This document shows, in pieces, positions 1 through 64,000 of a DNA stretch of 64,000 bases. Below the pieces are notes generated by a model. That model saw nothing but the letters and a program-made list of their open reading frames with translations. It did not search any database and had not been told where the DNA came from. This DNA is from an uncultured Chryseobacterium sp. (lineage in GTDB: Bacteria; Bacteroidota; Bacteroidia; Flavobacteriales; Weeksellaceae): assembly GCA_913778085.1 (NCBI GenBank), contig CAJYXJ010000064.1:62001-126000 (forward strand), given 5' to 3'. Numbering within the stretch: position 1 is the first letter of the stretch; each line of letters opens with the position of its first letter. A program made the position numbers and the translations under genes.

Positions 1-201
<201 letters not shown>

Positions 202-216
202 CACAGCACAAAACAG

Positions 217-1080
217 ATGAAAGGCATAATTTTAGCCGGAGGTTCCGGAACAAGACTTTACCCTCTTACCATTGCGGTCAGCAAACAGCTGATGCCTGTT
301 TACGACAAACCGATGATTTACTATCCGCTGTCGACTCTATTGCTGGCGGGGATCAAAGATATTTTAATTATCACAACGCCACACGATCAGCCGGGCTTCA
401 TAAAATTATTAGGAGACGGTTCGCAGATCGGATGCAATATTGAATATGTAGTTCAGCCAAGCCCAGACGGACTGGCACAGGCCTTTATTTTAGGAGATTC
501 ATTTATCGGAGACGATGCGGCAGCACTCGTTTTAGGCGATAATATTTTCTATGGTTCCGAAATGGGAACGTTGCTCAAAAATAAGACAAATCCTGAAGGA
601 GGTGTTGTCTTTGCCTACCACGTTTCCGATCCTGAGCGTTATGGAGTGGTAGAGTTCGATAACGATTTCAAAGCCGTGTCGATTGAGGAAAAACCTCTTC
701 AGCCTAAATCCAACTACGCGGTTCCGGGATTATACTTCTATGATAATGAGGTGGTGGAAATTGCCAAAAACATCAAGCCCTCTCCACGAGGGGAGCTCGA
801 AATTACCGATGTGAACAATGTATACCTTCAGAACGGAAAACTCGAAGTAGGTGTTCTGGATCGTGGAACAGCCTGGCTGGATACCGGAACATTCGATTCT
901 CTTAATGACGCTTCGGAATTTGTAAGGGTTATCGAAAAGAGACAAGGCTTCAAAATCGGATGTATTGAAGAAATTGCTTTCAGGAATAAATTCATTAACG
1001 AAGAAAAATTATTGGAAACAGCAACGAAGTACGGGAAAAGCGGCTACGGTGAATATCTGAAGCAACTTGTAAAAGCTTAA
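217..1080 (+). CDS. rfbA: Glucose-1-phosphate thymidylyltransferase
   Basis: A 287-residue protein, the usual length for RmlA/RfbA, which joins dTTP and glucose-1-phosphate to give dTDP-glucose. The nucleotide-binding loop [11 protein letters not shown] lies at residues 8-18 and [10 protein letters not shown] near residue 30. Further family motifs are VLGDNIFYG (about 107-115), the EEKP segment (about 157) and GTAWLDTGT in the C-terminal half. It follows rfbB by 15 bases. rfbC and rfbD are not seen in this window, so the final deoxysugar is unknown; it could be rhamnose made elsewhere or an amino sugar made with the downstream aminotransferase. Confidence 0.96.
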
Positions 1081-1134
1081 TTTAATTTCATATCGTAAGT
1101 AAACATAGGCAGAATTGTGAATCTCTTGTTCCCA

Positions 1135-1161
1135 AGACATTTGTATCATCGAAAAATGTCT
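1135..1161 (+). other. Hairpin after rfbA
   Basis: AGACATTT at 1135-1142 is matched by AAATGTCT at 1154-1161, an 8-base-pair stem with an 11-base loop. The following bases are pyrimidine-rich but not a clean T run. It lies in the 133-base gap between rfbA and the exporter genes, so it could be a weak terminator or an attenuator. Confidence 0.35.
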
Positions 1162-1192
1162 CTTCTCTGCTTAAAGAAATTGATCGTTATTT

Positions 1193-1200
1193 TAACTTTG
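1193..1200 (+). promoter_or_regulatory. Possible -7 element before the ABC exporter
   Basis: TAACTTTG matches the Bacteroidetes TAnnTTTG -7 element and ends 13 bases before the TTG start at 1214. I found no well-spaced -33 TTG, so only half of the promoter is supported. Confidence 0.4.
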
Positions 1201-1213
1201 CTAAAAATTTATT

Positions 1214-2056
1214 TTGAAAACCACCGTATATACTTCTGATAAAAAGACCCACTTTTTTCAGGAATTAAAAGCGATTTACAGAGATATAAAATCTTCCAGC
1301 TTTCTGGCCTACCAGATGGCGAAAAGAGATTTGCAGTCACAGTATCGGCAATCCCTTTTCGGATTTTTCTGGGCCTTCGCTCCTATTATTACCAATTCTT
1401 TGGTATGGATATTTTTAAACAGTTCAGGTACCGTAAACGTTAACGCAGAAAGCAGCATTCCTTATATTGCTTTTGTAGTAATCGGCACTACATTATGGAG
1501 CATCTTTACAGAAAGTATCCTTATTCCTCTTATTTCGGTAAACGCATCCCGGTCTATCCTTTCCAAAATTAATTTCCCTAAAGAAGCATTATTGATATCC
1601 GGCCTTTATAAGATGCTTTTCAACCTGCTGTTGAAGCTTCTTCTTATTGCCGGAATTCTTATTGTTTATGGAATAAAGCCCGGATATGAAATCTTGCTGT
1701 TTCCTTTTACATTATGTGTAATCACGGTTTTTTCTTTTATGCTGGGCCTATTTTTAACACCAATCGGGCTCATCTACACAGATATAAGCCGGCTGATTAC
1801 TACCGCTATATCTTTTATCATGTATATTACACCGGTAGTATATGCCGTTCCTACCAAAGGACTATTTAAAAAGCTTTTTGCCATTAATCCACTAACGTAT
1901 ATGTTCAATGATGCCCGCAACAGCCTGATTGGCCTGCCTCTGGAAAATATTACTTTCCTGATAATTGCAGCAGGAATAAGCTTTTTGCTTATGTTAATAG
2001 GTTTGGTTATTTTCAGGAAATCCATGCCGATCATCATCGAAAAAATAGGAGGATAA
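1214..2056 (+). CDS. ABC-2 type polysaccharide export permease (Wzm-like)
   Basis: A 280-residue integral membrane protein with six predicted hydrophobic helices, beginning with the amphipathic MAKRDLQSQYRQS segment and the GFFWAFAPI helix that mark the TagG/Wzm/KpsM family. It would form the membrane channel that carries a lipid-linked polysaccharide across the inner membrane. The start is TTG: an in-frame TAA lies at 1202-1204 and the next ATG (residue 36) would remove the conserved N-terminal segment. The ATPase gene follows after a single base. An O-antigen exporter is the most likely role; teichoic-acid export is excluded by the Gram-negative context. Confidence 0.9.
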   Translation: MKTTVYTSDKKTHFFQELKAIYRDIKSSSFLAYQMAKRDLQSQYRQSLFGFFWAFAPIITNSLVWIFLNSSGTVNVNAESSIPYIAFVVIGTTLWSIFTESILIPLISVNASRSILSKINFPKEALLISGLYKMLFNLLLKLLLIAGILIVYGIKPGYEILLFPFTLCVITVFSFMLGLFLTPIGLIYTDISRLITTAISFIMYITPVVYAVPTKGLFKKLFAINPLTYMFNDARNSLIGLPLENITFLIIAAGISFLLMLIGLVIFRKSMPIIIEKIGG

Positions 2057-2057
2057 T

Positions 2058-3257
2058 ATGAAAGATCAAAAGAAAGAAATATTGGTTTCCGTACAGAATG
2101 TATCCAAGAAATTTTCGATGGATATGAAATCTTCGCTGAAATACGGAGCATTGGATATCATTAAAAGTACCTTAGGCATAAAAATAAATAAAGACATCCG
2201 CCCTAATGAATTCTGGGCCGTAAAGGACATCAGTTTTGAGCTGAGAAGAGGTGAATGCATCGGACTGATCGGACATAACGGAGCAGGAAAGAGTACTCTT
2301 CTGAAGGTACTTAACGGCCTGTATGCCCCCGACAAAGGACAGATCGTCATGAAAGGCAAGATCGGAGCCTTAATCGAATTGGGAGCCGGGTTCAACCCGA
2401 TCCTCACAGGCAGGGAAAATATTTTTAATAATGCATCAATTTTAGGATTTACCAAAAAAGAAGTAGAAGATAAGATGGCCTCCATCATTGAGTTTTCTGA
2501 AATTGAACAATTTATCGACATGCCGGTTCAGAATTACTCTTCGGGAATGAAAGTAAGACTGGGGTTCGCCATTGCAGCACACCTTGAACCGGATATTCTG
2601 ATTATTGATGAAGTATTGGCTGTAGGAGATTTAGGATTTGTTCTGAAATGTTTTAAAAAAATTGACGAATTACTTCCTAATACTGCACTGATTTTTGTTT
2701 CGCATAGTATGCCGATGGTCTCCAGAATTTGTAATGAAATCATCCTAATGGATCATGGACAGGTAGAATATTACGGTAATGATATTGGAAAAGGTGTACA
2801 GCTCTATTATAGTAAATTCGCCAATAATGGTGAAAATATAGTTTTTGATAACGGCATGCTTGAGCTGGCTTCAAAAGAAACGGATCTTGTAGAAAACACT
2901 ATTCATAGAAACCATGATTTTACCTTAACATTTAAGCTGAAAGTAAAAAAAGCTCTTTCAAAAACGCCTATTTTATATCTTGAATTTAAAGATAAAGAAC
3001 AAAGGCCAGTAGCCGGATTATATGTAAGAAATGATAACAATATTTCATCAACCTCTGAACTAATTGTGTACTCGATAAAAGTAAAGAATCCATTATTTAC
3101 TTTAGGAAAGTATACTTTAGATATTAATCTCTATGATGCAATTGATTCAACTATTTTTCTTAGAATAAATAATATATTTGAGTTTATTGTAAGTGGTAAT
3201 GAAGAACAATGGGTACCATTTGAGCTTGAATCTGAAAATGTAATAACTTTAAATTAA
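2058..3257 (+). CDS. Polysaccharide export ABC ATPase with C-terminal extension (Wzt-like)
   Basis: A 399-residue ATPase. Walker A GHNGAGKST is at 72-80, signature YSSGMK at 160-165, Walker B ILIIDE at 180-185 and the H-loop histidine at 216. Residues from about 255 to 399 form an extra domain in the position of the Wzt C-terminal carbohydrate-binding domain, which in known O-antigen exporters recognises the finished chain. It pairs with the upstream permease. Base composition changes within the gene: 60-base blocks in the ATPase part count 45-52% GC, while blocks at 2941-3000 and 3061-3120 count 23-25%. The break is near 2760-2800, at the domain boundary, suggesting recombination. Confidence 0.92.
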   Translation: MKDQKKEILVSVQNVSKKFSMDMKSSLKYGALDIIKSTLGIKINKDIRPNEFWAVKDISFELRRGECIGLIGHNGAGKSTLLKVLNGLYAPDKGQIVMKGKIGALIELGAGFNPILTGRENIFNNASILGFTKKEVEDKMASIIEFSEIEQFIDMPVQNYSSGMKVRLGFAIAAHLEPDILIIDEVLAVGDLGFVLKCFKKIDELLPNTALIFVSHSMPMVSRICNEIILMDHGQVEYYGNDIGKGVQLYYSKFANNGENIVFDNGMLELASKETDLVENTIHRNHDFTLTFKLKVKKALSKTPILYLEFKDKEQRPVAGLYVRNDNNISSTSELIVYSIKVKNPLFTLGKYTLDINLYDAIDSTIFLRINNIFEFIVSGNEEQWVPFELESENVITLN

Positions 3258-3263
3258 AACACA

Positions 3264-4349
3264 ATGATTTCTGTAACACAACCTTTCCTTCCTCCTCAGG
3301 AAGAATATCAAAAATACCTTGACGGCATTTGGAAAAGAAACTGGCTTACCAACATGGGACCGCTAGCTAGTCAGTTGGAAATGGAACTTAAAGATCATTT
3401 AAAAGTCAATCATTTACTTTTTGTAACCAATGGCACAATAGCAATACAGATGGCTATAAAAGCTCTGGATATAAAAGGCGAAATAATTACCACTCCCTTT
3501 TCCTTTGTGGCTACTACCAGTTCTATTTTTTGGGAAGATTGTACTCCTGTTTTTGTAGATATCGATCCGAAATCTCTAAATATAGATCCTTCTAAAATAG
3601 AAGATGCAATTACCGAAAATACAACTGCGATTCTGGCGACCCATGTCTACGGAAATCCTTGTGATGTAGAAGCTATAGATCTTATCGCAAAAAAACATAA
3701 CCTTAAGGTTATATATGATGCAGCCCATGCTTTTGGCGTGGAAATTCACGGAAAATCCATTTTCAGCTATGGAGATATTTCTACATGCTCATTACATGCG
3801 ACCAAACTTTATCATTCGATTGAAGGAGGATTAATGATTACAAAGGATCCTGATCTCTTAAAAAAGATAGCTTCTGTAAGAAATTTCGGAATTGCAAGTT
3901 TCGATACATTTTCAAATCTGGGTATCAACGGAAAAAATTCAGAATTCCATGCAGCTATGGGATTAGCAAACCTTCCCTATATTCACCAGATCCATCATAA
4001 AAGAAAATCTCTTGCAGAACTTTACGACAAAAGATTGTTGAATATTTTAAGAGCTACAAAGCCTATATGGAATGCAGCATCTCACGAAAATTATGCTTAT
4101 TACCCTATTATCATAGAGAGTGAAGAACTGTTAATCAAGCTAAAAACCGAGTTGGATAAGCAACAGATTTTTACCAGAAGATACTTTTATCCTAGCCTAG
4201 CCTCTTCCTTACCCTATCTGCCAAAGCTGGAACTTTCCGTCACGGAAGATGTTTCGAAAAGGATATTATGCCTTCCTTTGTATTATGATCTTACGTTTGA
4301 AGAAGTTGAATATATTTCAAGAGTAATTTTAAGAATTCAAAATAATTAA
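3264..4349 (+). CDS. DegT/DnrJ/EryC1 family sugar aminotransferase
   Basis: A 361-residue PLP-dependent fold type I aminotransferase of the sugar-nucleotide class. The PLP lysine is Lys181 in HATKLYHSIEGG, the cofactor-pairing aspartate is Asp152 in YDAAHAFG, and the phosphate-binding NGT is at 56-58. Such enzymes convert keto sugars on a dTDP or UDP carrier to amino sugars, usually with glutamate as donor. With rfbBA upstream, a dTDP-4-keto-6-deoxyhexose product is a reasonable substrate, but position specificity (C3 or C4) cannot be read from the sequence. WbqC and an acyltransferase gene follow within 20 bases, suggesting later N-acylation. GC is low compared with rfbBA. Confidence 0.9.
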   Translation: MISVTQPFLPPQEEYQKYLDGIWKRNWLTNMGPLASQLEMELKDHLKVNHLLFVTNGTIAIQMAIKALDIKGEIITTPFSFVATTSSIFWEDCTPVFVDIDPKSLNIDPSKIEDAITENTTAILATHVYGNPCDVEAIDLIAKKHNLKVIYDAAHAFGVEIHGKSIFSYGDISTCSLHATKLYHSIEGGLMITKDPDLLKKIASVRNFGIASFDTFSNLGINGKNSEFHAAMGLANLPYIHQIHHKRKSLAELYDKRLLNILRATKPIWNAASHENYAYYPIIIESEELLIKLKTELDKQQIFTRRYFYPSLASSLPYLPKLELSVTEDVSKRILCLPLYYDLTFEEVEYISRVILRIQNN

Positions 4350-4352
4350 TAT

Positions 4353-5060
4353 ATGAAAATTGCCATTATGCAGCCCTATATTTTCCCATATATTGGTTAT
4401 TTTCAAATGATTAATGCAGTGGATAAATTTGTTTTTTATGATGATGTAAATTTTATTAAACAGGGCTGGATCAATAGAAATAAGATTATGGTTTCTGGAA
4501 CTGATCATTTATTTACGGTACCGCTCTCCAAAGCAAATTCATTTACACCAATTAAAGACACTCTGATTAATGAAAAATTATATGAAAACTGGAAGATAAA
4601 ATTCTTACAGACCATTTCACAAAGTTATAAGAATGCCCCGTACTTTAATGTCATCTATAAACTTGTAGCAGATATTATGAATAATAACTGTAGTAGCATA
4701 AGTGATTTGGCAATCAGCAGTATAAAGGCGATTTCGCACTATTTAAATCTGAAGACAGATTTTATCATATCATCTCAATCTTACCAAAATAAAAATCTGG
4801 AAAGACAGGAGCGTTTATTCGATATATGCATACAAGAAAAAAGCATGCATTATATCAATGCTTTCGGAGGCCAGGAACTCTATAAAAAACAAGACTTTAT
4901 AAAAAGAGGAATTAAGTTAGATTTTATAAAAACTTTACCTTTGGAATACAAACAATTTAAGAACCGATTCATTCCTAACCTTTCTTTTATTGACGTACTA
5001 ATGTTTAATAATGCAGATGAAATCAATCTGTTATTAACACAATATGAATTTATAAATTAA
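4353..5060 (+). CDS. WbqC family protein
   Basis: A 235-residue cytosolic protein that begins with MKIAIMQPYIFPYIGYFQ and continues with DKFVFYDDVNFIKQGW, the hallmark N-terminus of the WbqC family. Members occur in O-antigen clusters beside sugar aminotransferases and acyltransferases, exactly as here; their biochemical activity is not firmly established. The context (DegT 3 bases upstream, NeuD-like acyltransferase 6 bases downstream) suggests a part in making or acylating an amino sugar. The gene is very AT-rich: the block 4381-4440 counts 23% GC, pointing to foreign origin. Confidence 0.88.
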   Translation: MKIAIMQPYIFPYIGYFQMINAVDKFVFYDDVNFIKQGWINRNKIMVSGTDHLFTVPLSKANSFTPIKDTLINEKLYENWKIKFLQTISQSYKNAPYFNVIYKLVADIMNNNCSSISDLAISSIKAISHYLNLKTDFIISSQSYQNKNLERQERLFDICIQEKSMHYINAFGGQELYKKQDFIKRGIKLDFIKTLPLEYKQFKNRFIPNLSFIDVLMFNNADEINLLLTQYEFIN

Positions 5061-5066
5061 TATTTT

Positions 5067-5747
5067 ATGGAAAAAATTGTAATTTTCGGCACAAGCCAGT
5101 TAGCAAGTTTAGCTCACTTCTACTTTACTCATGATTCTGAACATGAAGTGGTTGCATTTACTTTAGATAAAGATTATATTACTGATAATGAATTTCGGGG
5201 ACTTCCTGTTGTATCATTTGATGAAATCGAGCAGCATTATCCACCTTCCGAATATAAGCTGTTTTTACCAATAAGCTTTAAACAGATGAGTTTTCTGCGA
5301 AAAGCTAAATTTGAGGAAGCTAAAAAGAAAGGATATACTTGTGTAAGTTATGTATCCAGCAAAGCAACTACTTGGCCTGATCTTACAGTTGGAGAAAACT
5401 GTTTTATTTTTGAAGACAATACGATCCAACCGTTTGTTACTATCGGAGATAATTGTGTTTTATGGAGTGGGAACCATATAGGACATCATACCAATATTCA
5501 TGATCATGTATTCATTACATCCCAAGTGGTTATTTCAGGCTGCTGTGAAATCGGTGAGAATTCATTTTTCGGAGTTAATGCTACCGTGCGGGATGAGACA
5601 AACATCGGCAAGGCATCTTTGATCGGAATGGGCGCCATCATTACCAAAGATACCCCTGAATTCAGCATCTGGCTGGGAGCGAAATCCACCATGAGAGATG
5701 AAAAAAGTATCGACATTGACAGTATTTCTCATAAAACGAAGGGGTAA
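5067..5747 (+). CDS. NeuD-like sugar O/N-acyltransferase
   Basis: A 226-residue protein with a Rossmann-like N-terminal part (VIFGTSQLASLAHFY, about residues 5-19) and a left-handed beta-helix of hexapeptide repeats from about residue 110 to 205. This is the PglD/NeuD architecture: the N-terminal domain binds the nucleotide sugar and the helix domain binds acyl-CoA. The histidine-rich turn SGNHIGHHTNIHDH carries the likely catalytic base. It would acylate the amino sugar made by the neighbouring aminotransferase. GC rises within the gene, from 35% in block 5101-5160 to 55% in block 5581-5640, so it may straddle the edge of a transferred segment. Confidence 0.85.
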   Translation: MEKIVIFGTSQLASLAHFYFTHDSEHEVVAFTLDKDYITDNEFRGLPVVSFDEIEQHYPPSEYKLFLPISFKQMSFLRKAKFEEAKKKGYTCVSYVSSKATTWPDLTVGENCFIFEDNTIQPFVTIGDNCVLWSGNHIGHHTNIHDHVFITSQVVISGCCEIGENSFFGVNATVRDETNIGKASLIGMGAIITKDTPEFSIWLGAKSTMRDEKSIDIDSISHKTKG

Positions 5748-5749
5748 TC

Positions 5750-6682
5750 ATGTGGAATAAAAAAGGGAAAATTCATGATATCGATCATTATAATGACTGG
5801 ATGGTTTCCCATGCATGTGTACCAACAGCATTATTGCTTGATGAAAACACAATACGAATTTACTATGCGCCCCGTAATGCAGAGGGAAAAAGCATTCCGA
5901 CCTATATCGATGTAGCAGCGGAAAATCCTGGCAAAATTTTATATATTCATGATCAGCCTATTCTAGAATTAGGAGAGCTGGGAACTTTTGATGACGGAGG
6001 GATTATGCCGTGCTCCGTAGTCCGTTTATCTGAAACCTGCATTTATATGTATTATGTAGGATGGAACGCCAGCGTAATGGTCCCGTACAGGAATGCGATA
6101 GGGCTTGCAATAAGCCATGATAATGGAAAAACTTTTCAGAAAGCATTTCGAGGCTCTATTGTTGAACGTAACCGGGATGAACCTTTCTTTACAGCATCGC
6201 CGTGTGTCATCAAACAAAACGACCAATGGATAATGTGGTATGCTTCCAGCACCGGTTTTGTGATAAATGATGGAAAAACCGAACCTTTGTACGAAATTAA
6301 GTATGCCTATTCCGATGATGGAATTAATTGGAAACGCCCAAACATTACCTGTATTCCGCCGGCAGAAAAATATCAGTGTACAGCAAGGCCTACAGTAATT
6401 GTAGAGGATGGAAAATATAAAATGTGGTTTACTTACAGAGGATCTTTTGATTACAGGGATGGAGCAGATAGTTATAAAATTGGCTATGCAGAATCTTTTG
6501 ACGCAATCAATTGGATAAGAGATGATCAGGCAAGTGGAATCGGATATTCAGAATCCGGATGGGATTCTACCATGCAGACTTACCCATCTGTTGTTGAAGT
6601 GAATAATCAGAAGATTTTATTTTATAATGGAAACGGCTTCGGAAAAACTGGAATCGGATACGCAATATGGAAGGAGAAATAA
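5750..6682 (+). CDS. Cytosolic glycosidase-fold protein (GH43/GH130-like)
   Basis: A 310-residue protein with repeated aromatic blade motifs such as WIMWYASSTGF and YKMWFTYRGSF and acidic residues at DDGGIMPCSVV and ERNRDEPFF. This pattern fits a five-bladed beta-propeller of the GH43/GH130 glycosidase group. No signal peptide is present, so it acts in the cytosol, which is odd for a polymer-degrading enzyme. Members lying inside polysaccharide loci may act on nucleotide-sugar or lipid-linked intermediates, but no activity can be assigned. It starts 2 bases after the acyltransferase stop and overlaps the next glycosyltransferase by 16 bases. Confidence 0.75.
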   Translation: MWNKKGKIHDIDHYNDWMVSHACVPTALLLDENTIRIYYAPRNAEGKSIPTYIDVAAENPGKILYIHDQPILELGELGTFDDGGIMPCSVVRLSETCIYMYYVGWNASVMVPYRNAIGLAISHDNGKTFQKAFRGSIVERNRDEPFFTASPCVIKQNDQWIMWYASSTGFVINDGKTEPLYEIKYAYSDDGINWKRPNITCIPPAEKYQCTARPTVIVEDGKYKMWFTYRGSFDYRDGADSYKIGYAESFDAINWIRDDQASGIGYSESGWDSTMQTYPSVVEVNNQKILFYNGNGFGKTGIGYAIWKEK

Positions 6683-7557
6683 GAAAAAAAGTTAGTTGCC
6701 ACGTCATTACCTATAATCACGTCAATTATATTCAGAAATGTATTGATGGAATTTTGATGCAGAAAACCAATTTCGATTTTGAAATTATTATCGGTGATGA
6801 TGTATCTACTGACGGTACCCGGGAAATCATCCAAGAATATGCGACCAAATATCCTGAGCTTATCAAATTAAATTTAAGACAAAAAAGAGGCATCGGCATT
6901 CCCGGTAAAGAAAATTTTGTATCTACCATGGAAATGTGTACTGGGGAATATATATCGCTGTGTGATGGTGATGATTACTGGACAGATCCACGGAAGCTGC
7001 AGAAGCAGGTTGATTTCTTAGAAAAAAGGAAAGATTATATTTTATGTTTTCATAAAATTAAAATTCTTACACCTGAAGGAAATTTTGTTGATGACTTTAT
7101 TACAAAAATCCCAAAAAACCATGAATTAAGAAAAACCTTAATAGAAAATTCAAACTACATTCATACTCCTAGTATTGTTTTTAGAAATATCAATTTTATA
7201 GAATTTCAAGGTATAGAATTTCAAAATAGTCCTATTGGAGATTATTTTCTTTATCTTATTTTAACAAATTATGGTAAAATTGGTTTTATAGATGAAACAA
7301 TGGGAGTTTACAGGCATGGTGTAGGTGTATATAGCTCATTGGACAGAATGAAAATGATAAAAGCAGACTTACAATTATTTATTAATTTATACTCTTTCGA
7401 AAAAGATATTGAATTCAAGAAAATATTTTACAGAAATATTTTAAACATCATTGAAAGTATACAAAAAATTAATGATAATCTGGCCTATGAAAACAAATTG
7501 CTAACTACACGGAGACATAGATTTATCGAGAAATTATACAGATTTATAAGGAGATAA
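6667..7557 (+). CDS. Glycosyltransferase family 2
   Basis: A 296-residue GT-A protein. The N-terminal half holds VSCHVITYNHVNYI, FEIIIGDDVSTDGT and the metal-binding region SLCDGDDYWTDP, followed by KLQKQVDFLE. The N-terminus resembles the protein at 11433-12374. Sugar specificity is unknown. The start overlaps the previous gene by 16 bases. Composition is split: block 6901-6960 counts 38% GC, while block 7141-7200 in the acceptor-side half counts 20%, suggesting a mosaic gene. Confidence 0.9.
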   Translation: MEGEIRKKVSCHVITYNHVNYIQKCIDGILMQKTNFDFEIIIGDDVSTDGTREIIQEYATKYPELIKLNLRQKRGIGIPGKENFVSTMEMCTGEYISLCDGDDYWTDPRKLQKQVDFLEKRKDYILCFHKIKILTPEGNFVDDFITKIPKNHELRKTLIENSNYIHTPSIVFRNINFIEFQGIEFQNSPIGDYFLYLILTNYGKIGFIDETMGVYRHGVGVYSSLDRMKMIKADLQLFINLYSFEKDIEFKKIFYRNILNIIESIQKINDNLAYENKLLTTRRHRFIEKLYRFIRR

Positions 7558-7580
7558 ACACTGTTTTAAACATTTAATAT

Positions 7581-8696
7581 ATGAAAAAAATAAAACCTTT
7601 AGCATTTTACCTTCCCCAATATCATCCTATTCCCGAAAATGACGAATGGTGGGGAAAAGGATTTACGGAATGGACCAATGTAGGGAAAGCAAAATCTTTA
7701 TTTGACGGACACGAACAGCCGATATGTCCCGGCGAGCTGGGATATTATGACCTGCGTGTTCCAGAAGTAAGGGAGCACCAAGCACAGATGGCAAGAGATT
7801 ATGGTGTTTATGGTTTTATTTATTATCATTACTGGTTTGGTAACGGCAAACAGCTTTTGGAGCGTATTGCCAATGAAGTTCTTGCATCAGGAAAACCTGA
7901 TTTTCCATTTTGTTTTTGCTGGGCAAACGAAACCTGGTCCGGCAGATGGCATGGTCTTGAAAAAAAAATATTGGCTGAACAGATTTATCCTTCTCAGGAA
8001 GATCTTGAAGCACATTTCAATTACCTCCTACCTTTTTTTAAAGATAAAAGATATATAAAAGTAAATGGTAAACCGGTTTTCGTAATATATGACCCTTTAG
8101 ACCTTAATGAAAATGCTCCGGATTATATTTCTAAGCTTAGAGCTTTAGCAAAAGAAAATGGATTTGATGATCTTTACATTATAGCAAGTAACAAACAATC
8201 TGACCATTTTGACTACAATCAGATGGGATATGATGGAAAAATTTCTCATGCATTTCAGAAGGCCTGGATTCCTTATATACAGAATTCAAAAGTATATATA
8301 TCAGGAAGAGAATATTATACAAAGAAAGTAAAAAAAATTTTTGGAATCAGAGAAAAGCCGAATCCCGAAAAGAAAGTAAGTATTCAGGATATCAGTATTA
8401 TTGTAGATGAAATGAAATTCGTCAATGCAGGAGTTGAGACGTACCCTATGATATTATCTAACTGGGATAATACACCAAGAAGCGGATATAACGGTGTTAT
8501 TTTATCTAATAACAGTCCTGAAGTTTTCAGAAAACAGATTGATAAAGCAGCTCTTTTTTTAAAAGAAGAAAATAACGCGGCCAATTTTTTAATCCTGAAA
8601 TCATGGAACGAATGGGCCGAAGGTAATATTTTGGAACCAGATCTTAAGAATGGGTTTTCTTTTTTGGAAGAAATTAAGAATATGAAAAATATCTAA
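7581..8696 (+). CDS. WbsX / GH99-like domain protein
   Basis: A 371-residue protein starting with AFYLPQYHPIPENDEWW and GFTEWTNV and ending near KSWNEWAEGNILEPD, the signature of the WbsX family (glycoside hydrolase family 99-like domain) found in O-antigen clusters. The family is annotated both as a glycosyltransferase partner and as a glycosidase-like fold; the real reaction is uncertain. There is no signal peptide, so it is cytosolic and probably works on the growing chain. It lies in a same-strand run, 23 bases after one GT2 gene and 2 bases before the next. Confidence 0.88.
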   Translation: MKKIKPLAFYLPQYHPIPENDEWWGKGFTEWTNVGKAKSLFDGHEQPICPGELGYYDLRVPEVREHQAQMARDYGVYGFIYYHYWFGNGKQLLERIANEVLASGKPDFPFCFCWANETWSGRWHGLEKKILAEQIYPSQEDLEAHFNYLLPFFKDKRYIKVNGKPVFVIYDPLDLNENAPDYISKLRALAKENGFDDLYIIASNKQSDHFDYNQMGYDGKISHAFQKAWIPYIQNSKVYISGREYYTKKVKKIFGIREKPNPEKKVSIQDISIIVDEMKFVNAGVETYPMILSNWDNTPRSGYNGVILSNNSPEVFRKQIDKAALFLKEENNAANFLILKSWNEWAEGNILEPDLKNGFSFLEEIKNMKNI

Positions 8697-8698
8697 CT

Positions 8699-9532
8699 AT
8701 GGAAACTTCCACAGTATCAGTTATTGTCCCATGTTATAATCAGGCTCAGTATCTTGATGAATGCTTGCAGTCTGTATCAAATCAAACCTATTCAGATTGG
8801 GAGTGTCTTATTATTGATGACGGCTCACCGGATAATACCGAACAGGTTGCGCAAAAATGGATAGAAAAAGACCCGCGTTTTACCTATTATAAAAAAGAAA
8901 ACGGCGGAGTAGCCTCAGCACGAAATTATGCGCTAAAAAAAATAAAAGGCCAATGGATTCTTCCTTTGGATGGTGATGATAAAATACATGAAAATTATCT
9001 CTCTTGTGCTGTTGAAAAAATGAAGGAAGGGTATGACCTTATTTATTGCCGTGCCGATTATTTCGGGTTGAGAAACGAACCATTCTTATTGCCCGACTAT
9101 AATTATGAGAATTTACTGAAATATAACGTCATCTTCTGCTCGGCACTTTTTAGGAGAGATAAATTAGGATCTATACGTTATGACGAAAATATGATTCATG
9201 GATTGGAAGATTGGGAATTCTGGATTTCGTATCTTTCCGGACAGGATATGAAAGTATTCCGCTTGGATCAGACCCTTTTTTATTACAGAATTAAAAGCAG
9301 TTCAAGAAATGAAGGCATCAACAGTAACTTAAGAATTATGGATGAAACAAAAAAATACATCCTCGAAAAACATAATAAGACCTATCTACGTGTTTTCGGT
9401 GATTATTTTCATCTGATATGGAAAGTCTCTGCGTTGGAAAGAGAAAATAATCAATATAAAAAAATCATCAACAGTAAAAAATATCAGGTTATAAGCAAGC
9501 TGATCGGCTATATCAACAAAATACGCCCCTAA
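8699..9532 (+). CDS. Glycosyltransferase family 2
   Basis: A 277-residue GT-A enzyme with VSVIVPCYNQAQYLDECL at the N-terminus, LIIDDGSPDNT and the DxD-like PLDGDDKIH motif near residue 90. The later part contains GLEDWEFWISYL, where GT2 enzymes usually hold the ED catalytic base motif. No membrane helices, so it works on the cytosolic face of the inner membrane. It begins 2 bases after the WbsX stop, implying translational coupling. Donor and acceptor cannot be inferred. Confidence 0.9.
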   Translation: METSTVSVIVPCYNQAQYLDECLQSVSNQTYSDWECLIIDDGSPDNTEQVAQKWIEKDPRFTYYKKENGGVASARNYALKKIKGQWILPLDGDDKIHENYLSCAVEKMKEGYDLIYCRADYFGLRNEPFLLPDYNYENLLKYNVIFCSALFRRDKLGSIRYDENMIHGLEDWEFWISYLSGQDMKVFRLDQTLFYYRIKSSSRNEGINSNLRIMDETKKYILEKHNKTYLRVFGDYFHLIWKVSALERENNQYKKIINSKKYQVISKLIGYINKIRP

Positions 9533-9557
9533 TCCCTTGAAAAAACGAACATAAAAG

Positions 9558-10475
9558 ATGAATCCATTAGTTTCCGTCATTATTCCCAACTATAACCATG
9601 AGCGTTTTCTCTTACAAAGGCTGAAAAGCGTATATGAACAAACATATGAAAACTTTGAGGTAATCCTTCTGGACGACTGCTCTTCTGATGACAGCAGGAA
9701 AATACTGCAGCAGTATGCTTCCCACCCCAAAACATCACATATTGTTTTTAACGAAAAAAACTCCGGTAGTCCTTTTGCACAATGGGAAAAAGGGATTGCT
9801 CTTGCAAAAGCAGACTATATATGGATTGCAGAAAGTGATGATTTCTGTGAAGTGGATTTTCTTGAAAAATTAATGCCACTATTCTTCGAAAAAGAAAATA
9901 TCGGATTGGTCTATAGCAGATCAAATAATGTTGATGAAAACGAAAACTTTTATGATACCTTCTGGCCCGATAGCCTTGATGCTCAGCGGTGGAAATCCTC
10001 ATATTATAACGACGGAAAAAACGAAATCCGCAATTTTTTAAAGTTCAGAAATACCGTTCCCAATGCGAGTGCCTGCGTTTTTAAAAAACAGAATTTCGAT
10101 TTTACAAAAATTAAAACGATGTTTTACGCAGGGGACTGGCTTTTTTGGGTTACGTTACTTTTAACAAGCAATGTATATTTTTGCTGCGAAGTGCTTAATC
10201 ATTTCAGATTTCATGATAAAACCACCCGAAGCCAAGAATTTGCTAACCGTAAAAAATATATTGAATACTCCAATACCCTTTCTTTTATATACAGCAGTAT
10301 CAATGAAGAGCTGACCTATGAAAGGAATCACTTCTGGATTTATTATGAAATCCGGAAACAGCCCATATCCATGCTATTTTTATTTAAGAAAGCCCGGCCT
10401 CTTTTTTATGCCTATTCTTTTTTCAGATATAAACTGCTGAAACATCAGATCAGAACCAAAATTTTACACAGATGA
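9558..10475 (+). CDS. Glycosyltransferase family 2
   Basis: A 305-residue GT-A protein: VSVIIPNYNHERFLLQRL, VILLDDCSSDDS and the metal-site region WIAESDDFCE are all present in the expected order. AGDWLFWVTL further on may carry the acceptor-side aspartate. It overlaps the next gene by 4 bases (ATGA at 10472-10475), a sign of translational coupling. No transmembrane segments. Sugar specificity is unknown. Confidence 0.9.
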   Translation: MNPLVSVIIPNYNHERFLLQRLKSVYEQTYENFEVILLDDCSSDDSRKILQQYASHPKTSHIVFNEKNSGSPFAQWEKGIALAKADYIWIAESDDFCEVDFLEKLMPLFFEKENIGLVYSRSNNVDENENFYDTFWPDSLDAQRWKSSYYNDGKNEIRNFLKFRNTVPNASACVFKKQNFDFTKIKTMFYAGDWLFWVTLLLTSNVYFCCEVLNHFRFHDKTTRSQEFANRKKYIEYSNTLSFIYSSINEELTYERNHFWIYYEIRKQPISMLFLFKKARPLFYAYSFFRYKLLKHQIRTKILHR

Positions 10476-11431
10476 AGCATCATAAAGCCTTTTGTACGAT
10501 TATTACCAACAATTATTTTTCGTGGGCATTATCCCTATATGATTCTTTGCAGAAATTTGATGAGGATATCATTCTTTATGTAGCCGTGGTAGACCATACC
10601 TTTCAAGACCATTATGATAAGATATTAGGAAAAAATATAAAAATAATAACGCTTAATGATCTTGGAAATATCGGATTTGCGAAGGAAATCATTAATAAAT
10701 ACAAAGATCAGCTAAATATACTAAGATGGGCATTAAAACCGATAGTAATATCTAAATGTTTGGATTTCAGTGAAAAAGTTATTTTTACAGATGCAGATAT
10801 TTATTTTTTTAATTCTTATCAGTTTCTGTTTGATGACCTGGATACAAATAATGTTCTTCTTACTCCTCACTGGAGTCCTAAGACGCCTGCAAAAAATAAA
10901 GTGGAATATGAAACCATATTTAAAAATGGCATTTACAATGCCGGGTTTATCGGCGCAAACAGAAAAGGCAGGGAAGTGATTGAATTCTGGGCAGAAAGCT
11001 GCTATACTTTCTGCGGAAAAAATGCTGAAGTAGGATTGCATTATGATCAGACTTACCTCAATCTACTCCCAATATATTACGACAACGTACTAATCGTCAA
11101 ACACAAAGGATGCAATATTGCAAGCTGGAATATTGAGGTATGTGAAAGGACACTTGATCCCACCACCAATCAAGTTAAAATTATTGATCAATACCCAATC
11201 ATATTTATACATTTCACTAATGTTACTATTGATGGAATATTAAAAAATACCGATCCACTGCTAAAAAATCATTTGCTTGAATTTAATAATACAATGATAA
11301 AAAATGGATTTAGGGATATTATAAAAGAAAGATTGGCTTATTTTGAAAGACTTGTAAAAGAACAAAATGAAACAGCATGGGATAAGTTGGTAAAAAGAAT
11401 AAAGCTGGTTTATTACAAAATAAGATACTGA
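10472..11431 (+). CDS. GT-A glycosyltransferase (GT8-like)
   Basis: A 319-residue protein unlike its GT2 neighbours. It starts with CTIITNNYFSWALSLYDSL and carries VIFTDADIYFF, a DxD metal site with the DADIYF context typical of GT8-like and related retaining transferases, followed by NAGFIGANRKG and HYDQTYLNLLP. These positions fit nucleotide-sugar binding and catalysis in that fold. It overlaps the previous gene by 4 bases. Block 11161-11220 counts 27% GC, so the gene belongs to the AT-rich part of the locus. A substrate cannot be assigned. Confidence 0.78.
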   Translation: MKHHKAFCTIITNNYFSWALSLYDSLQKFDEDIILYVAVVDHTFQDHYDKILGKNIKIITLNDLGNIGFAKEIINKYKDQLNILRWALKPIVISKCLDFSEKVIFTDADIYFFNSYQFLFDDLDTNNVLLTPHWSPKTPAKNKVEYETIFKNGIYNAGFIGANRKGREVIEFWAESCYTFCGKNAEVGLHYDQTYLNLLPIYYDNVLIVKHKGCNIASWNIEVCERTLDPTTNQVKIIDQYPIIFIHFTNVTIDGILKNTDPLLKNHLLEFNNTMIKNGFRDIIKERLAYFERLVKEQNETAWDKLVKRIKLVYYKIRY

Positions 11432-11432
11432 A

Positions 11433-12374
11433 ATGATGAAAGAAAAATTAGTAAGTGTCTGTATTACTACATACAATAAAGAAAAATACGTTAAGAGAAC
11501 CCTTCTTAGTGCATTAAACCAAACAACTGATTTCGATTATGAAATTATAATCTCTGATGATAATTCAAAAGATGCTACCGTTTCTGTAATCAGAAATATT
11601 ATCAATACACATCCTAAAGGCCATATTATCAAGCTTTACCAACAGCCCAAAAATCTTACGGTAAATCCCAATATGCTGTTTGTTTTCTCAAAATGTAACG
11701 GAAAATATATTGCGATGTTAGACGGAGACGATCAGTGGACTGATGAAAAAAAATTACAGAAACAATTTGATTTTCTGGAAGAAAACCACGATTTCAGTGC
11801 AGTAGGGACAGATTCACATATTGTTTATTTGGATTCCGGAAAAACAGAAAATTTTTCAAAATTTTCCGGTAAAGAATTATCCATTAATGATTTATTGGAA
11901 ATAAGATATTTTCAGACATCAACATTTTTTTTTAAAAAAAATATCTTACAGGAGGATTTTCCAGTAGATATCAATGCAAATGACAGATGCCTCTTCCTTC
12001 TTGCAGGATGCTTTGGCAAAGTAAAGGTTTTAGAAGATATTACCTGTAATCACTTCAAATATAATGATAGTCTTTCGGTAAATTTAAAGTACGAAGATGT
12101 AAAATCAGATTTTAATATGTATCCGTTTATCACAAAACTAAGTAATAAAATTAATAAACTAGAATTTAAAAGATATCTTTACTATACTCTTATGGCCTAT
12201 CCAAGCATGGTTTCAAAAACAGATTTTCGTAAAGCATGCTTGGGATATTTTTTGTATAATATGCTGTCAAAATTTTCATTTCATCCTTTAAAATTATATC
12301 ATGTTGCCAAATGGAGCAGGCATACGATAAATCAAAAATACCAGATAAACGTTAAGAATAAAAGTTTTATTTAA
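11433..12374 (+). CDS. Glycosyltransferase family 2
   Basis: A 313-residue GT-A protein. VSVCITTYNKEKYVKRTL, YEIIISDDNSKDAT and MLDGDDQWTDEKKLQKQ are clear GT2 motifs; the WTDEKKLQKQFDFLEE stretch closely resembles the protein at 6667-7557, so the two are probably paralogues or relatives with a similar donor. The ATG at 11433 lies just after the upstream stop; a second ATG follows at 11436. The gene is AT-rich and ends 9 bases before an SDR-like gene with clearly higher GC. Confidence 0.9.
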   Translation: MMKEKLVSVCITTYNKEKYVKRTLLSALNQTTDFDYEIIISDDNSKDATVSVIRNIINTHPKGHIIKLYQQPKNLTVNPNMLFVFSKCNGKYIAMLDGDDQWTDEKKLQKQFDFLEENHDFSAVGTDSHIVYLDSGKTENFSKFSGKELSINDLLEIRYFQTSTFFFKKNILQEDFPVDINANDRCLFLLAGCFGKVKVLEDITCNHFKYNDSLSVNLKYEDVKSDFNMYPFITKLSNKINKLEFKRYLYYTLMAYPSMVSKTDFRKACLGYFLYNMLSKFSFHPLKLYHVAKWSRHTINQKYQINVKNKSFI

Positions 12375-12383
12375 ATACAGAAA

Positions 12384-13052
12384 ATGATCATAGGAAATGG
12401 GCTTATTGCCAATGCATTAAAAGGAATTGATACCGAAGGGCACCTGTTTTTTGCTTCGGGTGTATCCAATTCCCTCGAAACCAGAAGCACGGAGTTTGAA
12501 AGAGAATTTTCACTCCTGAAAGAAAGTATTGAAAAACATCCCGACGGCAGACTGGTGTATTTTTCGACCCTCAGCATAAACGACCAGTCTAAGCAGGACA
12601 GCCGTTATGTATTGCATAAGTTGCAGCTGGAAGAGTTTATCCGAAACAATGCTTCAAGCCATTTAATCTTAAGAATAGGAAATATTGTGGGAAAAGGCGG
12701 TAACCCGAATACGCTGTTCAATTTTCTGAAAATCCAGATTTCCGAAGGGAATATTTTTAAAATTCACCGGCAGGCCAGGAGGCTGCTGCTGGATGTTGAT
12801 GATGTTTCAAAATTTTTGCAGGCCCATGGTAACGATTTAAGTAATCAAACCGTTAATTTTGCCTATCCGTATTATTATGATTTAAAGGAAATTGTACAGG
12901 CAATAGAAACCCGCATGCAGAAGAAAGCAACTTATGGAGAAACAGATGAAGGCGATTTTTACAAAGTAGATTTTCACGGAACCGCTGATCATTTTTTTTC
13001 AGGGATTAATGCTGAGGAATATTTAAGGAATTTGACAGAAAAATACATTTAA
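12384..13052 (+). CDS. Short NAD(P)-binding SDR-like protein
   Basis: A 222-residue protein, shorter than the roughly 300 residues of typical sugar epimerases or dehydratases. GNGLIANAL at residues 4-12 fits the GxGxxA nucleotide-binding turn, FSTLSIND sits where SDR enzymes keep the active-site serine, and YVLHK fits YxxxK. LRIGNIVGKGG is also family-like. An in-frame TAA at 12372-12374 rules out a longer N-terminus, so the compact form is real. It may reduce or epimerise a nucleotide sugar, but a substrate cannot be named. Confidence 0.75.
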   Translation: MIIGNGLIANALKGIDTEGHLFFASGVSNSLETRSTEFEREFSLLKESIEKHPDGRLVYFSTLSINDQSKQDSRYVLHKLQLEEFIRNNASSHLILRIGNIVGKGGNPNTLFNFLKIQISEGNIFKIHRQARRLLLDVDDVSKFLQAHGNDLSNQTVNFAYPYYYDLKEIVQAIETRMQKKATYGETDEGDFYKVDFHGTADHFFSGINAEEYLRNLTEKYI

Positions 13053-13066
13053 AAACCGGAACACAA

Positions 13067-13984
13067 ATGCCGAAAATTTATTTTATTATTGTTACCTACA
13101 ACGCCATGAAATGGGCAGAAAAATGCTTCACGAGCCTGAGGCTGTCTTCTGTGCCGGTTCATTGTATTGTCGTTGATAACGGCTCTACGGATGGCAGTCA
13201 GGAGTACATCACCACCCATTTCCCAGAAGTTGAATTCATCCGGTCCGAAAAAAACCTGGGGTTTGGAAAAGCCAATAATATCGGCATAGAAAAAGCTTAT
13301 CGCAAAGGGGCAGATTTCTTTTACCTGATGAACCAGGACGCCTGGATTTATGAAGACAGTGTGGAAAAACTGATTGCTGTTTACCAATCGTATCCCGATA
13401 AAGGAGAAATAGGTATTCTGAGCCCGATGCATATCGACGGTACAGAAAAAAAGCTGGATATTTTTCTTGATAAATATATTGCCCATAATTTTGAAACCCG
13501 CCTGATTTCTGATCTTTATTTTCAAAGTCTGAAACCCTATTACGAAGTAAGTTTTATCAATGCCGCACACTGGCTTCTTCCAAAAGAAACCATAGAAACG
13601 GTTGGAGGATTTAATCCATATTTTTTTCATTACGGAGAAGATGCAGAATATGTAAACCGTATTTTATTCCATAAGAAGAAAACACTCCTGGTCCCTGAAA
13701 GCAAAGTGATACATGATGGAAAACAGTCTCTTTCTAAGGTAGATTACACAAAATATGAGGATCTGAGAATAGAAACCAATATCATGAACCCCTCTATTCC
13801 GGATTCTTTAAAAGCAGAAAAAAAATCACTCAAAAAAAGTATGCTTAAAAATATGTTTGCCGGAAAGAAAAACAACTATCTGAAGCTAGCATCAAAATAT
13901 AAAAAAATCGTTTCTGAGGAAAAAAGATTAATGGAACTCAGAAATACTGTAAATAAGAAGAGCCCCTCGTTTCTTGATCTGTAA
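13067..13984 (+). CDS. Glycosyltransferase family 2 (rhamnosyltransferase-like)
   Basis: A 305-residue GT-A protein with FIIVTYNAMKWAEKCF, CIVVDNGSTDGS, the NLGFGKANNIGI segment and MNQDAWIYE in place of a strict DxD. This combination is usual for the GT2 subgroup that includes rhamnosyltransferases (WcaA/WbbL-like); the subgroup label is an inference. YFFHYGEDAEYVNRIL holds the likely catalytic base region. The C-terminal 60 residues are lysine-rich and could contact the membrane. GC is near that of the housekeeping genes, unlike the AT-rich genes just upstream. Confidence 0.88.
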   Translation: MPKIYFIIVTYNAMKWAEKCFTSLRLSSVPVHCIVVDNGSTDGSQEYITTHFPEVEFIRSEKNLGFGKANNIGIEKAYRKGADFFYLMNQDAWIYEDSVEKLIAVYQSYPDKGEIGILSPMHIDGTEKKLDIFLDKYIAHNFETRLISDLYFQSLKPYYEVSFINAAHWLLPKETIETVGGFNPYFFHYGEDAEYVNRILFHKKKTLLVPESKVIHDGKQSLSKVDYTKYEDLRIETNIMNPSIPDSLKAEKKSLKKSMLKNMFAGKKNNYLKLASKYKKIVSEEKRLMELRNTVNKKSPSFLDL

Positions 13985-14014
13985 ATACATATTCAATATT
14001 TAAAAATACTAAAA

Positions 14015-14761
14015 ATGATAAATAAAATTGCAAAAAAAATAAAGTTACTTTCCCACGCCGGTTCTGCATATCATTGCCCCTATTGTGGTTACAATTCCAA
14101 AGATCTTGAAGTGGTAGGGCATGATCTTAAGGTTTTACGGGATAAACAGGTCATTGGTGGTGGAAGACGTGCTGCAGGCTGTTACAAATGTCATTCCAGA
14201 GACCGGGAAAGGCTTTTATACGCATTCTTAATTGAAGAATTGAAAGTTACGGATAACAAAAATTTCAGTATTCTACACATTGCTCCGGAACCCAAGCTTT
14301 CAAATATACTCCTGGAGTCAAAGCTAAAAGAATACATCTGCGGGGATTTGTTTACCAAAGGATACGATTATCCTAGCCATGTAAGAAACATGAATGTGAT
14401 GGAGATTCCTTATAAAGACAACCATTTTGATCTTGTAATTTGTAATCACGTTTTAGAACATATTCCGGAAGACACAAAAGCGATGAAGGAAATCCACAGA
14501 GTTTTAAAACCAAATGGCCATGCCGTTCTGCAGGTTCCGATTTCAAAAAACAATCAGCAGACTCATGAAGACTTTACCATTACCGACCGCAATAAAAGAG
14601 AAGAATTATTCGGACAGTTTGATCATGTAAGAATTTATGGACAGGATTATGTATCAAGACTGGAAAGTGTGGGGTTTAAAGTAAAAAGGATAAATATTTC
14701 GGAAAAATATAAAAACCTTGGTCTTAATCCCGATGAAGATATTTTCTATTGTGAAAAATAA
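14015..14761 (+). CDS. Class I SAM methyltransferase with zinc-ribbon N-terminus
   Basis: A 248-residue protein. Cys21 and Cys24 in HCPYCGY and Cys56 and Cys59 in CYKCHSRDRERLL form a likely zinc site before the methyltransferase domain. The domain shows FDLVICNHVLEHIPED (about residues 138-152) and HRVLKPNGHAVLQVP, typical of Methyltransf_11 proteins. Motif I is unusual: LHIAPEPKLS rather than a glycine-rich loop. In this locus it would most simply methylate a sugar hydroxyl or a chain end, but the target is not known. Confidence 0.82.
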   Translation: MINKIAKKIKLLSHAGSAYHCPYCGYNSKDLEVVGHDLKVLRDKQVIGGGRRAAGCYKCHSRDRERLLYAFLIEELKVTDNKNFSILHIAPEPKLSNILLESKLKEYICGDLFTKGYDYPSHVRNMNVMEIPYKDNHFDLVICNHVLEHIPEDTKAMKEIHRVLKPNGHAVLQVPISKNNQQTHEDFTITDRNKREELFGQFDHVRIYGQDYVSRLESVGFKVKRINISEKYKNLGLNPDEDIFYCEK

Positions 14762-14785
14762 ATAAGATCAACTAAAATAAAAAGT

Positions 14786-16582
14786 ATGTGCGGAATAGCA
14801 GGAATCATTGCTAATAATGCGGAAAATTATACCGAAGAGCTAAATAGGATGACGGATGCTATTGCACACCGGGGTCCGGATGCGGCACATCATGAGTTTT
14901 ATGAAAATGCAGCATTGGGCCATCGCCGGCTATCTATTATCGACCTTTCCGAAGGTGGTAAACAGCCGATGTTTTCGGATACCAGAAATGAATGCATTGT
15001 TCTGAACGGAGAAATCTACGGCTATCAGGAAATCAAAGCCCAACATTCCGAATATCGTTATAATGGCAGCTCCGACACCGAAGTCATTCTTGCGATGTAC
15101 CAGCAGAAACAGGAAAACCTGATCCGGGATCTTCCCGGCATGTTTGCCTTTGCTATCTGGAATAATGAAAAGAAGGAACTTTTCTGCGCAAGAGACCGTT
15201 TCGGTGAGAAACCTTTCTATTATGCGATCGGAAACAATAACGAATTTATTTTCGCATCGGAAATTAAAGCGATCCTGGCATCGGGCCTTATCCGTCCGGA
15301 GGTGAGTACCGAAGCGATGTCGCATTACCTTCAGCATGGCTATGTAAGCGCCTACCAGAGTATCTACAAAAATATTCATCCTTTACCCCCTGCGCATCAA
15401 CTCATATGGAAAGAAGGAAAAATTTCGGTTTCCCGGTATTACAGCCTTCCTAAGAAAGACAGGGTAATCAGCCTGTCCGATGCAAAAGAAGAATTTAATT
15501 ATCTTCTGAGAAATGCGGTAAAAAAACAGTTGGTCGCCGATGTGGAAGTCGGAAGTTTCCTGAGCGGAGGTCTTGACTCCTCTTCCATTGTTGCGCTTGT
15601 TGATGAATTTTTACCTCAACAGACGACCATCAGTTTTGGATATGACCATGAAGCGAGCGAACTGAAATTTGCCAGAGAAATTGCTGATAAATACCATACC
15701 AACCATATTGAAGTCCACGAAAAGAAGGGTGACCTGGTAACGGCTCTCCTAAAGACTTCACCATTTTTCGACGATCCTTTTGCAGATTATTCTTCAATAC
15801 CACATTTTGAAATATGCAGAAATGCCAGAAAAAACCTTACGGTTGTTCTGTCGGGTGATGCCGGCGACGAATTGTTTGGCGGCTATAATTTTTACAGGGT
15901 AGAAAATCAGCTGAAGAACCATTTCAGTTATAAAAACATCATTGCTCAGTTCGGATTAAGTTTATACCAAAAACTAAAACCTGTTTCTTTTGTTTCCCAA
16001 AACAATATAAAACACAAAAACATTTTGGATTTTCACCGTAATTTTGTCCGGAACGCTTTCAATACCGAAGAGCGGCTTGCTCTGGGGATTTCTTCAAATT
16101 ATGAACAGCCCTACAGCTTCATTCCGGATCCTGATTCTTTAAACGATATCATGAGACATGATCTTGAAACTTATGTTCCGGCCAATATGATGGTAAAATC
16201 CGACCGGATGGCGATGGCCAATTCGCTGGAAGTAAGAACCCCCTTCCTGGACATTGATTTTGCGGAATTCTGTATTCAGCTTCCCGAACAGCTAAAGCTT
16301 ACCAACGATAATGACAAAATTATTCTCCGTGAAGCTATGGGATCTTACTGGACGGAAACCATCAGGAAAAGGCGTAAACAGGGTTTCGGCATGAGTATAA
16401 AAACATGGTTCGAGGAAGAGCATCTTATTAAACTGTCGGATGAACTGCTGAAAAATCCGGATCAGAAAATATTCAGCTATATCGATTTTAAAGCGGTCCA
16501 AAAGTTTTTAAATAAGGATTATAAACATTGGATCCTTCTTCAGCTGTCACTTTGGGCTTATCATAATAAAAAATATTTTTAA
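14786..16582 (+). CDS. asnB: Asparagine synthase (glutamine-hydrolysing)-type amidotransferase
   Basis: A 598-residue two-domain enzyme. Cys2 of MCGIAGI is the nucleophile of the class II glutamine amidotransferase domain (residues 2 to about 200, with HRRLSIIDLS and NGEIYGY). The synthetase domain follows, with the ATP pyrophosphatase loop SGGLDSS at 260-266 and GDAGDELFGGY later. It would use glutamine and ATP to amidate a carboxylate. Its place within a polysaccharide locus suggests amidation of a uronic acid, as proposed for WbpS-type proteins, rather than ordinary asparagine synthesis; the sequence alone cannot decide. The next gene overlaps it by one base (TAATG). Confidence 0.9.
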   Translation: MCGIAGIIANNAENYTEELNRMTDAIAHRGPDAAHHEFYENAALGHRRLSIIDLSEGGKQPMFSDTRNECIVLNGEIYGYQEIKAQHSEYRYNGSSDTEVILAMYQQKQENLIRDLPGMFAFAIWNNEKKELFCARDRFGEKPFYYAIGNNNEFIFASEIKAILASGLIRPEVSTEAMSHYLQHGYVSAYQSIYKNIHPLPPAHQLIWKEGKISVSRYYSLPKKDRVISLSDAKEEFNYLLRNAVKKQLVADVEVGSFLSGGLDSSSIVALVDEFLPQQTTISFGYDHEASELKFAREIADKYHTNHIEVHEKKGDLVTALLKTSPFFDDPFADYSSIPHFEICRNARKNLTVVLSGDAGDELFGGYNFYRVENQLKNHFSYKNIIAQFGLSLYQKLKPVSFVSQNNIKHKNILDFHRNFVRNAFNTEERLALGISSNYEQPYSFIPDPDSLNDIMRHDLETYVPANMMVKSDRMAMANSLEVRTPFLDIDFAEFCIQLPEQLKLTNDNDKIILREAMGSYWTETIRKRRKQGFGMSIKTWFEEEHLIKLSDELLKNPDQKIFSYIDFKAVQKFLNKDYKHWILLQLSLWAYHNKKYF

Positions 16583-17490
16583 TGATACAAATGAAAAAAA
16601 AAATCAGTACTAACTTTTATTATTACCAGTGGGTATTTAATACACGAAAACTCAGAAAAAATTTCCCGAAATTTAAAATATTGAGTTTTAATGAAACCAT
16701 TCGTCAAATCATAGAAGATAAAAAATCAATCAGCAGATTCGGAGATGGGGAATTTCGTCTGTTTTTTCCGGAATTTGCCCTTGAATTTCAGGAAAACAGC
16801 GACGAAATCAGTAAAAGATTAAAAGAGGTGGCATCATCAGACCTTTCCAATCATTTGGTTTGTCTTCCTGAACCCTTTTATAAGACAAAAAATTTCGATA
16901 TCCCAACCAAATACTGGTGGAAAAAGTTTATCAATGTGTACGGGAAAAGAATTCTTCCTTACTTAAACAAGGACAAAGCATATGGAAATCAGTTTATTAC
17001 CCGGTTTTATATTGGGTATAAAGATAAATCTGATGCTAACATCCTTGACACTGTTTCTTTATTAAAAAAAATATGGGAAAAACAAGAAATTTTGATTGTT
17101 GAAGGAAGATACTCACGATTAGGATTGGGTAATGATTTATTTGATAATTCAAAAAATTTAGAAAGGATCATATGCCCGGAAAAAAATGCTTTCCGCTGTT
17201 ATGATAAAATATTAAGTGCTGTAAAAGAGCATGGCAAAAATAAGCTCGTTTTAATCTCATTGGGACCTACTGCAACCATTCTTGCTTATGATCTGGCTAA
17301 AGCAGCATACTGGGCTCTGGACGTAGGACATATCGATATAGAATATATGTGGTTTCTGATGAAAGTAAAAGATAAAGTGTCAATAAGAGGCCGCCATGTA
17401 AATGAAACCAATGAACAACAATCCTTAGATATCCCTAACGAGCTTAAGGATAAATATGAAAAAAGCATTATTTTAGAGATAAAGGAATGA
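16582..17490 (+). CDS. GT-D fold glycosyltransferase (DUF1792/SP_1767 family)
   Basis: A 302-residue protein containing ISRFGDGEFRLFF near residues 50-62. The DGE at 55-57 matches the DxE metal-binding motif of the GT-D fold transferases first described for streptococcal adhesin glycosylation. Other family-like elements are LVCLPEPFY, KYWWKKFINVYG, ILIVEGRYSRLGLGND and VLISLGPTATILAYDLA. It overlaps asnB by one base and the next GT2 by four, so it is within the operon. A second in-frame ATG at 16591 is possible. The role is probably transfer of one sugar in the chain. Confidence 0.85.
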   Translation: MIQMKKKISTNFYYYQWVFNTRKLRKNFPKFKILSFNETIRQIIEDKKSISRFGDGEFRLFFPEFALEFQENSDEISKRLKEVASSDLSNHLVCLPEPFYKTKNFDIPTKYWWKKFINVYGKRILPYLNKDKAYGNQFITRFYIGYKDKSDANILDTVSLLKKIWEKQEILIVEGRYSRLGLGNDLFDNSKNLERIICPEKNAFRCYDKILSAVKEHGKNKLVLISLGPTATILAYDLAKAAYWALDVGHIDIEYMWFLMKVKDKVSIRGRHVNETNEQQSLDIPNELKDKYEKSIILEIKE

Positions 17491-18440
17491 CCCTAGCTAT
17501 ATCCGTTATTATTCCCGTTTACAATGCGTCACGTTTTTTGGTAAAATCGGTTGATTCTGCCCTGCAGTTTGATGAAGTCAAGGAAATCATACTGGTGGAA
17601 GACTGCTCCACGGATGATTCATTGGAGATCTGTGAAAAACTGGTATCCAGAAATTCCAGAATAAAATTATTTCAGCACCCCGATAAAGGCAATCATGGTG
17701 CCGGCGCAACGCGGAACCTGGGAATTGAGAAAGCAACATATGATTTCATTGCTTTTCTGGATGCCGATGATTATTACTTATCCAACCGCTTTGATGCGGA
17801 GAAAGAACTCTTCGGAGATCCCAAAACAGAAGGTATTTTCGGAGCCATTGGCGTCGATTATTTATCGGAAAAAGGCAAAGAAGAATACCAGATTAAATTT
17901 AAGGATTCCCCTCTTGCTACGGTAAACTATGCGGCGGAAGGAAAGGAAGTTTTCGAAGGCCTGCTTGGACTTACCCCTAAGGTTTTCGGTTCTTTTTTTC
18001 ATCTGAATACACTGACGGTACGGAGGTCGGCTCTGGAAAAAACAGGGCTCCGTTTCAATGTAAACCTGCGGGTACATCAGGATTCCGATTTCAACCTGAA
18101 GCTTGCCTATCACTGTTACCTGAAATCCGGAATTATAGATAAACCTGTTGCCATGAGAGGAGTTCATGACGACAACCGTATTACCAAAATAAAACCCTAT
18201 TCTGCAAAATTTTATCAGAACAGCCTTCTTTATAGTGAATCCCTTTATAAATGGAGTAAAGCGGATAAACTGGAAAAACAATATGCAAAAAAAATAGAGC
18301 TTAACTACCTCAGTTTTAAAATAGCCCATCAAAAGGGATTAGGAAAGTACATTTCATTCTTACTGACAGCCTTAAAAAATCCTGAATTTTTTAAAACAAG
18401 ATATCGGTTTCACGCCTTAAACAATACGTATGATCAATAA
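17487..18440 (+). CDS. Glycosyltransferase family 2 (paralogue A)
   Basis: A 317-residue GT-A protein. ISVIIPVYNASRFL, IILVEDCSTDDS, LFQHPDKGNHGAGATRN and FIAFLDADDYYL are all present. It is strikingly similar to the protein at 20419-21360: the stretches SALQFDEV, LFQHPDKGNHGAG and NRFDAEKELF are shared, which implies a duplication inside the locus. It overlaps the GT-D gene by 4 bases and the next gene by 11. RVHQDSDFNLKLAYH holds the probable catalytic base region. Confidence 0.92.
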   Translation: MTLAISVIIPVYNASRFLVKSVDSALQFDEVKEIILVEDCSTDDSLEICEKLVSRNSRIKLFQHPDKGNHGAGATRNLGIEKATYDFIAFLDADDYYLSNRFDAEKELFGDPKTEGIFGAIGVDYLSEKGKEEYQIKFKDSPLATVNYAAEGKEVFEGLLGLTPKVFGSFFHLNTLTVRRSALEKTGLRFNVNLRVHQDSDFNLKLAYHCYLKSGIIDKPVAMRGVHDDNRITKIKPYSAKFYQNSLLYSESLYKWSKADKLEKQYAKKIELNYLSFKIAHQKGLGKYISFLLTALKNPEFFKTRYRFHALNNTYDQ

Positions 18441-19503
18441 AAAAATAAGTCAGGTTAAGAGGCTGATCAGTGATGCTGTAGCCTTTTTGCGGCTAAAACT
18501 TTACACGCCTCCTGAAAATGATAAGGTATTGCTCATCAGTTTCAGCAATCCTAACCTTTATCACCGGTTTTTCTATCTGATGGTCAAGTTTTATCAGCTT
18601 TCAGGATACACCATTTGCTATCCCATGAATTTTGCAAGATTCAGAAATCTCAGAAATAAAGACCATTATCTCGGGCTTATCGTCCGTGAAAAAAAATTTC
18701 TGAGCATCCATAAAAAAAATCTTCCTCCCAATGCAATTGAAATAAGGGATGAAATGTTCAGCCCGGATTATTTTGCCAACTATTTTAAACATCAGAACAA
18801 ACAGGAAAATACATTTCATATACCAATGAGTTTTCATCCGTTTATGTATAGCCAGGAAATCTGGAATCATAAAATTGATACGGAGAGAAAAAGATTCAAC
18901 TCCATCTTCTGTTACGGAAATTTCCACGCGCAGGCCTATTTGGACATAAAGAGAACTGAATTTACGGTAAAAACAAGAACCGCTCTGCTGGCCTTTTTTA
19001 TGAAGAAAGAAAAGTTCGTCTCTGTTCATGGAAAAAAAGACATCACTTCTGCGGATGATGTAATGAATGAGAAGTATGTTTTTGCCATAAAAGAAAATTA
19101 CGGCATCAGGATGGAAGACATCCGGGAACTTCTTTCTTATTTCAATTTTTATCTTTGCTGTCCGGGTGTGGTGATGCCTTTGTGTCATAATGTAATCGAG
19201 GCAATGTCTGTAGGAACCATTCCTCTTATTCAGAAAGAATATGCAGAAGTCATGTACCCTAAGCTACAGCATCGGACAAATGCTGTTATTTTTAAAGATC
19301 TTGATGAATTGGAATCTATTCTTCAGAATGAAATATTTAATTATTCAGAACAGGAGATTCTGGCCATGAAAACAAATGTTTTGAAATATTATGAAGAATA
19401 TCTTTCTCCTGAGGGCATGGTAAAAAATCTTAACCAAAGTATTTTGGAAAAAAAACTGATATATTTACAGGCAGAACACCGTAGTGTAAAATTTATTAAT
19501 TAA
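18430..19503 (+). CDS. Exostosin-like / GT-B-type glycosyltransferase candidate
   Basis: A 357-residue protein without GT2 motifs. Its C-terminal half contains FYLCCPGVVMPLCHNVIEAM and GTIPLIQKEYAEVMYP, which resemble the acceptor/donor site region of exostosin-like and other GT-B enzymes (a C-P-G turn, a conserved glutamate before AMSVGTIP). The N-terminal region, with VLLISFSNPNLYHRFFYLM, is not recognisable. It overlaps the upstream GT2 gene by 11 bases and is 4 bases ahead of a FkbM methyltransferase, so it is part of the operon. Family membership is an inference. Confidence 0.65.
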   Translation: MINKKISQVKRLISDAVAFLRLKLYTPPENDKVLLISFSNPNLYHRFFYLMVKFYQLSGYTICYPMNFARFRNLRNKDHYLGLIVREKKFLSIHKKNLPPNAIEIRDEMFSPDYFANYFKHQNKQENTFHIPMSFHPFMYSQEIWNHKIDTERKRFNSIFCYGNFHAQAYLDIKRTEFTVKTRTALLAFFMKKEKFVSVHGKKDITSADDVMNEKYVFAIKENYGIRMEDIRELLSYFNFYLCCPGVVMPLCHNVIEAMSVGTIPLIQKEYAEVMYPKLQHRTNAVIFKDLDELESILQNEIFNYSEQEILAMKTNVLKYYEEYLSPEGMVKNLNQSILEKKLIYLQAEHRSVKFIN

Positions 19504-19507
19504 AAAT

Positions 19508-20305
19508 ATGGGAATTATACAAAGACAAATTACCGGACTTTATGGAAGAAAAGCTTTTCAGGCTTTTTTTGAAAGACTTTTCTTCATTGCCTTGAGAGGC
19601 ATGAATTATGGCAACGGTTCTGATTATGAAAAAAGCGGTGAAAAATATATTTTCGAACTGATTAACAAAGTTTTTACCCATAAAGAAATTCTGATTTTTG
19701 ATATCGGAGCCAATGTTGGAGGATACAGCAAAGCGCTCATTCAAAATATTAAAATGCCGTTCCGGATCTATGCTTTTGAGCCGACCTCATTCTGTATCAA
19801 CGAACTGAAAAAGATCAACCATCCGAATTTTATCTATCATCAATTAGGATTCAGCAGCAATCCGGGAACAGCTGAAATACATTATGATTATGAGGGTTCA
19901 GTTTGGGCTTCAATAGAAAACAATGGATATGAAAGAATTAAGAAAGAGCTCAGCAGAACGGAAGTCATTCAGTTGGAAACAATAGATCGGTTTATGGAAG
20001 AATATTCAATTGCTCATATCGATTTTTTAAAAATAGATATTGAAGGGCATGAGTTGAAAGCTTTTCAGGGAGCAGAAAATGCTCTTGAAAACGGTCGTAT
20101 TTCAATGATACAGTTTGAATTTGGGTTGGCCAGCCTATATGCCGTAAACAGGTTAGCCGATTTTTTCTTAATATTAAAAAATTACGATATCTACAGGATC
20201 CTGCAGGACGGTTTGCAAAAAATAACATATCACGAATCATTTGAAATTTACCTGACGACCAATTATTTAGCTGTAAATAAAAATGCAAATCTTAAGGTAT
20301 ACTGA
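19508..20305 (+). CDS. FkbM family methyltransferase
   Basis: A 265-residue SAM-dependent methyltransferase. ILIFDIGANVGGYSKAL near residues 58-74 is the SAM-binding motif, IYAFEPTSFCINEL follows with the acidic ribose-binding residue, and HIDFLKIDIEGHELKAFQGA is the FkbM family signature. Such enzymes O-methylate sugars or polyketides. It lies between the two paralogous GT2 genes and probably methylates a sugar hydroxyl in the chain. There are no membrane segments. Confidence 0.9.
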   Translation: MGIIQRQITGLYGRKAFQAFFERLFFIALRGMNYGNGSDYEKSGEKYIFELINKVFTHKEILIFDIGANVGGYSKALIQNIKMPFRIYAFEPTSFCINELKKINHPNFIYHQLGFSSNPGTAEIHYDYEGSVWASIENNGYERIKKELSRTEVIQLETIDRFMEEYSIAHIDFLKIDIEGHELKAFQGAENALENGRISMIQFEFGLASLYAVNRLADFFLILKNYDIYRILQDGLQKITYHESFEIYLTTNYLAVNKNANLKVY

Positions 20306-20418
20306 AGAGAAATCTTTACTAATTCCAGACAGAATAAGAATTAGCTGGAAAAGTTCTTCTTTATTATCTAAGTTTCCTGAATGGAATTCTTTCAAGTCCT
20401 ATAAAATGCACATCAATT

Positions 20419-21360
20419 ATGAAAATCTCCGTCATCATTCCCGTTTACAACGCCGAAAAATATGTAACGCAGGCCGTAGAATCTGCGCTTCAGTTTGATG
20501 AAGTACATGAGATTATTTTAGTTGAGGACAAATCGCCGGACCATGCACTGCAGGTCTGTGAGCAATTAACGGAAAAATACGACAGGGTAAAACTTTTTCA
20601 GCATCCCGACAAAGGTAACCACGGAGCGGGGCCAACAAGAAATCTTGGACTGGAAAAAGCCACCGGTGATTTTATAGCCTTTCTGGATGCAGATGACTAT
20701 TACCTACCCAACCGTTTTGATGCGGAGAAAGAACTTTTTAAAGATCCGAAAGTAGAAGGTGTTTACGGAGCACTGGGCGTACATTATTATTCTGAAAAAG
20801 CAAAAGATCAGTATTATCCTCTGTTTAAAGATAACCTGACAACGGTTTATAAAAAACATGACCCGAAAGAAGTATTTCCGGGACAGCTTAATATGAGGGG
20901 CAGCTTCGGGCTGTTCAGCATCGACTGTCTTACGGTGAGAAGAGAATCCATGGTCCGCAAGCTGAAGCCGTTCTTCAAAACCCACCTTAGGCTTCATCAG
21001 GATACGGAGTTCCTGTTCAGGCTTTCCTTTTATCTTGACCTTTATCCCGGTATTTTAGATAAAGCCGTAGCGATGAGAGGCGTTCATGAAAACAACAGGA
21101 TTACCGCAGTGGATTCGGAAAAAGTAAACCCGGCAACCACCAGGGTATTGCTATGGAGAGAAATTTACGACTGGGCACAGAACGAGAGTACCGTTCCGCT
21201 GGATGTAAAACTGCATATCGGCAGGATGCGGCGCAGTTATGAAATTGCCCTGGCCCCGGCTGTAAAGAAATGGGTAATGATCACAAAATACCTTATCACG
21301 GATTATCCAAGTATACGCTCCGGGATTTACAATATTAATTTCAGGAAATATCTCTTCTGA
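20419..21360 (+). CDS. Glycosyltransferase family 2 (paralogue B)
   Basis: A 313-residue GT-A protein with ISVIIPVYNAEKYV, IILVEDKSPDHA, LFQHPDKGNHGAGPTRN and FIAFLDADDYYLPNRF. It is a close relative of the protein at 17487-18440, with the main differences after residue 140. The two copies flank the exostosin-like and FkbM genes, so the four may have arisen as, or been moved within, one duplicated block. A 113-base gap precedes it, in which no convincing promoter or gene is visible. It ends before a strong bidirectional terminator, making it the last gene of this transcription unit. Confidence 0.92.
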   Translation: MKISVIIPVYNAEKYVTQAVESALQFDEVHEIILVEDKSPDHALQVCEQLTEKYDRVKLFQHPDKGNHGAGPTRNLGLEKATGDFIAFLDADDYYLPNRFDAEKELFKDPKVEGVYGALGVHYYSEKAKDQYYPLFKDNLTTVYKKHDPKEVFPGQLNMRGSFGLFSIDCLTVRRESMVRKLKPFFKTHLRLHQDTEFLFRLSFYLDLYPGILDKAVAMRGVHENNRITAVDSEKVNPATTRVLLWREIYDWAQNESTVPLDVKLHIGRMRRSYEIALAPAVKKWVMITKYLITDYPSIRSGIYNINFRKYLF

Positions 21361-21423
21361 AAATCCGGAAAAATCAGTAGACAGAAAGCAGAATGTAGTT
21401 CAGATTCATTTGCTGGACTCTAT

Positions 21424-21461
21424 AAAAAAAGCGAAGAAAATTAAGTATTTCTTCGCTTTTT
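21424..21461. terminator. Bidirectional intrinsic terminator
   Basis: AAAAAGCGAAGAAA at 21426-21439 is a perfect complement to TTTCTTCGCTTTTT at 21448-21461, with an 8-base loop. A runs on the left and T runs on the right give both strands a U tract. It separates the converging GT2 gene (ending 21360) and methyltransferase gene (ending 21465). Confidence 0.9.
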
Positions 21462-21464
21462 GGC

Positions 21465-22235
21465 TTATTTTACGAAAAGCCCGATATATTTCCCTTCATA
21501 TTCCACCACAGTGGTTTCAAGGTTGTTTTTCTCACAGAAATCCTGATATGCCGAGTTGTCTCCGATGTCATCACTGATGAAGATCCCGCCGGATTTCAGA
21601 TGCTTATATAATTCGTTATAGGCCCAGAATCTTCCGTTATAACTCTTATCCGAATCATAATGGATAACATCAAAAACAGAATTTTCAGCAAAAATTTTTG
21701 GCAGGGATTCTTTATCTGCAAAACGGAAAAGCTTCCAGTTTGGTCTCAGGTCATCAGGAACTACACACCCCACATACCGGTCACCATCCTGTGCCAGATA
21801 AGGCATGTCGGAACTGTAAAGGATACCGTCTCTTTTTTCAAGGGATAAAAGCGCGGCTAAAGAAGACCACCCGTAAGCAACTCCTGTTTCCACCACATGC
21901 TTTGCCCCTGCAAATTCGCAGGCATAATAAATAAGCTCCAGTGCTCCGGCACCGCCCATTTTTATAGGGCACTCCCTCTGTTTCTGCTCGGAATTTTTTA
22001 AAACCTCATCGTATACTTTTCTGAAAGAATCCATCTCCATCCCGAAAAGCTTTGAGATCGCTTCCTGTTGGGGAATAGCCTGTGAAGCTGCCCATGAATT
22101 GGTTTTTTCCTTCCCTTTAAAGGCATTTCCTCTCTGTAAAGTGTTTTTTATGATTTTTCTTCTTAATTCCGGATAAAGGTCAGGTCTTTTAAGATAAGCG
22201 ATAAATGTTTTGAGAACCGATGATATTTCACTCAC
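21465..22235 (-). CDS. Class I SAM methyltransferase (Methyltransf_24 type)
   Basis: The only gene on the minus strand in the polysaccharide locus. The domain shows VVETGVAYGWSSLAALL (SAM motif), FDVIHYDSDKSYNGRF and GGIFISDDIGDN, matching the Methyltransf_24 group seen near glycosyltransferases. An earlier TTG at 22256 keeps the frame open, but it lies inside the TATTTTTG promoter element (22254-22261), so translation more likely begins at GTG 22235, giving 256 residues. It has its own promoter and shares a terminator with the opposing gene. The substrate is unknown; a sugar hydroxyl is likely. Confidence 0.82.
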   Translation of the reverse strand: MSEISSVLKTFIAYLKRPDLYPELRRKIIKNTLQRGNAFKGKEKTNSWAASQAIPQQEAISKLFGMEMDSFRKVYDEVLKNSEQKQRECPIKMGGAGALELIYYACEFAGAKHVVETGVAYGWSSLAALLSLEKRDGILYSSDMPYLAQDGDRYVGCVVPDDLRPNWKLFRFADKESLPKIFAENSVFDVIHYDSDKSYNGRFWAYNELYKHLKSGGIFISDDIGDNSAYQDFCEKNNLETTVVEYEGKYIGLFVK

Positions 22236-22253
22236 TGTGTTGAATTTAGGACA

Positions 22254-22284
22254 CAAAAATAATATTTTTTATGGTATAATACAA
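22254..22284 (-). promoter_or_regulatory. Promoter of the reversed methyltransferase gene
   Basis: On the minus strand TTG (22284-22282) is followed after 20 bases by TATTTTTG (22261-22254), a good fit to the Bacteroidetes -33/-7 pattern. Transcription would start near 22247, just ahead of GTG 22235, which is why the upstream TTG start was not chosen. Confidence 0.62.
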
Positions 22285-22289
22285 TTAAT

Positions 22290-22297
22290 TATCTTTG
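22290..22297 (+). promoter_or_regulatory. Possible -7 element for the acyltransferase-GT operon
   Basis: TATCTTTG fits TAnnTTTG and ends 32 bases before the ATG at 22330. A matching -33 TTG was not found. It is divergent from the methyltransferase promoter and would drive the plus-strand genes 22330-26580. Confidence 0.5.
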
Positions 22298-22329
22298 CGA
22301 TACAAATTATGAATTAATATAATCCCAAC

Positions 22330-22875
22330 ATGCTGCACCTCATTCTTGAAAAGTTCCAACGTAAATATCAGCTTTCTGTTCTGAAAAACAATCGCAACAC
22401 TTCTATAGGAAGCCTGAAAATAGGAACGAACAATCATTTTATCCTATCTGAAAAACTGGAAAAAGTAACCATCGGAGCCTCTGTAAGCTTTAGAAATTAC
22501 ATCCATATTTTAGTAGAAAAAAATGCGGCGCTTACCATCGGAGACGGTGTATTCATGAACAATTTCTGTTCGGTAAACTGCCTGGATTCCATTTCTATAG
22601 GAGAAAACACGCTTTTCGGGGAAAATGTAAAGCTTTACGACCACAATCACCGTTATACGGCAGTTCCTGAATTTAAGGTCTTGCATTCTGAGTTTTCCAC
22701 GGCACCGATAAAGATCGGTAAAAACTGCTGGCTGGGAAGCAACGTTACCGTACTGAAAGGTGTTTCTATAGGCGACAACTGTATTATCGGAGCAGGATGT
22801 ACCATTTTTAAAGATGTGCCAAACAATACGAAAGTTATTAATCAGCAGCAGTTAATCTTTAATCCCGTTTCATGA
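22330..22875 (+). CDS. Left-handed beta-helix acetyltransferase
   Basis: A 181-residue protein made largely of hexapeptide repeats, from about residue 20 to 175. It has the maltose/galactoside acetyltransferase-like active-site region LYDHNHRYTA, with the catalytic histidine probably in DHNH, and ends with NCWLGSNVTVLKGVSIG and IIGAGCTIFKDVP. It would transfer an acetyl group from acetyl-CoA to a sugar. It is the first gene of a second plus-strand unit and overlaps the next gene by 4 bases (ATGA). Confidence 0.88.
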   Translation: MLHLILEKFQRKYQLSVLKNNRNTSIGSLKIGTNNHFILSEKLEKVTIGASVSFRNYIHILVEKNAALTIGDGVFMNNFCSVNCLDSISIGENTLFGENVKLYDHNHRYTAVPEFKVLHSEFSTAPIKIGKNCWLGSNVTVLKGVSIGDNCIIGAGCTIFKDVPNNTKVINQQQLIFNPVS

Positions 22876-23705
22876 AATTTTCGATCTTAATTGCCAATTA
22901 TAATAACGGAAAGTATTTTAAAGAATGTTATGATTCCGTTATGGCTCAGGAATACAAAGATTGGGAAGCTGTGATTCTGGATGATGCTTCTACCGATAAT
23001 TCCGTCCGTATTATTAAAGACATCATTGGATCCGATAGCCGTTTCAGATTTTTCGAAAACCCCCGGAACAGTGGCGTTGGCATCACTAAGAGTAAGCTTA
23101 TAGAACTTGCAGAAGGAGACATTTGCGGATTTGTGGATCCGGATGATGCCATTGCTCCAACCGCGATCTCATCCAGCATCAATAATTTCCGGAAGCAGGA
23201 TGTTGTCTTAACATATTCCCGATTCATGAGCTGCGATGAAAACCTGCAGCCGCTGACACCTTTCAAAACCCGGCAGGTAAAAAATAACGACCGGTATTTC
23301 TTTAATTATCCTATCCAGATCGCCCACTTTGTATGCTTTAAAAGAAAGATTTATCTGCAGACGGAAAAAATGAATACAACGATGAAAATTGCGGAAGATC
23401 AGGACCTGTACCTGAAAATGTACGAAAAAGGAAAAGTAAAGTTCATTAATGAAATCAACTACTTATACAGGCTTCATTCCGGAGGGATTTCACAGAATGA
23501 CAACAAGCCGAAATCCTACGAATATTTTGCAAAAGTTATTTTCAATGCTATGAAACGTAGAGAACTAACAAGGATAAACGGAAAAAAAATTCCTGATAAA
23601 TATACAGATCCAAAAGAGATTTACGATCTTCTGCAATATCAGCATTCAATTTCTTACCGGGTAAAGAAAAAGATCATCATTTTTGCACAACAAATATTTG
23701 GCTAA
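22872..23705 (+). CDS. Glycosyltransferase family 2
   Basis: A 277-residue GT-A protein with FSILIANYNNGKYFKECY, AVILDDASTDNS and the metal site GFVDPDDAIAPTA. KIAEDQDLYLKMYEKG contains the probable ED catalytic base. It overlaps the acetyltransferase by 4 bases and the next gene by 1 base, so translation is coupled along the unit. GC is higher than in the central part of the locus. Sugar specificity is not known. Confidence 0.92.
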   Translation: MKFSILIANYNNGKYFKECYDSVMAQEYKDWEAVILDDASTDNSVRIIKDIIGSDSRFRFFENPRNSGVGITKSKLIELAEGDICGFVDPDDAIAPTAISSSINNFRKQDVVLTYSRFMSCDENLQPLTPFKTRQVKNNDRYFFNYPIQIAHFVCFKRKIYLQTEKMNTTMKIAEDQDLYLKMYEKGKVKFINEINYLYRLHSGGISQNDNKPKSYEYFAKVIFNAMKRRELTRINGKKIPDKYTDPKEIYDLLQYQHSISYRVKKKIIIFAQQIFG

Positions 23706-24862
23706 TGACAAAAAGAGATAAAATAAAAGTACTTTTCAGACATAGATCAATGGAAATGGGAGGGGTGGAAAAAGTAGTTTTGAGCATGCTGAATCATCTG
23801 GATAAAAATAAATTCGATCTCACTATTTGTTTAAATATCAACCAGGGAGAGCTTCGTAATGAAATTCCCGGACATGTAAGAAAGGTATATCTTACCGCCG
23901 GCAAAGAGGACTTTTCCAAAAATCCAATAATCCATAAACTGCAGCTGGCGAAAAGGAAACTCAAGCTTCGAAAGGCCTCTAAAAATCCTTTGGTCGCACA
24001 GGAACTCCTCAACGACCTGTATGATGTGGAAATTGCCACAACGTATGCCGTCTACCATGCGGTACTTAACTCTCCCAATAAAAATTCCCGGAAAATTGCA
24101 TGGCTGCATTCCGATCTTACGGTATCGGCGTTCGACAATATGCGGGATAATATTTTCCGGAACATGCAAAAATTCGATTATATTATCTATGGCAGCAGAC
24201 AATGCCAACAGGTATTGGAAGAAAAATATCCAAGTTTACAGCTCCCACCCGGAAAAGTGGTATTGAATGCGATCCCTATTGAAGATCTTAAAGTAAAAGC
24301 CGAAGCCTTTATTCCTGAGAAAGAAGATGTTCCGACTTTTGTATCGGTAGGAAGGCTGCATATCAGAAAAGGATACCGCTTACTTCTGGAAGTGCACCGG
24401 CAACTTTTGGATGCGGGATACGCCCACCGCATTATCGTAATTGGAAATGGGGAAGATTACAGCCTCCTCTCTTCAAGAATCAAAGAACTCGGAGTCGGTG
24501 AATCCTTCAGGCTGCTGGGAACCCAGCTAAACCCTTACCCTTATGTAAAAAATGCCGATTTTTATATCATGCCCTCGGAAAGTGAGGGCTGGCCGCTGAT
24601 CATTGCTGAGACCCTGATCCTTCAGAGGCCTATTTTAGCAACAAATGTCGGCGGAATTCCAGAAATGATAGACCATCTTTTTACCGGCTATCTCACAGAA
24701 TATTCTCAAGAAGGACTGTATAACGGAATAAAAGAATTTTTAACGAACAGACCGTTGGTAGAAAACATCCGGGAAAACCTAAAGAATATCGAAGAGCGAT
24801 TCGACAACCGGAAGATTTTCGATGCTGTTGAAAATATTATCATTAATTTATCAAAAAAATAA
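23705..24862 (+). CDS. Glycosyltransferase family 4 (GT-B)
   Basis: A 385-residue GT-B enzyme. The N-terminal domain opens with HRSMEMGGVEKVVLSML, the acceptor-side glycine loop. The C-terminal domain has FVSVGRLHIRKGYRLLLEV and the donor motif SESEGWPLIIAETLILQRP (an EX7E-type motif), then NVGGIPEMI. It would transfer a sugar from a nucleotide donor with retention. It is a likely paralogue of 25429-26580. It overlaps the upstream gene by one base. Confidence 0.93.
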   Translation: MTKRDKIKVLFRHRSMEMGGVEKVVLSMLNHLDKNKFDLTICLNINQGELRNEIPGHVRKVYLTAGKEDFSKNPIIHKLQLAKRKLKLRKASKNPLVAQELLNDLYDVEIATTYAVYHAVLNSPNKNSRKIAWLHSDLTVSAFDNMRDNIFRNMQKFDYIIYGSRQCQQVLEEKYPSLQLPPGKVVLNAIPIEDLKVKAEAFIPEKEDVPTFVSVGRLHIRKGYRLLLEVHRQLLDAGYAHRIIVIGNGEDYSLLSSRIKELGVGESFRLLGTQLNPYPYVKNADFYIMPSESEGWPLIIAETLILQRPILATNVGGIPEMIDHLFTGYLTEYSQEGLYNGIKEFLTNRPLVENIRENLKNIEERFDNRKIFDAVENIIINLSKK

Positions 24863-24864
24863 AC

Positions 24865-25428
24865 ATGATCCTTTTATATCGAGCTATCCTTAAAATTCAC
24901 ACCCTGTATCATTTTATGATCCAGAGGATTTATCTTAAAATCTGTCTTTCAAAAGGACTGAAAGTAGGAAAAAACGTCCGTTTTGTGGAAGTGCCTCAGT
25001 TTGGGACGGAATGTTTTCTTATTGAGATCGGGGATGAAACTACCTTTTCAAATAATGTAAGATTTGTAAACCATGACGGCGGGCAAAATGCCCTGCACTT
25101 TTTTGAGAAATACAAAGATGTGAGGACTTTCGGAAGGATCAAAATCGGCAAACAGTGCCTTATCGGAGCCGATACGATCATTATGCTTGGGGTTGAAATG
25201 GGCGACAACTGTGTTTTGGGAGCCGGCTCTATTTTAACGACATCCATGCCAGACGGAACCGTATATGCCGGAGTGCCCGCCAAATACATCTGTACGATTG
25301 AAGAATATGGGGATAAATTACTGGCGAATAATGTCATGTATCCAAGAGAACTCGAAAAAGACAGGCCCGAATTGGAAGCCTACATCAAGGAAAACCTTCC
25401 CCGCAAGTTTAAACCCGTAAAAAAATAA
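24865..25428 (+). CDS. Left-handed beta-helix acyltransferase
   Basis: A 187-residue hexapeptide-repeat protein. The N-terminal 35 residues are hydrophobic and basic and may touch the membrane. The helix domain contains FSNNVRFVNHDGGQNALHFF, where the NHDGG loop carries the likely catalytic histidine, and RIKIGKQCLIGADTIIMLG. It ends with GTVYAGVPAKYICTIEEY, the standard tail of this family. It lies between two GT4 genes, 2 bases from one and directly adjoining the other. The acceptor is probably a sugar in the chain. Confidence 0.87.
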   Translation: MILLYRAILKIHTLYHFMIQRIYLKICLSKGLKVGKNVRFVEVPQFGTECFLIEIGDETTFSNNVRFVNHDGGQNALHFFEKYKDVRTFGRIKIGKQCLIGADTIIMLGVEMGDNCVLGAGSILTTSMPDGTVYAGVPAKYICTIEEYGDKLLANNVMYPRELEKDRPELEAYIKENLPRKFKPVKK

Positions 25429-26580
25429 ATGGCTGAAAAAAAGAAAATCCTGATCCGCATCGGTTCCCTTCGTCACGGCGGAGCGGAGAAAGTGCTGGTA
25501 ACTTTTCTGAAAAATCTTCCGGAAGATCGGTATGAAATCGATCTTTTGCTGAATCTGTATTCGGGAAAATACCTGCCGGAAGTCCCGGAGTGGATCAATA
25601 TCCTGTACCTCCACAAAGGGGAAATGATTACCACCAACAGGCCACATGAAATTCCCCGGAAAGCAGCCCGTGTCATACACGAAAAAACCATAAAAAAATT
25701 CCCGAACCTTCTTTATAAAAATAAATTAAAGAAAAAGCAGTACGACATCGAATTTGCTGCCATTCACGGTATGCGCGATGAAATCCTGGGTTCTCCCCTG
25801 TCTTCATCTAAAAAAATAGTCTGGATCCATAACGATCTTTCTGAAGTGAAAGGCTATACCGATGCTGAGATCCGGAAGTTTTTCGGGTTTGATAAAATCA
25901 TGGTGATTTCAGAGAAAATAGAAAAGCTTTTTCAACAGCTGGCCAAAAACGAAGCTGAGAAAAGCAAGATTGTAAAGATCTATAATCCCTTGGATACGGA
26001 AGAATTTGTTTCCAAGGCGGAAATGCCGGTCATCAATTACAGTTTTGACGAATCCGTACCTACATTTATCTCCGTAGGAACGGTTTTTCCGCAAAAAGGT
26101 TTTGACCGGTTATTGAAAGTTCACAAAAGACTTTTGATGGAAGGATTTCAACATAACATTCTGATTGTAGGAGACGGATACGATTTTGAAAACATCAGAA
26201 AACTGAAATCAGACCTTGGCCTTGATCAGACTGCAGTAATGCTGGGTTTTACAGACAATCCCTATCCTTATTTCAGACATGCGGACTTTTATATTTTAAG
26301 TTCCCGTTACGAAGGCTTTCCCACAGTCCTTTTTGAAGCCATTACTTTAAAAAAGAAAATCATCTCCACGGAGGTTTCGGGATCTGCCGAAATGTTGAGG
26401 AATGGGGAACTGGGATTGCTGGTGGAAAATTCCGAAGAAGGAATTTATACCGGCATGAAACAGGCATTGAGCCAACCCGAAAGTTTTGAAAAATATTCGG
26501 AAAAGCTGAAATCCTATGAAATGCCGTTTATCCTTAAAAATTCGGTAGACAAGATCATTTCCATTCTCGATCAGTTATAA
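25429..26580 (+). CDS. Glycosyltransferase family 4 (GT-B)
   Basis: A 383-residue GT-B enzyme with IRIGSLRHGGAEKVLVTFL at the start, FISVGTVFPQKGFDRLLKV in the linker region and YILSSRYEGFPTVLFEAI as the donor-binding EX7E motif, followed by EVSGSAEML. The layout matches 23705-24862. Its ATG directly follows the stop of the acyltransferase gene. It closes this five-gene unit; the next gene has its own -7 element. Confidence 0.93.
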   Translation: MAEKKKILIRIGSLRHGGAEKVLVTFLKNLPEDRYEIDLLLNLYSGKYLPEVPEWINILYLHKGEMITTNRPHEIPRKAARVIHEKTIKKFPNLLYKNKLKKKQYDIEFAAIHGMRDEILGSPLSSSKKIVWIHNDLSEVKGYTDAEIRKFFGFDKIMVISEKIEKLFQQLAKNEAEKSKIVKIYNPLDTEEFVSKAEMPVINYSFDESVPTFISVGTVFPQKGFDRLLKVHKRLLMEGFQHNILIVGDGYDFENIRKLKSDLGLDQTAVMLGFTDNPYPYFRHADFYILSSRYEGFPTVLFEAITLKKKIISTEVSGSAEMLRNGELGLLVENSEEGIYTGMKQALSQPESFEKYSEKLKSYEMPFILKNSVDKIISILDQL

Positions 26581-26614
26581 TACGATTTTTAACATCACCT
26601 TAACCGGAAATTTT

Positions 26615-26622
26615 TATTTTTG
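26615..26622 (+). promoter_or_regulatory. -7 element 4 bases before a start codon
   Basis: TATTTTTG ends 4 bases before the ATG at 26627, so the transcript would begin at or next to the start codon. No -33 TTG with normal spacing was found. Confidence 0.45.
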
Positions 26623-26626
26623 CTGT

Positions 26627-27187
26627 ATGGCCGAACAATATTCTACTCTTCAGAAAGACTTTTTCAGGGAAAGCGGAAAATGGCTTTCCACCACAGAGAT
26701 CTGGAAAAAATGCCTTAATCCCAATCTCCATTTCATATATATCCTGAGAAAATCCCAGCAGCATCTCAAAACACCGTTGCTGAATATCTTCTGGAAATTC
26801 GTGCTTCGGCATTACCAGATCAAATATGGGTTCCAGATTTATCCGGAAACGGAGATCGGCGAAGGATTTTATTTAGGGCATTGGGGCAGCCTCGTTATCA
26901 ATCCGAAGACGAAGATCGGGAAAAACTGCAATGTTGCACAAGGCGTTACCATAGGACAGCAGAACCGCGGTTTTAAAGCGGGTGTTCCCGTCATTGGCGA
27001 TGAGGTCTGGATAGGAGCCAATGCGGTAATCGTAGGAGGAGTAACCATTGGAAACAATGTATTGATAGCCCCTAACGCCTATGTAAATTTCGATGTCCCA
27101 TCCGATTCCGTTGTTGTTGGAAATCCGGCAAAGATTCTTTCCAAAGCCAATGCCACAGAAGGCTATATCAATCGCAAAATACTTTAA
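26627..27187 (+). CDS. Serine acetyltransferase-like hexapeptide protein
   Basis: A 186-residue protein with a short helical N-terminus and a left-handed beta-helix. GHWGSLVINPKTKIG, NCNVAQGVTIG and GVPVIGDEVWIGANAVIVGG follow the CysE/SAT pattern, and VVGNPAKIL closes the domain. It lacks the long N-terminal helical domain of true CysE (about 260-270 residues), so it more likely acetylates a sugar in this locus than serine. It has its own promoter element and is the last gene of the polysaccharide region. Confidence 0.86.
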   Translation: MAEQYSTLQKDFFRESGKWLSTTEIWKKCLNPNLHFIYILRKSQQHLKTPLLNIFWKFVLRHYQIKYGFQIYPETEIGEGFYLGHWGSLVINPKTKIGKNCNVAQGVTIGQQNRGFKAGVPVIGDEVWIGANAVIVGGVTIGNNVLIAPNAYVNFDVPSDSVVVGNPAKILSKANATEGYINRKIL

Positions 27188-27228
27188 GAAGCTCAGGCTG
27201 ACAGCTTCGAAAAAGGAAGCTCAGGCTG
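27188..27228. repeat. 13-base direct repeat with embedded hairpin
   Basis: GAAGCTCAGGCTG occurs at 27188-27200 and again at 27216-27228. Between them AGCTTC (27203-27208) can pair with GAAGCT (27216-27221). It lies between converging genes and may act as a weak terminator, though there is no T run. Confidence 0.5.
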
Positions 27229-27266
27229 GAAATTTCTTTATTTGAAAGCGTTCAACCGAAAATACT

Positions 27267-27893
27267 TCAAGTTCGTAAAGCCGCACTATCATTGGTCACC
27301 TTTCGGTTAATCAGGTATGCAAACAGCAAATTAGGAATCCAGCACAACCAGGCTACGGCAATATAAGATCCTTCGGCATTTCCTGTTATATTTTTTAACA
27401 AAGGAAGCCAGATCCTCAACGTTACAGCAGCAAAGGTGCAGGCATAACTGTACGTCATCCATTGCTGATGCCGGGCTACGTTTCCTTTTTTTATGCTGAT
27501 CAGTGCGCTGACGGTCGTTACCATCCAGATAATTCCCAGAATTATAAATCCTGTCTCTGCAATGATCCCGCCATTGGCATAAAAGCCCATATAGACAGCG
27601 CAAACCGAACTGATGAGCACAGCTATTACATATACTTTTCCAATTACCTGATGTATCCTTAAATATTTATTCCGGAACGAACTGCCGAATTGACGCCAGC
27701 CGATAAAAAGTGCCGCACCTCCAAAAACAATGTGGGCAAGAAATGCGCTTTTCCACATGGTGTTATGGAGAATTTCAGGAGCTTTGGAACCGAGGAGTGT
27801 ATATTTCTCTTCCACAAAAGCGTAAAGTAAAGGGTAGATGCCGATAAGCAAAGCCAGTATCCCCATGAATACAAATCCTATTTTCTTTGTCAT
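27267..27893 (-). CDS. DUF2306 family membrane protein
   Basis: About 208 residues from the ATG at 27893 (MTKKIGFVFMGILALL). The frame is open further upstream, but the extra 32 residues are not membrane-like and the chosen start gives a clean first helix. Six or seven hydrophobic helices are visible, with HIVFGGAALFIGWRQF, HQVIGKVYVIAVLISSV and RHQQWMTYSYACTFAAV, the histidine-containing segments of the DUF2306 family. Function is unknown; the paired histidines could bind haem or metal. An AraC-type regulator is encoded 121 bases upstream on the same strand, which may control it. Confidence 0.82.
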   Translation of the reverse strand: MTKKIGFVFMGILALLIGIYPLLYAFVEEKYTLLGSKAPEILHNTMWKSAFLAHIVFGGAALFIGWRQFGSSFRNKYLRIHQVIGKVYVIAVLISSVCAVYMGFYANGGIIAETGFIILGIIWMVTTVSALISIKKGNVARHQQWMTYSYACTFAAVTLRIWLPLLKNITGNAEGSYIAVAWLCWIPNLLFAYLINRKVTNDSAALRT

Positions 27894-28014
27894 AGCTGTT
27901 TTATTTTTGGTAAAATTGAGGATAAAAAAGGGTCTTATTGTTCCAAAATGAAAGGTGGCACAAATTTTAGCATCATTAAAATCAGGCAATTAACCAAATT
28001 ATGCAGCCGGTATA

Positions 28015-29154
28015 TTACTTAATCTCAAGCTGCCGGCTTTTCAGAAACTCTCTGGGAGAACAGTCCATATATTTTTTAAAATTACGGTTAAAAGAAGTCT
28101 TTGAATTAAATCCGCTTTCAAATGCCAGTGACAGGATCGTAAACTTTTCATTTTCCTGCAAAAGGACGATCCTTTTGAATTCTTCGATCCGCTGACGGTT
28201 GATGTAATCATAAAAATTTCTATTTTCAACAAAATTAATGGTCTGGGAAAGCGTATTCGGATGAACATTGATTCTTGTGGCGACGGAATTCAGATTCAGT
28301 TCAGGATCTTTATACAGTTTTTCTTCATTCATCATCAGGCTTAGTTTATCATAGACCTGCTGTATAATTTCTTCACCGGCAAAGGTTTTTTCATATCTTG
28401 AAACTTCCGGAATCTCTTCGTTTCCGGTATTTTCTTTTATAACCGGCTCGGCAACGGCAGGATGATCCAGAATTCCTGCCCGGGTAATTCCAAAATAAGC
28501 AGCGGATAGAATGAAAACAACCACTAATGAAAAAATCAGAAAATCATTCTTCAAAATAACCGCAATCCATATCACAGCAATTCCCGTAATAAGATAATAT
28601 ACCCAATTCAAAGTCAGCTTATCTCTGTTCAAATGCAGTTCTGAAACCTTTATCCTGTACTTTCTTATCACAACAATACTTAGAATGACATACAAAACCC
28701 CTGACAGGATGATAAGGATTTTAAGATAGATTCCCTTCGACTGGCAAATGCCTCCTCCCTGCCGATAAACATTAAGTTTTTCTTCAGGAGACATGGTGAA
28801 AAATTTCCCAAAAAAAAGATAAATGATTAAAACCGGAGCAAGATGGATAAGCCAGTTCATTTTCCCTGGCCGGCGACCGGTAAGATAAAGAATATATAAA
28901 TAAAGCATCGGCCCATGCATCAGCGGAAAAGGCACTTCCAAACCTAGAACATGAGGAAACCGGATGTAAAGTTCTGAAAAAAACAGGACGAAAAAGATGA
29001 GATGAATCCCTATAATCACAAACCATACGGCAAGCACAAAATCTGCACCGGTCTTTTTATTTTTCCCAAGGATCAGAAGCGAAGAAAAGAAAGCAATAAT
29101 AACTCCTGCCACATAAAAGACTGAAGGTACAGAGTACAAAGCAGAATCAGACAT
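28015..29154 (-). CDS. Membrane-anchored AraC-family transcription regulator
   Basis: A 379-residue protein in two parts. Residues 1 to about 235 contain roughly seven hydrophobic helices (for example FYVAGVIIAFFSSLLILG and VYYLITGIAVIWIAVIL). Residues from about 265 to the end form an AraC-type double helix-turn-helix domain, with YDYINRQRIEEFKRIVL, SLAFESGFNSKTSFNRNF and the terminal KYMDCSPREFLKSRQ. The architecture suggests a regulator that senses a membrane signal and binds DNA near the membrane. The adjoining DUF2306 gene is the simplest target. Confidence 0.9.
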   Translation of the reverse strand: MSDSALYSVPSVFYVAGVIIAFFSSLLILGKNKKTGADFVLAVWFVIIGIHLIFFVLFFSELYIRFPHVLGLEVPFPLMHGPMLYLYILYLTGRRPGKMNWLIHLAPVLIIYLFFGKFFTMSPEEKLNVYRQGGGICQSKGIYLKILIILSGVLYVILSIVVIRKYRIKVSELHLNRDKLTLNWVYYLITGIAVIWIAVILKNDFLIFSLVVVFILSAAYFGITRAGILDHPAVAEPVIKENTGNEEIPEVSRYEKTFAGEEIIQQVYDKLSLMMNEEKLYKDPELNLNSVATRINVHPNTLSQTINFVENRNFYDYINRQRIEEFKRIVLLQENEKFTILSLAFESGFNSKTSFNRNFKKYMDCSPREFLKSRQLEIK

Positions 29155-29328
29155 CAGATCAATGTATTAATTAAGATCATATAATATTAATTTGGCAATA
29201 TTTTTAAAATATGCTGCAAGATACATCTATGATCTATTAAATAGTACACAAATCACGATATTGTAAAAATAAAGTGTAAATTCGAGTATTATTTAAAATA
29301 TTTTTAATATTAAACTTTGTTAAAAGTA

Positions 29329-29358
29329 TTTGCTTTGTCAGCAAAAATTTTATTTTTG
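29329..29358 (+). promoter_or_regulatory. Promoter of the carbonic anhydrase / SulP cluster
   Basis: TTTG at 29329-29332 and TATTTTTG at 29351-29358 are separated by 18 bases, a very good match to the Bacteroidetes -33/-7 promoter. The leader to the ATG at 29438 is about 75 bases long and AT-rich. The rest of the 283-base gap from 29155 shows no gene. Confidence 0.68.
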
Positions 29359-29437
29359 CAGTATTATTGATTTAGTCTATTGATTTTAAAAATAATTTAA
29401 ACGAAATAAATAATTAGACCCTATAAAAATTTTATTT

Positions 29438-30103
<666 letters not shown>

Positions 30104-30120
30104 CTCAAAAATAATGTGAA

Positions 30121-30420
30121 ATGAAACTTTGGAGTATTATTACATTGGTGTTTTTTCTCAACTTTACAGCATTACCAGGTATGGCTGCGGTTTTCGGTTG
30201 GGATCTTACCCGGACCAATGTCGTGATCAACGAAGAAGAACCGCATTCGCACCCAACCTCTTTTATCGTTTACGAAAAAACACTTCCGAAACCTTTGGAT
30301 GTTTTCGACTATCTGAAGTTCTTCGAACCTTCCAGCGAAGAAAAATCTTTCGTACTGATCGATGATTCCTTTCATCTTTCGCCCTTACTTACCCTGTTTT
30401 CCCCGCCTCCGGAAGCTTAA
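30121..30420 (+). CDS. Small exported protein of unknown function
   Basis: A 99-residue protein that I do not recognise. The first 24 residues (MKLWSIITLVFFLNFTALPG and following) form a signal peptide or membrane anchor. The rest is acidic and contains the EEEPHSHPTSF segment, with two histidines that could bind metal, and a proline-rich end LFSPPPEA. It starts 17 bases after the carbonic anhydrase stop and precedes the SulP transporter on the same strand, so it is likely a periplasmic accessory of this carbon module. That role is an inference from position only. Confidence 0.72.
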   Translation: MKLWSIITLVFFLNFTALPGMAAVFGWDLTRTNVVINEEEPHSHPTSFIVYEKTLPKPLDVFDYLKFFEPSSEEKSFVLIDDSFHLSPLLTLFSPPPEA

Positions 30421-30555
30421 TTTTTACAGTTCGTTTTTTATTAATTTATATCGAAATACCGGTATAGATCCACATGCACTTTAAAAATTAAATTTTCATT
30501 GACATAGCTGATTTATTTCTAAAAATAAACCGGTTATTTTTCACAGCTCAACATC

Positions 30556-32148
30556 ATGAAAAAGACATCATTCATAGGAGGAATTAAGGAAAACTTCCCT
30601 TCAGGCCTCGTTGTATTTCTGGTAGCACTGCCCCTGTGCCTGGGAATCGCTTTAGCATCGGGCGCTCCGCCTTTATCCGGCATTATCGCAGGAATTGTGG
30701 GAGGTCTCGTCGTAGGCTCCATCAGCAACTCGAATATTTCGGTTTCCGGACCTGCCGCAGGACTCACGGCCATTGTTTTAACGGCCATCAAAGACCTTGG
30801 CGCTTTTGAACTTTTCCTTTGCGCAGGTATCATCGCAGGTCTTATCCAACTGGTTCTGGGATTCATCAGGGCCGGAAGTATTTCCAATTATTTCCCGAAC
30901 AATGTTATTGAAGGAATGCTTGCCGCCATTGGGATCATCATCATTTTGAAACAGGTTCCGCATGCGCTTGGATTCGATAAAGATTATGAAGGCCACGAAT
31001 CGATCTTCGACAACGGCCTGAACCTCGGCTACTTTACGGAACTGTTCGGAGCCGTTCAGCCGGGTGCCATTATAATTACCCTAATTTCGATCGCTATTCT
31101 GATTACCTGGGATAAAGTATATGCTCTTAGAAGGATTAAAATGCTTCCGGGAGCCTTGGTAGCCGTAGTTACGGGAATCGTTCTGAATGAAGTCTTTAAA
31201 ATGACAGGAAGTTCTCTGGCCATCCAATCCCAGCACCTGGTTTCATTACCGGTACCCGAGTCCTTCGACGATTTCAAAAGTCTGGTAACAATGCCCGATT
31301 TTACAGGGTTCGTCAACGTGAAAGTATGGATCGCAGGAGCAACGATCGCAATCGTAGCTTCCATTGAAACCCTGCTGTGTATAGAAGCTTCAGACCGGCT
31401 GGATATTCAGCGCAGGATAACGGATACCAACCTGGAGCTGAAAGCACAGGGAATCGGGAACCTGGTCAGCTCCTTTGTCGGGGGACTTCCGATGACTTCG
31501 GTAGTCGTCAGGAGTTCTGCCAATGCCAATGCGGGAGCTACATCTAAGGTGTCTACCATTATTCATGGGGTTTTGCTGCTGATCTGTGTCCTTTCGATTC
31601 CTGTGGTATTAAATTTAATCCCTTTGGCTACTTTGGCTGCAGTTTTGATTATGGTGGGATATAAATTGGCTAAACCTGCGACGTTCAGACATTTCTGGCA
31701 TCTGGGGAAATTCCAGTTTATCCCATTTGTAGCAACGGTTGTAGCTGTTGTAGCCACAGACCTCTTAAAAGGGGTTGGAATCGGCCTTGCCATTTCTGTG
31801 TTCTACATCCTCCAGGGAAATATGAAACGGGCTTATTATTTAAGCCGGAAAGAGCTGGACGATGCAGACGGAATCATGATGAAGCTGGCAGAGGAAGTTT
31901 CATTTTTAAATAAAGCAGCCATTAAAAAAACACTGAAAAATATTAAGCCGAATTCTGCGGTAACCATTGATGCAAGAGGAACCTCCTACATTGCAACCGA
32001 TGTTCTCGAAATGATACAGGACTTTGCCAACATACGCGCGAAAGAAGAGGACATCACCGTGGAACTTCTGGGCTTCAAAACCTCCTATAAGGATTACGAA
32101 AGGGACGAAGATTCTCATATTCTCATCACCCATAAGAGAGCAATGTAA
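30556..32148 (+). CDS. SulP family anion transporter with STAS domain
   Basis: A 530-residue transporter. About 10-12 membrane helices run from residue 15 to about 415, starting with the family segment PLCLGIALASGAPPLSGIIAG. A cytosolic STAS domain follows at about 435-525. Lying between two carbonic anhydrases, it most likely imports bicarbonate in the manner of BicA-like SulP proteins rather than sulfate; this is inference from context. The 135-base gap before it shows no clear promoter, so it may be read from the upstream one. Confidence 0.93.
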   Translation: MKKTSFIGGIKENFPSGLVVFLVALPLCLGIALASGAPPLSGIIAGIVGGLVVGSISNSNISVSGPAAGLTAIVLTAIKDLGAFELFLCAGIIAGLIQLVLGFIRAGSISNYFPNNVIEGMLAAIGIIIILKQVPHALGFDKDYEGHESIFDNGLNLGYFTELFGAVQPGAIIITLISIAILITWDKVYALRRIKMLPGALVAVVTGIVLNEVFKMTGSSLAIQSQHLVSLPVPESFDDFKSLVTMPDFTGFVNVKVWIAGATIAIVASIETLLCIEASDRLDIQRRITDTNLELKAQGIGNLVSSFVGGLPMTSVVVRSSANANAGATSKVSTIIHGVLLLICVLSIPVVLNLIPLATLAAVLIMVGYKLAKPATFRHFWHLGKFQFIPFVATVVAVVATDLLKGVGIGLAISVFYILQGNMKRAYYLSRKELDDADGIMMKLAEEVSFLNKAAIKKTLKNIKPNSAVTIDARGTSYIATDVLEMIQDFANIRAKEEDITVELLGFKTSYKDYERDEDSHILITHKRAM

Positions 32149-32206
32149 TATTTTCACCGTAAATTTTTAACTTTAAAAAAATATAATTCAAAAAATAATA
32201 AATTAT

Positions 32207-32842
32207 ATGAAAGCACATACGCACGAAACCCAGGCCACTATTACTCCTGAAAAAGCACTGGAATTTTTAAAAGAAGGAAACCAAAGATTCGTAAACAATC
32301 TGAAGGCCAACAGAGACCTTCTGGAACAGGTGAATGCCACCCGTGAAGGACAATGGCCTTTTGCCGTGGTATTAAGCTGTATCGACAGCCGTACCTCCGC
32401 AGAGCTTATCTTCGATCAGGGTCTGGGAGATATCTTCAGCATCAGGATTGCAGGCAATTTCGTCAATCAGGATATCCTGGGATCTATGGAATTCGGATGC
32501 AATGTAGCCGGTTCCAAACTTGTCGTGGTTCTGGGACACACCAAATGCGGAGCTTTGAAAGGCGGTCTGGATGCCGCAAAAATCGAAGGAATGGGAATGG
32601 ATAACCTTAACCATCTTATCAATCACTTCGATCCTATTATCGATAAAATCATTGTAGACGGCGAAGAGCGTTCTTCTGCCAATGCCGAACTTCTTGAAAG
32701 GCTGAACCAGCATAATGTGAAGAATGCCATCGAAGATATCCGCAAGCAGAGCTCTACGCTGAGAAGACTTGAAGAAGAAGGGAAAATCAAGATTATAGGA
32801 GCTAATTACGATGTAGAAACCGGTGTTGTAACCTGGTTGTAA
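32207..32842 (+). CDS. Second beta-class carbonic anhydrase
   Basis: A 211-residue protein with zinc ligands Cys58 (VVLSCIDSRTSAEL), His111 and Cys114 (VLGHTKCGALKGG), and Asp60/Arg62 as the catalytic dyad. It belongs to a different beta-CA subgroup from the one at 29438: its N-terminus carries TPEKALEFLKEGNQRFVNN, absent from the other. It begins 58 bases after the transporter and could hydrate or dehydrate carbon next to it. A strong terminator follows. Confidence 0.95.
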   Translation: MKAHTHETQATITPEKALEFLKEGNQRFVNNLKANRDLLEQVNATREGQWPFAVVLSCIDSRTSAELIFDQGLGDIFSIRIAGNFVNQDILGSMEFGCNVAGSKLVVVLGHTKCGALKGGLDAAKIEGMGMDNLNHLINHFDPIIDKIIVDGEERSSANAELLERLNQHNVKNAIEDIRKQSSTLRRLEEEGKIKIIGANYDVETGVVTWL

Positions 32843-32927
32843 TCAAATCCTTTTTTGCCTAAGCATTAAAGCTAAGAATGTTATCGTTAGATAGATTGGA
32901 AATTAATTTTTTAAGAGTACAACAAGC

Positions 32928-32957
32928 AGACCACCGATCCGGTGGTCTTTTTATTTT
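32928..32957 (+). terminator. Intrinsic terminator of the carbonic anhydrase cluster
   Basis: AGACCACCG at 32928-32936 pairs with CGGTGGTCT at 32940-32948, with a 3-base loop, followed by TTTTATTTT. A classic GC-rich stem with a U tract, 86 bases after the stop. Confidence 0.92.
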
Positions 32958-33010
32958 AATAAATATTAGGAAGCTACACTTTTTAAATCGCCGTTGATCT
33001 TTAAATTCAT

Positions 33011-33018
33011 TACATTTG
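33011..33018 (+). promoter_or_regulatory. -7 element before small exported protein
   Basis: TACATTTG fits TAnnTTTG and ends 22 bases before the ATG at 33041. A TTG at 32994-32996 is only 14 bases upstream, shorter than the usual spacer. Confidence 0.42.
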
Positions 33019-33040
33019 ATTAAAGAAACTTGTTTATCAT

Positions 33041-33466
33041 ATGAAATTCTTCTTTACTCTGCTCTTTGTATCCATAATGATCTTATCCGGCGGATGGGCC
33101 AAAGCCCAAAAAACCGTCAGTGACACCCTGGCTTATGCCAAAAAATTTGAGATCAATAAAGAAAAATATATTGGAAAAAAATTCTCACTGCTTTTGAAGG
33201 ATATGACACCGCTCCCGTTTAAAAAAGCAAAATCCGACATCAGAGAGGACCGGAATAATCCTCTAACGGGAACAGTATTCAAATTTTCCGATAAAGACAT
33301 CGATGCGCCAGGCCAGATAACGGTAGCCATCAAATGGAAACCCGACGATACTCCCGTCACTCCTCTCGAATTTTTCGAGCAGGAACACAATTACGGTTTC
33401 ACCGTCAGCGAAAAAAACTTCTTCGACAACAGGATCATCCAGGATATCGTAGTTTATAAACAGTAA
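33041..33466 (+). CDS. Small exported protein of unknown function
   Basis: A 141-residue protein that I do not recognise. MKFFFTLLFVSIMILSGGWAKAQ is a signal peptide with a likely cleavage after AKA. The mature part is about 118 residues, lysine-rich and without cysteines, with no membrane helix. It has its own -7 element and terminator, so it is a single-gene unit between the carbonic anhydrase cluster and pth. It may be a periplasmic protein; no function can be given. Confidence 0.75.
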   Translation: MKFFFTLLFVSIMILSGGWAKAQKTVSDTLAYAKKFEINKEKYIGKKFSLLLKDMTPLPFKKAKSDIREDRNNPLTGTVFKFSDKDIDAPGQITVAIKWKPDDTPVTPLEFFEQEHNYGFTVSEKNFFDNRIIQDIVVYKQ

Positions 33467-33490
33467 ATCTCCGCTCAGGAGGTTTATTTT
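33465..33490 (+). terminator. Intrinsic terminator overlapping a stop codon
   Basis: AAATCTCC (33465-33472) pairs with GGAGGTTT (33478-33485) with one G-U pair and a 5-base loop, followed by ATTTT. The stem begins within the TAA of the gene ending at 33466. Confidence 0.65.
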
Positions 33491-33506
33491 ATTTATTTCA
33501 GTTGAT

Positions 33507-34070
33507 TTATTTACCGTTAAATGCAGACATCGTATTGGTAATTCCGGCAAAAACAAATGACAAGGCCGATTTGGAGAACTTTTCAATCCGCTCTGCCAGC
33601 TTTTCATTTTCTTCCTCATTCCAGGTACCCAGTACATAATCCACCTGCCTGCCTTCGGAAAAATCGGCGGAGATCCCGAAGCGGAGACGTGCATAATTTT
33701 GGGTCTGCAGCACTTCGTTGATGTTTTTCAGCCCATTGTGGCCTGCATCGGAACCTTTGCCTTTCATTCGCAGAGTCCCGAATGGCAGTGCCAGGTCATC
33801 CGTAATGATCAGCACATTTTCGAGCGGAATATTTTCTTTCTGCATCCAGTAACGAACCGCGTTTCCGGAAAGGTTCATATACGTATCCGGCTTCAGCACC
33901 AGCACTCTTCTTCCTTTGTATTTCCCGTCTGCCATCCAGCCAAAATTGGTGGTATTGAAAGATACTTCCAGCGTTTCGGCAATTTTATCCGCTACTTTAA
34001 AACCAATGTTGTGACGGGTATTTTCGTATTCGGCTCCTTTATTTCCAAGACCGACAATTAAATATTTCAT
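33507..34070 (-). CDS. pth: Peptidyl-tRNA hydrolase
   Basis: A 187-residue protein of the standard Pth length. It frees tRNA from peptidyl-tRNAs dropped by ribosomes. VGLGNKGAEYENTRHNIGF carries the conserved asparagine and the catalytic histidine; LKPDTYMNLSGNAVRYW, IITDDLALPFGTLR with the conserved aspartate, and GSDAGHNGLKNI are the other Pth motifs. It converges on the exported protein gene. Its promoter seems to overlap the terminator of the lipoprotein gene behind it. Confidence 0.96.
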   Translation of the reverse strand: MKYLIVGLGNKGAEYENTRHNIGFKVADKIAETLEVSFNTTNFGWMADGKYKGRRVLVLKPDTYMNLSGNAVRYWMQKENIPLENVLIITDDLALPFGTLRMKGKGSDAGHNGLKNINEVLQTQNYARLRFGISADFSEGRQVDYVLGTWNEEENEKLAERIEKFSKSALSFVFAGITNTMSAFNGK

Positions 34071-34084
34071 TGCGAAATTTTTTG

Positions 34085-34117
34085 CAAAATTAAGGCATTC
34101 AGAATAAAAAAGCCCAA
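34085..34117 (-). promoter_or_regulatory. Promoter of pth
   Basis: On the minus strand TTG (34117-34115) is followed after 22 bases by TAATTTTG (34092-34085), 14 bases ahead of the ATG at 34070. The -33 element lies within the terminator stem of the upstream lipoprotein gene. Confidence 0.48.
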
Positions 34118-34136
34118 TCTTCAGGAGATCGGGCTT
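34105..34136 (-). terminator. Intrinsic terminator of the lipoprotein gene
   Basis: AGCCCAATCT (34111-34120) pairs with AGATCGGGCT (34126-34135); the single mismatch becomes a G-U pair in minus-strand RNA. A run of A on the plus strand (34106-34111) gives the U tract, so the terminator acts on the minus strand. Confidence 0.85.
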
Positions 34137-34157
34137 GGATATTATTGAAATTATTTC

Positions 34158-35096
34158 TTACAATGGTTTGTAGATATAGTTTACCCCGTATCCTTTTCTC
34201 ATGTACGTCTGCTCATCGTAGTTGTAATTCGTTGAGAAGAAAACCGAAGTAGGAACAGGCGGTACCAGATTCGTAATGGAATATCTGGTCGGGCTGTTTG
34301 GCGATAAGATCCAGCTTTTTACATCATTGATGTCTGTTGATAAGAGCCTTGAGATCTTATACACAGTCGGAAGTAGTGTAAAAGGATTGATCTGCGTATC
34401 ATAATTCGAGTACTCATATCCATATTTTGTCGTAGGCGATCCGAATGTACTTCCGCTGATCGGCCCGTAAAATCTGGTCACTTTAGAAACATTATCCCCA
34501 TTATACTCATATTTTGTTTTGGAATAAGATGTATAGGCAAATGGAGTTCCCGATACATCAGGCCCATTTCTCATGATGATAGAATCCAGTTTCGCTGTTG
34601 TTGCAGAATATTTTATCCCGTAAAGGGCTTTTGTCTTTTTATAAAGGGTCTGTGGTCCCGGTGCCGCTACCGTATAAGGAGCAGTTGTACTTCTTTTGTA
34701 AAATGAACGGTTTTCAGAAATCGTTTCCAGTCTTCCTGTACTTCCATAAGTGAACTGCTGTGTATAAGTAACACTGTCTTTATCCAGTTTTCCGTTTCCA
34801 TCAAGATCCAGGAATCCTCTGAAATCCACCCTGCTGATCTTGTCGCTGCTCCACGAAATATCTGCCGTGGAATTCATACTGTCGGTCACCACTTTAGATA
34901 ATTGCAGTCCGTTGTAATAATACGTAGCCAATGTATCTGAATCGGTGATTTCCCTGTATAAAGCTCTCGGACCGTTAAGTCCTGTATTACCGTTGATATC
35001 CACCAGCGGATCTCCGTTCTCATCCATTACTTCGTTACAAGAATGAATGGAAGAAACACCTACCAGTATTAAAATAAAATAAAAAAGTCGTTTCAT
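34158..35096 (-). CDS. Lipoprotein of unknown function (paralogue 1)
   Basis: A 312-residue protein. A signal peptide ends in the lipobox SIHSC (Cys20), followed by acidic residues that suit export to the outer membrane in Bacteroidetes. The body shows repeated short beta-strand units such as LYREITDSDTLATYYYNG, SKVTRFYGPISGS and TKYEYNGDNVSKV, reminiscent of RHS-like strand repeats. It shares an NGPRALY / GPRIL start segment and a final YIYKPL with the neighbouring protein at 35199-36050, so the two are paralogues. Function is unknown. Confidence 0.82.
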   Translation of the reverse strand: MKRLFYFILILVGVSSIHSCNEVMDENGDPLVDINGNTGLNGPRALYREITDSDTLATYYYNGLQLSKVVTDSMNSTADISWSSDKISRVDFRGFLDLDGNGKLDKDSVTYTQQFTYGSTGRLETISENRSFYKRSTTAPYTVAAPGPQTLYKKTKALYGIKYSATTAKLDSIIMRNGPDVSGTPFAYTSYSKTKYEYNGDNVSKVTRFYGPISGSTFGSPTTKYGYEYSNYDTQINPFTLLPTVYKISRLLSTDINDVKSWILSPNSPTRYSITNLVPPVPTSVFFSTNYNYDEQTYMRKGYGVNYIYKPL

Positions 35097-35120
35097 TCCA
35101 AAGGGGATTATTTATTTTGT

Positions 35121-35128
35121 CAAAAATA
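35121..35128 (-). promoter_or_regulatory. -7 element of lipoprotein gene 1
   Basis: Minus-strand TATTTTTG (35128-35121) ends 24 bases before the ATG at 35096. No well-spaced -33 TTG is seen. Confidence 0.42.
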
Positions 35129-35198
35129 TAATTTTTTTTTGAATAAAAAGTATCTTTTTACTCATATGATGGTAAAACCATTAAAAGACAATTCTTTC

Positions 35199-36050
35199 TT
35201 ATAACGGTTTGTATATATATTTAATTGTCTGGCTCAGATCCGAGGTCGGATAATTCTGAGAATCGTAAAGATATCCTTTCGGGAAAGTCATCTGTGCACC
35301 TGAAGGACTCTGCATGGTAATCTTGCCTACATTGTTGCTGGAAAGCATATAAGCATTAAGCTGCGTCAGTGTAGAAGCGACCATGAAATATTCTTTCGGT
35401 AAAGTTAGGTAAGGATTCACTTTGGTGTCATAATTATCAAAATAGTACACTGTGGTTGAGGCCGTAGAGGTATCCGGATTACCGCCGCTCATCATCATTC
35501 TGATATAGTCCAGTTTCACAATGTTGGTGGTGGAATAGGTAAACTTCATTTCATTATAGAAAGAATAGGAAGAACTTCCGCCTACTTTTTTCTTTTCCAC
35601 GATTCTGTATAAACTTCCGCCGGCATCATAGTATACCGTAAAATCGCTGTGGTTGGCAGAGCCTGCAATGGTCTGATCCATCGTAAATGCAGACAATTTT
35701 CCGCCGGTGTAGGTAAGTGCATACGTATTGTCCGTAACATGCGGGCTTACATTATCCTGGATTTTAATCTGTGAAATCACAGACCCTGTATAAGTTATTG
35801 TTGAAGCAGTAGCATTGGTAGATCCCGCATCTCTTACGTAAACCATGGAGAGCACTCCTGCGTTCGTAACGTATTCTTCAAGATCCTTACTCCCATTGTT
35901 TATTTTACTCAGTATTCGCGGACCGGTAATCGTAGTGGTGTTTGACGTATTGTTATTCTGATTAGGCGGATCATCCGTTGTATTATCGCAGGAAACCGTA
36001 AAACCTAATGCCAGAGCTGCCAGAGAAGAAAAAAAGTATTTTTTTGTCAT
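35199..36050 (-). CDS. Lipoprotein of unknown function (paralogue 2)
   Basis: A 283-residue lipoprotein: signal peptide with lipobox FTVSC (Cys21), then an acidic, asparagine-rich linker DNTTDDPPNQNNN. The body has strand-like repeats such as EYVTNAGVLSMVYVRDAGS and ALTYTGGKLSAFTMD. It ends in YIYKPL like its neighbour, and the Gly-Pro-Arg segment after the linker is also shared, supporting duplication. Each copy keeps its own -7 element, so they are transcribed separately or partly so. It is probably anchored in the outer membrane; no function is known. Confidence 0.82.
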   Translation of the reverse strand: MTKKYFFSSLAALALGFTVSCDNTTDDPPNQNNNTSNTTTITGPRILSKINNGSKDLEEYVTNAGVLSMVYVRDAGSTNATASTITYTGSVISQIKIQDNVSPHVTDNTYALTYTGGKLSAFTMDQTIAGSANHSDFTVYYDAGGSLYRIVEKKKVGGSSSYSFYNEMKFTYSTTNIVKLDYIRMMMSGGNPDTSTASTTVYYFDNYDTKVNPYLTLPKEYFMVASTLTQLNAYMLSSNNVGKITMQSPSGAQMTFPKGYLYDSQNYPTSDLSQTIKYIYKPL

Positions 36051-36072
36051 ACATTATTAATTTTTAATGCGT

Positions 36073-36080
36073 CAAATATA
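36073..36080 (-). promoter_or_regulatory. -7 element of lipoprotein gene 2
   Basis: Minus-strand TATATTTG (36080-36073) ends 22 bases ahead of the ATG at 36050, in the same position as in the paralogue. No -33 TTG with good spacing. Confidence 0.42.
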
Positions 36081-36223
36081 ATTTATTTTCTCTTATCATA
36101 AAGTTAAAATTCATAAATAAATCATCCTTAAAACAAAAGAATCTAAAAGCTTTTGCTGTAGATTGTGAAATTTATCAAATATTGTCCACAGTTCCGACAT
36201 TGATGGTGCCGGTATCGATTATA

Positions 36224-36265
36224 AAATATCGGAATTTAAAATCTCTTGTCTAAATTCCGATATTT
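36224..36265 (-). terminator. Long hairpin after mfd
   Basis: AAATATCGGAATTTA at 36224-36238 is perfectly complementary to TAAATTCCGATATTT at 36251-36265: a 15-base-pair stem with a 12-base loop, starting 7 bases after the mfd stop. The U tract is short (TTTTAT on the minus strand), so it may be a terminator or a 3' protective structure. Confidence 0.65.
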
Positions 36266-36271
36266 CAAAAT

Positions 36272-39200
36272 TTAATCTTCACTCTTTAAAATTGATTTCA
36301 AAAGGGCATTTACCTCATCCACATTGGCAACCTTATCTTTTCTCATCATCAGCTGATTGCCTTCTTTCCCTGTTTTTTCCTTTAACTGAGCCTGCGCAGG
36401 ATTTTTTGTTAGATAACTGATAATCTTCCTGAACTTGCTGGTCTGATAAAATTTATCCTGCGGGTTTCCAGGGAAGTACCCCAGAAACACGCCGTTCTTC
36501 ATAACGATTTTCTCAAACCCGATATCTGCCGCAAGCCATTTTAAGCTTACACTCTTCAGCAAATTTATCGCTTCGTCTGGCAGTTCGCCGAAACGGTCAA
36601 CGAGTTCCGATTCAAATTTCGTTAAATTCTCTTCACTATCGATTTCCGCTAACTTCTGATACAGCAGCAGCCTTTCTTCCGTATTGGAGATATACCAGTC
36701 CGGCAGCATAAGTTCCAGATCCGTATCGATATTAACGTCTTTGGTTGTTTTGAAAAGTTTATTTCTTTCCTCTTCATTTTCAAAAAGATTTTCGAATTCC
36801 TGATCGTCTTTCAGTTCCTCCAATGCTTCCTGCATCAGCTTCTGATAGGTTTCAAAACCCATTTCGTTGATAAATCCGCTTTGTTCGGCACCTAGCAGAT
36901 CCCCTGCCCCACGGATTTCGAGATCTTTCATGGCAATCTGGAATCCGCTTCCCAGATCGGAAAACTGTTCAATCGCTTCCAGACGCTTCCTGGCATCGGC
37001 AGTCATCATATCATAAGGTGGGGTAATCAGATAACAGAAGGCCTTCCGGTTGCTCCTTCCGACCCGGCCTCTCATCTGGTGGAGGTCGGCCATACCGAAT
37101 CGGTGGGCATCATTGATAAAAATGGTATTGGCGTTCGGAACATCCACTCCACTTTCTACAATGGTGGTAGATACCAGCACGTCATATTTTCCTTCCATGA
37201 AATCCAGCACGTTTTTTTCCAGCTGTTTGCCTTCCATCTGCCCGTGGCCGGTAATGACCCTTGCATCGGGAACAAGCCGCTGGATGAGACCGGCAATATC
37301 TTTAAGGTTTTCTACCCTGTTATTGATAAAATATACCTGCCCGTCACGCTGCAGTTCGTAAGAAACCGCATCCCGGATGATCTCCTCACTGAAACCGACT
37401 AACTGCGTATCTACCGGCTGCCGGTTTGGCGGCGGTGTTTTAATCACCGATAAGTCCCTTGCCGCCATCAGGGAAAACTGAAGGGTTCTCGGGATCGGTG
37501 TTGCCGTTAATGTAAGGGTATCCACATCTGCTTTTAAAGTCTTCAATTTATCCTTTACCGAAACGCCGAACTTATGCTCCTCATCGATAATCAGCAGCCC
37601 CAGATCTTTAAATTTAACCGAACTTCCCGCCAGCTGGTGCGTGCCTATGATAATATCCACTTTTCCGTTCTTAAGATCCTGTAGCGTTTCCGATTTCTGT
37701 TTCGCCGTCCTGAAGCGGTTCACGTATGCAACGTTTACCGGGAAATCCTTTAGACGGTCTTTAAAGCTTCGGTAATGCTGAAATGCAAGGATCGTCGTCG
37801 GGACCAGAACGGCAACCTGCTTCCCGTCCGTTGCTGCTTTAAACGCCGCACGGATGGCCACTTCCGTTTTGCCGAAACCTACATCACCGCAAACCAGGCG
37901 GTCCATCACCGTGTCGGCTTCCATATCACGTTTCACATCGATGGTAGCTTTTTCCTGATCTGGCGTATCTTCGTACAGGAAGCTGGCCTCCAGTTCATTC
38001 TGCAGGTAGGAGTCCTGGGTGTAAGAAAATCCTTTTGCCGATTTCCGCTGGGCATATAATTTAATCAGGTCAAAGGCAATCTGCTTTACGCGTGCCTTTG
38101 TTTTCTGTTTCAAAGACTTCCAGGTTGGCGATCCCAGTTTACTCAGGACGATTTCCCGGCCTTCCGGTCCGTTATACTTGGAGATTTTATGCAGTGAGTG
38201 GATGCTTACATACAAGAGGTCGCCGTTTTTATAAGTCAGCTTAAAGCATTCCTGTATTTTCCCATCGTTATTCACTTTCACCAGCCCCATGAATTTCCCG
38301 ATTCCATGATCGATGTGGGCAATATAATCGCCTATCTTCAGAGACATCAGGTCTTTTAAGGTTAGCTGCTCGGATTTGGCGAAGGTATTTTTTGCTTTGT
38401 AGCGTTGATAACGGTCGAAGATCTGGTGATCGGTATATAATAGAAATTTATGATCGTTATCTACGAATCCTTCATGGATCTCCGAGGTAAAGCTTTTAAA
38501 AGGAAGTTCATGCTCAAGTTCTTCAAAAATAGACTGCAGCCTTTCTTTCTGCTTCTCGGAAGAAAACGAAATCCAAGTATCGAATCCTTGCTTCTGTTTA
38601 CCTTCCAGATCTTCGATCAGCAGTTCAAAGTTTTTATGGAAAGAAGGCTGAGCCGTCTGGTCCATTTTAAGTTCTGTTAATTCAATGAGCCCTTCAATTG
38701 GTACGGCTCCGAAATCTATGGTTCTGAACTTTTTATAGTCGAACAGAAATTCCTGATCGGAAATAAATAACTCCTGAGGTGTTCGGTGAGCAATATCTTT
38801 GCTCAATGCATCATACTTTTCCAGGGATTTTTCATAAAAGGCCCGCAGCTTCTGCATCCCGACAATTCCGTTTCTGGAAACCACAAAGCTTCCTTTAGGC
38901 AACAGCTGGAGCAGCGAAACCCTGCTGCCCGTCACGGTGAAATTCATGTTGGATACCAACTGGAATTCAGTTACTTTATCTACCGACAGCTGTGTCTCGA
39001 TGTCGAAGGTCCTGATGCTTTCCACTTCATTTCCAAAAAAGGTGATCCTGTACGGCTTTTCGTTGGAATAGGAAAATACATCCACAATACCGCCCCGCAC
39101 AGAAAATTCACCCGGCTCCGAAACGAAATCCGACTGCTGAAAATGGTAATGGTTCAGCAATTCGTCCACAAAATCGAAATCGAGCTGATCGCCTACTTTT

Positions 39201-39643
39201 ATATGATGGGAAATCGCTTTGAAATCTTCTTTCTTCAGTACTTTTTCAGATAATGCTCCGGCATAGGCTACAATAACCTTGGGAGATTTTTCAGAAGTTA
39301 TTTTATTGATGGCTTCCGTTCTTAGTACAAGATTGGCGTTCTGTGTTTTTTCTACCTGGTAAGGCTCCATGTGAGTAGCCGGAAAATAAAGGATTTTTTC
39401 TTTTCCCAGCAGGTCTTCCATTTCCGTATTGGCGTATAATGCATCTTCTTTATCGTCCACTACATACAGGATGTGTTTTTTCTGTGTCAGGAAAAGCTCG
39501 GCGACAAACAGGGAAACGGAAGATCCCGCGCTGCCTTTCACAGAAATATGCTGGTGGTTTTCCAGCTGAATGAAAATTTCCTTTCCGAATTCTTTCTGAA
39601 GCAGGTTCGGAAGGAATTTTTCGCTGATGGTTTTTAACTGCAT
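36272..39643 (-). CDS. mfd: Transcription-repair coupling factor
   Basis: About 1123 residues from the ATG at 39643 (MQLKTISEKFLPNLL), close to the usual Mfd length. The frame is open to 39766, but the extra 41 residues do not look like Mfd. It removes stalled RNA polymerase and recruits UvrA. In order: a UvrB-like N-terminal region, a CarD-type polymerase-interacting domain (IGDYIAHIDHGIGKFMGL), a RecG-like translocase with Walker A CGDVGFGKTEVAIRAAF, Walker B DEEHKFGV and LTATPIPRTLQFSL, and the C-terminal TRCF domain with LELMLPDWYI. All motifs look intact. Confidence 0.96.
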   Translation of the reverse strand: MQLKTISEKFLPNLLQKEFGKEIFIQLENHQHISVKGSAGSSVSLFVAELFLTQKKHILYVVDDKEDALYANTEMEDLLGKEKILYFPATHMEPYQVEKTQNANLVLRTEAINKITSEKSPKVIVAYAGALSEKVLKKEDFKAISHHIKVGDQLDFDFVDELLNHYHFQQSDFVSEPGEFSVRGGIVDVFSYSNEKPYRITFFGNEVESIRTFDIETQLSVDKVTEFQLVSNMNFTVTGSRVSLLQLLPKGSFVVSRNGIVGMQKLRAFYEKSLEKYDALSKDIAHRTPQELFISDQEFLFDYKKFRTIDFGAVPIEGLIELTELKMDQTAQPSFHKNFELLIEDLEGKQKQGFDTWISFSSEKQKERLQSIFEELEHELPFKSFTSEIHEGFVDNDHKFLLYTDHQIFDRYQRYKAKNTFAKSEQLTLKDLMSLKIGDYIAHIDHGIGKFMGLVKVNNDGKIQECFKLTYKNGDLLYVSIHSLHKISKYNGPEGREIVLSKLGSPTWKSLKQKTKARVKQIAFDLIKLYAQRKSAKGFSYTQDSYLQNELEASFLYEDTPDQEKATIDVKRDMEADTVMDRLVCGDVGFGKTEVAIRAAFKAATDGKQVAVLVPTTILAFQHYRSFKDRLKDFPVNVAYVNRFRTAKQKSETLQDLKNGKVDIIIGTHQLAGSSVKFKDLGLLIIDEEHKFGVSVKDKLKTLKADVDTLTLTATPIPRTLQFSLMAARDLSVIKTPPPNRQPVDTQLVGFSEEIIRDAVSYELQRDGQVYFINNRVENLKDIAGLIQRLVPDARVITGHGQMEGKQLEKNVLDFMEGKYDVLVSTTIVESGVDVPNANTIFINDAHRFGMADLHQMRGRVGRSNRKAFCYLITPPYDMMTADARKRLEAIEQFSDLGSGFQIAMKDLEIRGAGDLLGAEQSGFINEMGFETYQKLMQEALEELKDDQEFENLFENEEERNKLFKTTKDVNIDTDLELMLPDWYISNTEERLLLYQKLAEIDSEENLTKFESELVDRFGELPDEAINLLKSVSLKWLAADIGFEKIVMKNGVFLGYFPGNPQDKFYQTSKFRKIISYLTKNPAQAQLKEKTGKEGNQLMMRKDKVANVDEVNALLKSILKSED

Positions 39644-39706
39644 AAAAATATTTTGGTATAAACGGCAAAAGCGATTCCGGAAGTTTCCGAAATCGTTTGA
39701 TCCACA

Positions 39707-39714
39707 CAAAGATA
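39707..39714 (-). promoter_or_regulatory. Possible -7 element of mfd
   Basis: Minus-strand TATCTTTG (39714-39707) lies 63 bases ahead of the ATG at 39643. It also lies inside the open frame upstream of that ATG, which argues against the longer N-terminus. Confidence 0.4.
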
Positions 39715-39889
39715 AGGATAAATATTCTTTGTTGAAAGGAAAAACACGTTGTACAAGCTTCTTCACAGGAACGGAAAATCTTAATATTTTGCTAAAATTT
39801 TAAATCTAAAAGTTAAAATAATGATCTTTAAATCAAGTGGCACTCTGTTTGGATAGTCAGCCTTAACAAACCATTTAAGAAATATTATT

Positions 39890-40282
39890 ATGAAAAAAGC
39901 AATCAGAATTTTAGGGTTATTCCTGCTAACGTTTTTTGTAGTCACGGCCGTGTCATCATGCAGCGACGACGATGATCCGGCAAACAACGATTTCTTCGCA
40001 GGAACTTATAAAGGAAGCATCTCGTACAATGGTGACGGAAACAACATCAGCACGAATGACGGAAGTGTTTTTGTAACAAAAATCGCCAGCGGAACAAAGT
40101 ATAATTTCGCCTTTTCAAACAGCATTCCGGATTTAAACGGAATTGAATTTAACCAGCAAGGCGACAATACATTGGTCATGGTAGGATCTACCGCTACCTC
40201 TTATATCAGAATCGATAACAACGAACTGAAGATCTACTACAATAAGGATGGAAAAACGTGGACAGCCAATGCCACCCGTTAA
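39890..40282 (+). CDS. Small lipoprotein of unknown function
   Basis: A 130-residue protein with a signal peptide and the lipobox VSSC (about Cys24), followed by SDDDDPANND, an acidic stretch like the surface-export signal of Bacteroidetes lipoproteins. The remaining 95 residues form glycine- and asparagine-rich beta strands (GTYKGSISYNGDGN), similar in style to small lipocalin-like or META-like domains, but no family is certain. It is a single-gene unit with a strong terminator. Confidence 0.8.
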   Translation: MKKAIRILGLFLLTFFVVTAVSSCSDDDDPANNDFFAGTYKGSISYNGDGNNISTNDGSVFVTKIASGTKYNFAFSNSIPDLNGIEFNQQGDNTLVMVGSTATSYIRIDNNELKIYYNKDGKTWTANATR

Positions 40283-40306
40283 CCAGCTTTTCATACATAT
40301 GTTAGG

Positions 40307-40342
40307 ACCTGCTTTTTCTTACGGGAAAAAGCAGGTTTTGTT
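40307..40342 (+). terminator. Intrinsic terminator
   Basis: ACCTGCTTTTTC (40307-40318) pairs perfectly with GAAAAAGCAGGT (40325-40336) across a 6-base loop, followed by TTTGTTTT. It lies 24 bases after the lipoprotein stop. Confidence 0.92.
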
Positions 40343-40489
40343 TTAATCCGCATCCATCAAGGTTGCGAATTTTTAAGGTTTCAGCATTTATGATTTTTTT
40401 AGGGTTTTTCAATTACCGGAATCCGGATACCACGATTTAATATTTTTTTAAGCTGTGATAAACTTTAGTTAAGTTTGAAAAACAAGCCA

Positions 40490-40516
40490 TTGCAGTCTGT
40501 TTTTTGTATAACTTTG
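40490..40516 (+). promoter_or_regulatory. Promoter of the basic repeat protein
   Basis: TTG at 40490-40492 and TAACTTTG at 40509-40516 are separated by 16 bases, just under the common 17-23. The leader to the ATG at 40545 is 28 bases. Confidence 0.52.
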
Positions 40517-40544
40517 AATCAACAAAAAAACAGACTTATCCATT

Positions 40545-40817
40545 ATGAAAAAATTTTTAACCGCAATGTCTATTGTTCTTGGACTTGGACTTGCCACGGC
40601 TCAGCAAACCGCTCCAGCTGCGAAAACTCAAACTGTGAAAACGGTAAAACCGTTGAAATCCGCTAAGCAAGCTACTCCGGCAGCCACAGCAAAACCTGCG
40701 GCATCTTCTTCCGGAATGAAACTTAAGAAAGACGGAACGCCTGATAAAAGATATAAGGAGAACAAAAACCTTAAAAAGGACGGAACGCCTGATAAAAGGT
40801 ACAAAGCCAATAAGTAA
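40545..40817 (+). CDS. Small basic secreted protein with KKDGTPDKRYK repeats
   Basis: A 90-residue protein. The signal peptide (MKKFLTAMSIVLGLGLATA) is followed by an alanine/threonine/lysine-rich linker and two copies of LKKDGTPDKRYK at residues 60-71 and 76-87, each followed by a variable ENKN or ANK. The motif resembles, from memory, the PBCV-specific basic adaptor domain of chlorella viruses, which is also annotated in some flavobacteria. The mature protein is strongly basic and would be periplasmic or secreted. Its partner is unknown. It is a single-gene unit with its own promoter and terminator. Confidence 0.82.
   Translation: MKKFLTAMSIVLGLGLATAQQTAPAAKTQTVKTVKPLKSAKQATPAATAKPAASSSGMKLKKDGTPDKRYKENKNLKKDGTPDKRYKANK
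40722..40814 (+). repeat. Tandem 48-base coding repeat
   Basis: Two adjacent units (40722-40769 and 40770-40814) encode LKKDGTPDKRYK plus a short spacer. GACGGAACGCCTGATAAAAG is identical in both, with only scattered changes elsewhere, so the duplication is recent or under constraint. Confidence 0.85.
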
Positions 40818-40857
40818 TCAACATTATAGTTGTTATTTTCATAATCAAATTTCGAAG

Positions 40858-40889
40858 ACCGGTGTATTACTCATTCATCGGTTTTTTTT
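40858..40889 (+). terminator. Intrinsic terminator
   Basis: CCGGTG (40859-40864) pairs with CATCGG (40876-40881) with one G-U pair, followed by eight T. It ends the gene of the basic repeat protein. Confidence 0.75.
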
Positions 40890-40933
40890 GTACCTTATTT
40901 TCTGAAAACAGCCTACAATTCTTCAGTTATTTA

Positions 40934-40941
40934 TAAATTTG
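40934..40941 (+). promoter_or_regulatory. -7 element 4 bases before a start codon
   Basis: TAAATTTG ends 4 bases before the ATG at 40946. The intervening GAGG could serve as a Shine-Dalgarno-like site only if transcription starts further upstream. No -33 TTG with good spacing was found. Confidence 0.42.
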
Positions 40942-40945
40942 GAGG

Positions 40946-42445
40946 ATGTTAAACTTCCTTAAGAAAAAAGCAGCTTTGCTCTGGGCCCAAAAGCATGTCC
41001 GGGATGCAGAAGCTTTCAAGAACCACGCAGAGCGGGACCAGGAGGCCCTGCTGCTCTCTTTAACCTTTGCTGCAAAAAAAACTCTTTTCGGAAGGGAGCA
41101 TGATTTTGAGAACATCAAATCGGTAAAAGATTTTCAGGACCGGGTAAAAGTCGGCGATTATGAAAATCTGAAACCTTATATTGAAAGGGTTAAAAAGGGT
41201 CAGGCAAACATCCTCTGGCCCGACGTCCCGGAATATTTCGCCAAAACATCCGGAACAACTTCCGGGGCCAAATATATCCCGATTTCCAGAGAAGGAATGC
41301 CATTTCAGGTAAAAGGAGCACAAAGCGCACTTTTTCATTATATCGCCAAAAAAAACAATGCCGATTTTGTTAACGGAAAAATGATTTTTCTGCAGGGCAG
41401 CCCTGAGCTGGAAGAAGTTTTCGGAATTAAAACCGGACGACTTTCGGGAATTGTCGCCCACCACATTCCGCAATATTTACAGAAAAACAGGCTGCCAAGC
41501 TGGGAAACCAATATGATGGAAGACTGGGAAGCCAAAGTGGATAAAATCGTGGAAGAGACGGAAAAAGAAAATATGACGCTGATTTCGGGTATTCCACCGT
41601 GGCTGATTATGTATTTTGAAAAACTGACCGTAAAACACGGTAAAAAAATAAAACAGATTTTCCCGAATCTTCAGCTTATTGTAACCGGTGGCGTTAATTA
41701 TGAACCGTACCGCGATAAAATGGAAGAATTACTGGGCGGTGCAGTCGATATCGTTCAGACATTTCCGGCTTCAGAAGGATTTTTTGCCTTCCAGGATAAT
41801 TATACCGAAGAAGGATTGCTGCTGCTGACCAATCACGGAATTTTCTATGAATTCATCCCACTGGAAGAATACGGAAAGCCGGAAGCAAGACGCCTGACGC
41901 TTAAAGAGGTGGAACTGCATAAAGATTACGCAATGGTCCTCACTACCAATTCTGGTCTCTGGGCCTATTCCATTGGTGATGTGGTAAGATTTATCGATAA
42001 AAAACCGTACCGGATCCTGGTGAGCGGAAGGACAAAACATTTCACGTCGGCATTCGGTGAACACGTGATCGCATTTGAAGTGGAAGAAGCAATGAAAGCA
42101 ACGTTGGAAAAATATCCGGCCCAGATCACGGAATTCCACCTTGCACCTCAGGTGAATCCTACAGAAGAGCTTCCCTATCACGAATGGTTCATCGAATTTG
42201 AAAAAGAACCCGAAAATATAGAACTTTTCAAAGCCGAACTGGATGATCAGCTGAGAAAACGTAATACGTATTACGACGACCTCATTTCCGGAAATATTTT
42301 GCAAAGGCTTTACATCAGCCGATTACAGAAAAATGCGTTTCAGCAATACGCCAAGTCGCAGGGGAAACTGGGCGGACAGAATAAAATACCGAGACTGGCC
42401 AATGACAGAAAAATCGCGGATTTGTTGGAAATATACAAACTTTAA
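40946..42445 (+). CDS. GH3 auxin-responsive promoter family protein (acyl-adenylate ligase fold)
   Basis: A 499-residue protein of the GH3 family, the ANL-superfamily group known in plants for joining amino acids to hormones. The ATP-binding region KTSGTTSGAKYIPIS, the middle motif TFPASEGFFAFQD and IGDVVRFIDKKPYRILVSGR are the three family signatures. GHR-type C-terminal elements (FGEHVIAFEVEEAM) are also present. Bacterial members are common in Bacteroidetes but their substrates are unknown; an acid-amide bond-forming reaction is a reasonable guess. It stands alone. Confidence 0.9.
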   Translation: MLNFLKKKAALLWAQKHVRDAEAFKNHAERDQEALLLSLTFAAKKTLFGREHDFENIKSVKDFQDRVKVGDYENLKPYIERVKKGQANILWPDVPEYFAKTSGTTSGAKYIPISREGMPFQVKGAQSALFHYIAKKNNADFVNGKMIFLQGSPELEEVFGIKTGRLSGIVAHHIPQYLQKNRLPSWETNMMEDWEAKVDKIVEETEKENMTLISGIPPWLIMYFEKLTVKHGKKIKQIFPNLQLIVTGGVNYEPYRDKMEELLGGAVDIVQTFPASEGFFAFQDNYTEEGLLLLTNHGIFYEFIPLEEYGKPEARRLTLKEVELHKDYAMVLTTNSGLWAYSIGDVVRFIDKKPYRILVSGRTKHFTSAFGEHVIAFEVEEAMKATLEKYPAQITEFHLAPQVNPTEELPYHEWFIEFEKEPENIELFKAELDDQLRKRNTYYDDLISGNILQRLYISRLQKNAFQQYAKSQGKLGGQNKIPRLANDRKIADLLEIYKL

Positions 42446-42488
42446 TGACATTTTTTCAATTCCGGAAACATATATTGGAAAAAAATTA

Positions 42489-42496
42489 TAAATTTG
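42489..42496 (+). promoter_or_regulatory. -7 element before small lipoprotein
   Basis: TAAATTTG ends 18 bases before the ATG at 42515. The TTG at 42475-42477 is too close for a -33 element. Confidence 0.42.
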
Positions 42497-42514
42497 GAAA
42501 ACTAAAAAATAATA

Positions 42515-42877
42515 ATGAAAGCATCTGTACTTTTAAAATCATCTTTATTGACATCGTTATTTGTAATTTCTTCTTGTGCTACCACCAAATATAGTATGGA
42601 TACTGCTAAAAATGATTACTCCAATCTTGAGGCAGGAAAAATGTATACGGTCATGATGAGGGATGGTTCAAAAAATCAAAAAATGTTATTCCGTAATGTG
42701 GAGGGAGATAACCTGATCGGAACTGCAGGCAGAAAAGACAGTACGGTGGTAACGATTCCAAAGGCTAATGTAGCAGCGGTAAGAGACAGCAGAAAAGCCG
42801 GCATGGCTACCGGAGCTGTGGTAATCGGAGCAGCAGGTGTAGCAGCGTTGGTATTCAGTGCTTCAAGAGCGGACTAA
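42515..42877 (+). CDS. Small lipoprotein of unknown function
   Basis: A 120-residue protein with lipobox VISSC (Cys21). The mature part contains a short beta-rich domain (MYTVMMRDGSKNQKMLFRNVEGDNLIG, read as MYTVMMRDGS followed by a strand pair) and a glycine/alanine-rich hydrophobic end, AGMATGAVVIGAAGVAALVF, which could be a membrane helix or glycine-zipper. Similar small lipoproteins with glycine-zipper ends affect the envelope, but the function here is unknown. Confidence 0.8.
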   Translation: MKASVLLKSSLLTSLFVISSCATTKYSMDTAKNDYSNLEAGKMYTVMMRDGSKNQKMLFRNVEGDNLIGTAGRKDSTVVTIPKANVAAVRDSRKAGMATGAVVIGAAGVAALVFSASRAD

Positions 42878-42959
42878 AATAGATTTTATCTTTTAGCCGT
42901 CATTTAATTTTTCATTCAAAAAAATAACCATACAATAGCTTCAAATGAATATTTGAGGC

Positions 42960-42967
42960 TATTTTTG
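42960..42967 (+). promoter_or_regulatory. -7 element 4 bases before a start codon
   Basis: TATTTTTG ends 4 bases before the ATG at 42972 (and 7 before a second ATG at 42975). A leaderless or nearly leaderless transcript is implied. Confidence 0.45.
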
Positions 42968-42971
42968 TCGG

Positions 42972-44207
42972 ATGATGTCGTTTACCCCGTTACAGACGTT
43001 GAAAAATGTCGAATTCCGGAACCTTCTTACGGGAAGATTTTTTATTGTCCTTGCTTTCAGAATGCTCGCTACGCTACTCGGATGGTGGGTATACCAATTA
43101 ACAAAAGACCCTTTTTCTATCGGACTGATCGGTCTTTCGGAAGTTATTCCGGCCGTGAGCTGTGCCCTGTATGCAGGCCACGTTATCGATATGAATGAAA
43201 AGAAAAAACTGCTGCTCATCTGCAACTATGCATATATCTTCCTGATCGGGCTACTGCTGATTCCTGCTTTTCTGGATGTCAGAATGCATTTCTCGGGACA
43301 TCAGATCACTTATTTTATTTATGGTGTTATTTTTTTTACAGGAATTGCCCGGGCGTTCATCGGCCCGATTATTCCGGTTATGATTCCAAAAATCGTAAAA
43401 AAGGATAACCTTCCGAATGCAGTTACCCTGAATCAGGCCACTTTTCTTATTTCATCGGTCTGCGGACACGCGGTGGGCGGCTTTTTGATCGGCTATATCG
43501 GGATCAGGTGGACATTGGTGGTGATCATCGCTCTAATCTTTCTGGCTTCTCTGTTCTTTTTTCAACTAAATAAACAACATTCCGAATACAAAAAAGAGAA
43601 TATTAACGTTATGGATAGTATGCGGGAAGGAATTTCTTACATTTTTAAGACGAAAGAAATTCTGGGAGCGCTGTGTTTGGATATGTTTGCCGTCCTTTTC
43701 GGAGGTGCCGTTGCGATGATTCCGGTCTATGCAACCGACATTCTGAAAGTAGGAGCGGAAGGTTTCGGATTGCTGAATGCCGCATCCGATATAGGATCAA
43801 TGTGCATCATTACCATTTTATCGGTTGTTCCTTTAAAAAAAAACCAAGGAAAGATTTTATTGGCCGTTGTTACAGGATTCGGGCTTTGTATTATCGGATT
43901 CGGGCTTTCGACCTGGTATTGGCTTTCTTTTATGTTCCTTATGATGAGTGGCATGCTGGACGGAATTTCTGTGGTGATCCGGGGAACTATCGTTCAACTG
44001 AAAACACCGGATAACATCAGAGGACGTGTAATGAGTGTAAACTCAATATTCATCATGTCCAGCAACGAAATGGGCCAGTTTGAAAGCGGGCTTTCCGCCA
44101 AATTGTTTGGGGTGGTCCGTTCGGTCGTTTTCGGAGGCATGATGACCGTGTTAGTGGCACTGGTAGTGGGAAGTACCAATCCCAAACTACGAAAAATGCA
44201 ATATTAA
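42972..44207 (+). CDS. MFS transporter (EntS-like)
   Basis: A 411-residue transporter with about twelve membrane helices. The N-terminal segment FRNLLTGRFFIVLAFRMLATLLGWWVYQL, seen as FRNLLTGRFF then a helix, the loop DMNEKKKLLL, and GRVMSVNSIFIMSSNEMGQFESGL near the C-terminus place it in the DHA3/EntS-like MFS group, which exports siderophores or drugs. The substrate is not known. ATG 42972 or 42975 can serve as start. It overlaps nothing and is a single-gene unit. Confidence 0.9.
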   Translation: MMSFTPLQTLKNVEFRNLLTGRFFIVLAFRMLATLLGWWVYQLTKDPFSIGLIGLSEVIPAVSCALYAGHVIDMNEKKKLLLICNYAYIFLIGLLLIPAFLDVRMHFSGHQITYFIYGVIFFTGIARAFIGPIIPVMIPKIVKKDNLPNAVTLNQATFLISSVCGHAVGGFLIGYIGIRWTLVVIIALIFLASLFFFQLNKQHSEYKKENINVMDSMREGISYIFKTKEILGALCLDMFAVLFGGAVAMIPVYATDILKVGAEGFGLLNAASDIGSMCIITILSVVPLKKNQGKILLAVVTGFGLCIIGFGLSTWYWLSFMFLMMSGMLDGISVVIRGTIVQLKTPDNIRGRVMSVNSIFIMSSNEMGQFESGLSAKLFGVVRSVVFGGMMTVLVALVVGSTNPKLRKMQY

Positions 44208-44269
44208 GACAATATGAGCTAATTTATTAAATTAATCTTAAAAACTTTAAATTAAGGTTAATAATTTTT

Positions 44270-44277
44270 TATATTTG
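44270..44277 (+). promoter_or_regulatory. -7 element before exported helical protein
   Basis: TATATTTG ends 20 bases before the ATG at 44298. No -33 TTG with normal spacing was seen. Confidence 0.42.
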
Positions 44278-44297
44278 TGATATAAAATTCCCCCTAC

Positions 44298-44906
44298 ATG
44301 AAAAAAACTTTACTTATTTTATTTTCCGCCTTAAGCTGCTGCTTCTACGCACAGTCCTATTCGGAAAAAGAATTTCAACAAGCTGTTGGGCAGGTGAATG
44401 CTGCGAAAACAGAAAATGATTATGACAATGCTTTCAAAAAGCTTTCGATGTTTACTTCAACAAAGCCTACCGACAGGTGGCAGGCTTATTATTATGCCGC
44501 GGTTTCGATGTATCTGAAAGCGGAATCCAGCCTGAAAAAAGGTTCGGGCCAGGAAGGTGCCGAAGCCAATGCATTTGCCTCGAAATATGCCAATGCGGCA
44601 AAAGCCAGCCAAAGCAATACTGAAACCGACGTTTTAACGGGGTTGATCGCCGTTCAGAAAATGCAGATCAGCAACAGCAAAGACGCACAAGATTTGAGAA
44701 TGATTTCGGAGCTGGCATCAAAAGCCGGATCCGATATGCCCAACAATCCGAGAGCCGCTATTTTAAAGGCTAAAATACAGGAGCAAATGGGAAATAAAGA
44801 GAATGCTGAAAAACTGTTTCAGCAGGCAAAGAGTGGATTTGAGAGTAAAAGTTCTTCGGCAGGATTTGCTCCGAACTGGGGTAGACAGTTAATTCTAAAC
44901 AATTAA
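44298..44906 (+). CDS. Exported TPR-like helical protein
   Basis: A 202-residue protein with signal peptide (cleavage probably after CFYAQ). The mature part is helical and shows TPR-like pairs: NDYDNAFKKLSMF, RAAILKAKIQEQMGNKENAEKLFQQAK. It ends GRQLILNN. TPR proteins scaffold protein complexes; its partner is not known. It lies 28 bases before a T9SS cargo gene on the same strand and could be co-transcribed with it, but a functional link is not shown. Confidence 0.8.
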   Translation: MKKTLLILFSALSCCFYAQSYSEKEFQQAVGQVNAAKTENDYDNAFKKLSMFTSTKPTDRWQAYYYAAVSMYLKAESSLKKGSGQEGAEANAFASKYANAAKASQSNTETDVLTGLIAVQKMQISNSKDAQDLRMISELASKAGSDMPNNPRAAILKAKIQEQMGNKENAEKLFQQAKSGFESKSSSAGFAPNWGRQLILNN

Positions 44907-44934
44907 ACCTCCCGGAATTCATAATTTTTAAAAA

Positions 44935-47013
44935 ATGATTAAAATGAAGAAAATTCTATTCATTTTTCTGATGATTTTATCTCAGATTACTTTTGGACAA
45001 TCCAGTTCAGACTGCGGCGGTAACGTTCAGGTCTGTGGAAATACGCCCATTTCTTTTACACCAACAGGTCCCGGAAATGTCCTGGAAACATTGGGAGGAT
45101 GTCTTTTTGCGGAACATTTTTCCATCTGGTATACGTTTACGGTAGCCACTTCGGGTACTTTAACCTTTACCATTAACCCGAATGTTGCATCTACAGATTA
45201 TGACTGGGCAGTATACGGACCCAACGTAACATGTTCCAACCTCGGATCTCCTATCAGATGTAACTATTCAGGGACTTCAGGTCCAACAGGACTGAATATG
45301 ACCAATACCAATACTTCATCTACTGCCGCAGGATCTCCTTTCTGTTCTTATATGGATGTAGTGGCAGGACAGACTTATTATCTTATTGTAGACAACTTCC
45401 AGTCTACTACAAACGGATTCGTGCTGACATGGGGCGGTACCGCAACCCTGGTCTCTCCATTTAACAGCGCCTATCAGCCTTATCCTTTCTTACCACCGGG
45501 AAATCCGGCCGCTAACCCTAATGATCCGAGAGAGGTTATTGTCTGTTCAAACCCTGCTGTATTTGACTTTACAACTTTAAGTGCCGGAATTATTAATAAT
45601 AATCCGAACTTCAACGTTTCTTATTATTATAACTCAAACGATGCGATTTCAGGAAATAATCCGATCACCACACCTATCACGGTGAATACAACGGATATTT
45701 ATTATTACGCCATTACTTACTCGGTTCCCGGAGCACCTGCCACGGCAATTAACCGTTGCCGTATCCCCGGTAAATTTAAATTTATACAGCGGGCCATCAC
45801 CGGCACCAATGCTACCCTGACCAAGTGTAATAACAATAACATGGGAACTGCAGTTTTTGATCTTACCACTGCCAATGTGACCACGGATCCTGCGCTGACA
45901 AAAAAATATTATCCGACCCTTGCAGATCTTAATGCAGGAACCAATGAAATTACAAATCCTTATCAATACATATCGGCGGGAGGTGATGTTTACGTTTTGC
46001 TGACTTCCCCTTACGGATGTAAAGCAACTGCGAAAATTACATTAAGCTTCTTCCCCGTTGTAACCGTTATGGATGTTACCCTGAGATCATGCTATATTCC
46101 AGCAAATCCTGCAACGGCTTCATTTGACCTTACTTCCGCTTCGGTAACATCGCAGACCGCGACCAAGAAATATTATCCGTCTATAACGGATGCCGTAGCC
46201 GGAACCAATGAAATACTGAATCCTACAACTTTTGTTTCTCCAAACGGAGTTGTTTTCGTAAAAGTAACTGATGCCAACGGATGTTATAATGTAGCTAAGG
46301 TAACGCTGGTTGTTCTTCCTCCGGTATACTCCAGCCTCCTTGAAGATAAAATTATCTGTATGGAAGATACTACCACGCTGGATGCTGGACCGGGATTTAC
46401 TTCCTATAAATGGAGTACCGGTGCCACATCACAGACAATCAGCAATGTATCTGTAGGGACTTATTGGGTGGATCTGAAAACAGGAGATTGCGTTACAAGA
46501 CAGACCGTAAAAGTCTATCCTTCCGAGCAGCCTGTTGTTTCAAATATTGATATTACCAACAACACCGTTACCGCAAATGTTGTTGGAGGAACGCCGCCTT
46601 ACAAATACTCACTGGACGGCATCAAATGGCAGGATTCCAATGTCTTTAATAACGTTCCGAGAGGTGACAATACCATTTTTGTAAAAGATGGATATGACTG
46701 TGATCCTATTACGATAAACATAGTGATCCCGAACCTTGTAAATGTAATTACACCTAATGGAGACGGCGTAAACGATGTAATTGACTATTCCGCGTTAGCC
46801 GGTAAAAAAGGTTTGGTCTTCACCATCTACGACAGATACGGTGTAAAAGTAGGCCAGGCCGATAAATCCACCGGTTACAAATGGGACGGAACTACACTGG
46901 GTAAAAAAGTTCCTACAGGAACTTACTGGTACTCGGTAGAGTGGAATGAAAATGACAAGAAAAATACACCATTTAAATTCTCCGGATGGGTAATGGTGAA
47001 AAACAGAGAATAA
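44935..47013 (+). CDS. T9SS type B sorting domain protein, N-type A, C-type 1
   Basis: A 692-residue exported protein; the second ATG (44944) may be the true start. After the signal peptide comes a beta-sandwich N-domain (about 22-180) with paired cysteines and HFSIWYTFTVATSGTLTF. Two 80-residue repeats follow, each beginning with a cysteine and N-rich turn (TLTKCNNNNMGTAVFDLT) and closing near GC...ITL. Then a DAGPGF...WSTGAT Ig-like domain, a SprB-like repeat and the CHU_C type B sorting domain from VITPNGDGVNDVIDY to the end. It should be secreted by T9SS and shown on the surface. Confidence 0.92.
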   Translation: MIKMKKILFIFLMILSQITFGQSSSDCGGNVQVCGNTPISFTPTGPGNVLETLGGCLFAEHFSIWYTFTVATSGTLTFTINPNVASTDYDWAVYGPNVTCSNLGSPIRCNYSGTSGPTGLNMTNTNTSSTAAGSPFCSYMDVVAGQTYYLIVDNFQSTTNGFVLTWGGTATLVSPFNSAYQPYPFLPPGNPAANPNDPREVIVCSNPAVFDFTTLSAGIINNNPNFNVSYYYNSNDAISGNNPITTPITVNTTDIYYYAITYSVPGAPATAINRCRIPGKFKFIQRAITGTNATLTKCNNNNMGTAVFDLTTANVTTDPALTKKYYPTLADLNAGTNEITNPYQYISAGGDVYVLLTSPYGCKATAKITLSFFPVVTVMDVTLRSCYIPANPATASFDLTSASVTSQTATKKYYPSITDAVAGTNEILNPTTFVSPNGVVFVKVTDANGCYNVAKVTLVVLPPVYSSLLEDKIICMEDTTTLDAGPGFTSYKWSTGATSQTISNVSVGTYWVDLKTGDCVTRQTVKVYPSEQPVVSNIDITNNTVTANVVGGTPPYKYSLDGIKWQDSNVFNNVPRGDNTIFVKDGYDCDPITINIVIPNLVNVITPNGDGVNDVIDYSALAGKKGLVFTIYDRYGVKVGQADKSTGYKWDGTTLGKKVPTGTYWYSVEWNENDKKNTPFKFSGWVMVKNRE

Positions 47014-47030
47014 AGCTAGAAATAGCAGGA

Positions 47031-47061
47031 AAAAAAACCGCTTGGTAAAAGCGGTTTTTTT
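47031..47061 (+). terminator. Intrinsic terminator
   Basis: AAAAAAACCGC (47031-47041) pairs with GCGGTTTTTTT (47051-47061), ending in a long T run. It follows the first T9SS cargo gene by 17 bases. Confidence 0.9.
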
Positions 47062-47105
47062 CACATTAATAAAAAAGAAATTTAATTATATAAAATCAAG
47101 TTACA

Positions 47106-49448
47106 ATGAAGAAATTACTACTTCTGACTGTCTTGTTTCTGTCGCAATTGCTTTTTTCACAATCCGATTGTATATCAGCAATTCCGGTGTGCGGAAACTC
47201 CGACATCTCTTACAATCCAAGTAGTTCGGGAACCATTCAGGAAGCCACCGCGGCAAGCTGTCTGGATGTGGAGCATTATTCCGTTTGGTATGTTTTTACC
47301 GCTGCAACTACCGGAACCATCGAGTTTACCATTACACCAAATACCGTTCCCGGCGTAACGCATTATGATTATGACTTTGCGGTTTACGGGCCGAACATCA
47401 ACTGCGCTACCTGGGATTTCGGTAACGCCATCCGATGTAACTTCTCCGGACTTACAGGACCGACAGGTTTAAGCTCAACCATTACAGGTAGCCAGTGGGA
47501 AGCGCCTTTGAACGTAACGGCAGGGGAAACTTATTATCTTCTGATTGACAATTATATTCCGAGTAACCCTTACGGATTTTCATTAACCTGGGGAGGGACA
47601 GCTACGTTGACTTCCGCATTTAACGATCCGGCATTGACGCCAAATCCATTTATTACGCCGGGAGCACCGGCAGCAAACCCGGCCGATCCGAATGAGATCC
47701 TGAAATGTGCCTTACCGACCATGTTCGACTTCAGTACATTATCTGCAGGCATTATCAATAACAATCCGAACTTTACCGTATCTTATCACTTAACAAGTAA
47801 CGATGCGATCACAGGAACTGCACCAATTACCACTCCGATTATGGTAAATGCAACTTCCATCTATTATTACCGAATCAAGTATACGGATCCTGTAGATCCT
47901 ACCAATCCTAAAAACGGCTGTTTCCAGGTTGGAAAGTTCAAATTCCGGTCGGGAAATATTGTGGTAAACAATGCTACGATAACAGCGTGTAATTATGATG
48001 ATACCGGCATCGGTTATTTCGATTTAAATTCCGCAAATGTTTACGGACCTACCAATGTAGTAAAAACGTATTATCCGACGATGGCAGATCTTACTGCAGG
48101 GACCAACCAGATTACCACCCCTTCATCGTATGCTTCCGCCCCTAAAAAAGTATATGTAAAAATTGTTACCAGTGAAGGATGTGTAGGAACCGGAGAAATC
48201 ACACTGCAGTTTCTACCGCCTCTTACAGTGCTTTCAGCTACTGTAAAAGCCTGTAACAATAACAACGCAGGAAACGGAGTATTTGATTTAACAATACCGG
48301 ATGTTTATCCTTCGTCTACAAACATTACGAAAAAATACTATTCTACCCTGGCGGATATGAATGCAGGAACCAACGAGATTACCAATCCTGCTGCTTATAC
48401 TTCTGCTGCACCGAAAACCGTATATGTAAAAGTAAGAACGCCGCAGGGATGTACCGGATACAACCAGATAAGCCTGCAATACAATCCTATAGTTGTGGTA
48501 AATGATGCCAGTGTAGAGGAATGCTATATTGAATCCAACATTACCTTTGCTGCCTTTAACCTTAAAGCAGTAAACGTAACCTCACAAACAGGGGTTACCA
48601 TGAAGTACTTTAAAACCCAGGCTGATGCCCTGGCAGGAACAAATGAAATCATCAATGCGGATACGTATATTGCAACGACAGGCGTTGCTTATGTAAGAGT
48701 AACGAACACCCAGGGCTGTTTTGCGATTGCGAAAATCAACCTGAAAGTTTTACCTCCGGTAAAATCAAGCGTCCTGAAAGACAAGATTATTTGTATTGAA
48801 AATAAAACGACACTGGATGCGGGACCTGGATTTGATGGTTACGAATGGAGCACCGGTGCTACGACTTCATCTATCACCAATGTAGGAGCAGGAGCATATT
48901 GGGTAAAACTGAAAACAGGAAAATGCTGGACTTTACAGGAAGTAAAAGTAAACGCTTCCGCTCAGCCGGTCATTACCAATATTGAGATCAACAATGATTC
49001 ATTCACCATAACTGTTAACGGCGGAAAAGGCCCTTACCAATATTCACTGGACGGCATCAACTGGCAGGACTCCAACACCTTTACCGGACTTCCGAGAGGT
49101 GAAAATAAAGTGTATGTAAGAGATTCCTACAATTGTAATCCGATCAGTGTTCAGGTAACGGTTCCGAACCTTCTGAACGCCATCACACCAAATGGGGACA
49201 ACAAAAACGATTATATCGATTACTCGGCTCTGGCTTATAAGAAAAACCTTGTTTTCACTGTTTATGACAGATACGGAAATATGATCTACAAAGCCGATAA
49301 AATCAGAAATTACACTTGGGACGGTACTTCCAACGGTAAAAAAATTGTTACAGGAACCTACTGGTACACGATTACATGGAATGAAAATGATAAGAACAAT
49401 ACCGAAACGAAGTACAGCGGATGGGTATTGGTGAAAAATATCAACTAA
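47106..49448 (+). CDS. T9SS type B sorting domain protein, N-type A, C-type 2
   Basis: A 780-residue exported protein. The N-domain (VEHYSVWYVFTAATTGTI and following) matches the 44935 protein, but the C-terminal part matches the 51900 protein (AITPNGDNKNDYIDYSALAYKK). It has three 80-residue repeats instead of two (starting at ATITACNYDD, ATVKACNNNN and ASVEECYIES), which explains its greater length. Next come the DAGPGFDGYEWSTGAT domain, a SprB-like repeat and the CHU_C sorting domain. It is probably a surface adhesin secreted by T9SS. Confidence 0.92.
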   Translation: MKKLLLLTVLFLSQLLFSQSDCISAIPVCGNSDISYNPSSSGTIQEATAASCLDVEHYSVWYVFTAATTGTIEFTITPNTVPGVTHYDYDFAVYGPNINCATWDFGNAIRCNFSGLTGPTGLSSTITGSQWEAPLNVTAGETYYLLIDNYIPSNPYGFSLTWGGTATLTSAFNDPALTPNPFITPGAPAANPADPNEILKCALPTMFDFSTLSAGIINNNPNFTVSYHLTSNDAITGTAPITTPIMVNATSIYYYRIKYTDPVDPTNPKNGCFQVGKFKFRSGNIVVNNATITACNYDDTGIGYFDLNSANVYGPTNVVKTYYPTMADLTAGTNQITTPSSYASAPKKVYVKIVTSEGCVGTGEITLQFLPPLTVLSATVKACNNNNAGNGVFDLTIPDVYPSSTNITKKYYSTLADMNAGTNEITNPAAYTSAAPKTVYVKVRTPQGCTGYNQISLQYNPIVVVNDASVEECYIESNITFAAFNLKAVNVTSQTGVTMKYFKTQADALAGTNEIINADTYIATTGVAYVRVTNTQGCFAIAKINLKVLPPVKSSVLKDKIICIENKTTLDAGPGFDGYEWSTGATTSSITNVGAGAYWVKLKTGKCWTLQEVKVNASAQPVITNIEINNDSFTITVNGGKGPYQYSLDGINWQDSNTFTGLPRGENKVYVRDSYNCNPISVQVTVPNLLNAITPNGDNKNDYIDYSALAYKKNLVFTVYDRYGNMIYKADKIRNYTWDGTSNGKKIVTGTYWYTITWNENDKNNTETKYSGWVLVKNIN

Positions 49449-49470
49449 AAGAATTCATTCAGTTTCAAAT

Positions 49471-49504
49471 AAAAAAATCACCTCAAAAATGAGGTGATTT
49501 TTTT
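49471..49504 (+). terminator. Intrinsic terminator
   Basis: AAAAAAATCACCTC (49471-49484) is a perfect complement to GAGGTGATTTTTTT (49491-49504) with a 6-base loop. It ends the second T9SS cargo gene. Confidence 0.92.
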
Positions 49505-49600
49505 ATGCACATGATCTTAACCTCTCTCCTACAATGAATCCGGGCAAAATTGTGTTTATAAATTGTTGAATACTATTTTTTAATTGATTTTCAAAAAAAC

Positions 49601-49608
49601 TATCTTTG
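49601..49608 (+). promoter_or_regulatory. -7 element close to the dnaB start
   Basis: TATCTTTG ends 7 bases before the ATG at 49616, leaving almost no leader. A TTG at 49584-49586 is 14 bases upstream, a short spacer. Confidence 0.45.
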
Positions 49609-49615
49609 CAGAACT

Positions 49616-51208
49616 ATGGCGCAGAAAGAAACATTATCTACCTTGACGAACGGAAACTTTGCAAAAGAACTCTCTATCGCGGATGGGAAAATGCCTCCCA
49701 ACGCATTGGACTTCGAAAGACTGGTGATCGGAACTTTTTTAATTGATAAGAAAGGACTTGATCACTCCATCGATCTGCTCACGCCGGAGGTTTTTTATGA
49801 TCCGAGACACCAGATAATTTTTTCTACCATTTTAAAATTATACGAAGGAAATCAGCCGGTAGATTTAATGACCATTATTCAGGCATTGAAAAAAGAAGAA
49901 AGACTGAATCTGGCAGGTGGCGACAGCTATATCATCGATCTGACGATGGGAGTAAGCTCATCGGCCCACATTGAATACCACGTGCGTGTTATCCTTGAAA
50001 AATATATTTTAAGAAGCCTTATTAACGTTTCAGCCAATGTAATAGACGCTTCTTACAAAGAATCCACCGATGTCTTTGAACTGTTGGACAAAGCGGAACA
50101 ATCGTTTTTCGAAATCACCAACGGAACGATCAAGAAAGGATTCGATACGGCAAACTCCTTGGTAAAACAGGCCATTGACACCATCAAATCCCTGAAAGAT
50201 AAAGAAGGGCTTTCCGGAGTTCCTTCGGGATTTCGGGATGTGGATAAAGAAACCGGAGGCTGGCAGAATTCCGATCTCATCATCATTGCAGCACGTCCGG
50301 CGATGGGAAAAACAGCCTTCCTCCTTTCCATGGCCAGAAATATTGCCGTGGGACATAAAATCCCGATGGCTCTTTTCTCACTCGAGATGGCCTCCGTACA
50401 GCTGATCACCAGGATGATCGCTTCCGAAACAAGAATTTCATCAGAAAAATTAAGAAAAGGAACATTGGACGACGAAGAATGGCAAAGACTGTTCTCCAAC
50501 GTGTCCGAACTGGAAAATGCACCTCTATATATAGACGAAACACCTTCCCTGTCCATCTTCGACTTCCGGGCCAAGTGCAGGAGACTGGTGATGCAACATG
50601 GCGTACGGCTGATCATGGTCGATTATCTCCAGCTGATGACTGCCGGAGGTGGCGGAAAAGGAGTGGGAAACCGGGAGCAGGAGATCTCAATGATTTCCCG
50701 TTCACTAAAAGCCATTGCAAAAGAACTGAATGTTCCGGTAATCGCTCTTTCCCAGCTTTCCCGTAGTGTAGAAACACGCCCCGGAAAACGTCCTCAGCTT
50801 TCCGACCTTAGGGAATCCGGAGCGATCGAGCAGGATGCGGATATCGTATCATTCATTTTCAGACCTGAATATTATAAAATTACCGTTTGGGACAATGATG
50901 AAGAAGGACAGGAAACCTCAACGGAAAACCAGGCCGAACTCATTATCGCAAAGCACAGGAACGGTGCCACTGCCGATGTGCGTCTATCCTTCCTGAAACA
51001 TTTTGCTAAATTCGGGGATATTGAAGCAGCCTTTGACGGCGGCATGGGCGGAGGCTATCCATCCGGCTTCAGCACGCCAGAGCCGAGCGGTTTTGACAAA
51101 ATAAAAACCACCATTCAGCCGGGAGCCGCTTTTGATTTACCGGACAGTTCGAAACTTTCAGGATCTTCCATGAATGATTTTGACGATGACGACGATTTTC
51201 CATTTTAA
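49616..51208 (+). CDS. dnaB: Replicative DNA helicase
   Basis: A 530-residue hexameric helicase that unwinds DNA at the replication fork. The N-terminal DnaB domain (about 20-125) contains NALDFERLVIGTFLIDKKG. The RecA-like C-terminal domain has Walker A ARPAMGKTAF, ALFSLEMASVQL, IMVDYLQLM (Walker B), ALSQLSRSVETR and SGAIEQDADIV. The C-terminus adds a 40-residue glycine- and acid-rich tail ending NDFDDDDDFPF, common in Bacteroidetes. It lies between two pairs of T9SS cargo genes. rnhA follows 52 bases later. Confidence 0.97.
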   Translation: MAQKETLSTLTNGNFAKELSIADGKMPPNALDFERLVIGTFLIDKKGLDHSIDLLTPEVFYDPRHQIIFSTILKLYEGNQPVDLMTIIQALKKEERLNLAGGDSYIIDLTMGVSSSAHIEYHVRVILEKYILRSLINVSANVIDASYKESTDVFELLDKAEQSFFEITNGTIKKGFDTANSLVKQAIDTIKSLKDKEGLSGVPSGFRDVDKETGGWQNSDLIIIAARPAMGKTAFLLSMARNIAVGHKIPMALFSLEMASVQLITRMIASETRISSEKLRKGTLDDEEWQRLFSNVSELENAPLYIDETPSLSIFDFRAKCRRLVMQHGVRLIMVDYLQLMTAGGGGKGVGNREQEISMISRSLKAIAKELNVPVIALSQLSRSVETRPGKRPQLSDLRESGAIEQDADIVSFIFRPEYYKITVWDNDEEGQETSTENQAELIIAKHRNGATADVRLSFLKHFAKFGDIEAAFDGGMGGGYPSGFSTPEPSGFDKIKTTIQPGAAFDLPDSSKLSGSSMNDFDDDDDFPF

Positions 51209-51260
51209 AATAAGGTTGAAACATTCCTGATTTTTAATTAAATCTTAGCCTTAACCTGAT

Positions 51261-51737
51261 ATGAGAATTGAAATATACACCGATGGCGCTTGCAGCGGAA
51301 ATCCCGGAAAAGGCGGATACGGAATTCTCATGCGCGTGCCTGAAAAAAATTATCAGAAAACATTTTCCAAAGGCTTCAGAAAAACCACCAACAACAGAAT
51401 GGAACTGCTGGCCGTTATTACAGCACTGGAAAAACTGAAATCTCCCGATAACGATATCCATATTTATACCGACAGCAAATATGTGGCGGATGCCATCAAT
51501 CAGAACTGGATTACCGGGTGGATCAAACGCGGCTGGAAAAATGTAAAAAATCCTGATCTTTGGCAGAAATTTGTTGTACTCTACAACCTCCATAAGCCCA
51601 AGATGCATTGGATTAAAGGTCATGCAGGACATTTTGAAAATGAGCTCTGCGATAAGCTTGCCGTAGCCGCTGCCGCTTCACCGGATCTTGAAATAGACCA
51701 TTATTTCGAAACTCTGGAAAACAATACTTTATTCTAA
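51261..51737 (+). CDS. rnhA: Ribonuclease HI
   Basis: A 158-residue enzyme that cuts RNA in RNA-DNA hybrids. Catalytic residues are visible: Asp8 in IYTDGACSGNPGKGGYG, Glu48 in NRMELLAVITAL and Asp71 in IYTDSKYVADAI; the fourth aspartate is in FENELCDKLA. The histidine loop KGHAGHFEN is present. Length is typical of bacterial RNase HI. It follows dnaB on the same strand and could be co-transcribed with it. The 162 bases up to the next gene are AT-rich, without a clear terminator. Confidence 0.95.
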   Translation: MRIEIYTDGACSGNPGKGGYGILMRVPEKNYQKTFSKGFRKTTNNRMELLAVITALEKLKSPDNDIHIYTDSKYVADAINQNWITGWIKRGWKNVKNPDLWQKFVVLYNLHKPKMHWIKGHAGHFENELCDKLAVAAAASPDLEIDHYFETLENNTLF

Positions 51738-51863
51738 TATTTACCACTACCACTCCGATCGAAAATTTTCATTATTTACTCTTTAAACTTATCATTTTTT
51801 AATAAATAACCATCATTTCCGGCAAAATTAACATTGAATACATATTTATTGGTTGGGATTTAA

Positions 51864-51871
51864 TATCTTTG
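51864..51871 (+). promoter_or_regulatory. -7 element before third T9SS cargo gene
   Basis: TATCTTTG ends 28 bases before the ATG at 51900. TTG at 51834-51836 is 27 bases upstream, longer than usual, so the -33 is uncertain. Confidence 0.45.
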
Positions 51872-51899
51872 ACAAGTCTAATTTAAAGTATCATTATAT

Positions 51900-54140
51900 A
51901 TGAATAAAAAACTATTGGCTTGTTTTATCCTGCTTTTATCCTTCTTTGCAGGAAAATTCTCTGCTCAGACCTATCAGCTAACAGGAAATCCTGTAGTGAC
52001 CACAGGATGGGATATAGTTCCTTCTGCGGTTGTTAACGGAGATTTTATTCAGCTGACTGCCGATCAGATCTCCCAGGTAGGAGGCATCAAATTAAATGCT
52101 CCTATTAACCTGAAATTCTGTGATAAATGGAGAGTGGAATTTGATTTCAGGATCGATGGAAACGGAACCACCAGCTACGGACGTGGTGACGGTTTTGCTT
52201 TCTGGTACCTTGCGAATCCTCCGGCTGCCTATACTGCAGGAGGCGGTTTAGGGATTCCTGCTAATTCCACCGGACTTATGGTAGGGTTCGATATCTTCAA
52301 CAACAGTACCGAAGCTCAGATGAGCAAGGTGCATGTTCTCTACGGAACCAATAATACCGCCGGATCAAATATTGAATTCAACAATACGCCCGGAAGTACA
52401 TTTCACACGGCCGACCTTAATCCTACCCAGCCTTTTGTAGGAGCTACTTACAAGCATGTGGAAGTATTGGGACAGGTAGATCCTGCTACGCCAGCCAACT
52501 GGATCATCAGCATCAAGATCGATGGAAATACGGTTGTTAACCAGTCTTTTGCCCCTTCCGGAGCAGCTGTAGGAATGACCCAGGGATATTTCGGGTTCTC
52601 CGCCTCAACAGGAGCGGCCAGTGCAAGACATTCTATTAAGAACGCCAAAATTTTCACGGATAAGGTTTCTATCAGCCAACCAAGTGTTTCAGCAAGTGTA
52701 TGCCCGAATCCTTCCACCGGCCAGGGAACTATTAATTTAACCACATTTCAAAGCCAGTTTGTAACCAATCCGGCCAACTACACTTTCACTTACAGCGTTG
52801 GCGGAACTCCAATTACAAATCCTACGAACTTCCAGTTCAGCGGCAATACTACCGTTTCGGTAAGAATTAAGGATAATGCCGGTCTTCTCTGTGATAACCC
52901 GGACGGAAAAATCCAATTGACACTGTCTCCGTTTACGGCAACACCGGCTACCCTTACCGAGTGTAATAACAATAATGCCGGAACAGCAACCTATAACCTT
53001 ACCCTCGCCAACGTAAACGAGCCTGCCGGTTCTACTAAGAAGTTCTACACGACGATGGCAGCAACCACTGAAATCACCAATCCGACCGCTTATGTTTCGG
53101 CAGCCGGAACCGTATACGTGAGAGTTACCACACCTCAGGGATGTCAGGGATCAGCACCTATTACGTTAGCCTTTTATCCGCAAATTGCCTCACAGGATGC
53201 CACCATTGAATCCTGCTTTATTGATGTTGCACCGACTACGGCCTTATTCAATCTTACCCAGGCGAATGTAACCTCTGCAACGGGAGTGACGAAGAGATAT
53301 TTCAAAACCCAGGCTGATGCTCTGGCAGGCACCAATGAAATTCTAAATCCAACGGCTTATATTGCAACGTCATCTACCGTCTATGTAAGAATTACGAATC
53401 TTGCGAATTGCTTTGTGATCGTAAAAATAACTCTGAAGGTACTTCCTCCGATTTATTCTTCCATATTAAAAGATAAGACGATCTGTATTGATGCCAAAAC
53501 CAGCCTTGATGCAGGCCCTGGATTCGACAGCTACCTATGGAGCACAGGGGCAACAACCCAATCTATTCAGAATATTGCACCGGGGCAATACTGGGTACAA
53601 TTAAAATCCGGAAGATGTACCAGCCTGCAGACCGTAAAAGTAAATGCGGCCAGCCAGCCGGTAATTTCAAGTATTGATATCAGCAATACTACCATTACCG
53701 TAAATGTAAAGGGAGGAAAAGGTCCTTTCCAATACTCTCTTGACGGCATAAAATGGCAGGATTCAAATGTGTTCACCGGACTTTCGAGAGGCGAAGTAAC
53801 GGTTTATGTAAAAGATTCTTACAACTGTACACCAATCCATGTTCAGATCACGGTGCCTAACCTGATCAATGCCATTACGCCAAACGGTGATAATGTAAAT
53901 GATGTCATCGACTATTCGGCTTTAGCATATAAAAAAGACCTTGTCTTTACCGTATATGACCGATACGGAAACAAGCTGTATGAAGCCAACAAAATAAGAA
54001 ACTTCAAATGGGATGGAACTTCCGGCGGTAAAAAAATACTGACAGGTACTTACTGGTATACCATCACATGGACTGAAAACGATAAAAACAATACACAAAC
54101 ATCTTACAACGGTTGGGTATTGGTAAAGAACAGAGAATAA
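51900..54140 (+). CDS. T9SS type B sorting domain protein with L-type lectin-like domain, N-type B, C-type 2
   Basis: A 746-residue exported protein. After the signal peptide (cleavage near KFSAQ) lies an L-type lectin-like domain, about residues 23-250, with VEFDFRIDGNG, GFAFWYLANPP, GLMVGFDIFNN and ARHSIKNAKIF, which in this family bind carbohydrate. A PKD/Ig-like stretch, two 80-residue repeats (TLTECNNNNAG, ATIESCFIDV), the DAGPGFDSYLWSTGAT domain, a SprB-like repeat and the CHU_C sorting domain follow. The C-terminal half is very similar to that of 47106. It is probably a surface lectin or adhesin. Confidence 0.92.
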   Translation: MNKKLLACFILLLSFFAGKFSAQTYQLTGNPVVTTGWDIVPSAVVNGDFIQLTADQISQVGGIKLNAPINLKFCDKWRVEFDFRIDGNGTTSYGRGDGFAFWYLANPPAAYTAGGGLGIPANSTGLMVGFDIFNNSTEAQMSKVHVLYGTNNTAGSNIEFNNTPGSTFHTADLNPTQPFVGATYKHVEVLGQVDPATPANWIISIKIDGNTVVNQSFAPSGAAVGMTQGYFGFSASTGAASARHSIKNAKIFTDKVSISQPSVSASVCPNPSTGQGTINLTTFQSQFVTNPANYTFTYSVGGTPITNPTNFQFSGNTTVSVRIKDNAGLLCDNPDGKIQLTLSPFTATPATLTECNNNNAGTATYNLTLANVNEPAGSTKKFYTTMAATTEITNPTAYVSAAGTVYVRVTTPQGCQGSAPITLAFYPQIASQDATIESCFIDVAPTTALFNLTQANVTSATGVTKRYFKTQADALAGTNEILNPTAYIATSSTVYVRITNLANCFVIVKITLKVLPPIYSSILKDKTICIDAKTSLDAGPGFDSYLWSTGATTQSIQNIAPGQYWVQLKSGRCTSLQTVKVNAASQPVISSIDISNTTITVNVKGGKGPFQYSLDGIKWQDSNVFTGLSRGEVTVYVKDSYNCTPIHVQITVPNLINAITPNGDNVNDVIDYSALAYKKDLVFTVYDRYGNKLYEANKIRNFKWDGTSGGKKILTGTYWYTITWTENDKNNTQTSYNGWVLVKNRE

Positions 54141-54151
54141 TAAATGAAAAA

Positions 54152-54180
54152 GATCACTCCGATGGCGGGTGGTCTTTTTT
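54152..54180 (+). terminator. Intrinsic terminator
   Basis: GATCACTC (54152-54159) pairs with GGGTGGTC (54167-54174) with two G-U pairs, followed by seven or more T. It lies inside an open frame that extends upstream of the next gene, which supports the later start for that gene. Confidence 0.8.
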
Positions 54181-54311
54181 TATTCCTGCCTATACATTCA
54201 ATCAACTTAAAAAAATTTTTCTCTTACCGAAATATCCGACAATTACTTTATAATTTTAACAGTAATGCCATACATCGGTTTATAATATTAATCATCAGAC
54301 AATTTGTTCAA

Positions 54312-56573
54312 ATGAAAAAACGATTACTCATTAATTTTTTTATCATTGTCATCTGTTTTGCAGGAAAGCTTTCCGCACAGACGTATCAGCTTACCGGAAA
54401 TCCCGTTAATACAACGGGATGGGATCTTGTTTCCAATGCTGCTGTAAACACAGATTTTATACAGCTGACCCAGGATGTTACCAGTCAGTTTGGAGTGGTA
54501 AAATTATCAACCCCCATCAATCTTAAATATTGCGACAAATGGAAAGTAGAGTTCGATTTCAGGATTGACGGAAACGGAACGGCAGCCTATGGCCGTGGTG
54601 ACGGATTTACTTTCTGGTATCTTACCAATCCCCCGACAACCTTTGCAGGTGGCGGTGGATTAGGAATTCCTTCAAACGCTAACGGGCTGATGGTGGGATT
54701 TGATATTTTCAATAATACTACGGAAGGCCAGATGAGCAAGATCCATGTTTTATATGGAACCAACAACCTGCCTGCCGGAAACAACAATATCGAATACAAC
54801 AATACACCGGGAAGCACTTATCATACCCCCGATCTGAATCCTACACAGCCATTCGTAGGATCCACTTACAAGCACGTTATCGTAAACGGCACTATCGATC
54901 CTGTAAATCCGAATATCTGGAATATTAAAATCCAGCTGGACGGTGTGGTTTTGGTAGACCAGCCCTTTACCGCTTCGGGAGGAGCAGTCGGAATGACGGC
55001 CGGCTATTTCGGATTCTCAGCGGCTACGGGAGGAGCAAGCGCAAGACATTCGATTAAAAATGCTAAAATCTATATCGACAAAGTTCCGATCCTTACCAAT
55101 ACCGTTACGCCTTTCGTATGTGTAAACCCGGGTACAGGAAACGGAACGGTAAATCTGACCACTTTTCAGAACCAGTTTGTAAGTAATCCGGCAAACTATG
55201 TTTTCACCTACTTCGGACCTGGCGGAACACCGATTACCAACCCTTCCAATTATCAGTATTCCACCGGCACCACGACAATTACCGTCGTTGTAAAAGACCC
55301 TTCGTCAACCCTGTGCGATAACGGTGACGGAAAAATCGTCCTGACACCTACGGCTTTTGCTGCCAATGATGTAACACTTACCGGATGTAACAATAACAAC
55401 GCGGGAGGAGCCGTTTTCAACCTTACCGCCGCCGCAGTATCATCAGTCGCCGGAAGTACGGCAATATTTTATAATTCGATGTACGACCTGAATAATCATA
55501 TTAACCCTATTACGAACCCTTCGGCATTTTTCTCACCCGCTGCTACCATTTATGCCCAGGTAACTACTCCTCAGGGTTGTACAGATGTTGCCGACATTAC
55601 GCTTGCCATCTCCCCGGTAGTTGTTGTACAGGATGCTACATTAAGAGCATGTGCGAGTGCTGCCAATCCTTCTACAGGATTATTTGACCTTACAACAGCT
55701 ATCATATCTTCCCAGACGGGTACAAAAACATATTACCCATCGCTCGCAGATGCACAGAACGGAACAAACCCGATCCCGACACCGGCAACCTATACTTCTC
55801 CGAACGGCATCATATATATCAAATTGACAAATGCAAACGGCTGTTACGGTATTGCCAAAGTAACGCTGATTGTCATTCCGCAGGTATTCTCCACGACGCT
55901 GGACGATAAAATTATCTGTATGGAAGATACAACCACGCTGGATGCAGGTCCTGGCTTTACCGCTTATAAATGGAGCACGGGAGCAACTACCCAAAGCATC
56001 AGCAATGTAACGGCAGGAACTTATTGGGTAGACCTGAAAACGGGAGACTGTACTGCAAGACAGACCGTTAAAGTCTATGCTGCCAAACAGCCTGTAATCA
56101 CAAGTGTTGATATCTCCAATACAACGGTAACGATCTATGCCAATGGAGGAACTGCTTCTTACAAATATTCGATGGACGGAATTCACTGGCAGGACTCCAA
56201 TGAGTTCAAAAATGTACCGAGAGGAGACAGCCAAGTGTATGTAAAAGATGCTTATGACTGTGATCCGATTACCATTACCATCGTTGTTCCGAATCTTATC
56301 AATGTAATTACCCCGAACGGTGATGGCGTAAATGATGTTATTGATTATTCTGCGCTAGCCGGAAAGAAAAATCTGGTTTTCAATGTCTACGACCGATACG
56401 GTGCGAAAATTCATGAAGCCGATAAATCGAACCGATATAAGTGGGACGGAACTGTAGGCGGTAGAAAAATATCTACCGGAAACTACTGGTATTCCGTTTC
56501 ATGGAATGAAAACGACAAAAAAAGCACGCCCATCAAATATTCCGGATGGGTTCTGGTGAAAAACAGAGATTAG
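54312..56573 (+). CDS. T9SS type B sorting domain protein with L-type lectin-like domain, N-type B, C-type 1
   Basis: 753 residues from the ATG at 54312 (MKKRLLINFFIIVICFAG), which gives a normal signal peptide; an upstream ATG at 54144 would add 56 residues coded across a terminator and is rejected. The lectin-like domain (VEFDFRIDGNG, GFTFWYLTNPP, GLMVGFDIFNN) matches that of the 51900 protein. Two 80-residue repeats follow, starting DVTLTGCNNNN and DATLRACASA. The C-terminal half, with CMEDTTTLDAGPGF and VITPNGDGVNDVIDY, matches the 44935 protein instead. It is probably surface-exposed. Confidence 0.92.
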   Translation: MKKRLLINFFIIVICFAGKLSAQTYQLTGNPVNTTGWDLVSNAAVNTDFIQLTQDVTSQFGVVKLSTPINLKYCDKWKVEFDFRIDGNGTAAYGRGDGFTFWYLTNPPTTFAGGGGLGIPSNANGLMVGFDIFNNTTEGQMSKIHVLYGTNNLPAGNNNIEYNNTPGSTYHTPDLNPTQPFVGSTYKHVIVNGTIDPVNPNIWNIKIQLDGVVLVDQPFTASGGAVGMTAGYFGFSAATGGASARHSIKNAKIYIDKVPILTNTVTPFVCVNPGTGNGTVNLTTFQNQFVSNPANYVFTYFGPGGTPITNPSNYQYSTGTTTITVVVKDPSSTLCDNGDGKIVLTPTAFAANDVTLTGCNNNNAGGAVFNLTAAAVSSVAGSTAIFYNSMYDLNNHINPITNPSAFFSPAATIYAQVTTPQGCTDVADITLAISPVVVVQDATLRACASAANPSTGLFDLTTAIISSQTGTKTYYPSLADAQNGTNPIPTPATYTSPNGIIYIKLTNANGCYGIAKVTLIVIPQVFSTTLDDKIICMEDTTTLDAGPGFTAYKWSTGATTQSISNVTAGTYWVDLKTGDCTARQTVKVYAAKQPVITSVDISNTTVTIYANGGTASYKYSMDGIHWQDSNEFKNVPRGDSQVYVKDAYDCDPITITIVVPNLINVITPNGDGVNDVIDYSALAGKKNLVFNVYDRYGAKIHEADKSNRYKWDGTVGGRKISTGNYWYSVSWNENDKKSTPIKYSGWVLVKNRD

Positions 56574-56600
56574 CGAATAAGCATTCCGCATAGATGAAAG

Positions 56601-56635
56601 GATCACTTCAGAATTATCTGGAGTGATCTTTTTTT
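56601..56635 (+). terminator. Intrinsic terminator
   Basis: GATCACTTCAGA (56601-56612) pairs with TCTGGAGTGATC (56617-56628), 12 pairs with one G-U, followed by seven T. It ends the fourth T9SS cargo gene. The stem resembles the one at 54152-54180. Confidence 0.92.
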
Positions 56636-56913
56636 GATACAATCCGGTCATATTCAATTTACTTTTTATTGAATTAAAAACAATAAGTCAAAAACTATAT
56701 GGTCAGTATTGGATACATATATTTTAAAATACTGAGAAACAACACCATTTGATATTTTGGAATGATGGATTATGATATTGACCTTAAAAAGTTTCAAGCA
56801 TCCGGCTTCCCACTCTCAACTCATTAATCTGATTTCTATTTTTAGTTAATATTTTTAGTCTAATTTAGAACAAGATATTTTGCTTTATCCTTACTTAATT
56901 CGTATTCAATTAT
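56636..56913. other. AT-rich intergenic stretch without a visible gene
   Basis: Part of a 352-base gap between the last T9SS cargo gene and the nitroreductase. After the terminator the sequence is AT-rich, with no convincing coding frame, repeat or structured RNA. A promoter element follows at 56914. Confidence 0.6.
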
Positions 56914-56921
56914 TAAATTTG
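56914..56921 (+). promoter_or_regulatory. -7 element 4 bases before a start codon
   Basis: TAAATTTG ends 4 bases before the ATG at 56926. This is the same spacing as at 26627, 40946 and 42972. Confidence 0.45.
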
Positions 56922-56925
56922 TCTT

Positions 56926-57552
56926 ATGAATTATTTGGAGGCTTTAAGCAGAAGATATTCTGTAAAGAAATTTAACGGCGAAATTATTCCGAAAGAAATA
57001 TTGCATAATATTCTTGAATCGGGAAAATTATCTGCAAGTTCTCTCGGTCTCCAGCCCTATGAAATCCTGATTGTTGAAAGCGGAGACATGAAGCAGAAAT
57101 TAATTCCGGCATTTTACAATCCGTCGCAGATTTCCACTTGTTCTCATCTTGTCGTTATTGTTGCCAAAAAAATTGTGGACGACCATTATATCAACGGATA
57201 TTTCAGGCACATTTCCAAAGTCAGGGAAACACCGCCGGAAAAGCTGGATCTTTTTAAAAACAGCATCAATCAGCACATCAGTCAAAAAACACAGGATGAA
57301 ATTTTCAGCTGGGCAGAAAAGCAGGCTTACATTGTTCTTGCCAATCTTATGTATGCCGCAGCGATCGAAAATATTGACACCTGTCCCATGGAAGGCTTCC
57401 GCCAGGAACTGATCGAAGAAATCTTAAATATCGATCAGAATACCGAAAAAGTAAGCGTCACCCTTGCATTAGGCTACCGCTCGGAGGAAGATCATTTCCA
57501 GCACATGAAAAAAGTGAGAAAACCAAACGAAAAATTGTTTAAATTTATATAG
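56926..57552 (+). CDS. Nitroreductase family protein (NfsB-like)
   Basis: A 208-residue flavin enzyme. RRYSVKKFNGEIIPKEIL at the start and SASSLGLQPYEILIVE are the FMN phosphate-binding region of NfsB-like nitroreductases; EKQAYIVLANLMYAAAIENID and CPMEGFRQE follow in the usual order, with ALGYRSEEDHFQ near the end. It would reduce nitroaromatics, quinones or enals with NAD(P)H. It ends 30 bases before nadB on the same strand, so it may be co-transcribed with the NAD genes. Confidence 0.92.
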   Translation: MNYLEALSRRYSVKKFNGEIIPKEILHNILESGKLSASSLGLQPYEILIVESGDMKQKLIPAFYNPSQISTCSHLVVIVAKKIVDDHYINGYFRHISKVRETPPEKLDLFKNSINQHISQKTQDEIFSWAEKQAYIVLANLMYAAAIENIDTCPMEGFRQELIEEILNIDQNTEKVSVTLALGYRSEEDHFQHMKKVRKPNEKLFKFI

Positions 57553-57582
57553 CCATCAGACAATTTTTCTTAAACCAAGGAT

Positions 57583-59154
57583 ATGATAAAAGCGGATGTA
57601 TTAGTAATCGGTTCCGGGATTTCGGGACTTTCCTATGCCATAAAAATTTCAGAGCAGCTTCCCGATGCCAAAATAATCATCGTAACAAAGTCTGATGAAG
57701 ACGAAAGCAACACCAAATATGCCCAAGGCGGCCTTGCCGTGGTAACGGACTCCAAAAATGACAATTTTCAGAAGCATATCGAAGATACGATGCGTGCCGG
57801 AGATGGGGAAAACAAACGCGATGTCGTGGAAATGGTGGTTACCGAAGCACCCGCAAGATTTAACGAAATCGTGGAATGGGGAGCCAACTTCGATATGAAA
57901 AACGGCGAATTTGCGTTGGGAAGAGAAGGTGGCCATACCGAGAACAGAATTGTACATCACAAAGACATCACCGGGTTTGAAATTGAAAGGGCTTTACTGG
58001 AAACCGCCAATAAAAGCGAAAACATTGAGATCTTGGATCATCATTACGTGATCGATATCATTACCCAGCACCACGTTCCGGGAAAAGAGCTGAACGAAGG
58101 CGATATCCACTGTTACGGAGCTTATATTTTAGATGAAAAATCTAAAAAAATAAAAAAAATCACCTCAAAGATCACTTTAGTCGCAACGGGAGGTGCCGGT
58201 CATGTTTACAAAAATACCACTAATCCTACCATTGCTACCGGCGACGGAATCGCTTTTGTGGCCAGAGCGAAAGGCAAGGTTTCCAATATGCAGTATTACC
58301 AGTTTCACCCGACGGCTTTATACAGCAAAATTGACGGCATGCTGTTCCTGATTTCGGAAGCGGTCCGCGGAGACGGAGCCAAACTCCGAACGAAAAAGGG
58401 CGAAAAATTCATGCACAAGTATGATGAGCGTGAAGAGTTGGCCTCCCGGGATATTGTTGCCAGGGCCATCGATGCTGAAATGAAAGTTACGGGAGACGAA
58501 TACGTAGGGCTCGACTGCCGTGCGATGAACCATGAAAAATTTCTCGAACATTTCCCGAATATTTATAAAAAATGTAAAGACGAAGGAATCGATCCTTTTA
58601 CCCAGTTGATCCCCGTTGTGCCTGCATGCCATTATCTGATGGGCGGAATCGAAGTTGACCGCGACGGGCAGTCTTCCATCAGAAACCTGTTTGGTGTGGG
58701 AGAATGCACCAACTCCGGACTTCACGGCGCGAATAGGCTGGCTTCCAATTCCTTACTGGAAGGCTTGGTTTTTGGACATAATGCTGCAATGAAAACCGTT
58801 GAGCTCCTTAAAGAAAACCATTTTAACTTTGACGATTTAAAAGCGGTTCCGGAATGGAATGAAGAAGGAATGAAAATTATGGATGAAATGGTAATCGTTT
58901 CCTACCTGAGAAAACAGCTTCAGGAAATGATGAGCGACCTGGTAGGTATTGTAAGAAGTAACCGCCGACTGAACATGGCCCTACAGAAGCACCAGGAGAT
59001 TGCCGCGGCAGTGGATGAAATTTATCACTATTCTATTCTTTCGCCTCAGCTGTCGGAACTCAGAAATTTAACAACCGTTGCGCATCTCATCATTACCCAA
59101 TCAATGGAAATGACGGAAAATAAGGGTGCGTTTTATAATAAAGATTTAGCTTAA
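57583..59154 (+). CDS. nadB: L-aspartate oxidase
   Basis: A 523-residue flavoprotein that oxidises aspartate to iminoaspartate in NAD synthesis. DVLVIGSGISGLSYAIK is the FAD-binding motif, NTKYAQGGLAVV the active-site region, EGGHTENRIVHHKDITG and YQFHPTALY substrate-side motifs, and VPACHYLMGGIEVD and GANRLASNSLLEGLVFG complete the family pattern. nadC follows after 12 bases; nadA, which normally condenses the product, is not in this window. Confidence 0.96.
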   Translation: MIKADVLVIGSGISGLSYAIKISEQLPDAKIIIVTKSDEDESNTKYAQGGLAVVTDSKNDNFQKHIEDTMRAGDGENKRDVVEMVVTEAPARFNEIVEWGANFDMKNGEFALGREGGHTENRIVHHKDITGFEIERALLETANKSENIEILDHHYVIDIITQHHVPGKELNEGDIHCYGAYILDEKSKKIKKITSKITLVATGGAGHVYKNTTNPTIATGDGIAFVARAKGKVSNMQYYQFHPTALYSKIDGMLFLISEAVRGDGAKLRTKKGEKFMHKYDEREELASRDIVARAIDAEMKVTGDEYVGLDCRAMNHEKFLEHFPNIYKKCKDEGIDPFTQLIPVVPACHYLMGGIEVDRDGQSSIRNLFGVGECTNSGLHGANRLASNSLLEGLVFGHNAAMKTVELLKENHFNFDDLKAVPEWNEEGMKIMDEMVIVSYLRKQLQEMMSDLVGIVRSNRRLNMALQKHQEIAAAVDEIYHYSILSPQLSELRNLTTVAHLIITQSMEMTENKGAFYNKDLA

Positions 59155-59166
59155 AAAGCATACCCT

Positions 59167-60033
59167 ATGAAAAGACCGGCATACGTTACCGATAAAGTTT
59201 TAAAACTATTCATTAAAAACGCTCTGGAGGAAGACATCCAGGATGGCGACCACTCTACTCTTTCCACCATTCCAAAAGATCTTGAGCAGAGTGCACAGCT
59301 TCTCGTAAAACAGGATTGTATTCTGGCAGGCGTTGAGCTGGCGGAAATCATCTTTAAAGCTTTCGATAAAGATCTGAAGGTGGAGACTTTTGTAAAGGAT
59401 GGTGATGCTGTGAAAGTGGGCGACGTGGCCTTTACCGTAACCGGAAGTGCAAGGTCTATTTTATCAACCGAACGTCTTGTTTTAAACTGCATGCAGCGTA
59501 TGAGCGGGATCGCTACCCTTACCCATGACTGGGATTCCAGACTTGTCGGCACCAAAACAAAACTTTTGGATACCCGGAAAACCACTCCGAATTTCAGGGT
59601 ATGTGAAAAATGGGCGGTGGCCATCGGTGGCGGAACCAATCACCGTTACGGTCTTTATGATATGATCATGTTAAAAGACAATCATATTGATTACAATGGG
59701 AGTATTACCAATGCTGTAAAAATGGCGAAGGAATACATTAAAAAGAATAAGAAAAAATTAAAGATAGAAGTTGAAACCAGGAATCTTGAAGAAGTTCAGG
59801 AAGCCATCAACGCAAAAGTCGACAGAATTATGCTCGATAATATGGATGTAAAAACCATGAAGAAAGCGGTAAAACTCATTAATGGAAGTTGTGAAACCGA
59901 GGCATCTGGCGGAATTACCCGTGAACAACTGAAAGAAATAGCTTCTACAGGCGTTACCTACATTTCTGCAGGAGCCTTGACACACTCTGCCGCAAATATG
60001 GATTTAAGCTTAAAAGCCGTAAAAAAGCATTGA
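59167..60033 (+). CDS. nadC: Nicotinate-nucleotide pyrophosphorylase (carboxylating)
   Basis: A 288-residue quinolinate phosphoribosyltransferase. It converts quinolinate and PRPP to nicotinate mononucleotide. Family motifs: EEDIQDGDHSTLS, LNCMQRMSGIATLT, LLDTRKTTPNFR (with the conserved DTRKT), GGGTNHRYGLYDMIMLKDNH, IEVETRNLEE and EASGGITREQL. It forms an operon with nadB. An AT-rich inverted repeat spans its stop (60029-60073), too weak to call a terminator with confidence. Confidence 0.96.
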   Translation: MKRPAYVTDKVLKLFIKNALEEDIQDGDHSTLSTIPKDLEQSAQLLVKQDCILAGVELAEIIFKAFDKDLKVETFVKDGDAVKVGDVAFTVTGSARSILSTERLVLNCMQRMSGIATLTHDWDSRLVGTKTKLLDTRKTTPNFRVCEKWAVAIGGGTNHRYGLYDMIMLKDNHIDYNGSITNAVKMAKEYIKKNKKKLKIEVETRNLEEVQEAINAKVDRIMLDNMDVKTMKKAVKLINGSCETEASGGITREQLKEIASTGVTYISAGALTHSAANMDLSLKAVKKH

Positions 60034-60236
60034 ATTTTCGTTAAAAATGATACCCATTTATTAAAAATTCAATAATATGATTTTATTCATACGGAATTTC
60101 AATTATTATTCAATACATTGTAAATCAGAAATTTAAACCTTATCGAGAATGATTAAAAATTAACATACAGTTAATATTAGTTAAAATATATTTCCTCAAT
60201 TTTGCAGAAAATTTAATCTAACTATTACTAACGATT

Positions 60237-62780
60237 ATGAAGTTAATCAACAAATCAATGCTTACTGCGATAATCACCTTATCTACAGCAAGCGTTTATT
60301 ATGCTCAACAGGTTCAGGATACTGTAAAAGACACAAGATCCAAAGACATTGATGAGGTAGTGTTAATCGGGGTTGCGGATATCGCAAAAGATAGAAAAAC
60401 TCCGGTAGCTGTTTCTACGATAAAAGAAGCGCAAATCGTTGAAAGATTAGGAAACCAGGAATTCCCTGAGATCCTGAATACAACTCCATCCGTTTATGCA
60501 ACCAAAGGCGGTGGTGGTTTTGGAGACTCAAAATTAAATATCAGAGGTTTTAGCCAAAATAATATTGCCGTAATGGTAAATGGTATGCCTGTGAATGACA
60601 TGGAAAACGGTGCTGTATATTGGTCTAACTGGGCCGGACTTTCTGATGTAACTTCTGCTATGCAGGTACAAAGAGGTTTAGGTTCTTCAAAATTGGCAAT
60701 TGCTTCGGTTGGAGGTACCGTTAATATCTTGACAAGAGCGGCTGATAAAAAGCAAGGAGGTATTGTTTCTCTAGGAGTTGGTAATAATGATTACGTAAAA
60801 TCTTTATTTGCATATAACACTGGAAAATCATCAACAGGTTGGTCTTCATCTTTCTTAATGAGCAGAACAGCAGGATCTACATATGCAGACGGTACTAAAT
60901 TCGAAGGATATAATTATTATTTTGCTTTAGGATATAGTAAACCTGGTAGTAATCATGACTTCCAATTAACAATTACTGGTGCTCCACAATGGCATAATCA
61001 AAGATCATATGCTTCAACAATTGATAATTATATTTTATATAATCCAGATCACGACAATACACCGGATAGAAAATACAATTCAGATTGGGGATATTTAAAT
61101 GGCCGAGAATATTCAGCGAGAGTTAATTATTACCATAAACCGGTAATGTCTTTAAACTGGGATTGGACAATAAGTGAAAAATCTAAACTTAACACAGTAG
61201 TTTATGCTTCATTCGGTAGAGGAGGCGGAACTAATACTACTGGAAATGCAAATGGAAAGAGTTTAAGTACTTTCCGTGATCCAAATACTGGACTTTATAA
61301 CTTTGATGCAATTTATGCAGCCAATCAAGCTTCAAATCCAACTAAAGGTGTTTTAATTAGAAATGCTTCTATAAACTCTCATAACTGGTTAGGAATAATT
61401 TCATCATTCAATCACAGCTTTAATGACAATTTAAAATTAAGTGCAGGTATTGACGCCCGGTATTATCAAGGATATCATTATCAAGTTGTTAGCGATTTAT
61501 TGGGAGCATCTGGATATCTGGATAAATCCAACAAAAATATTGGAAACAATATTGTAACTGTGACAGATGGAACAGATCCAAATTGGAATCCTTTCGGTGG
61601 TAAAATGTTAGATATCAATAACAGAATTGGATATAGTAATGATTCAAATGTATTATGGTATGGTGGTTTTGGACAATTGGAATATACAAAAAATGATTTT
61701 TCAGCATTTGTACAAGGATCCGTTTCTAACCAAGGTTTCCAAAGAATAGATAATTTTATCATTGATAATGTTACAAAATCTAAAAATGGAACCGTTATGC
61801 CTGCAAAAACTGATTATAAAAATCTAATCGGTTACAATATTAAAGCTGGAGCTAACTATAATATCAATGAGCACCATAATGTTTTTGGTAATGTTGGATA
61901 TTATGAGAAGCAGCCATTCTTTAATTCTATTTACAGAAGTAATGAAAACATAGTTTCTCCTAGTGCTACGAATGAAAAGATATTTGGTGCAGAATTAGGA
62001 TATGGATTCAGATCATCTAAATTTAATGCCAATGTTAATCTCTACAGAACAACGTGGGATGACAGATATCAAAGGAAAACGGGATTATCTTACACCAATC
62101 CTGTAACAAATGTACGAACTACATATTATGCTGAAATCAATGGTCTCAGTGAAATTCACCAAGGTATTGAGTTTGATGCAAATTTAAATCTTAATAAATT
62201 CTTGTCTGCTTACGGAATGTTTTCAGTAGGAGATTGGAGATATAAAGGATCTGCAGATGCTACTTTGTTTAATGATGCAGATAATACTCCTTATAATTTA
62301 CCAGGAACAAACTCAAACGAAACTACTTTAAATTTAGATAAAGTAAAAGTTGGTGAATCTGCTCAAATGACAGCAGCATTGGGAATTACAGTAACTCCTG
62401 TGAAAGATTTGAAATTTGATGCCAGCTGGAGATATGCTAATAATTTATATTCTTCATTAGATGTATATTCGTATAGTAGCTCTACAGCTAAGGGAGCATT
62501 ACAATTACCTGACTATCACCTTTTTGATTTAGGCCTATCTTATAAAATCAGATTAAATAATCCTTCTCAATTCTTTACAATTAGAGGAAATGTTTATAAT
62601 ATATTCGATACTACTTATATAGCAGAATCGTTAACAGCTATTCATGCTGATGATAAACCTTCTGGCTCAGCTCAAACTTACGAGCAAGCAGGGAAATTAT
62701 ATAAAGGAGTTGCAACAGCTAACCAAGTGTATTTCGGATTCGGAAGAACTTGGACTGCAACATTGTCTTTCAACTTCTAA
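60237..62780 (+). CDS. TonB-dependent outer membrane receptor
   Basis: An 847-residue protein. The signal peptide ends near YYAQQ. A TonB-box-like IDEVVLIG is followed by the plug domain (about 55-165) with LNIRGFSQNNIAVMVNGMPVND and VQRGLGSSKLAIASVGGTVNILT. The rest is a 22-strand barrel ending in aromatic FNF. A CarboxypepD-like N-terminal domain is missing, unlike SusC proteins, so it resembles siderophore/ferric citrate-type receptors; the ligand is not known. The barrel is more AT-rich (27% GC in block 61021-61080) than the plug (38% in block 60421-60480). The 203-base gap before it shows only a partial -7 element (CAATTTTG). Confidence 0.92.
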   Translation: MKLINKSMLTAIITLSTASVYYAQQVQDTVKDTRSKDIDEVVLIGVADIAKDRKTPVAVSTIKEAQIVERLGNQEFPEILNTTPSVYATKGGGGFGDSKLNIRGFSQNNIAVMVNGMPVNDMENGAVYWSNWAGLSDVTSAMQVQRGLGSSKLAIASVGGTVNILTRAADKKQGGIVSLGVGNNDYVKSLFAYNTGKSSTGWSSSFLMSRTAGSTYADGTKFEGYNYYFALGYSKPGSNHDFQLTITGAPQWHNQRSYASTIDNYILYNPDHDNTPDRKYNSDWGYLNGREYSARVNYYHKPVMSLNWDWTISEKSKLNTVVYASFGRGGGTNTTGNANGKSLSTFRDPNTGLYNFDAIYAANQASNPTKGVLIRNASINSHNWLGIISSFNHSFNDNLKLSAGIDARYYQGYHYQVVSDLLGASGYLDKSNKNIGNNIVTVTDGTDPNWNPFGGKMLDINNRIGYSNDSNVLWYGGFGQLEYTKNDFSAFVQGSVSNQGFQRIDNFIIDNVTKSKNGTVMPAKTDYKNLIGYNIKAGANYNINEHHNVFGNVGYYEKQPFFNSIYRSNENIVSPSATNEKIFGAELGYGFRSSKFNANVNLYRTTWDDRYQRKTGLSYTNPVTNVRTTYYAEINGLSEIHQGIEFDANLNLNKFLSAYGMFSVGDWRYKGSADATLFNDADNTPYNLPGTNSNETTLNLDKVKVGESAQMTAALGITVTPVKDLKFDASWRYANNLYSSLDVYSYSSSTAKGALQLPDYHLFDLGLSYKIRLNNPSQFFTIRGNVYNIFDTTYIAESLTAIHADDKPSGSAQTYEQAGKLYKGVATANQVYFGFGRTWTATLSFNF

Positions 62781-62812
62781 TCAATGTAAAAACATTAGAT
62801 TTTATACCTATT

Positions 62813-62839
62813 AATCCCGGCATTTCGCCGGGATTTTTT
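62813..62839 (+). terminator. Intrinsic terminator
   Basis: AATCCCGGC (62813-62821) pairs perfectly with GCCGGGATT (62827-62835), followed by TTTT. It ends the TonB receptor gene, and the next promoter element begins only 3 bases later. Confidence 0.92.
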
Positions 62840-62841
62840 GT

Positions 62842-62849
62842 TATCTTTG
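62842..62849 (+). promoter_or_regulatory. -7 element before the small membrane protein
   Basis: TATCTTTG ends 27 bases before the ATG at 62877. A -33 element would fall within the terminator hairpin. Confidence 0.45.
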
Positions 62850-62876
62850 TGTACTATAAAAAACAAAAAATAGATT

Positions 62877-63311
62877 ATGGAATTTTACAACATTTTGCTT
62901 AATGCGCATAAGGGAATCGGATATCTGGAAATTCTTCTGGTGACCCTATTCGTAATTGCCCTTTTAACGACCATGTTCGGCTACAGTGGAAAAGTAAATA
63001 AGTTTCTTAAGAAAATTACCCTTTTCACAATGATTTTTTTCCATGTGCAGTTTATATTGGGAATTATTCTTTTAATTAATTTCTTTACTCAAGGAAATGT
63101 TAATATGGGTGAAATTATGAAAAATTCTGCTCAGAGATTCCAATATGTAGAACATCCGTTTTCAATGCTGATCGCCGCTGTCCTGATGACGATTGTTAAC
63201 AAAAAAGTAAAAACAAACCCTACCATTACCCTAGCCGTAGTGATTATGGGATTAATTGCCGTAGGTTTATTTGCATTCGCGTTCCCGTGGGCCAGAGTCT
63301 TCGGGGCATAA
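62877..63311 (+). CDS. Small integral membrane protein of unknown function
   Basis: A 144-residue protein with four hydrophobic helices: ILLVTLFVIALLTTMFGY (with YSGKVNKFLKK after it), FTMIFFHVQFILGIILLINFF, FSMLIAAVLMTIVNKK and LAVVIMGLIAVGLFAFAFPW. Histidines near the helix ends (NAHKGIGY, FHVQ, EHPF) recall cytochrome b561-like or DUF420-like proteins, but I cannot place it. asd follows after 30 bases and may be co-transcribed. Confidence 0.8.
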   Translation: MEFYNILLNAHKGIGYLEILLVTLFVIALLTTMFGYSGKVNKFLKKITLFTMIFFHVQFILGIILLINFFTQGNVNMGEIMKNSAQRFQYVEHPFSMLIAAVLMTIVNKKVKTNPTITLAVVIMGLIAVGLFAFAFPWARVFGA

Positions 63312-63341
63312 TATATTAACAAACAATTTTTAATTAAATCA

Positions 63342-64000
63342 ATGAAAGTAGCTGTAGTAGGTTCAACAGGAATGGTTGGACAAGTTATGCTTAAAGTTCT
63401 CGAAGAGAGAAACTTCCCCATCACCGAACTGATTCCGGTAGCATCCGAAAAATCCGTAGGCAATAAGGTGAAGTATAAACAGGAAGAATTTACGATTGTA
63501 AGCATGAAGGACGCTATAGCTGCCAAACCTGATATCGCGATCTTCTCTGCCGGAGGCGGAACTTCCCTTGAATTTGCTCCTCTTTTTGCTGAAGCAGGTA
63601 CTACCGTGATCGACAATTCTTCTGCATGGAGAATGGATCCCAATAAAAAACTGGTTGTTCCGGAAATCAATGCAGAGGTATTGACGAAGGAAGACAAGAT
63701 CATCGCCAACCCGAACTGTTCCACCATTCAGCTGGTAATGGTATTAGGACCATTGAATAAAAAATACGATCTTAAAAGAGTGATTGTTTCTACCTACCAA
63801 TCTGTTACGGGAACCGGGAAAGCCGCGGTTGACCAACTGAATGGGGAAATCGGAGGAGACGATTCGATTGCTAAAGTATATCCTTACCAGATCTTCAAAA
63901 ATGCATTGCCGCATTGCGATGTTTTTGCAGACGACGATTACACCAAAGAAGAAATTAAGCTGATGAAGGAACCTAAGAAAATCTTAGGGGACGACACTTT
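63342..64000 (+). CDS. asd: Aspartate-semialdehyde dehydrogenase, N-terminal part (partial)
   Basis: Open from the ATG at 63342 to the window edge, 219 complete codons. It reduces aspartyl phosphate to aspartate semialdehyde in the lysine/threonine/methionine pathway. VAVVGSTGMVGQVML is the NADP-binding loop, FSAGGGTSLEFAP and VIDNSSAWRMD follow, and NPNCSTIQLVMVLGPL contains the catalytic cysteine; STYQSVTGTGKAAVDQL is also family-specific. The rest of the gene is outside the window. Confidence 0.96.
   Translation, partial: MKVAVVGSTGMVGQVMLKVLEERNFPITELIPVASEKSVGNKVKYKQEEFTIVSMKDAIAAKPDIAIFSAGGGTSLEFAPLFAEAGTTVIDNSSAWRMDPNKKLVVPEINAEVLTKEDKIIANPNCSTIQLVMVLGPLNKKYDLKRVIVSTYQSVTGTGKAAVDQLNGEIGGDDSIAKVYPYQIFKNALPHCDVFADDDYTKEEIKLMKEPKKILGDDT

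Follow-up and report, generated by a model that had tools for sequence, protein, structure and literature searches.

The window analyzed here is a stretch of 64,000 nucleotides from an uncultured Chryseobacterium sp. (contig CAJYXJ010000064.1, called C64 below). It holds a locus with the gene order A1, A2, dnaB, rnhA, B2, B1, in which two types of N-terminal head and two types of C-terminal anchor occur in all four combinations (Table 1). The names dnaB and rnhA are presumptive labels from the first-pass annotation; other neighboring genes are presumably those for an MFS protein, a nitroreductase and NadB. For dnaB, a match was found in 58 of 60 relatives, and the best within-genus matches are 90-99% identical. 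The anchor of each surface protein is a cassette of some 318 C-terminal residues, comprising the last repeat, two domains (D1 and D2) and a T9SS type B sorting domain (CTD). The gene coordinates and motifs reported earlier were found to be correct in the sequence: CMEDTTTLDAGPGF and VITPNGDGVNDVIDYSALAGKK are common to A1 and B1, and SALAYKK, AITPNGDN and YFKTQADALAGTNEI to A2 and B2. The likely start of B1 is 54312, though its open frame begins at 54144. A mirror order had also been proposed for the four genes. It holds for the cassette types but not in the sense of an inverted repeat, since all four genes lie on the plus strand. An inverted duplication as the origin of this order was dropped, given the single strand and the differing folds of the heads.

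Table 1. Features of the locus, numbered from the first nucleotide of the window
Feature	Position	Strand	Remarks
Small TPR-like protein gene (202 aa)	44298..44906	+	Weak TPR matches under cut-off
A1 head and stem: PPC-like beta-sandwich (model residues 24-168) and repeats; C1-type gene	44935..46056	+	
A1 C1 cassette	46057..47013	+	Block borders; CHU_C/TIGR04131 matches
Blocks of the A1 cassette	Last repeat from 46057, D1 from 46324, D2 from 46534, type B CTD from 46738 to stop		
A2 head and stem: A1 head family, one repeat more than A1	47106..48488	+	
A2 C2 cassette	48489..49448	+	Block borders; CHU_C/TIGR04131 matches
dnaB (presumed replicative helicase), housekeeping, center of locus	49616..51208	+	
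rnhA (presumed ribonuclease H)	51261..51737	+	Adjoins dnaB in the loci compared
B2 head and stem: L-type lectin and repeats	51900..53180	+	PF03388 (4.9e-15), PF18483, PF00139
B2 C2 cassette	53181..54140	+	Block borders; CHU_C/TIGR04131 matches
B1 head and stem: L-type lectin and repeats	54312..55616	+	PF03388 (5.1e-14); PDB relatives VIP36/ERGIC-53
B1 C1 cassette	55617..56573	+	Block borders; CHU_C/TIGR04131 matches

The N-terminal halves pair as had been claimed, A1 with A2 (PPC-like sandwich) and B2 with B1 (L-type lectin). Over the first ten windows of 40 alignment columns each, amino-acid identity is 0.46-0.66 for A1/A2 and 0.50-0.83 for B1/B2. The B heads match the L-type (legume-like) lectin family PF03388 at 52.6-56.0 bits (cut-off 24) and PF00139 at 33.0-36.4 bits (cut-off 26.3); their PF18483 scores, 41.7-43.5 bits, lie under that family's own cut-off of 78.3. 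The alignment of the B1 head, a putative sugar binder, with VIP36 spans query residues 15-235 of 244. A PDB sequence search with an A head returned one match, at E 0.43. A third head family, IgGFc_binding, carries a C1 cassette in 15 of the 20 genomes inspected and a C2-like one in two; this comparison comes partly from a chosen subset of nine genus genomes.

All four proteins match CHU_C (51-60 bits, cut-off 27) and TIGR04131 (58-64 bits, cut-off 35). They are predicted T9SS type B substrates, secreted and anchored at the surface. The window genome encodes 15 type B CTDs and one PorP_SprF match. No PorP/SprF-like gene was found beside the substrates; the genome's sole PF11751 match is on contig C78, whereas the locus is on C64. 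Separate shuttles for the two cassette types were considered and rejected on the single PorP_SprF match. Among 41 genus genomes, 40 have a PorP_SprF match, nearly always one full-length frame; second matches are weak and interrupted or, in G001, a fragment on another contig. One genome (G247, 87% complete) gave no PorP_SprF match. A divergent shuttle outside this family may exist. F. johnsoniae is reported to have 12 type B substrates; a shuttle-like gene lies next to nine of their genes, so that such a neighbor is usual but not obligatory, and several CTDs can share one shuttle, Fjoh_1677 (PMC12618676; PMC9143113). The likeness lies in the type B CTD proteins; the difference is that 15 CTDs here face one PorP_SprF match, which is not beside the locus. 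A Bacteroidota-type promoter pattern matched the window twice, versus 4.0 matches expected by chance, and matched nowhere in the locus.

The cassettes pair across the heads, again as claimed: A1 with B1 (type C1) and A2 with B2 (type C2), in the last repeat and the CTD of all 61 four-gene genomes. The C-terminal window with the sharpest contrast (column 760) has identities of 0.85 (A1/B1) and 0.82 (A2/B2), whereas the four remaining pairs reach 0.57-0.78; in other C-terminal windows the contrast is smaller. The split of outer from inner genes (A1,B1|A2,B2) wins for the last repeat in 61 of the 61 genomes, for D1 in 59, for D2 in 60 and for the CTD in 61. For the penultimate repeat the winner is this split in 19 genomes, the head split in 37 and the third split in five. 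The counts flip between these two repeats, and the switch is thus located where the last repeat begins, consistent with its earlier placement, with a soft signal just upstream: there, in 10 genomes, a branch with support 81 sets the A genes apart, and the AU test does not reject the alternative (p-AU 0.264). In the cassette tree of 10 chosen genomes, a constraint keeping the A genes together is rejected (p-AU 0.000185), so that heads and cassettes differ in branching order; an equal order was what the first-pass annotation had named as refuting. Its broader proposal of module exchange or gene conversion is upheld as to exchange, both by this rejection and by a conversion tract in another genome (below), but not as a recent event of this strain.

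The two-by-two pattern is present throughout the sampled genus and is not special to this genome. All comparisons used one genome per species. Of 71 same-genus loci, all 71 have a C2 gene directly after rnhA, and later genes are C1 in 75 of 75, extra tandem copies being counted among the outer genes of this 71-locus set although they lie outside the four slots. Directly before dnaB, 65 of 70 loci have a C2 gene; the remaining five lack A2. Since the cassette profiles were built on the first 37 genomes, the rule holds there partly by construction, and the 34 other loci were counted apart: the gene adjoining dnaB-rnhA on each side is C2 in 34 of 34, and C1 is carried by 36 of 38 outer genes upstream and by 37 of 37 downstream. 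In a named, overlapping genome collection, the first downstream gene fits the rule in 73 of 73. Where only one upstream gene exists, its A1 or A2 slot was assigned by cassette type. A cassette tree of all slot rows of 37 genomes (142 rows) divides {u1,d1} from {u2,d2} with support 100, the only misfits being the lone upstream gene of five genomes, an A1 orthologue. A glycine at A1 residue 611 marks C1 in 137 of 137 sequences, and Y623 and N637 (A1 numbering) mark C2 in 136 of 136. Because cassette type is tied to position across these loci, the mosaic is old and position-locked. Outside the genus (cross-genus cassette tree, 13 chosen genus genomes) the picture is mixed. A second case occurs in genus g31, where lectin cassettes cluster with those of another A gene (support 100); the lectin cassettes of G071 and G157 cluster with each other across genera (95), and not with the A cassettes of the genome each comes from.

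Quartet counts were restricted to genomes in which every one of the four slots is filled (29 in the first set, 61 in the full set). G016, whose contig stops before the A genes, G238, whose analyzed lectin stretch lacks dnaB, and four of 39 further genus genomes (G129, G224, G230 and G242) were left out. From the 71-locus set onwards, the B1 row of the window genome includes the 56-residue longer open frame.

Could the pairing of cassettes be maintained by continuous conversion alone? The heads would then reflect true paralogy, while A1-B1 and A2-B2 cassettes overwrote each other genome by genome. For A1-B1, identity within genomes is indeed above that between them, both for the last repeat (0.669 v 0.601) and for D1 (0.827 v 0.751), where the excess is largest; the same goes for A2-B2 in the CTD (0.840 v 0.804). 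Such an excess exists for both pairs in all four cassette blocks, and none of 999 permutations reaches the observed values, as in concerted evolution; several opposite-type pairs also exceed all 999 permutations, slightly (A1-B2 in D1, 0.672 v 0.658). Silent sites, with identities of about 0.34-0.48 and some within-genome excess in control pairs too, are mostly uninformative and lend widespread conversion weak support. Conversion through closeness alone was rejected: neighboring A1/A2 and B2/B1 show an excess of at most 0.015, distant same-type pairs 0.012-0.076. In genome G232, A1/B1 DNA identity is 0.96-1.00 in five of six last-repeat blocks and 0.53-0.67 just before, a fresh conversion tract starting at the last repeat, and the A1 and B1 cassettes of G008 are sisters (98). 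However, G232 is the only one of 61 genomes with a near-identical 120-nucleotide A1-B1 window (0.992; next 0.917). Further, the 31 A2 cassettes make up a single clade (93), and the rest sort by slot, across species, into a few large clades, so that the pairing is mainly old. In the window genome, the DNA identity plot that had been recommended puts the paired cassettes at no more than 0.79 per 40 codons; thus no recent conversion is visible there. We therefore regard conversion alone as rather unlikely. That same-type cassettes convert each other occasionally is clear in one genome and suggested in the rest.

Recent exchange mostly replaces heads, while the cassettes stay put. With an arbitrary threshold of more than 15 points, 20 of 68 genomes have an A1 head that is closer to one from a more distant genome; these are not independent events, as some are both members of one pair. 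For the cassette this holds in none of 68. Between G160 and G214, core identity is 99.1%, that of the A1 head 46% and of the cassette 87%. The A1 head of the window genome (G000) is 53% identical to that of its nearest relative, G013, and 83% to that of G201; the cassette values are 0.89 and 0.81. An island of about 1.8 kb in the window, made up of the TPR-like gene and the A1 head, diverges from the nearest species: over the TPR-like gene its DNA identity to G013/G014 is 0.41-0.58, and the protein is 29% identical to its G013 counterpart despite a core identity of 97.3%. The TPR-like gene was replaced together with the A1 head. In a test on 22 chosen genomes, A1 heads reject (p-AU 4.6e-37) a clade of six species that has support 98 in the core tree and was picked after viewing the tree; the same clade appears in the A1 cassette tree with weak support (48). 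Change-points in A1 lie from three residues before to 101 after the last-repeat start in 20 of 20 cases; nine of 20 are within 25 residues of it, so not all share one point. All nine A2 edges are near the repeat/D1 junction, and six scattered B2 cases lie near the lectin end (three) or inside the cassette (three). Spearman correlations with the core are 0.04 for the A1 head, 0.04 for the A1 last repeat, 0.38 for the whole A1 cassette and 0.59 for its CTD. That the last repeat tracks the core as poorly as the head does counts against the explanation preferred below.

The low mean identity of A1 heads (0.54, 35 genomes) might instead reflect very fast evolution under selection, with no swapping at all. 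We consider this highly improbable: heads are far closer in more distant genomes whereas the window genome's cassette is not, an abrupt DNA edge adjoins the border of the upstream gene, and core branching is rejected in the AU test. Least probable of all is convergence, with CTDs on A and B independently gaining the same residues under selection by two partner proteins; discriminating columns above threshold do concentrate in the CTD (7/91, versus 2/89, 1/70 and 1/68 in other blocks), but the pairing spans all of the roughly 318 residues, last repeat included (61/61), the G232 tract is nearly identical DNA, and only one PorP_SprF match was found.

As a whole, the data are probably best explained by an old two-by-two mosaic with position-fixed cassettes, later head replacement and occasional conversion. 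In this view each protein has three parts: a binding head with its stem, which can be exchanged; the last Ig-like repeat, acting as a hinge; and D1, D2 and the type B CTD, which form the anchor cassette. On the stem of the genus, C1 and C2 would each have been joined to a PPC-like head and an L-type lectin head, likely by ectopic recombination at the repeats. Thereafter, as the positional counts show, cassette type was inherited by place, with C2 adjoining dnaB-rnhA and C1 outside. Incongruent trees and identities show that homologous recombination has since replaced heads, chiefly that of A1, within conserved cassettes and flanks, with donor DNA probably from other species. This would probably let binding vary without upsetting the fit between the export and anchor parts and the one PorP/SprF shuttle detected.

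Surface proteins are known to exchange modules, and the fixed two-by-two anchor plan is a new variation on this. In Helicobacter pylori, the paralogous outer-membrane adhesins babA and babB, which have common and variable parts, swap segments. The present locus differs in having two unrelated head folds and in that head exchange appears to cross species, our comparison being of one genome per species and not within populations. In Porphyromonas gingivalis, gingipains are reported to bear a T9SS C-terminal domain and to have mosaic alleles unrelated to strain phylogeny (PMC5266723). These are likewise surface proteins of Bacteroidota in which adhesin modules are combined; that report concerns gingipain adhesin domains in strains of one species, whereas here the plan is genus-wide and the anchors are position-locked. 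Among the matches listed in a search of titles and abstract openings of open-licence papers, a weak basis, none dealt with this locus.

The suggestion that the locus presents different heads on matched anchors is correct as anatomy. It is a tentative and rather doubtful idea that C1 and C2 are functionally distinct anchor classes, each carried with both head classes, with the last repeat as the standard head joint; plain vertical descent, without any function, could suffice for their separation. If they are distinct, C1 and C2 might differ in partners or in cell-surface place, and each head would be shown both ways. A few CTD residues that are nearly fixed (611, 623, 637 and 680 in A1 numbering) differ between them. 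Work on the F. johnsoniae shuttle raises the question of secretion signal versus targeting signal (PMC12618676). The locus, at a fixed place in 71 of 71 dnaB-holding loci sampled, offers natural head swaps on constant anchors, and makes it possible to test directly what a type B CTD specifies in addition to export. It also marks where the binding specificity of Chryseobacterium can change with the export signal untouched.

The four T9SS surface proteins around dnaB-rnhA are mosaics. Their heads pair A1 with A2 (PPC-like sandwich) and B1 with B2 (L-type lectin); their cassettes, i.e. the C-terminal ~318 residues comprising the last repeat, D1, D2 and the type B CTD, pair A1 with B1 (subtype C1) and A2 with B2 (subtype C2). 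Sliding identities in the window's own genome, quartets in 29 and 61 genomes, the cassette tree and AU tests are concordant on both pairings. The first-pass annotation, which had proposed that the two halves pair differently, is borne out. It had also placed the switch before the last repeat. We agree, although the signal just ahead of this border is mild: quartets there favor the head grouping in 37 of 61 genomes, the cassette grouping in 19 and the third in five.

Features of the four-protein locus and related genes
Feature	Position	Strand	Remark
TPR-like gene	44298-44906	+	upstream of A1; strongly unlike nearest-species counterpart
Low-identity stretch	~44250-~46050		versus G013 and G014; covers TPR-like gene and A1 head
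A1 model	44935-47013	+	stem and cassette resemble parts of Aureispira grappling-hook protein GhpA (Foldseek, low TM-score)
A1 last-repeat start	46057	+	mosaic border
A2 head dip	47250-47550		DNA identity 0.57-0.69; second dip, versus G014
A2 last-repeat start	48489	+	mosaic border
B2 last-repeat start	53181	+	mosaic border
B1 last-repeat start	55617	+	mosaic border
IgGFc_binding-headed T9SS proteins, tandem	L062:12981-15851 and L062:10027-12891		own contig C9; C1 and C2-like cassettes

This two-by-two plan is genus-wide, and cassette type is locked to position. The first gene downstream encodes a lectin with C2 in all 71 loci having dnaB, and later downstream genes encode lectins with C1 (75/75). 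The first upstream gene is A-headed with C2 in 65 of 70 loci and with C1 in five, whose genomes lack A2; farther upstream, 67 of 69 genes carry C1, the two exceptions lying in expanded A arrays of G193 and G244. In those arrays (loci L099 and L101) C1 and C2 genes alternate across the enlarged A1-A2 region upstream of dnaB, which suggests that a gene pair was duplicated. Outside the 37 genomes used to train the cassette profiles, C2 is first on either side of dnaB-rnhA in 34 of 34 loci. A named collection, which overlaps the main set, gives 73/73 (first, C2) and 79/79 (later, C1) downstream, and 67/73 and 67/67 upstream. Fixed or nearly fixed CTD residues separate the subtypes. B2 lectins form two clades, and 9 of 37 group with B1 lectins. 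C1 cassettes bear B2-type lectins in G021, G024 and G028, so combinations beyond the usual ones occur; in these, the outer downstream place always holds C1. Some species have a shorter third lectin gene (663-665 aa) with C1 outside B1 (L068, L069, L070, L071, L055).

The neighboring genera offer mixed evidence on cassettes. In five genomes from three genera, a gene immediately upstream of dnaB carries the same kind of cassette; three of these genes show an A head, and those of G098 and G115 have a frame that is broken or runs off the contig end. The sole lectin gene of G157 is ~150 kb distant, and that of the others is on a different contig. Lectin cassettes of the neighboring genus g31 cluster with those of another A gene (support 100). 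The two tandem cassettes that G071 has upstream of dnaB are sisters (96). Its lectin cassette and that of G157 cluster together (95), apart from their own genomes' A cassettes. In G157 (L107), a tandem pair upstream of dnaB has identical cassettes; the conversion or duplication behind them was very recent. Every C1 and C2 cassette from our genus falls into one group (support 94), together with three others from the own genome, one A-headed and two IgGFc-headed; the own genome's other IgGFc-array cassettes and remaining cassettes fall outside. By these trees, different head types have come to share cassettes on at least two occasions, one in our genus and one in g31. IgGFc_binding heads are a third head family on the same anchors: by profile, C1 occurs on them in 14 of 19 fetched genomes and the own genome (support 97 in a nine-genome tree), and a C2-like cassette occurs in the own genome (next to C2, support 88, long branch) and, by profile alone, in G019.

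The gene conversion initially suggested stands in part. Same-type cassettes resemble each other more closely inside one genome than across genomes, and for A1-B1 the effect is largest in the last repeat and D1. In G232, A1/B1 DNA identity is 0.96-1.00 in five of six last-repeat blocks and 0.82-0.93 in D1; on either side it drops, to 0.53-0.67 upstream and to 0.60-0.80 in D2. Silent sites agree only partly.

Movement today mostly concerns heads, and the cassettes stay. Across 35 genomes, identity of the A1 head is unrelated to that of core genes (Spearman 0.04), as is that of the last repeat (0.04); values are 0.49 for D1, 0.40 for D2, 0.59 for the CTD and 0.38 for the whole cassette. The head resembles that of a more distant genome better than that of the nearest, by over 15 points, in 20/68 (A1), 9/65 (A2), 6/71 (B2) and 2/69 (B1) genomes; the corresponding cassettes do so in 0, 1, 0 and 1. 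Against G013 and G014, DNA identity falls from ~0.85 to 0.41-0.65 over the TPR-like gene and A1 head, then recovers. Core genes recover a six-species clade (support 98) that A1 heads reject and that appears weakly (48) in the A1 cassette tree. A gene of the TPR-like gene's size occupies that place in 20 of 36 loci, and in clear cases was swapped along with the A1 head (29% to G013; 46%, G002 versus G020). Across 20 genomes, though, its correlation with the head (Spearman 0.57) does not exceed that with the core (0.59). The TPR-like product may serve certain A1 heads as a partner.

For export and anchoring, such proteins need the CTD together with a PorP/SprF-like shuttle (PMC9143113; PMC12618676). 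Because the own genome has 15 type B CTDs and one PorP_SprF match, cassettes should be interchangeable for export. Recombination in or beside the last repeat would then yield functional chimeras, and conserved flanks could supply homology for incoming heads. This probable mechanism accounts for the anatomy, but not for the fact that C1 and C2 do not trade places; their constancy may reflect mere descent or two anchor functions.
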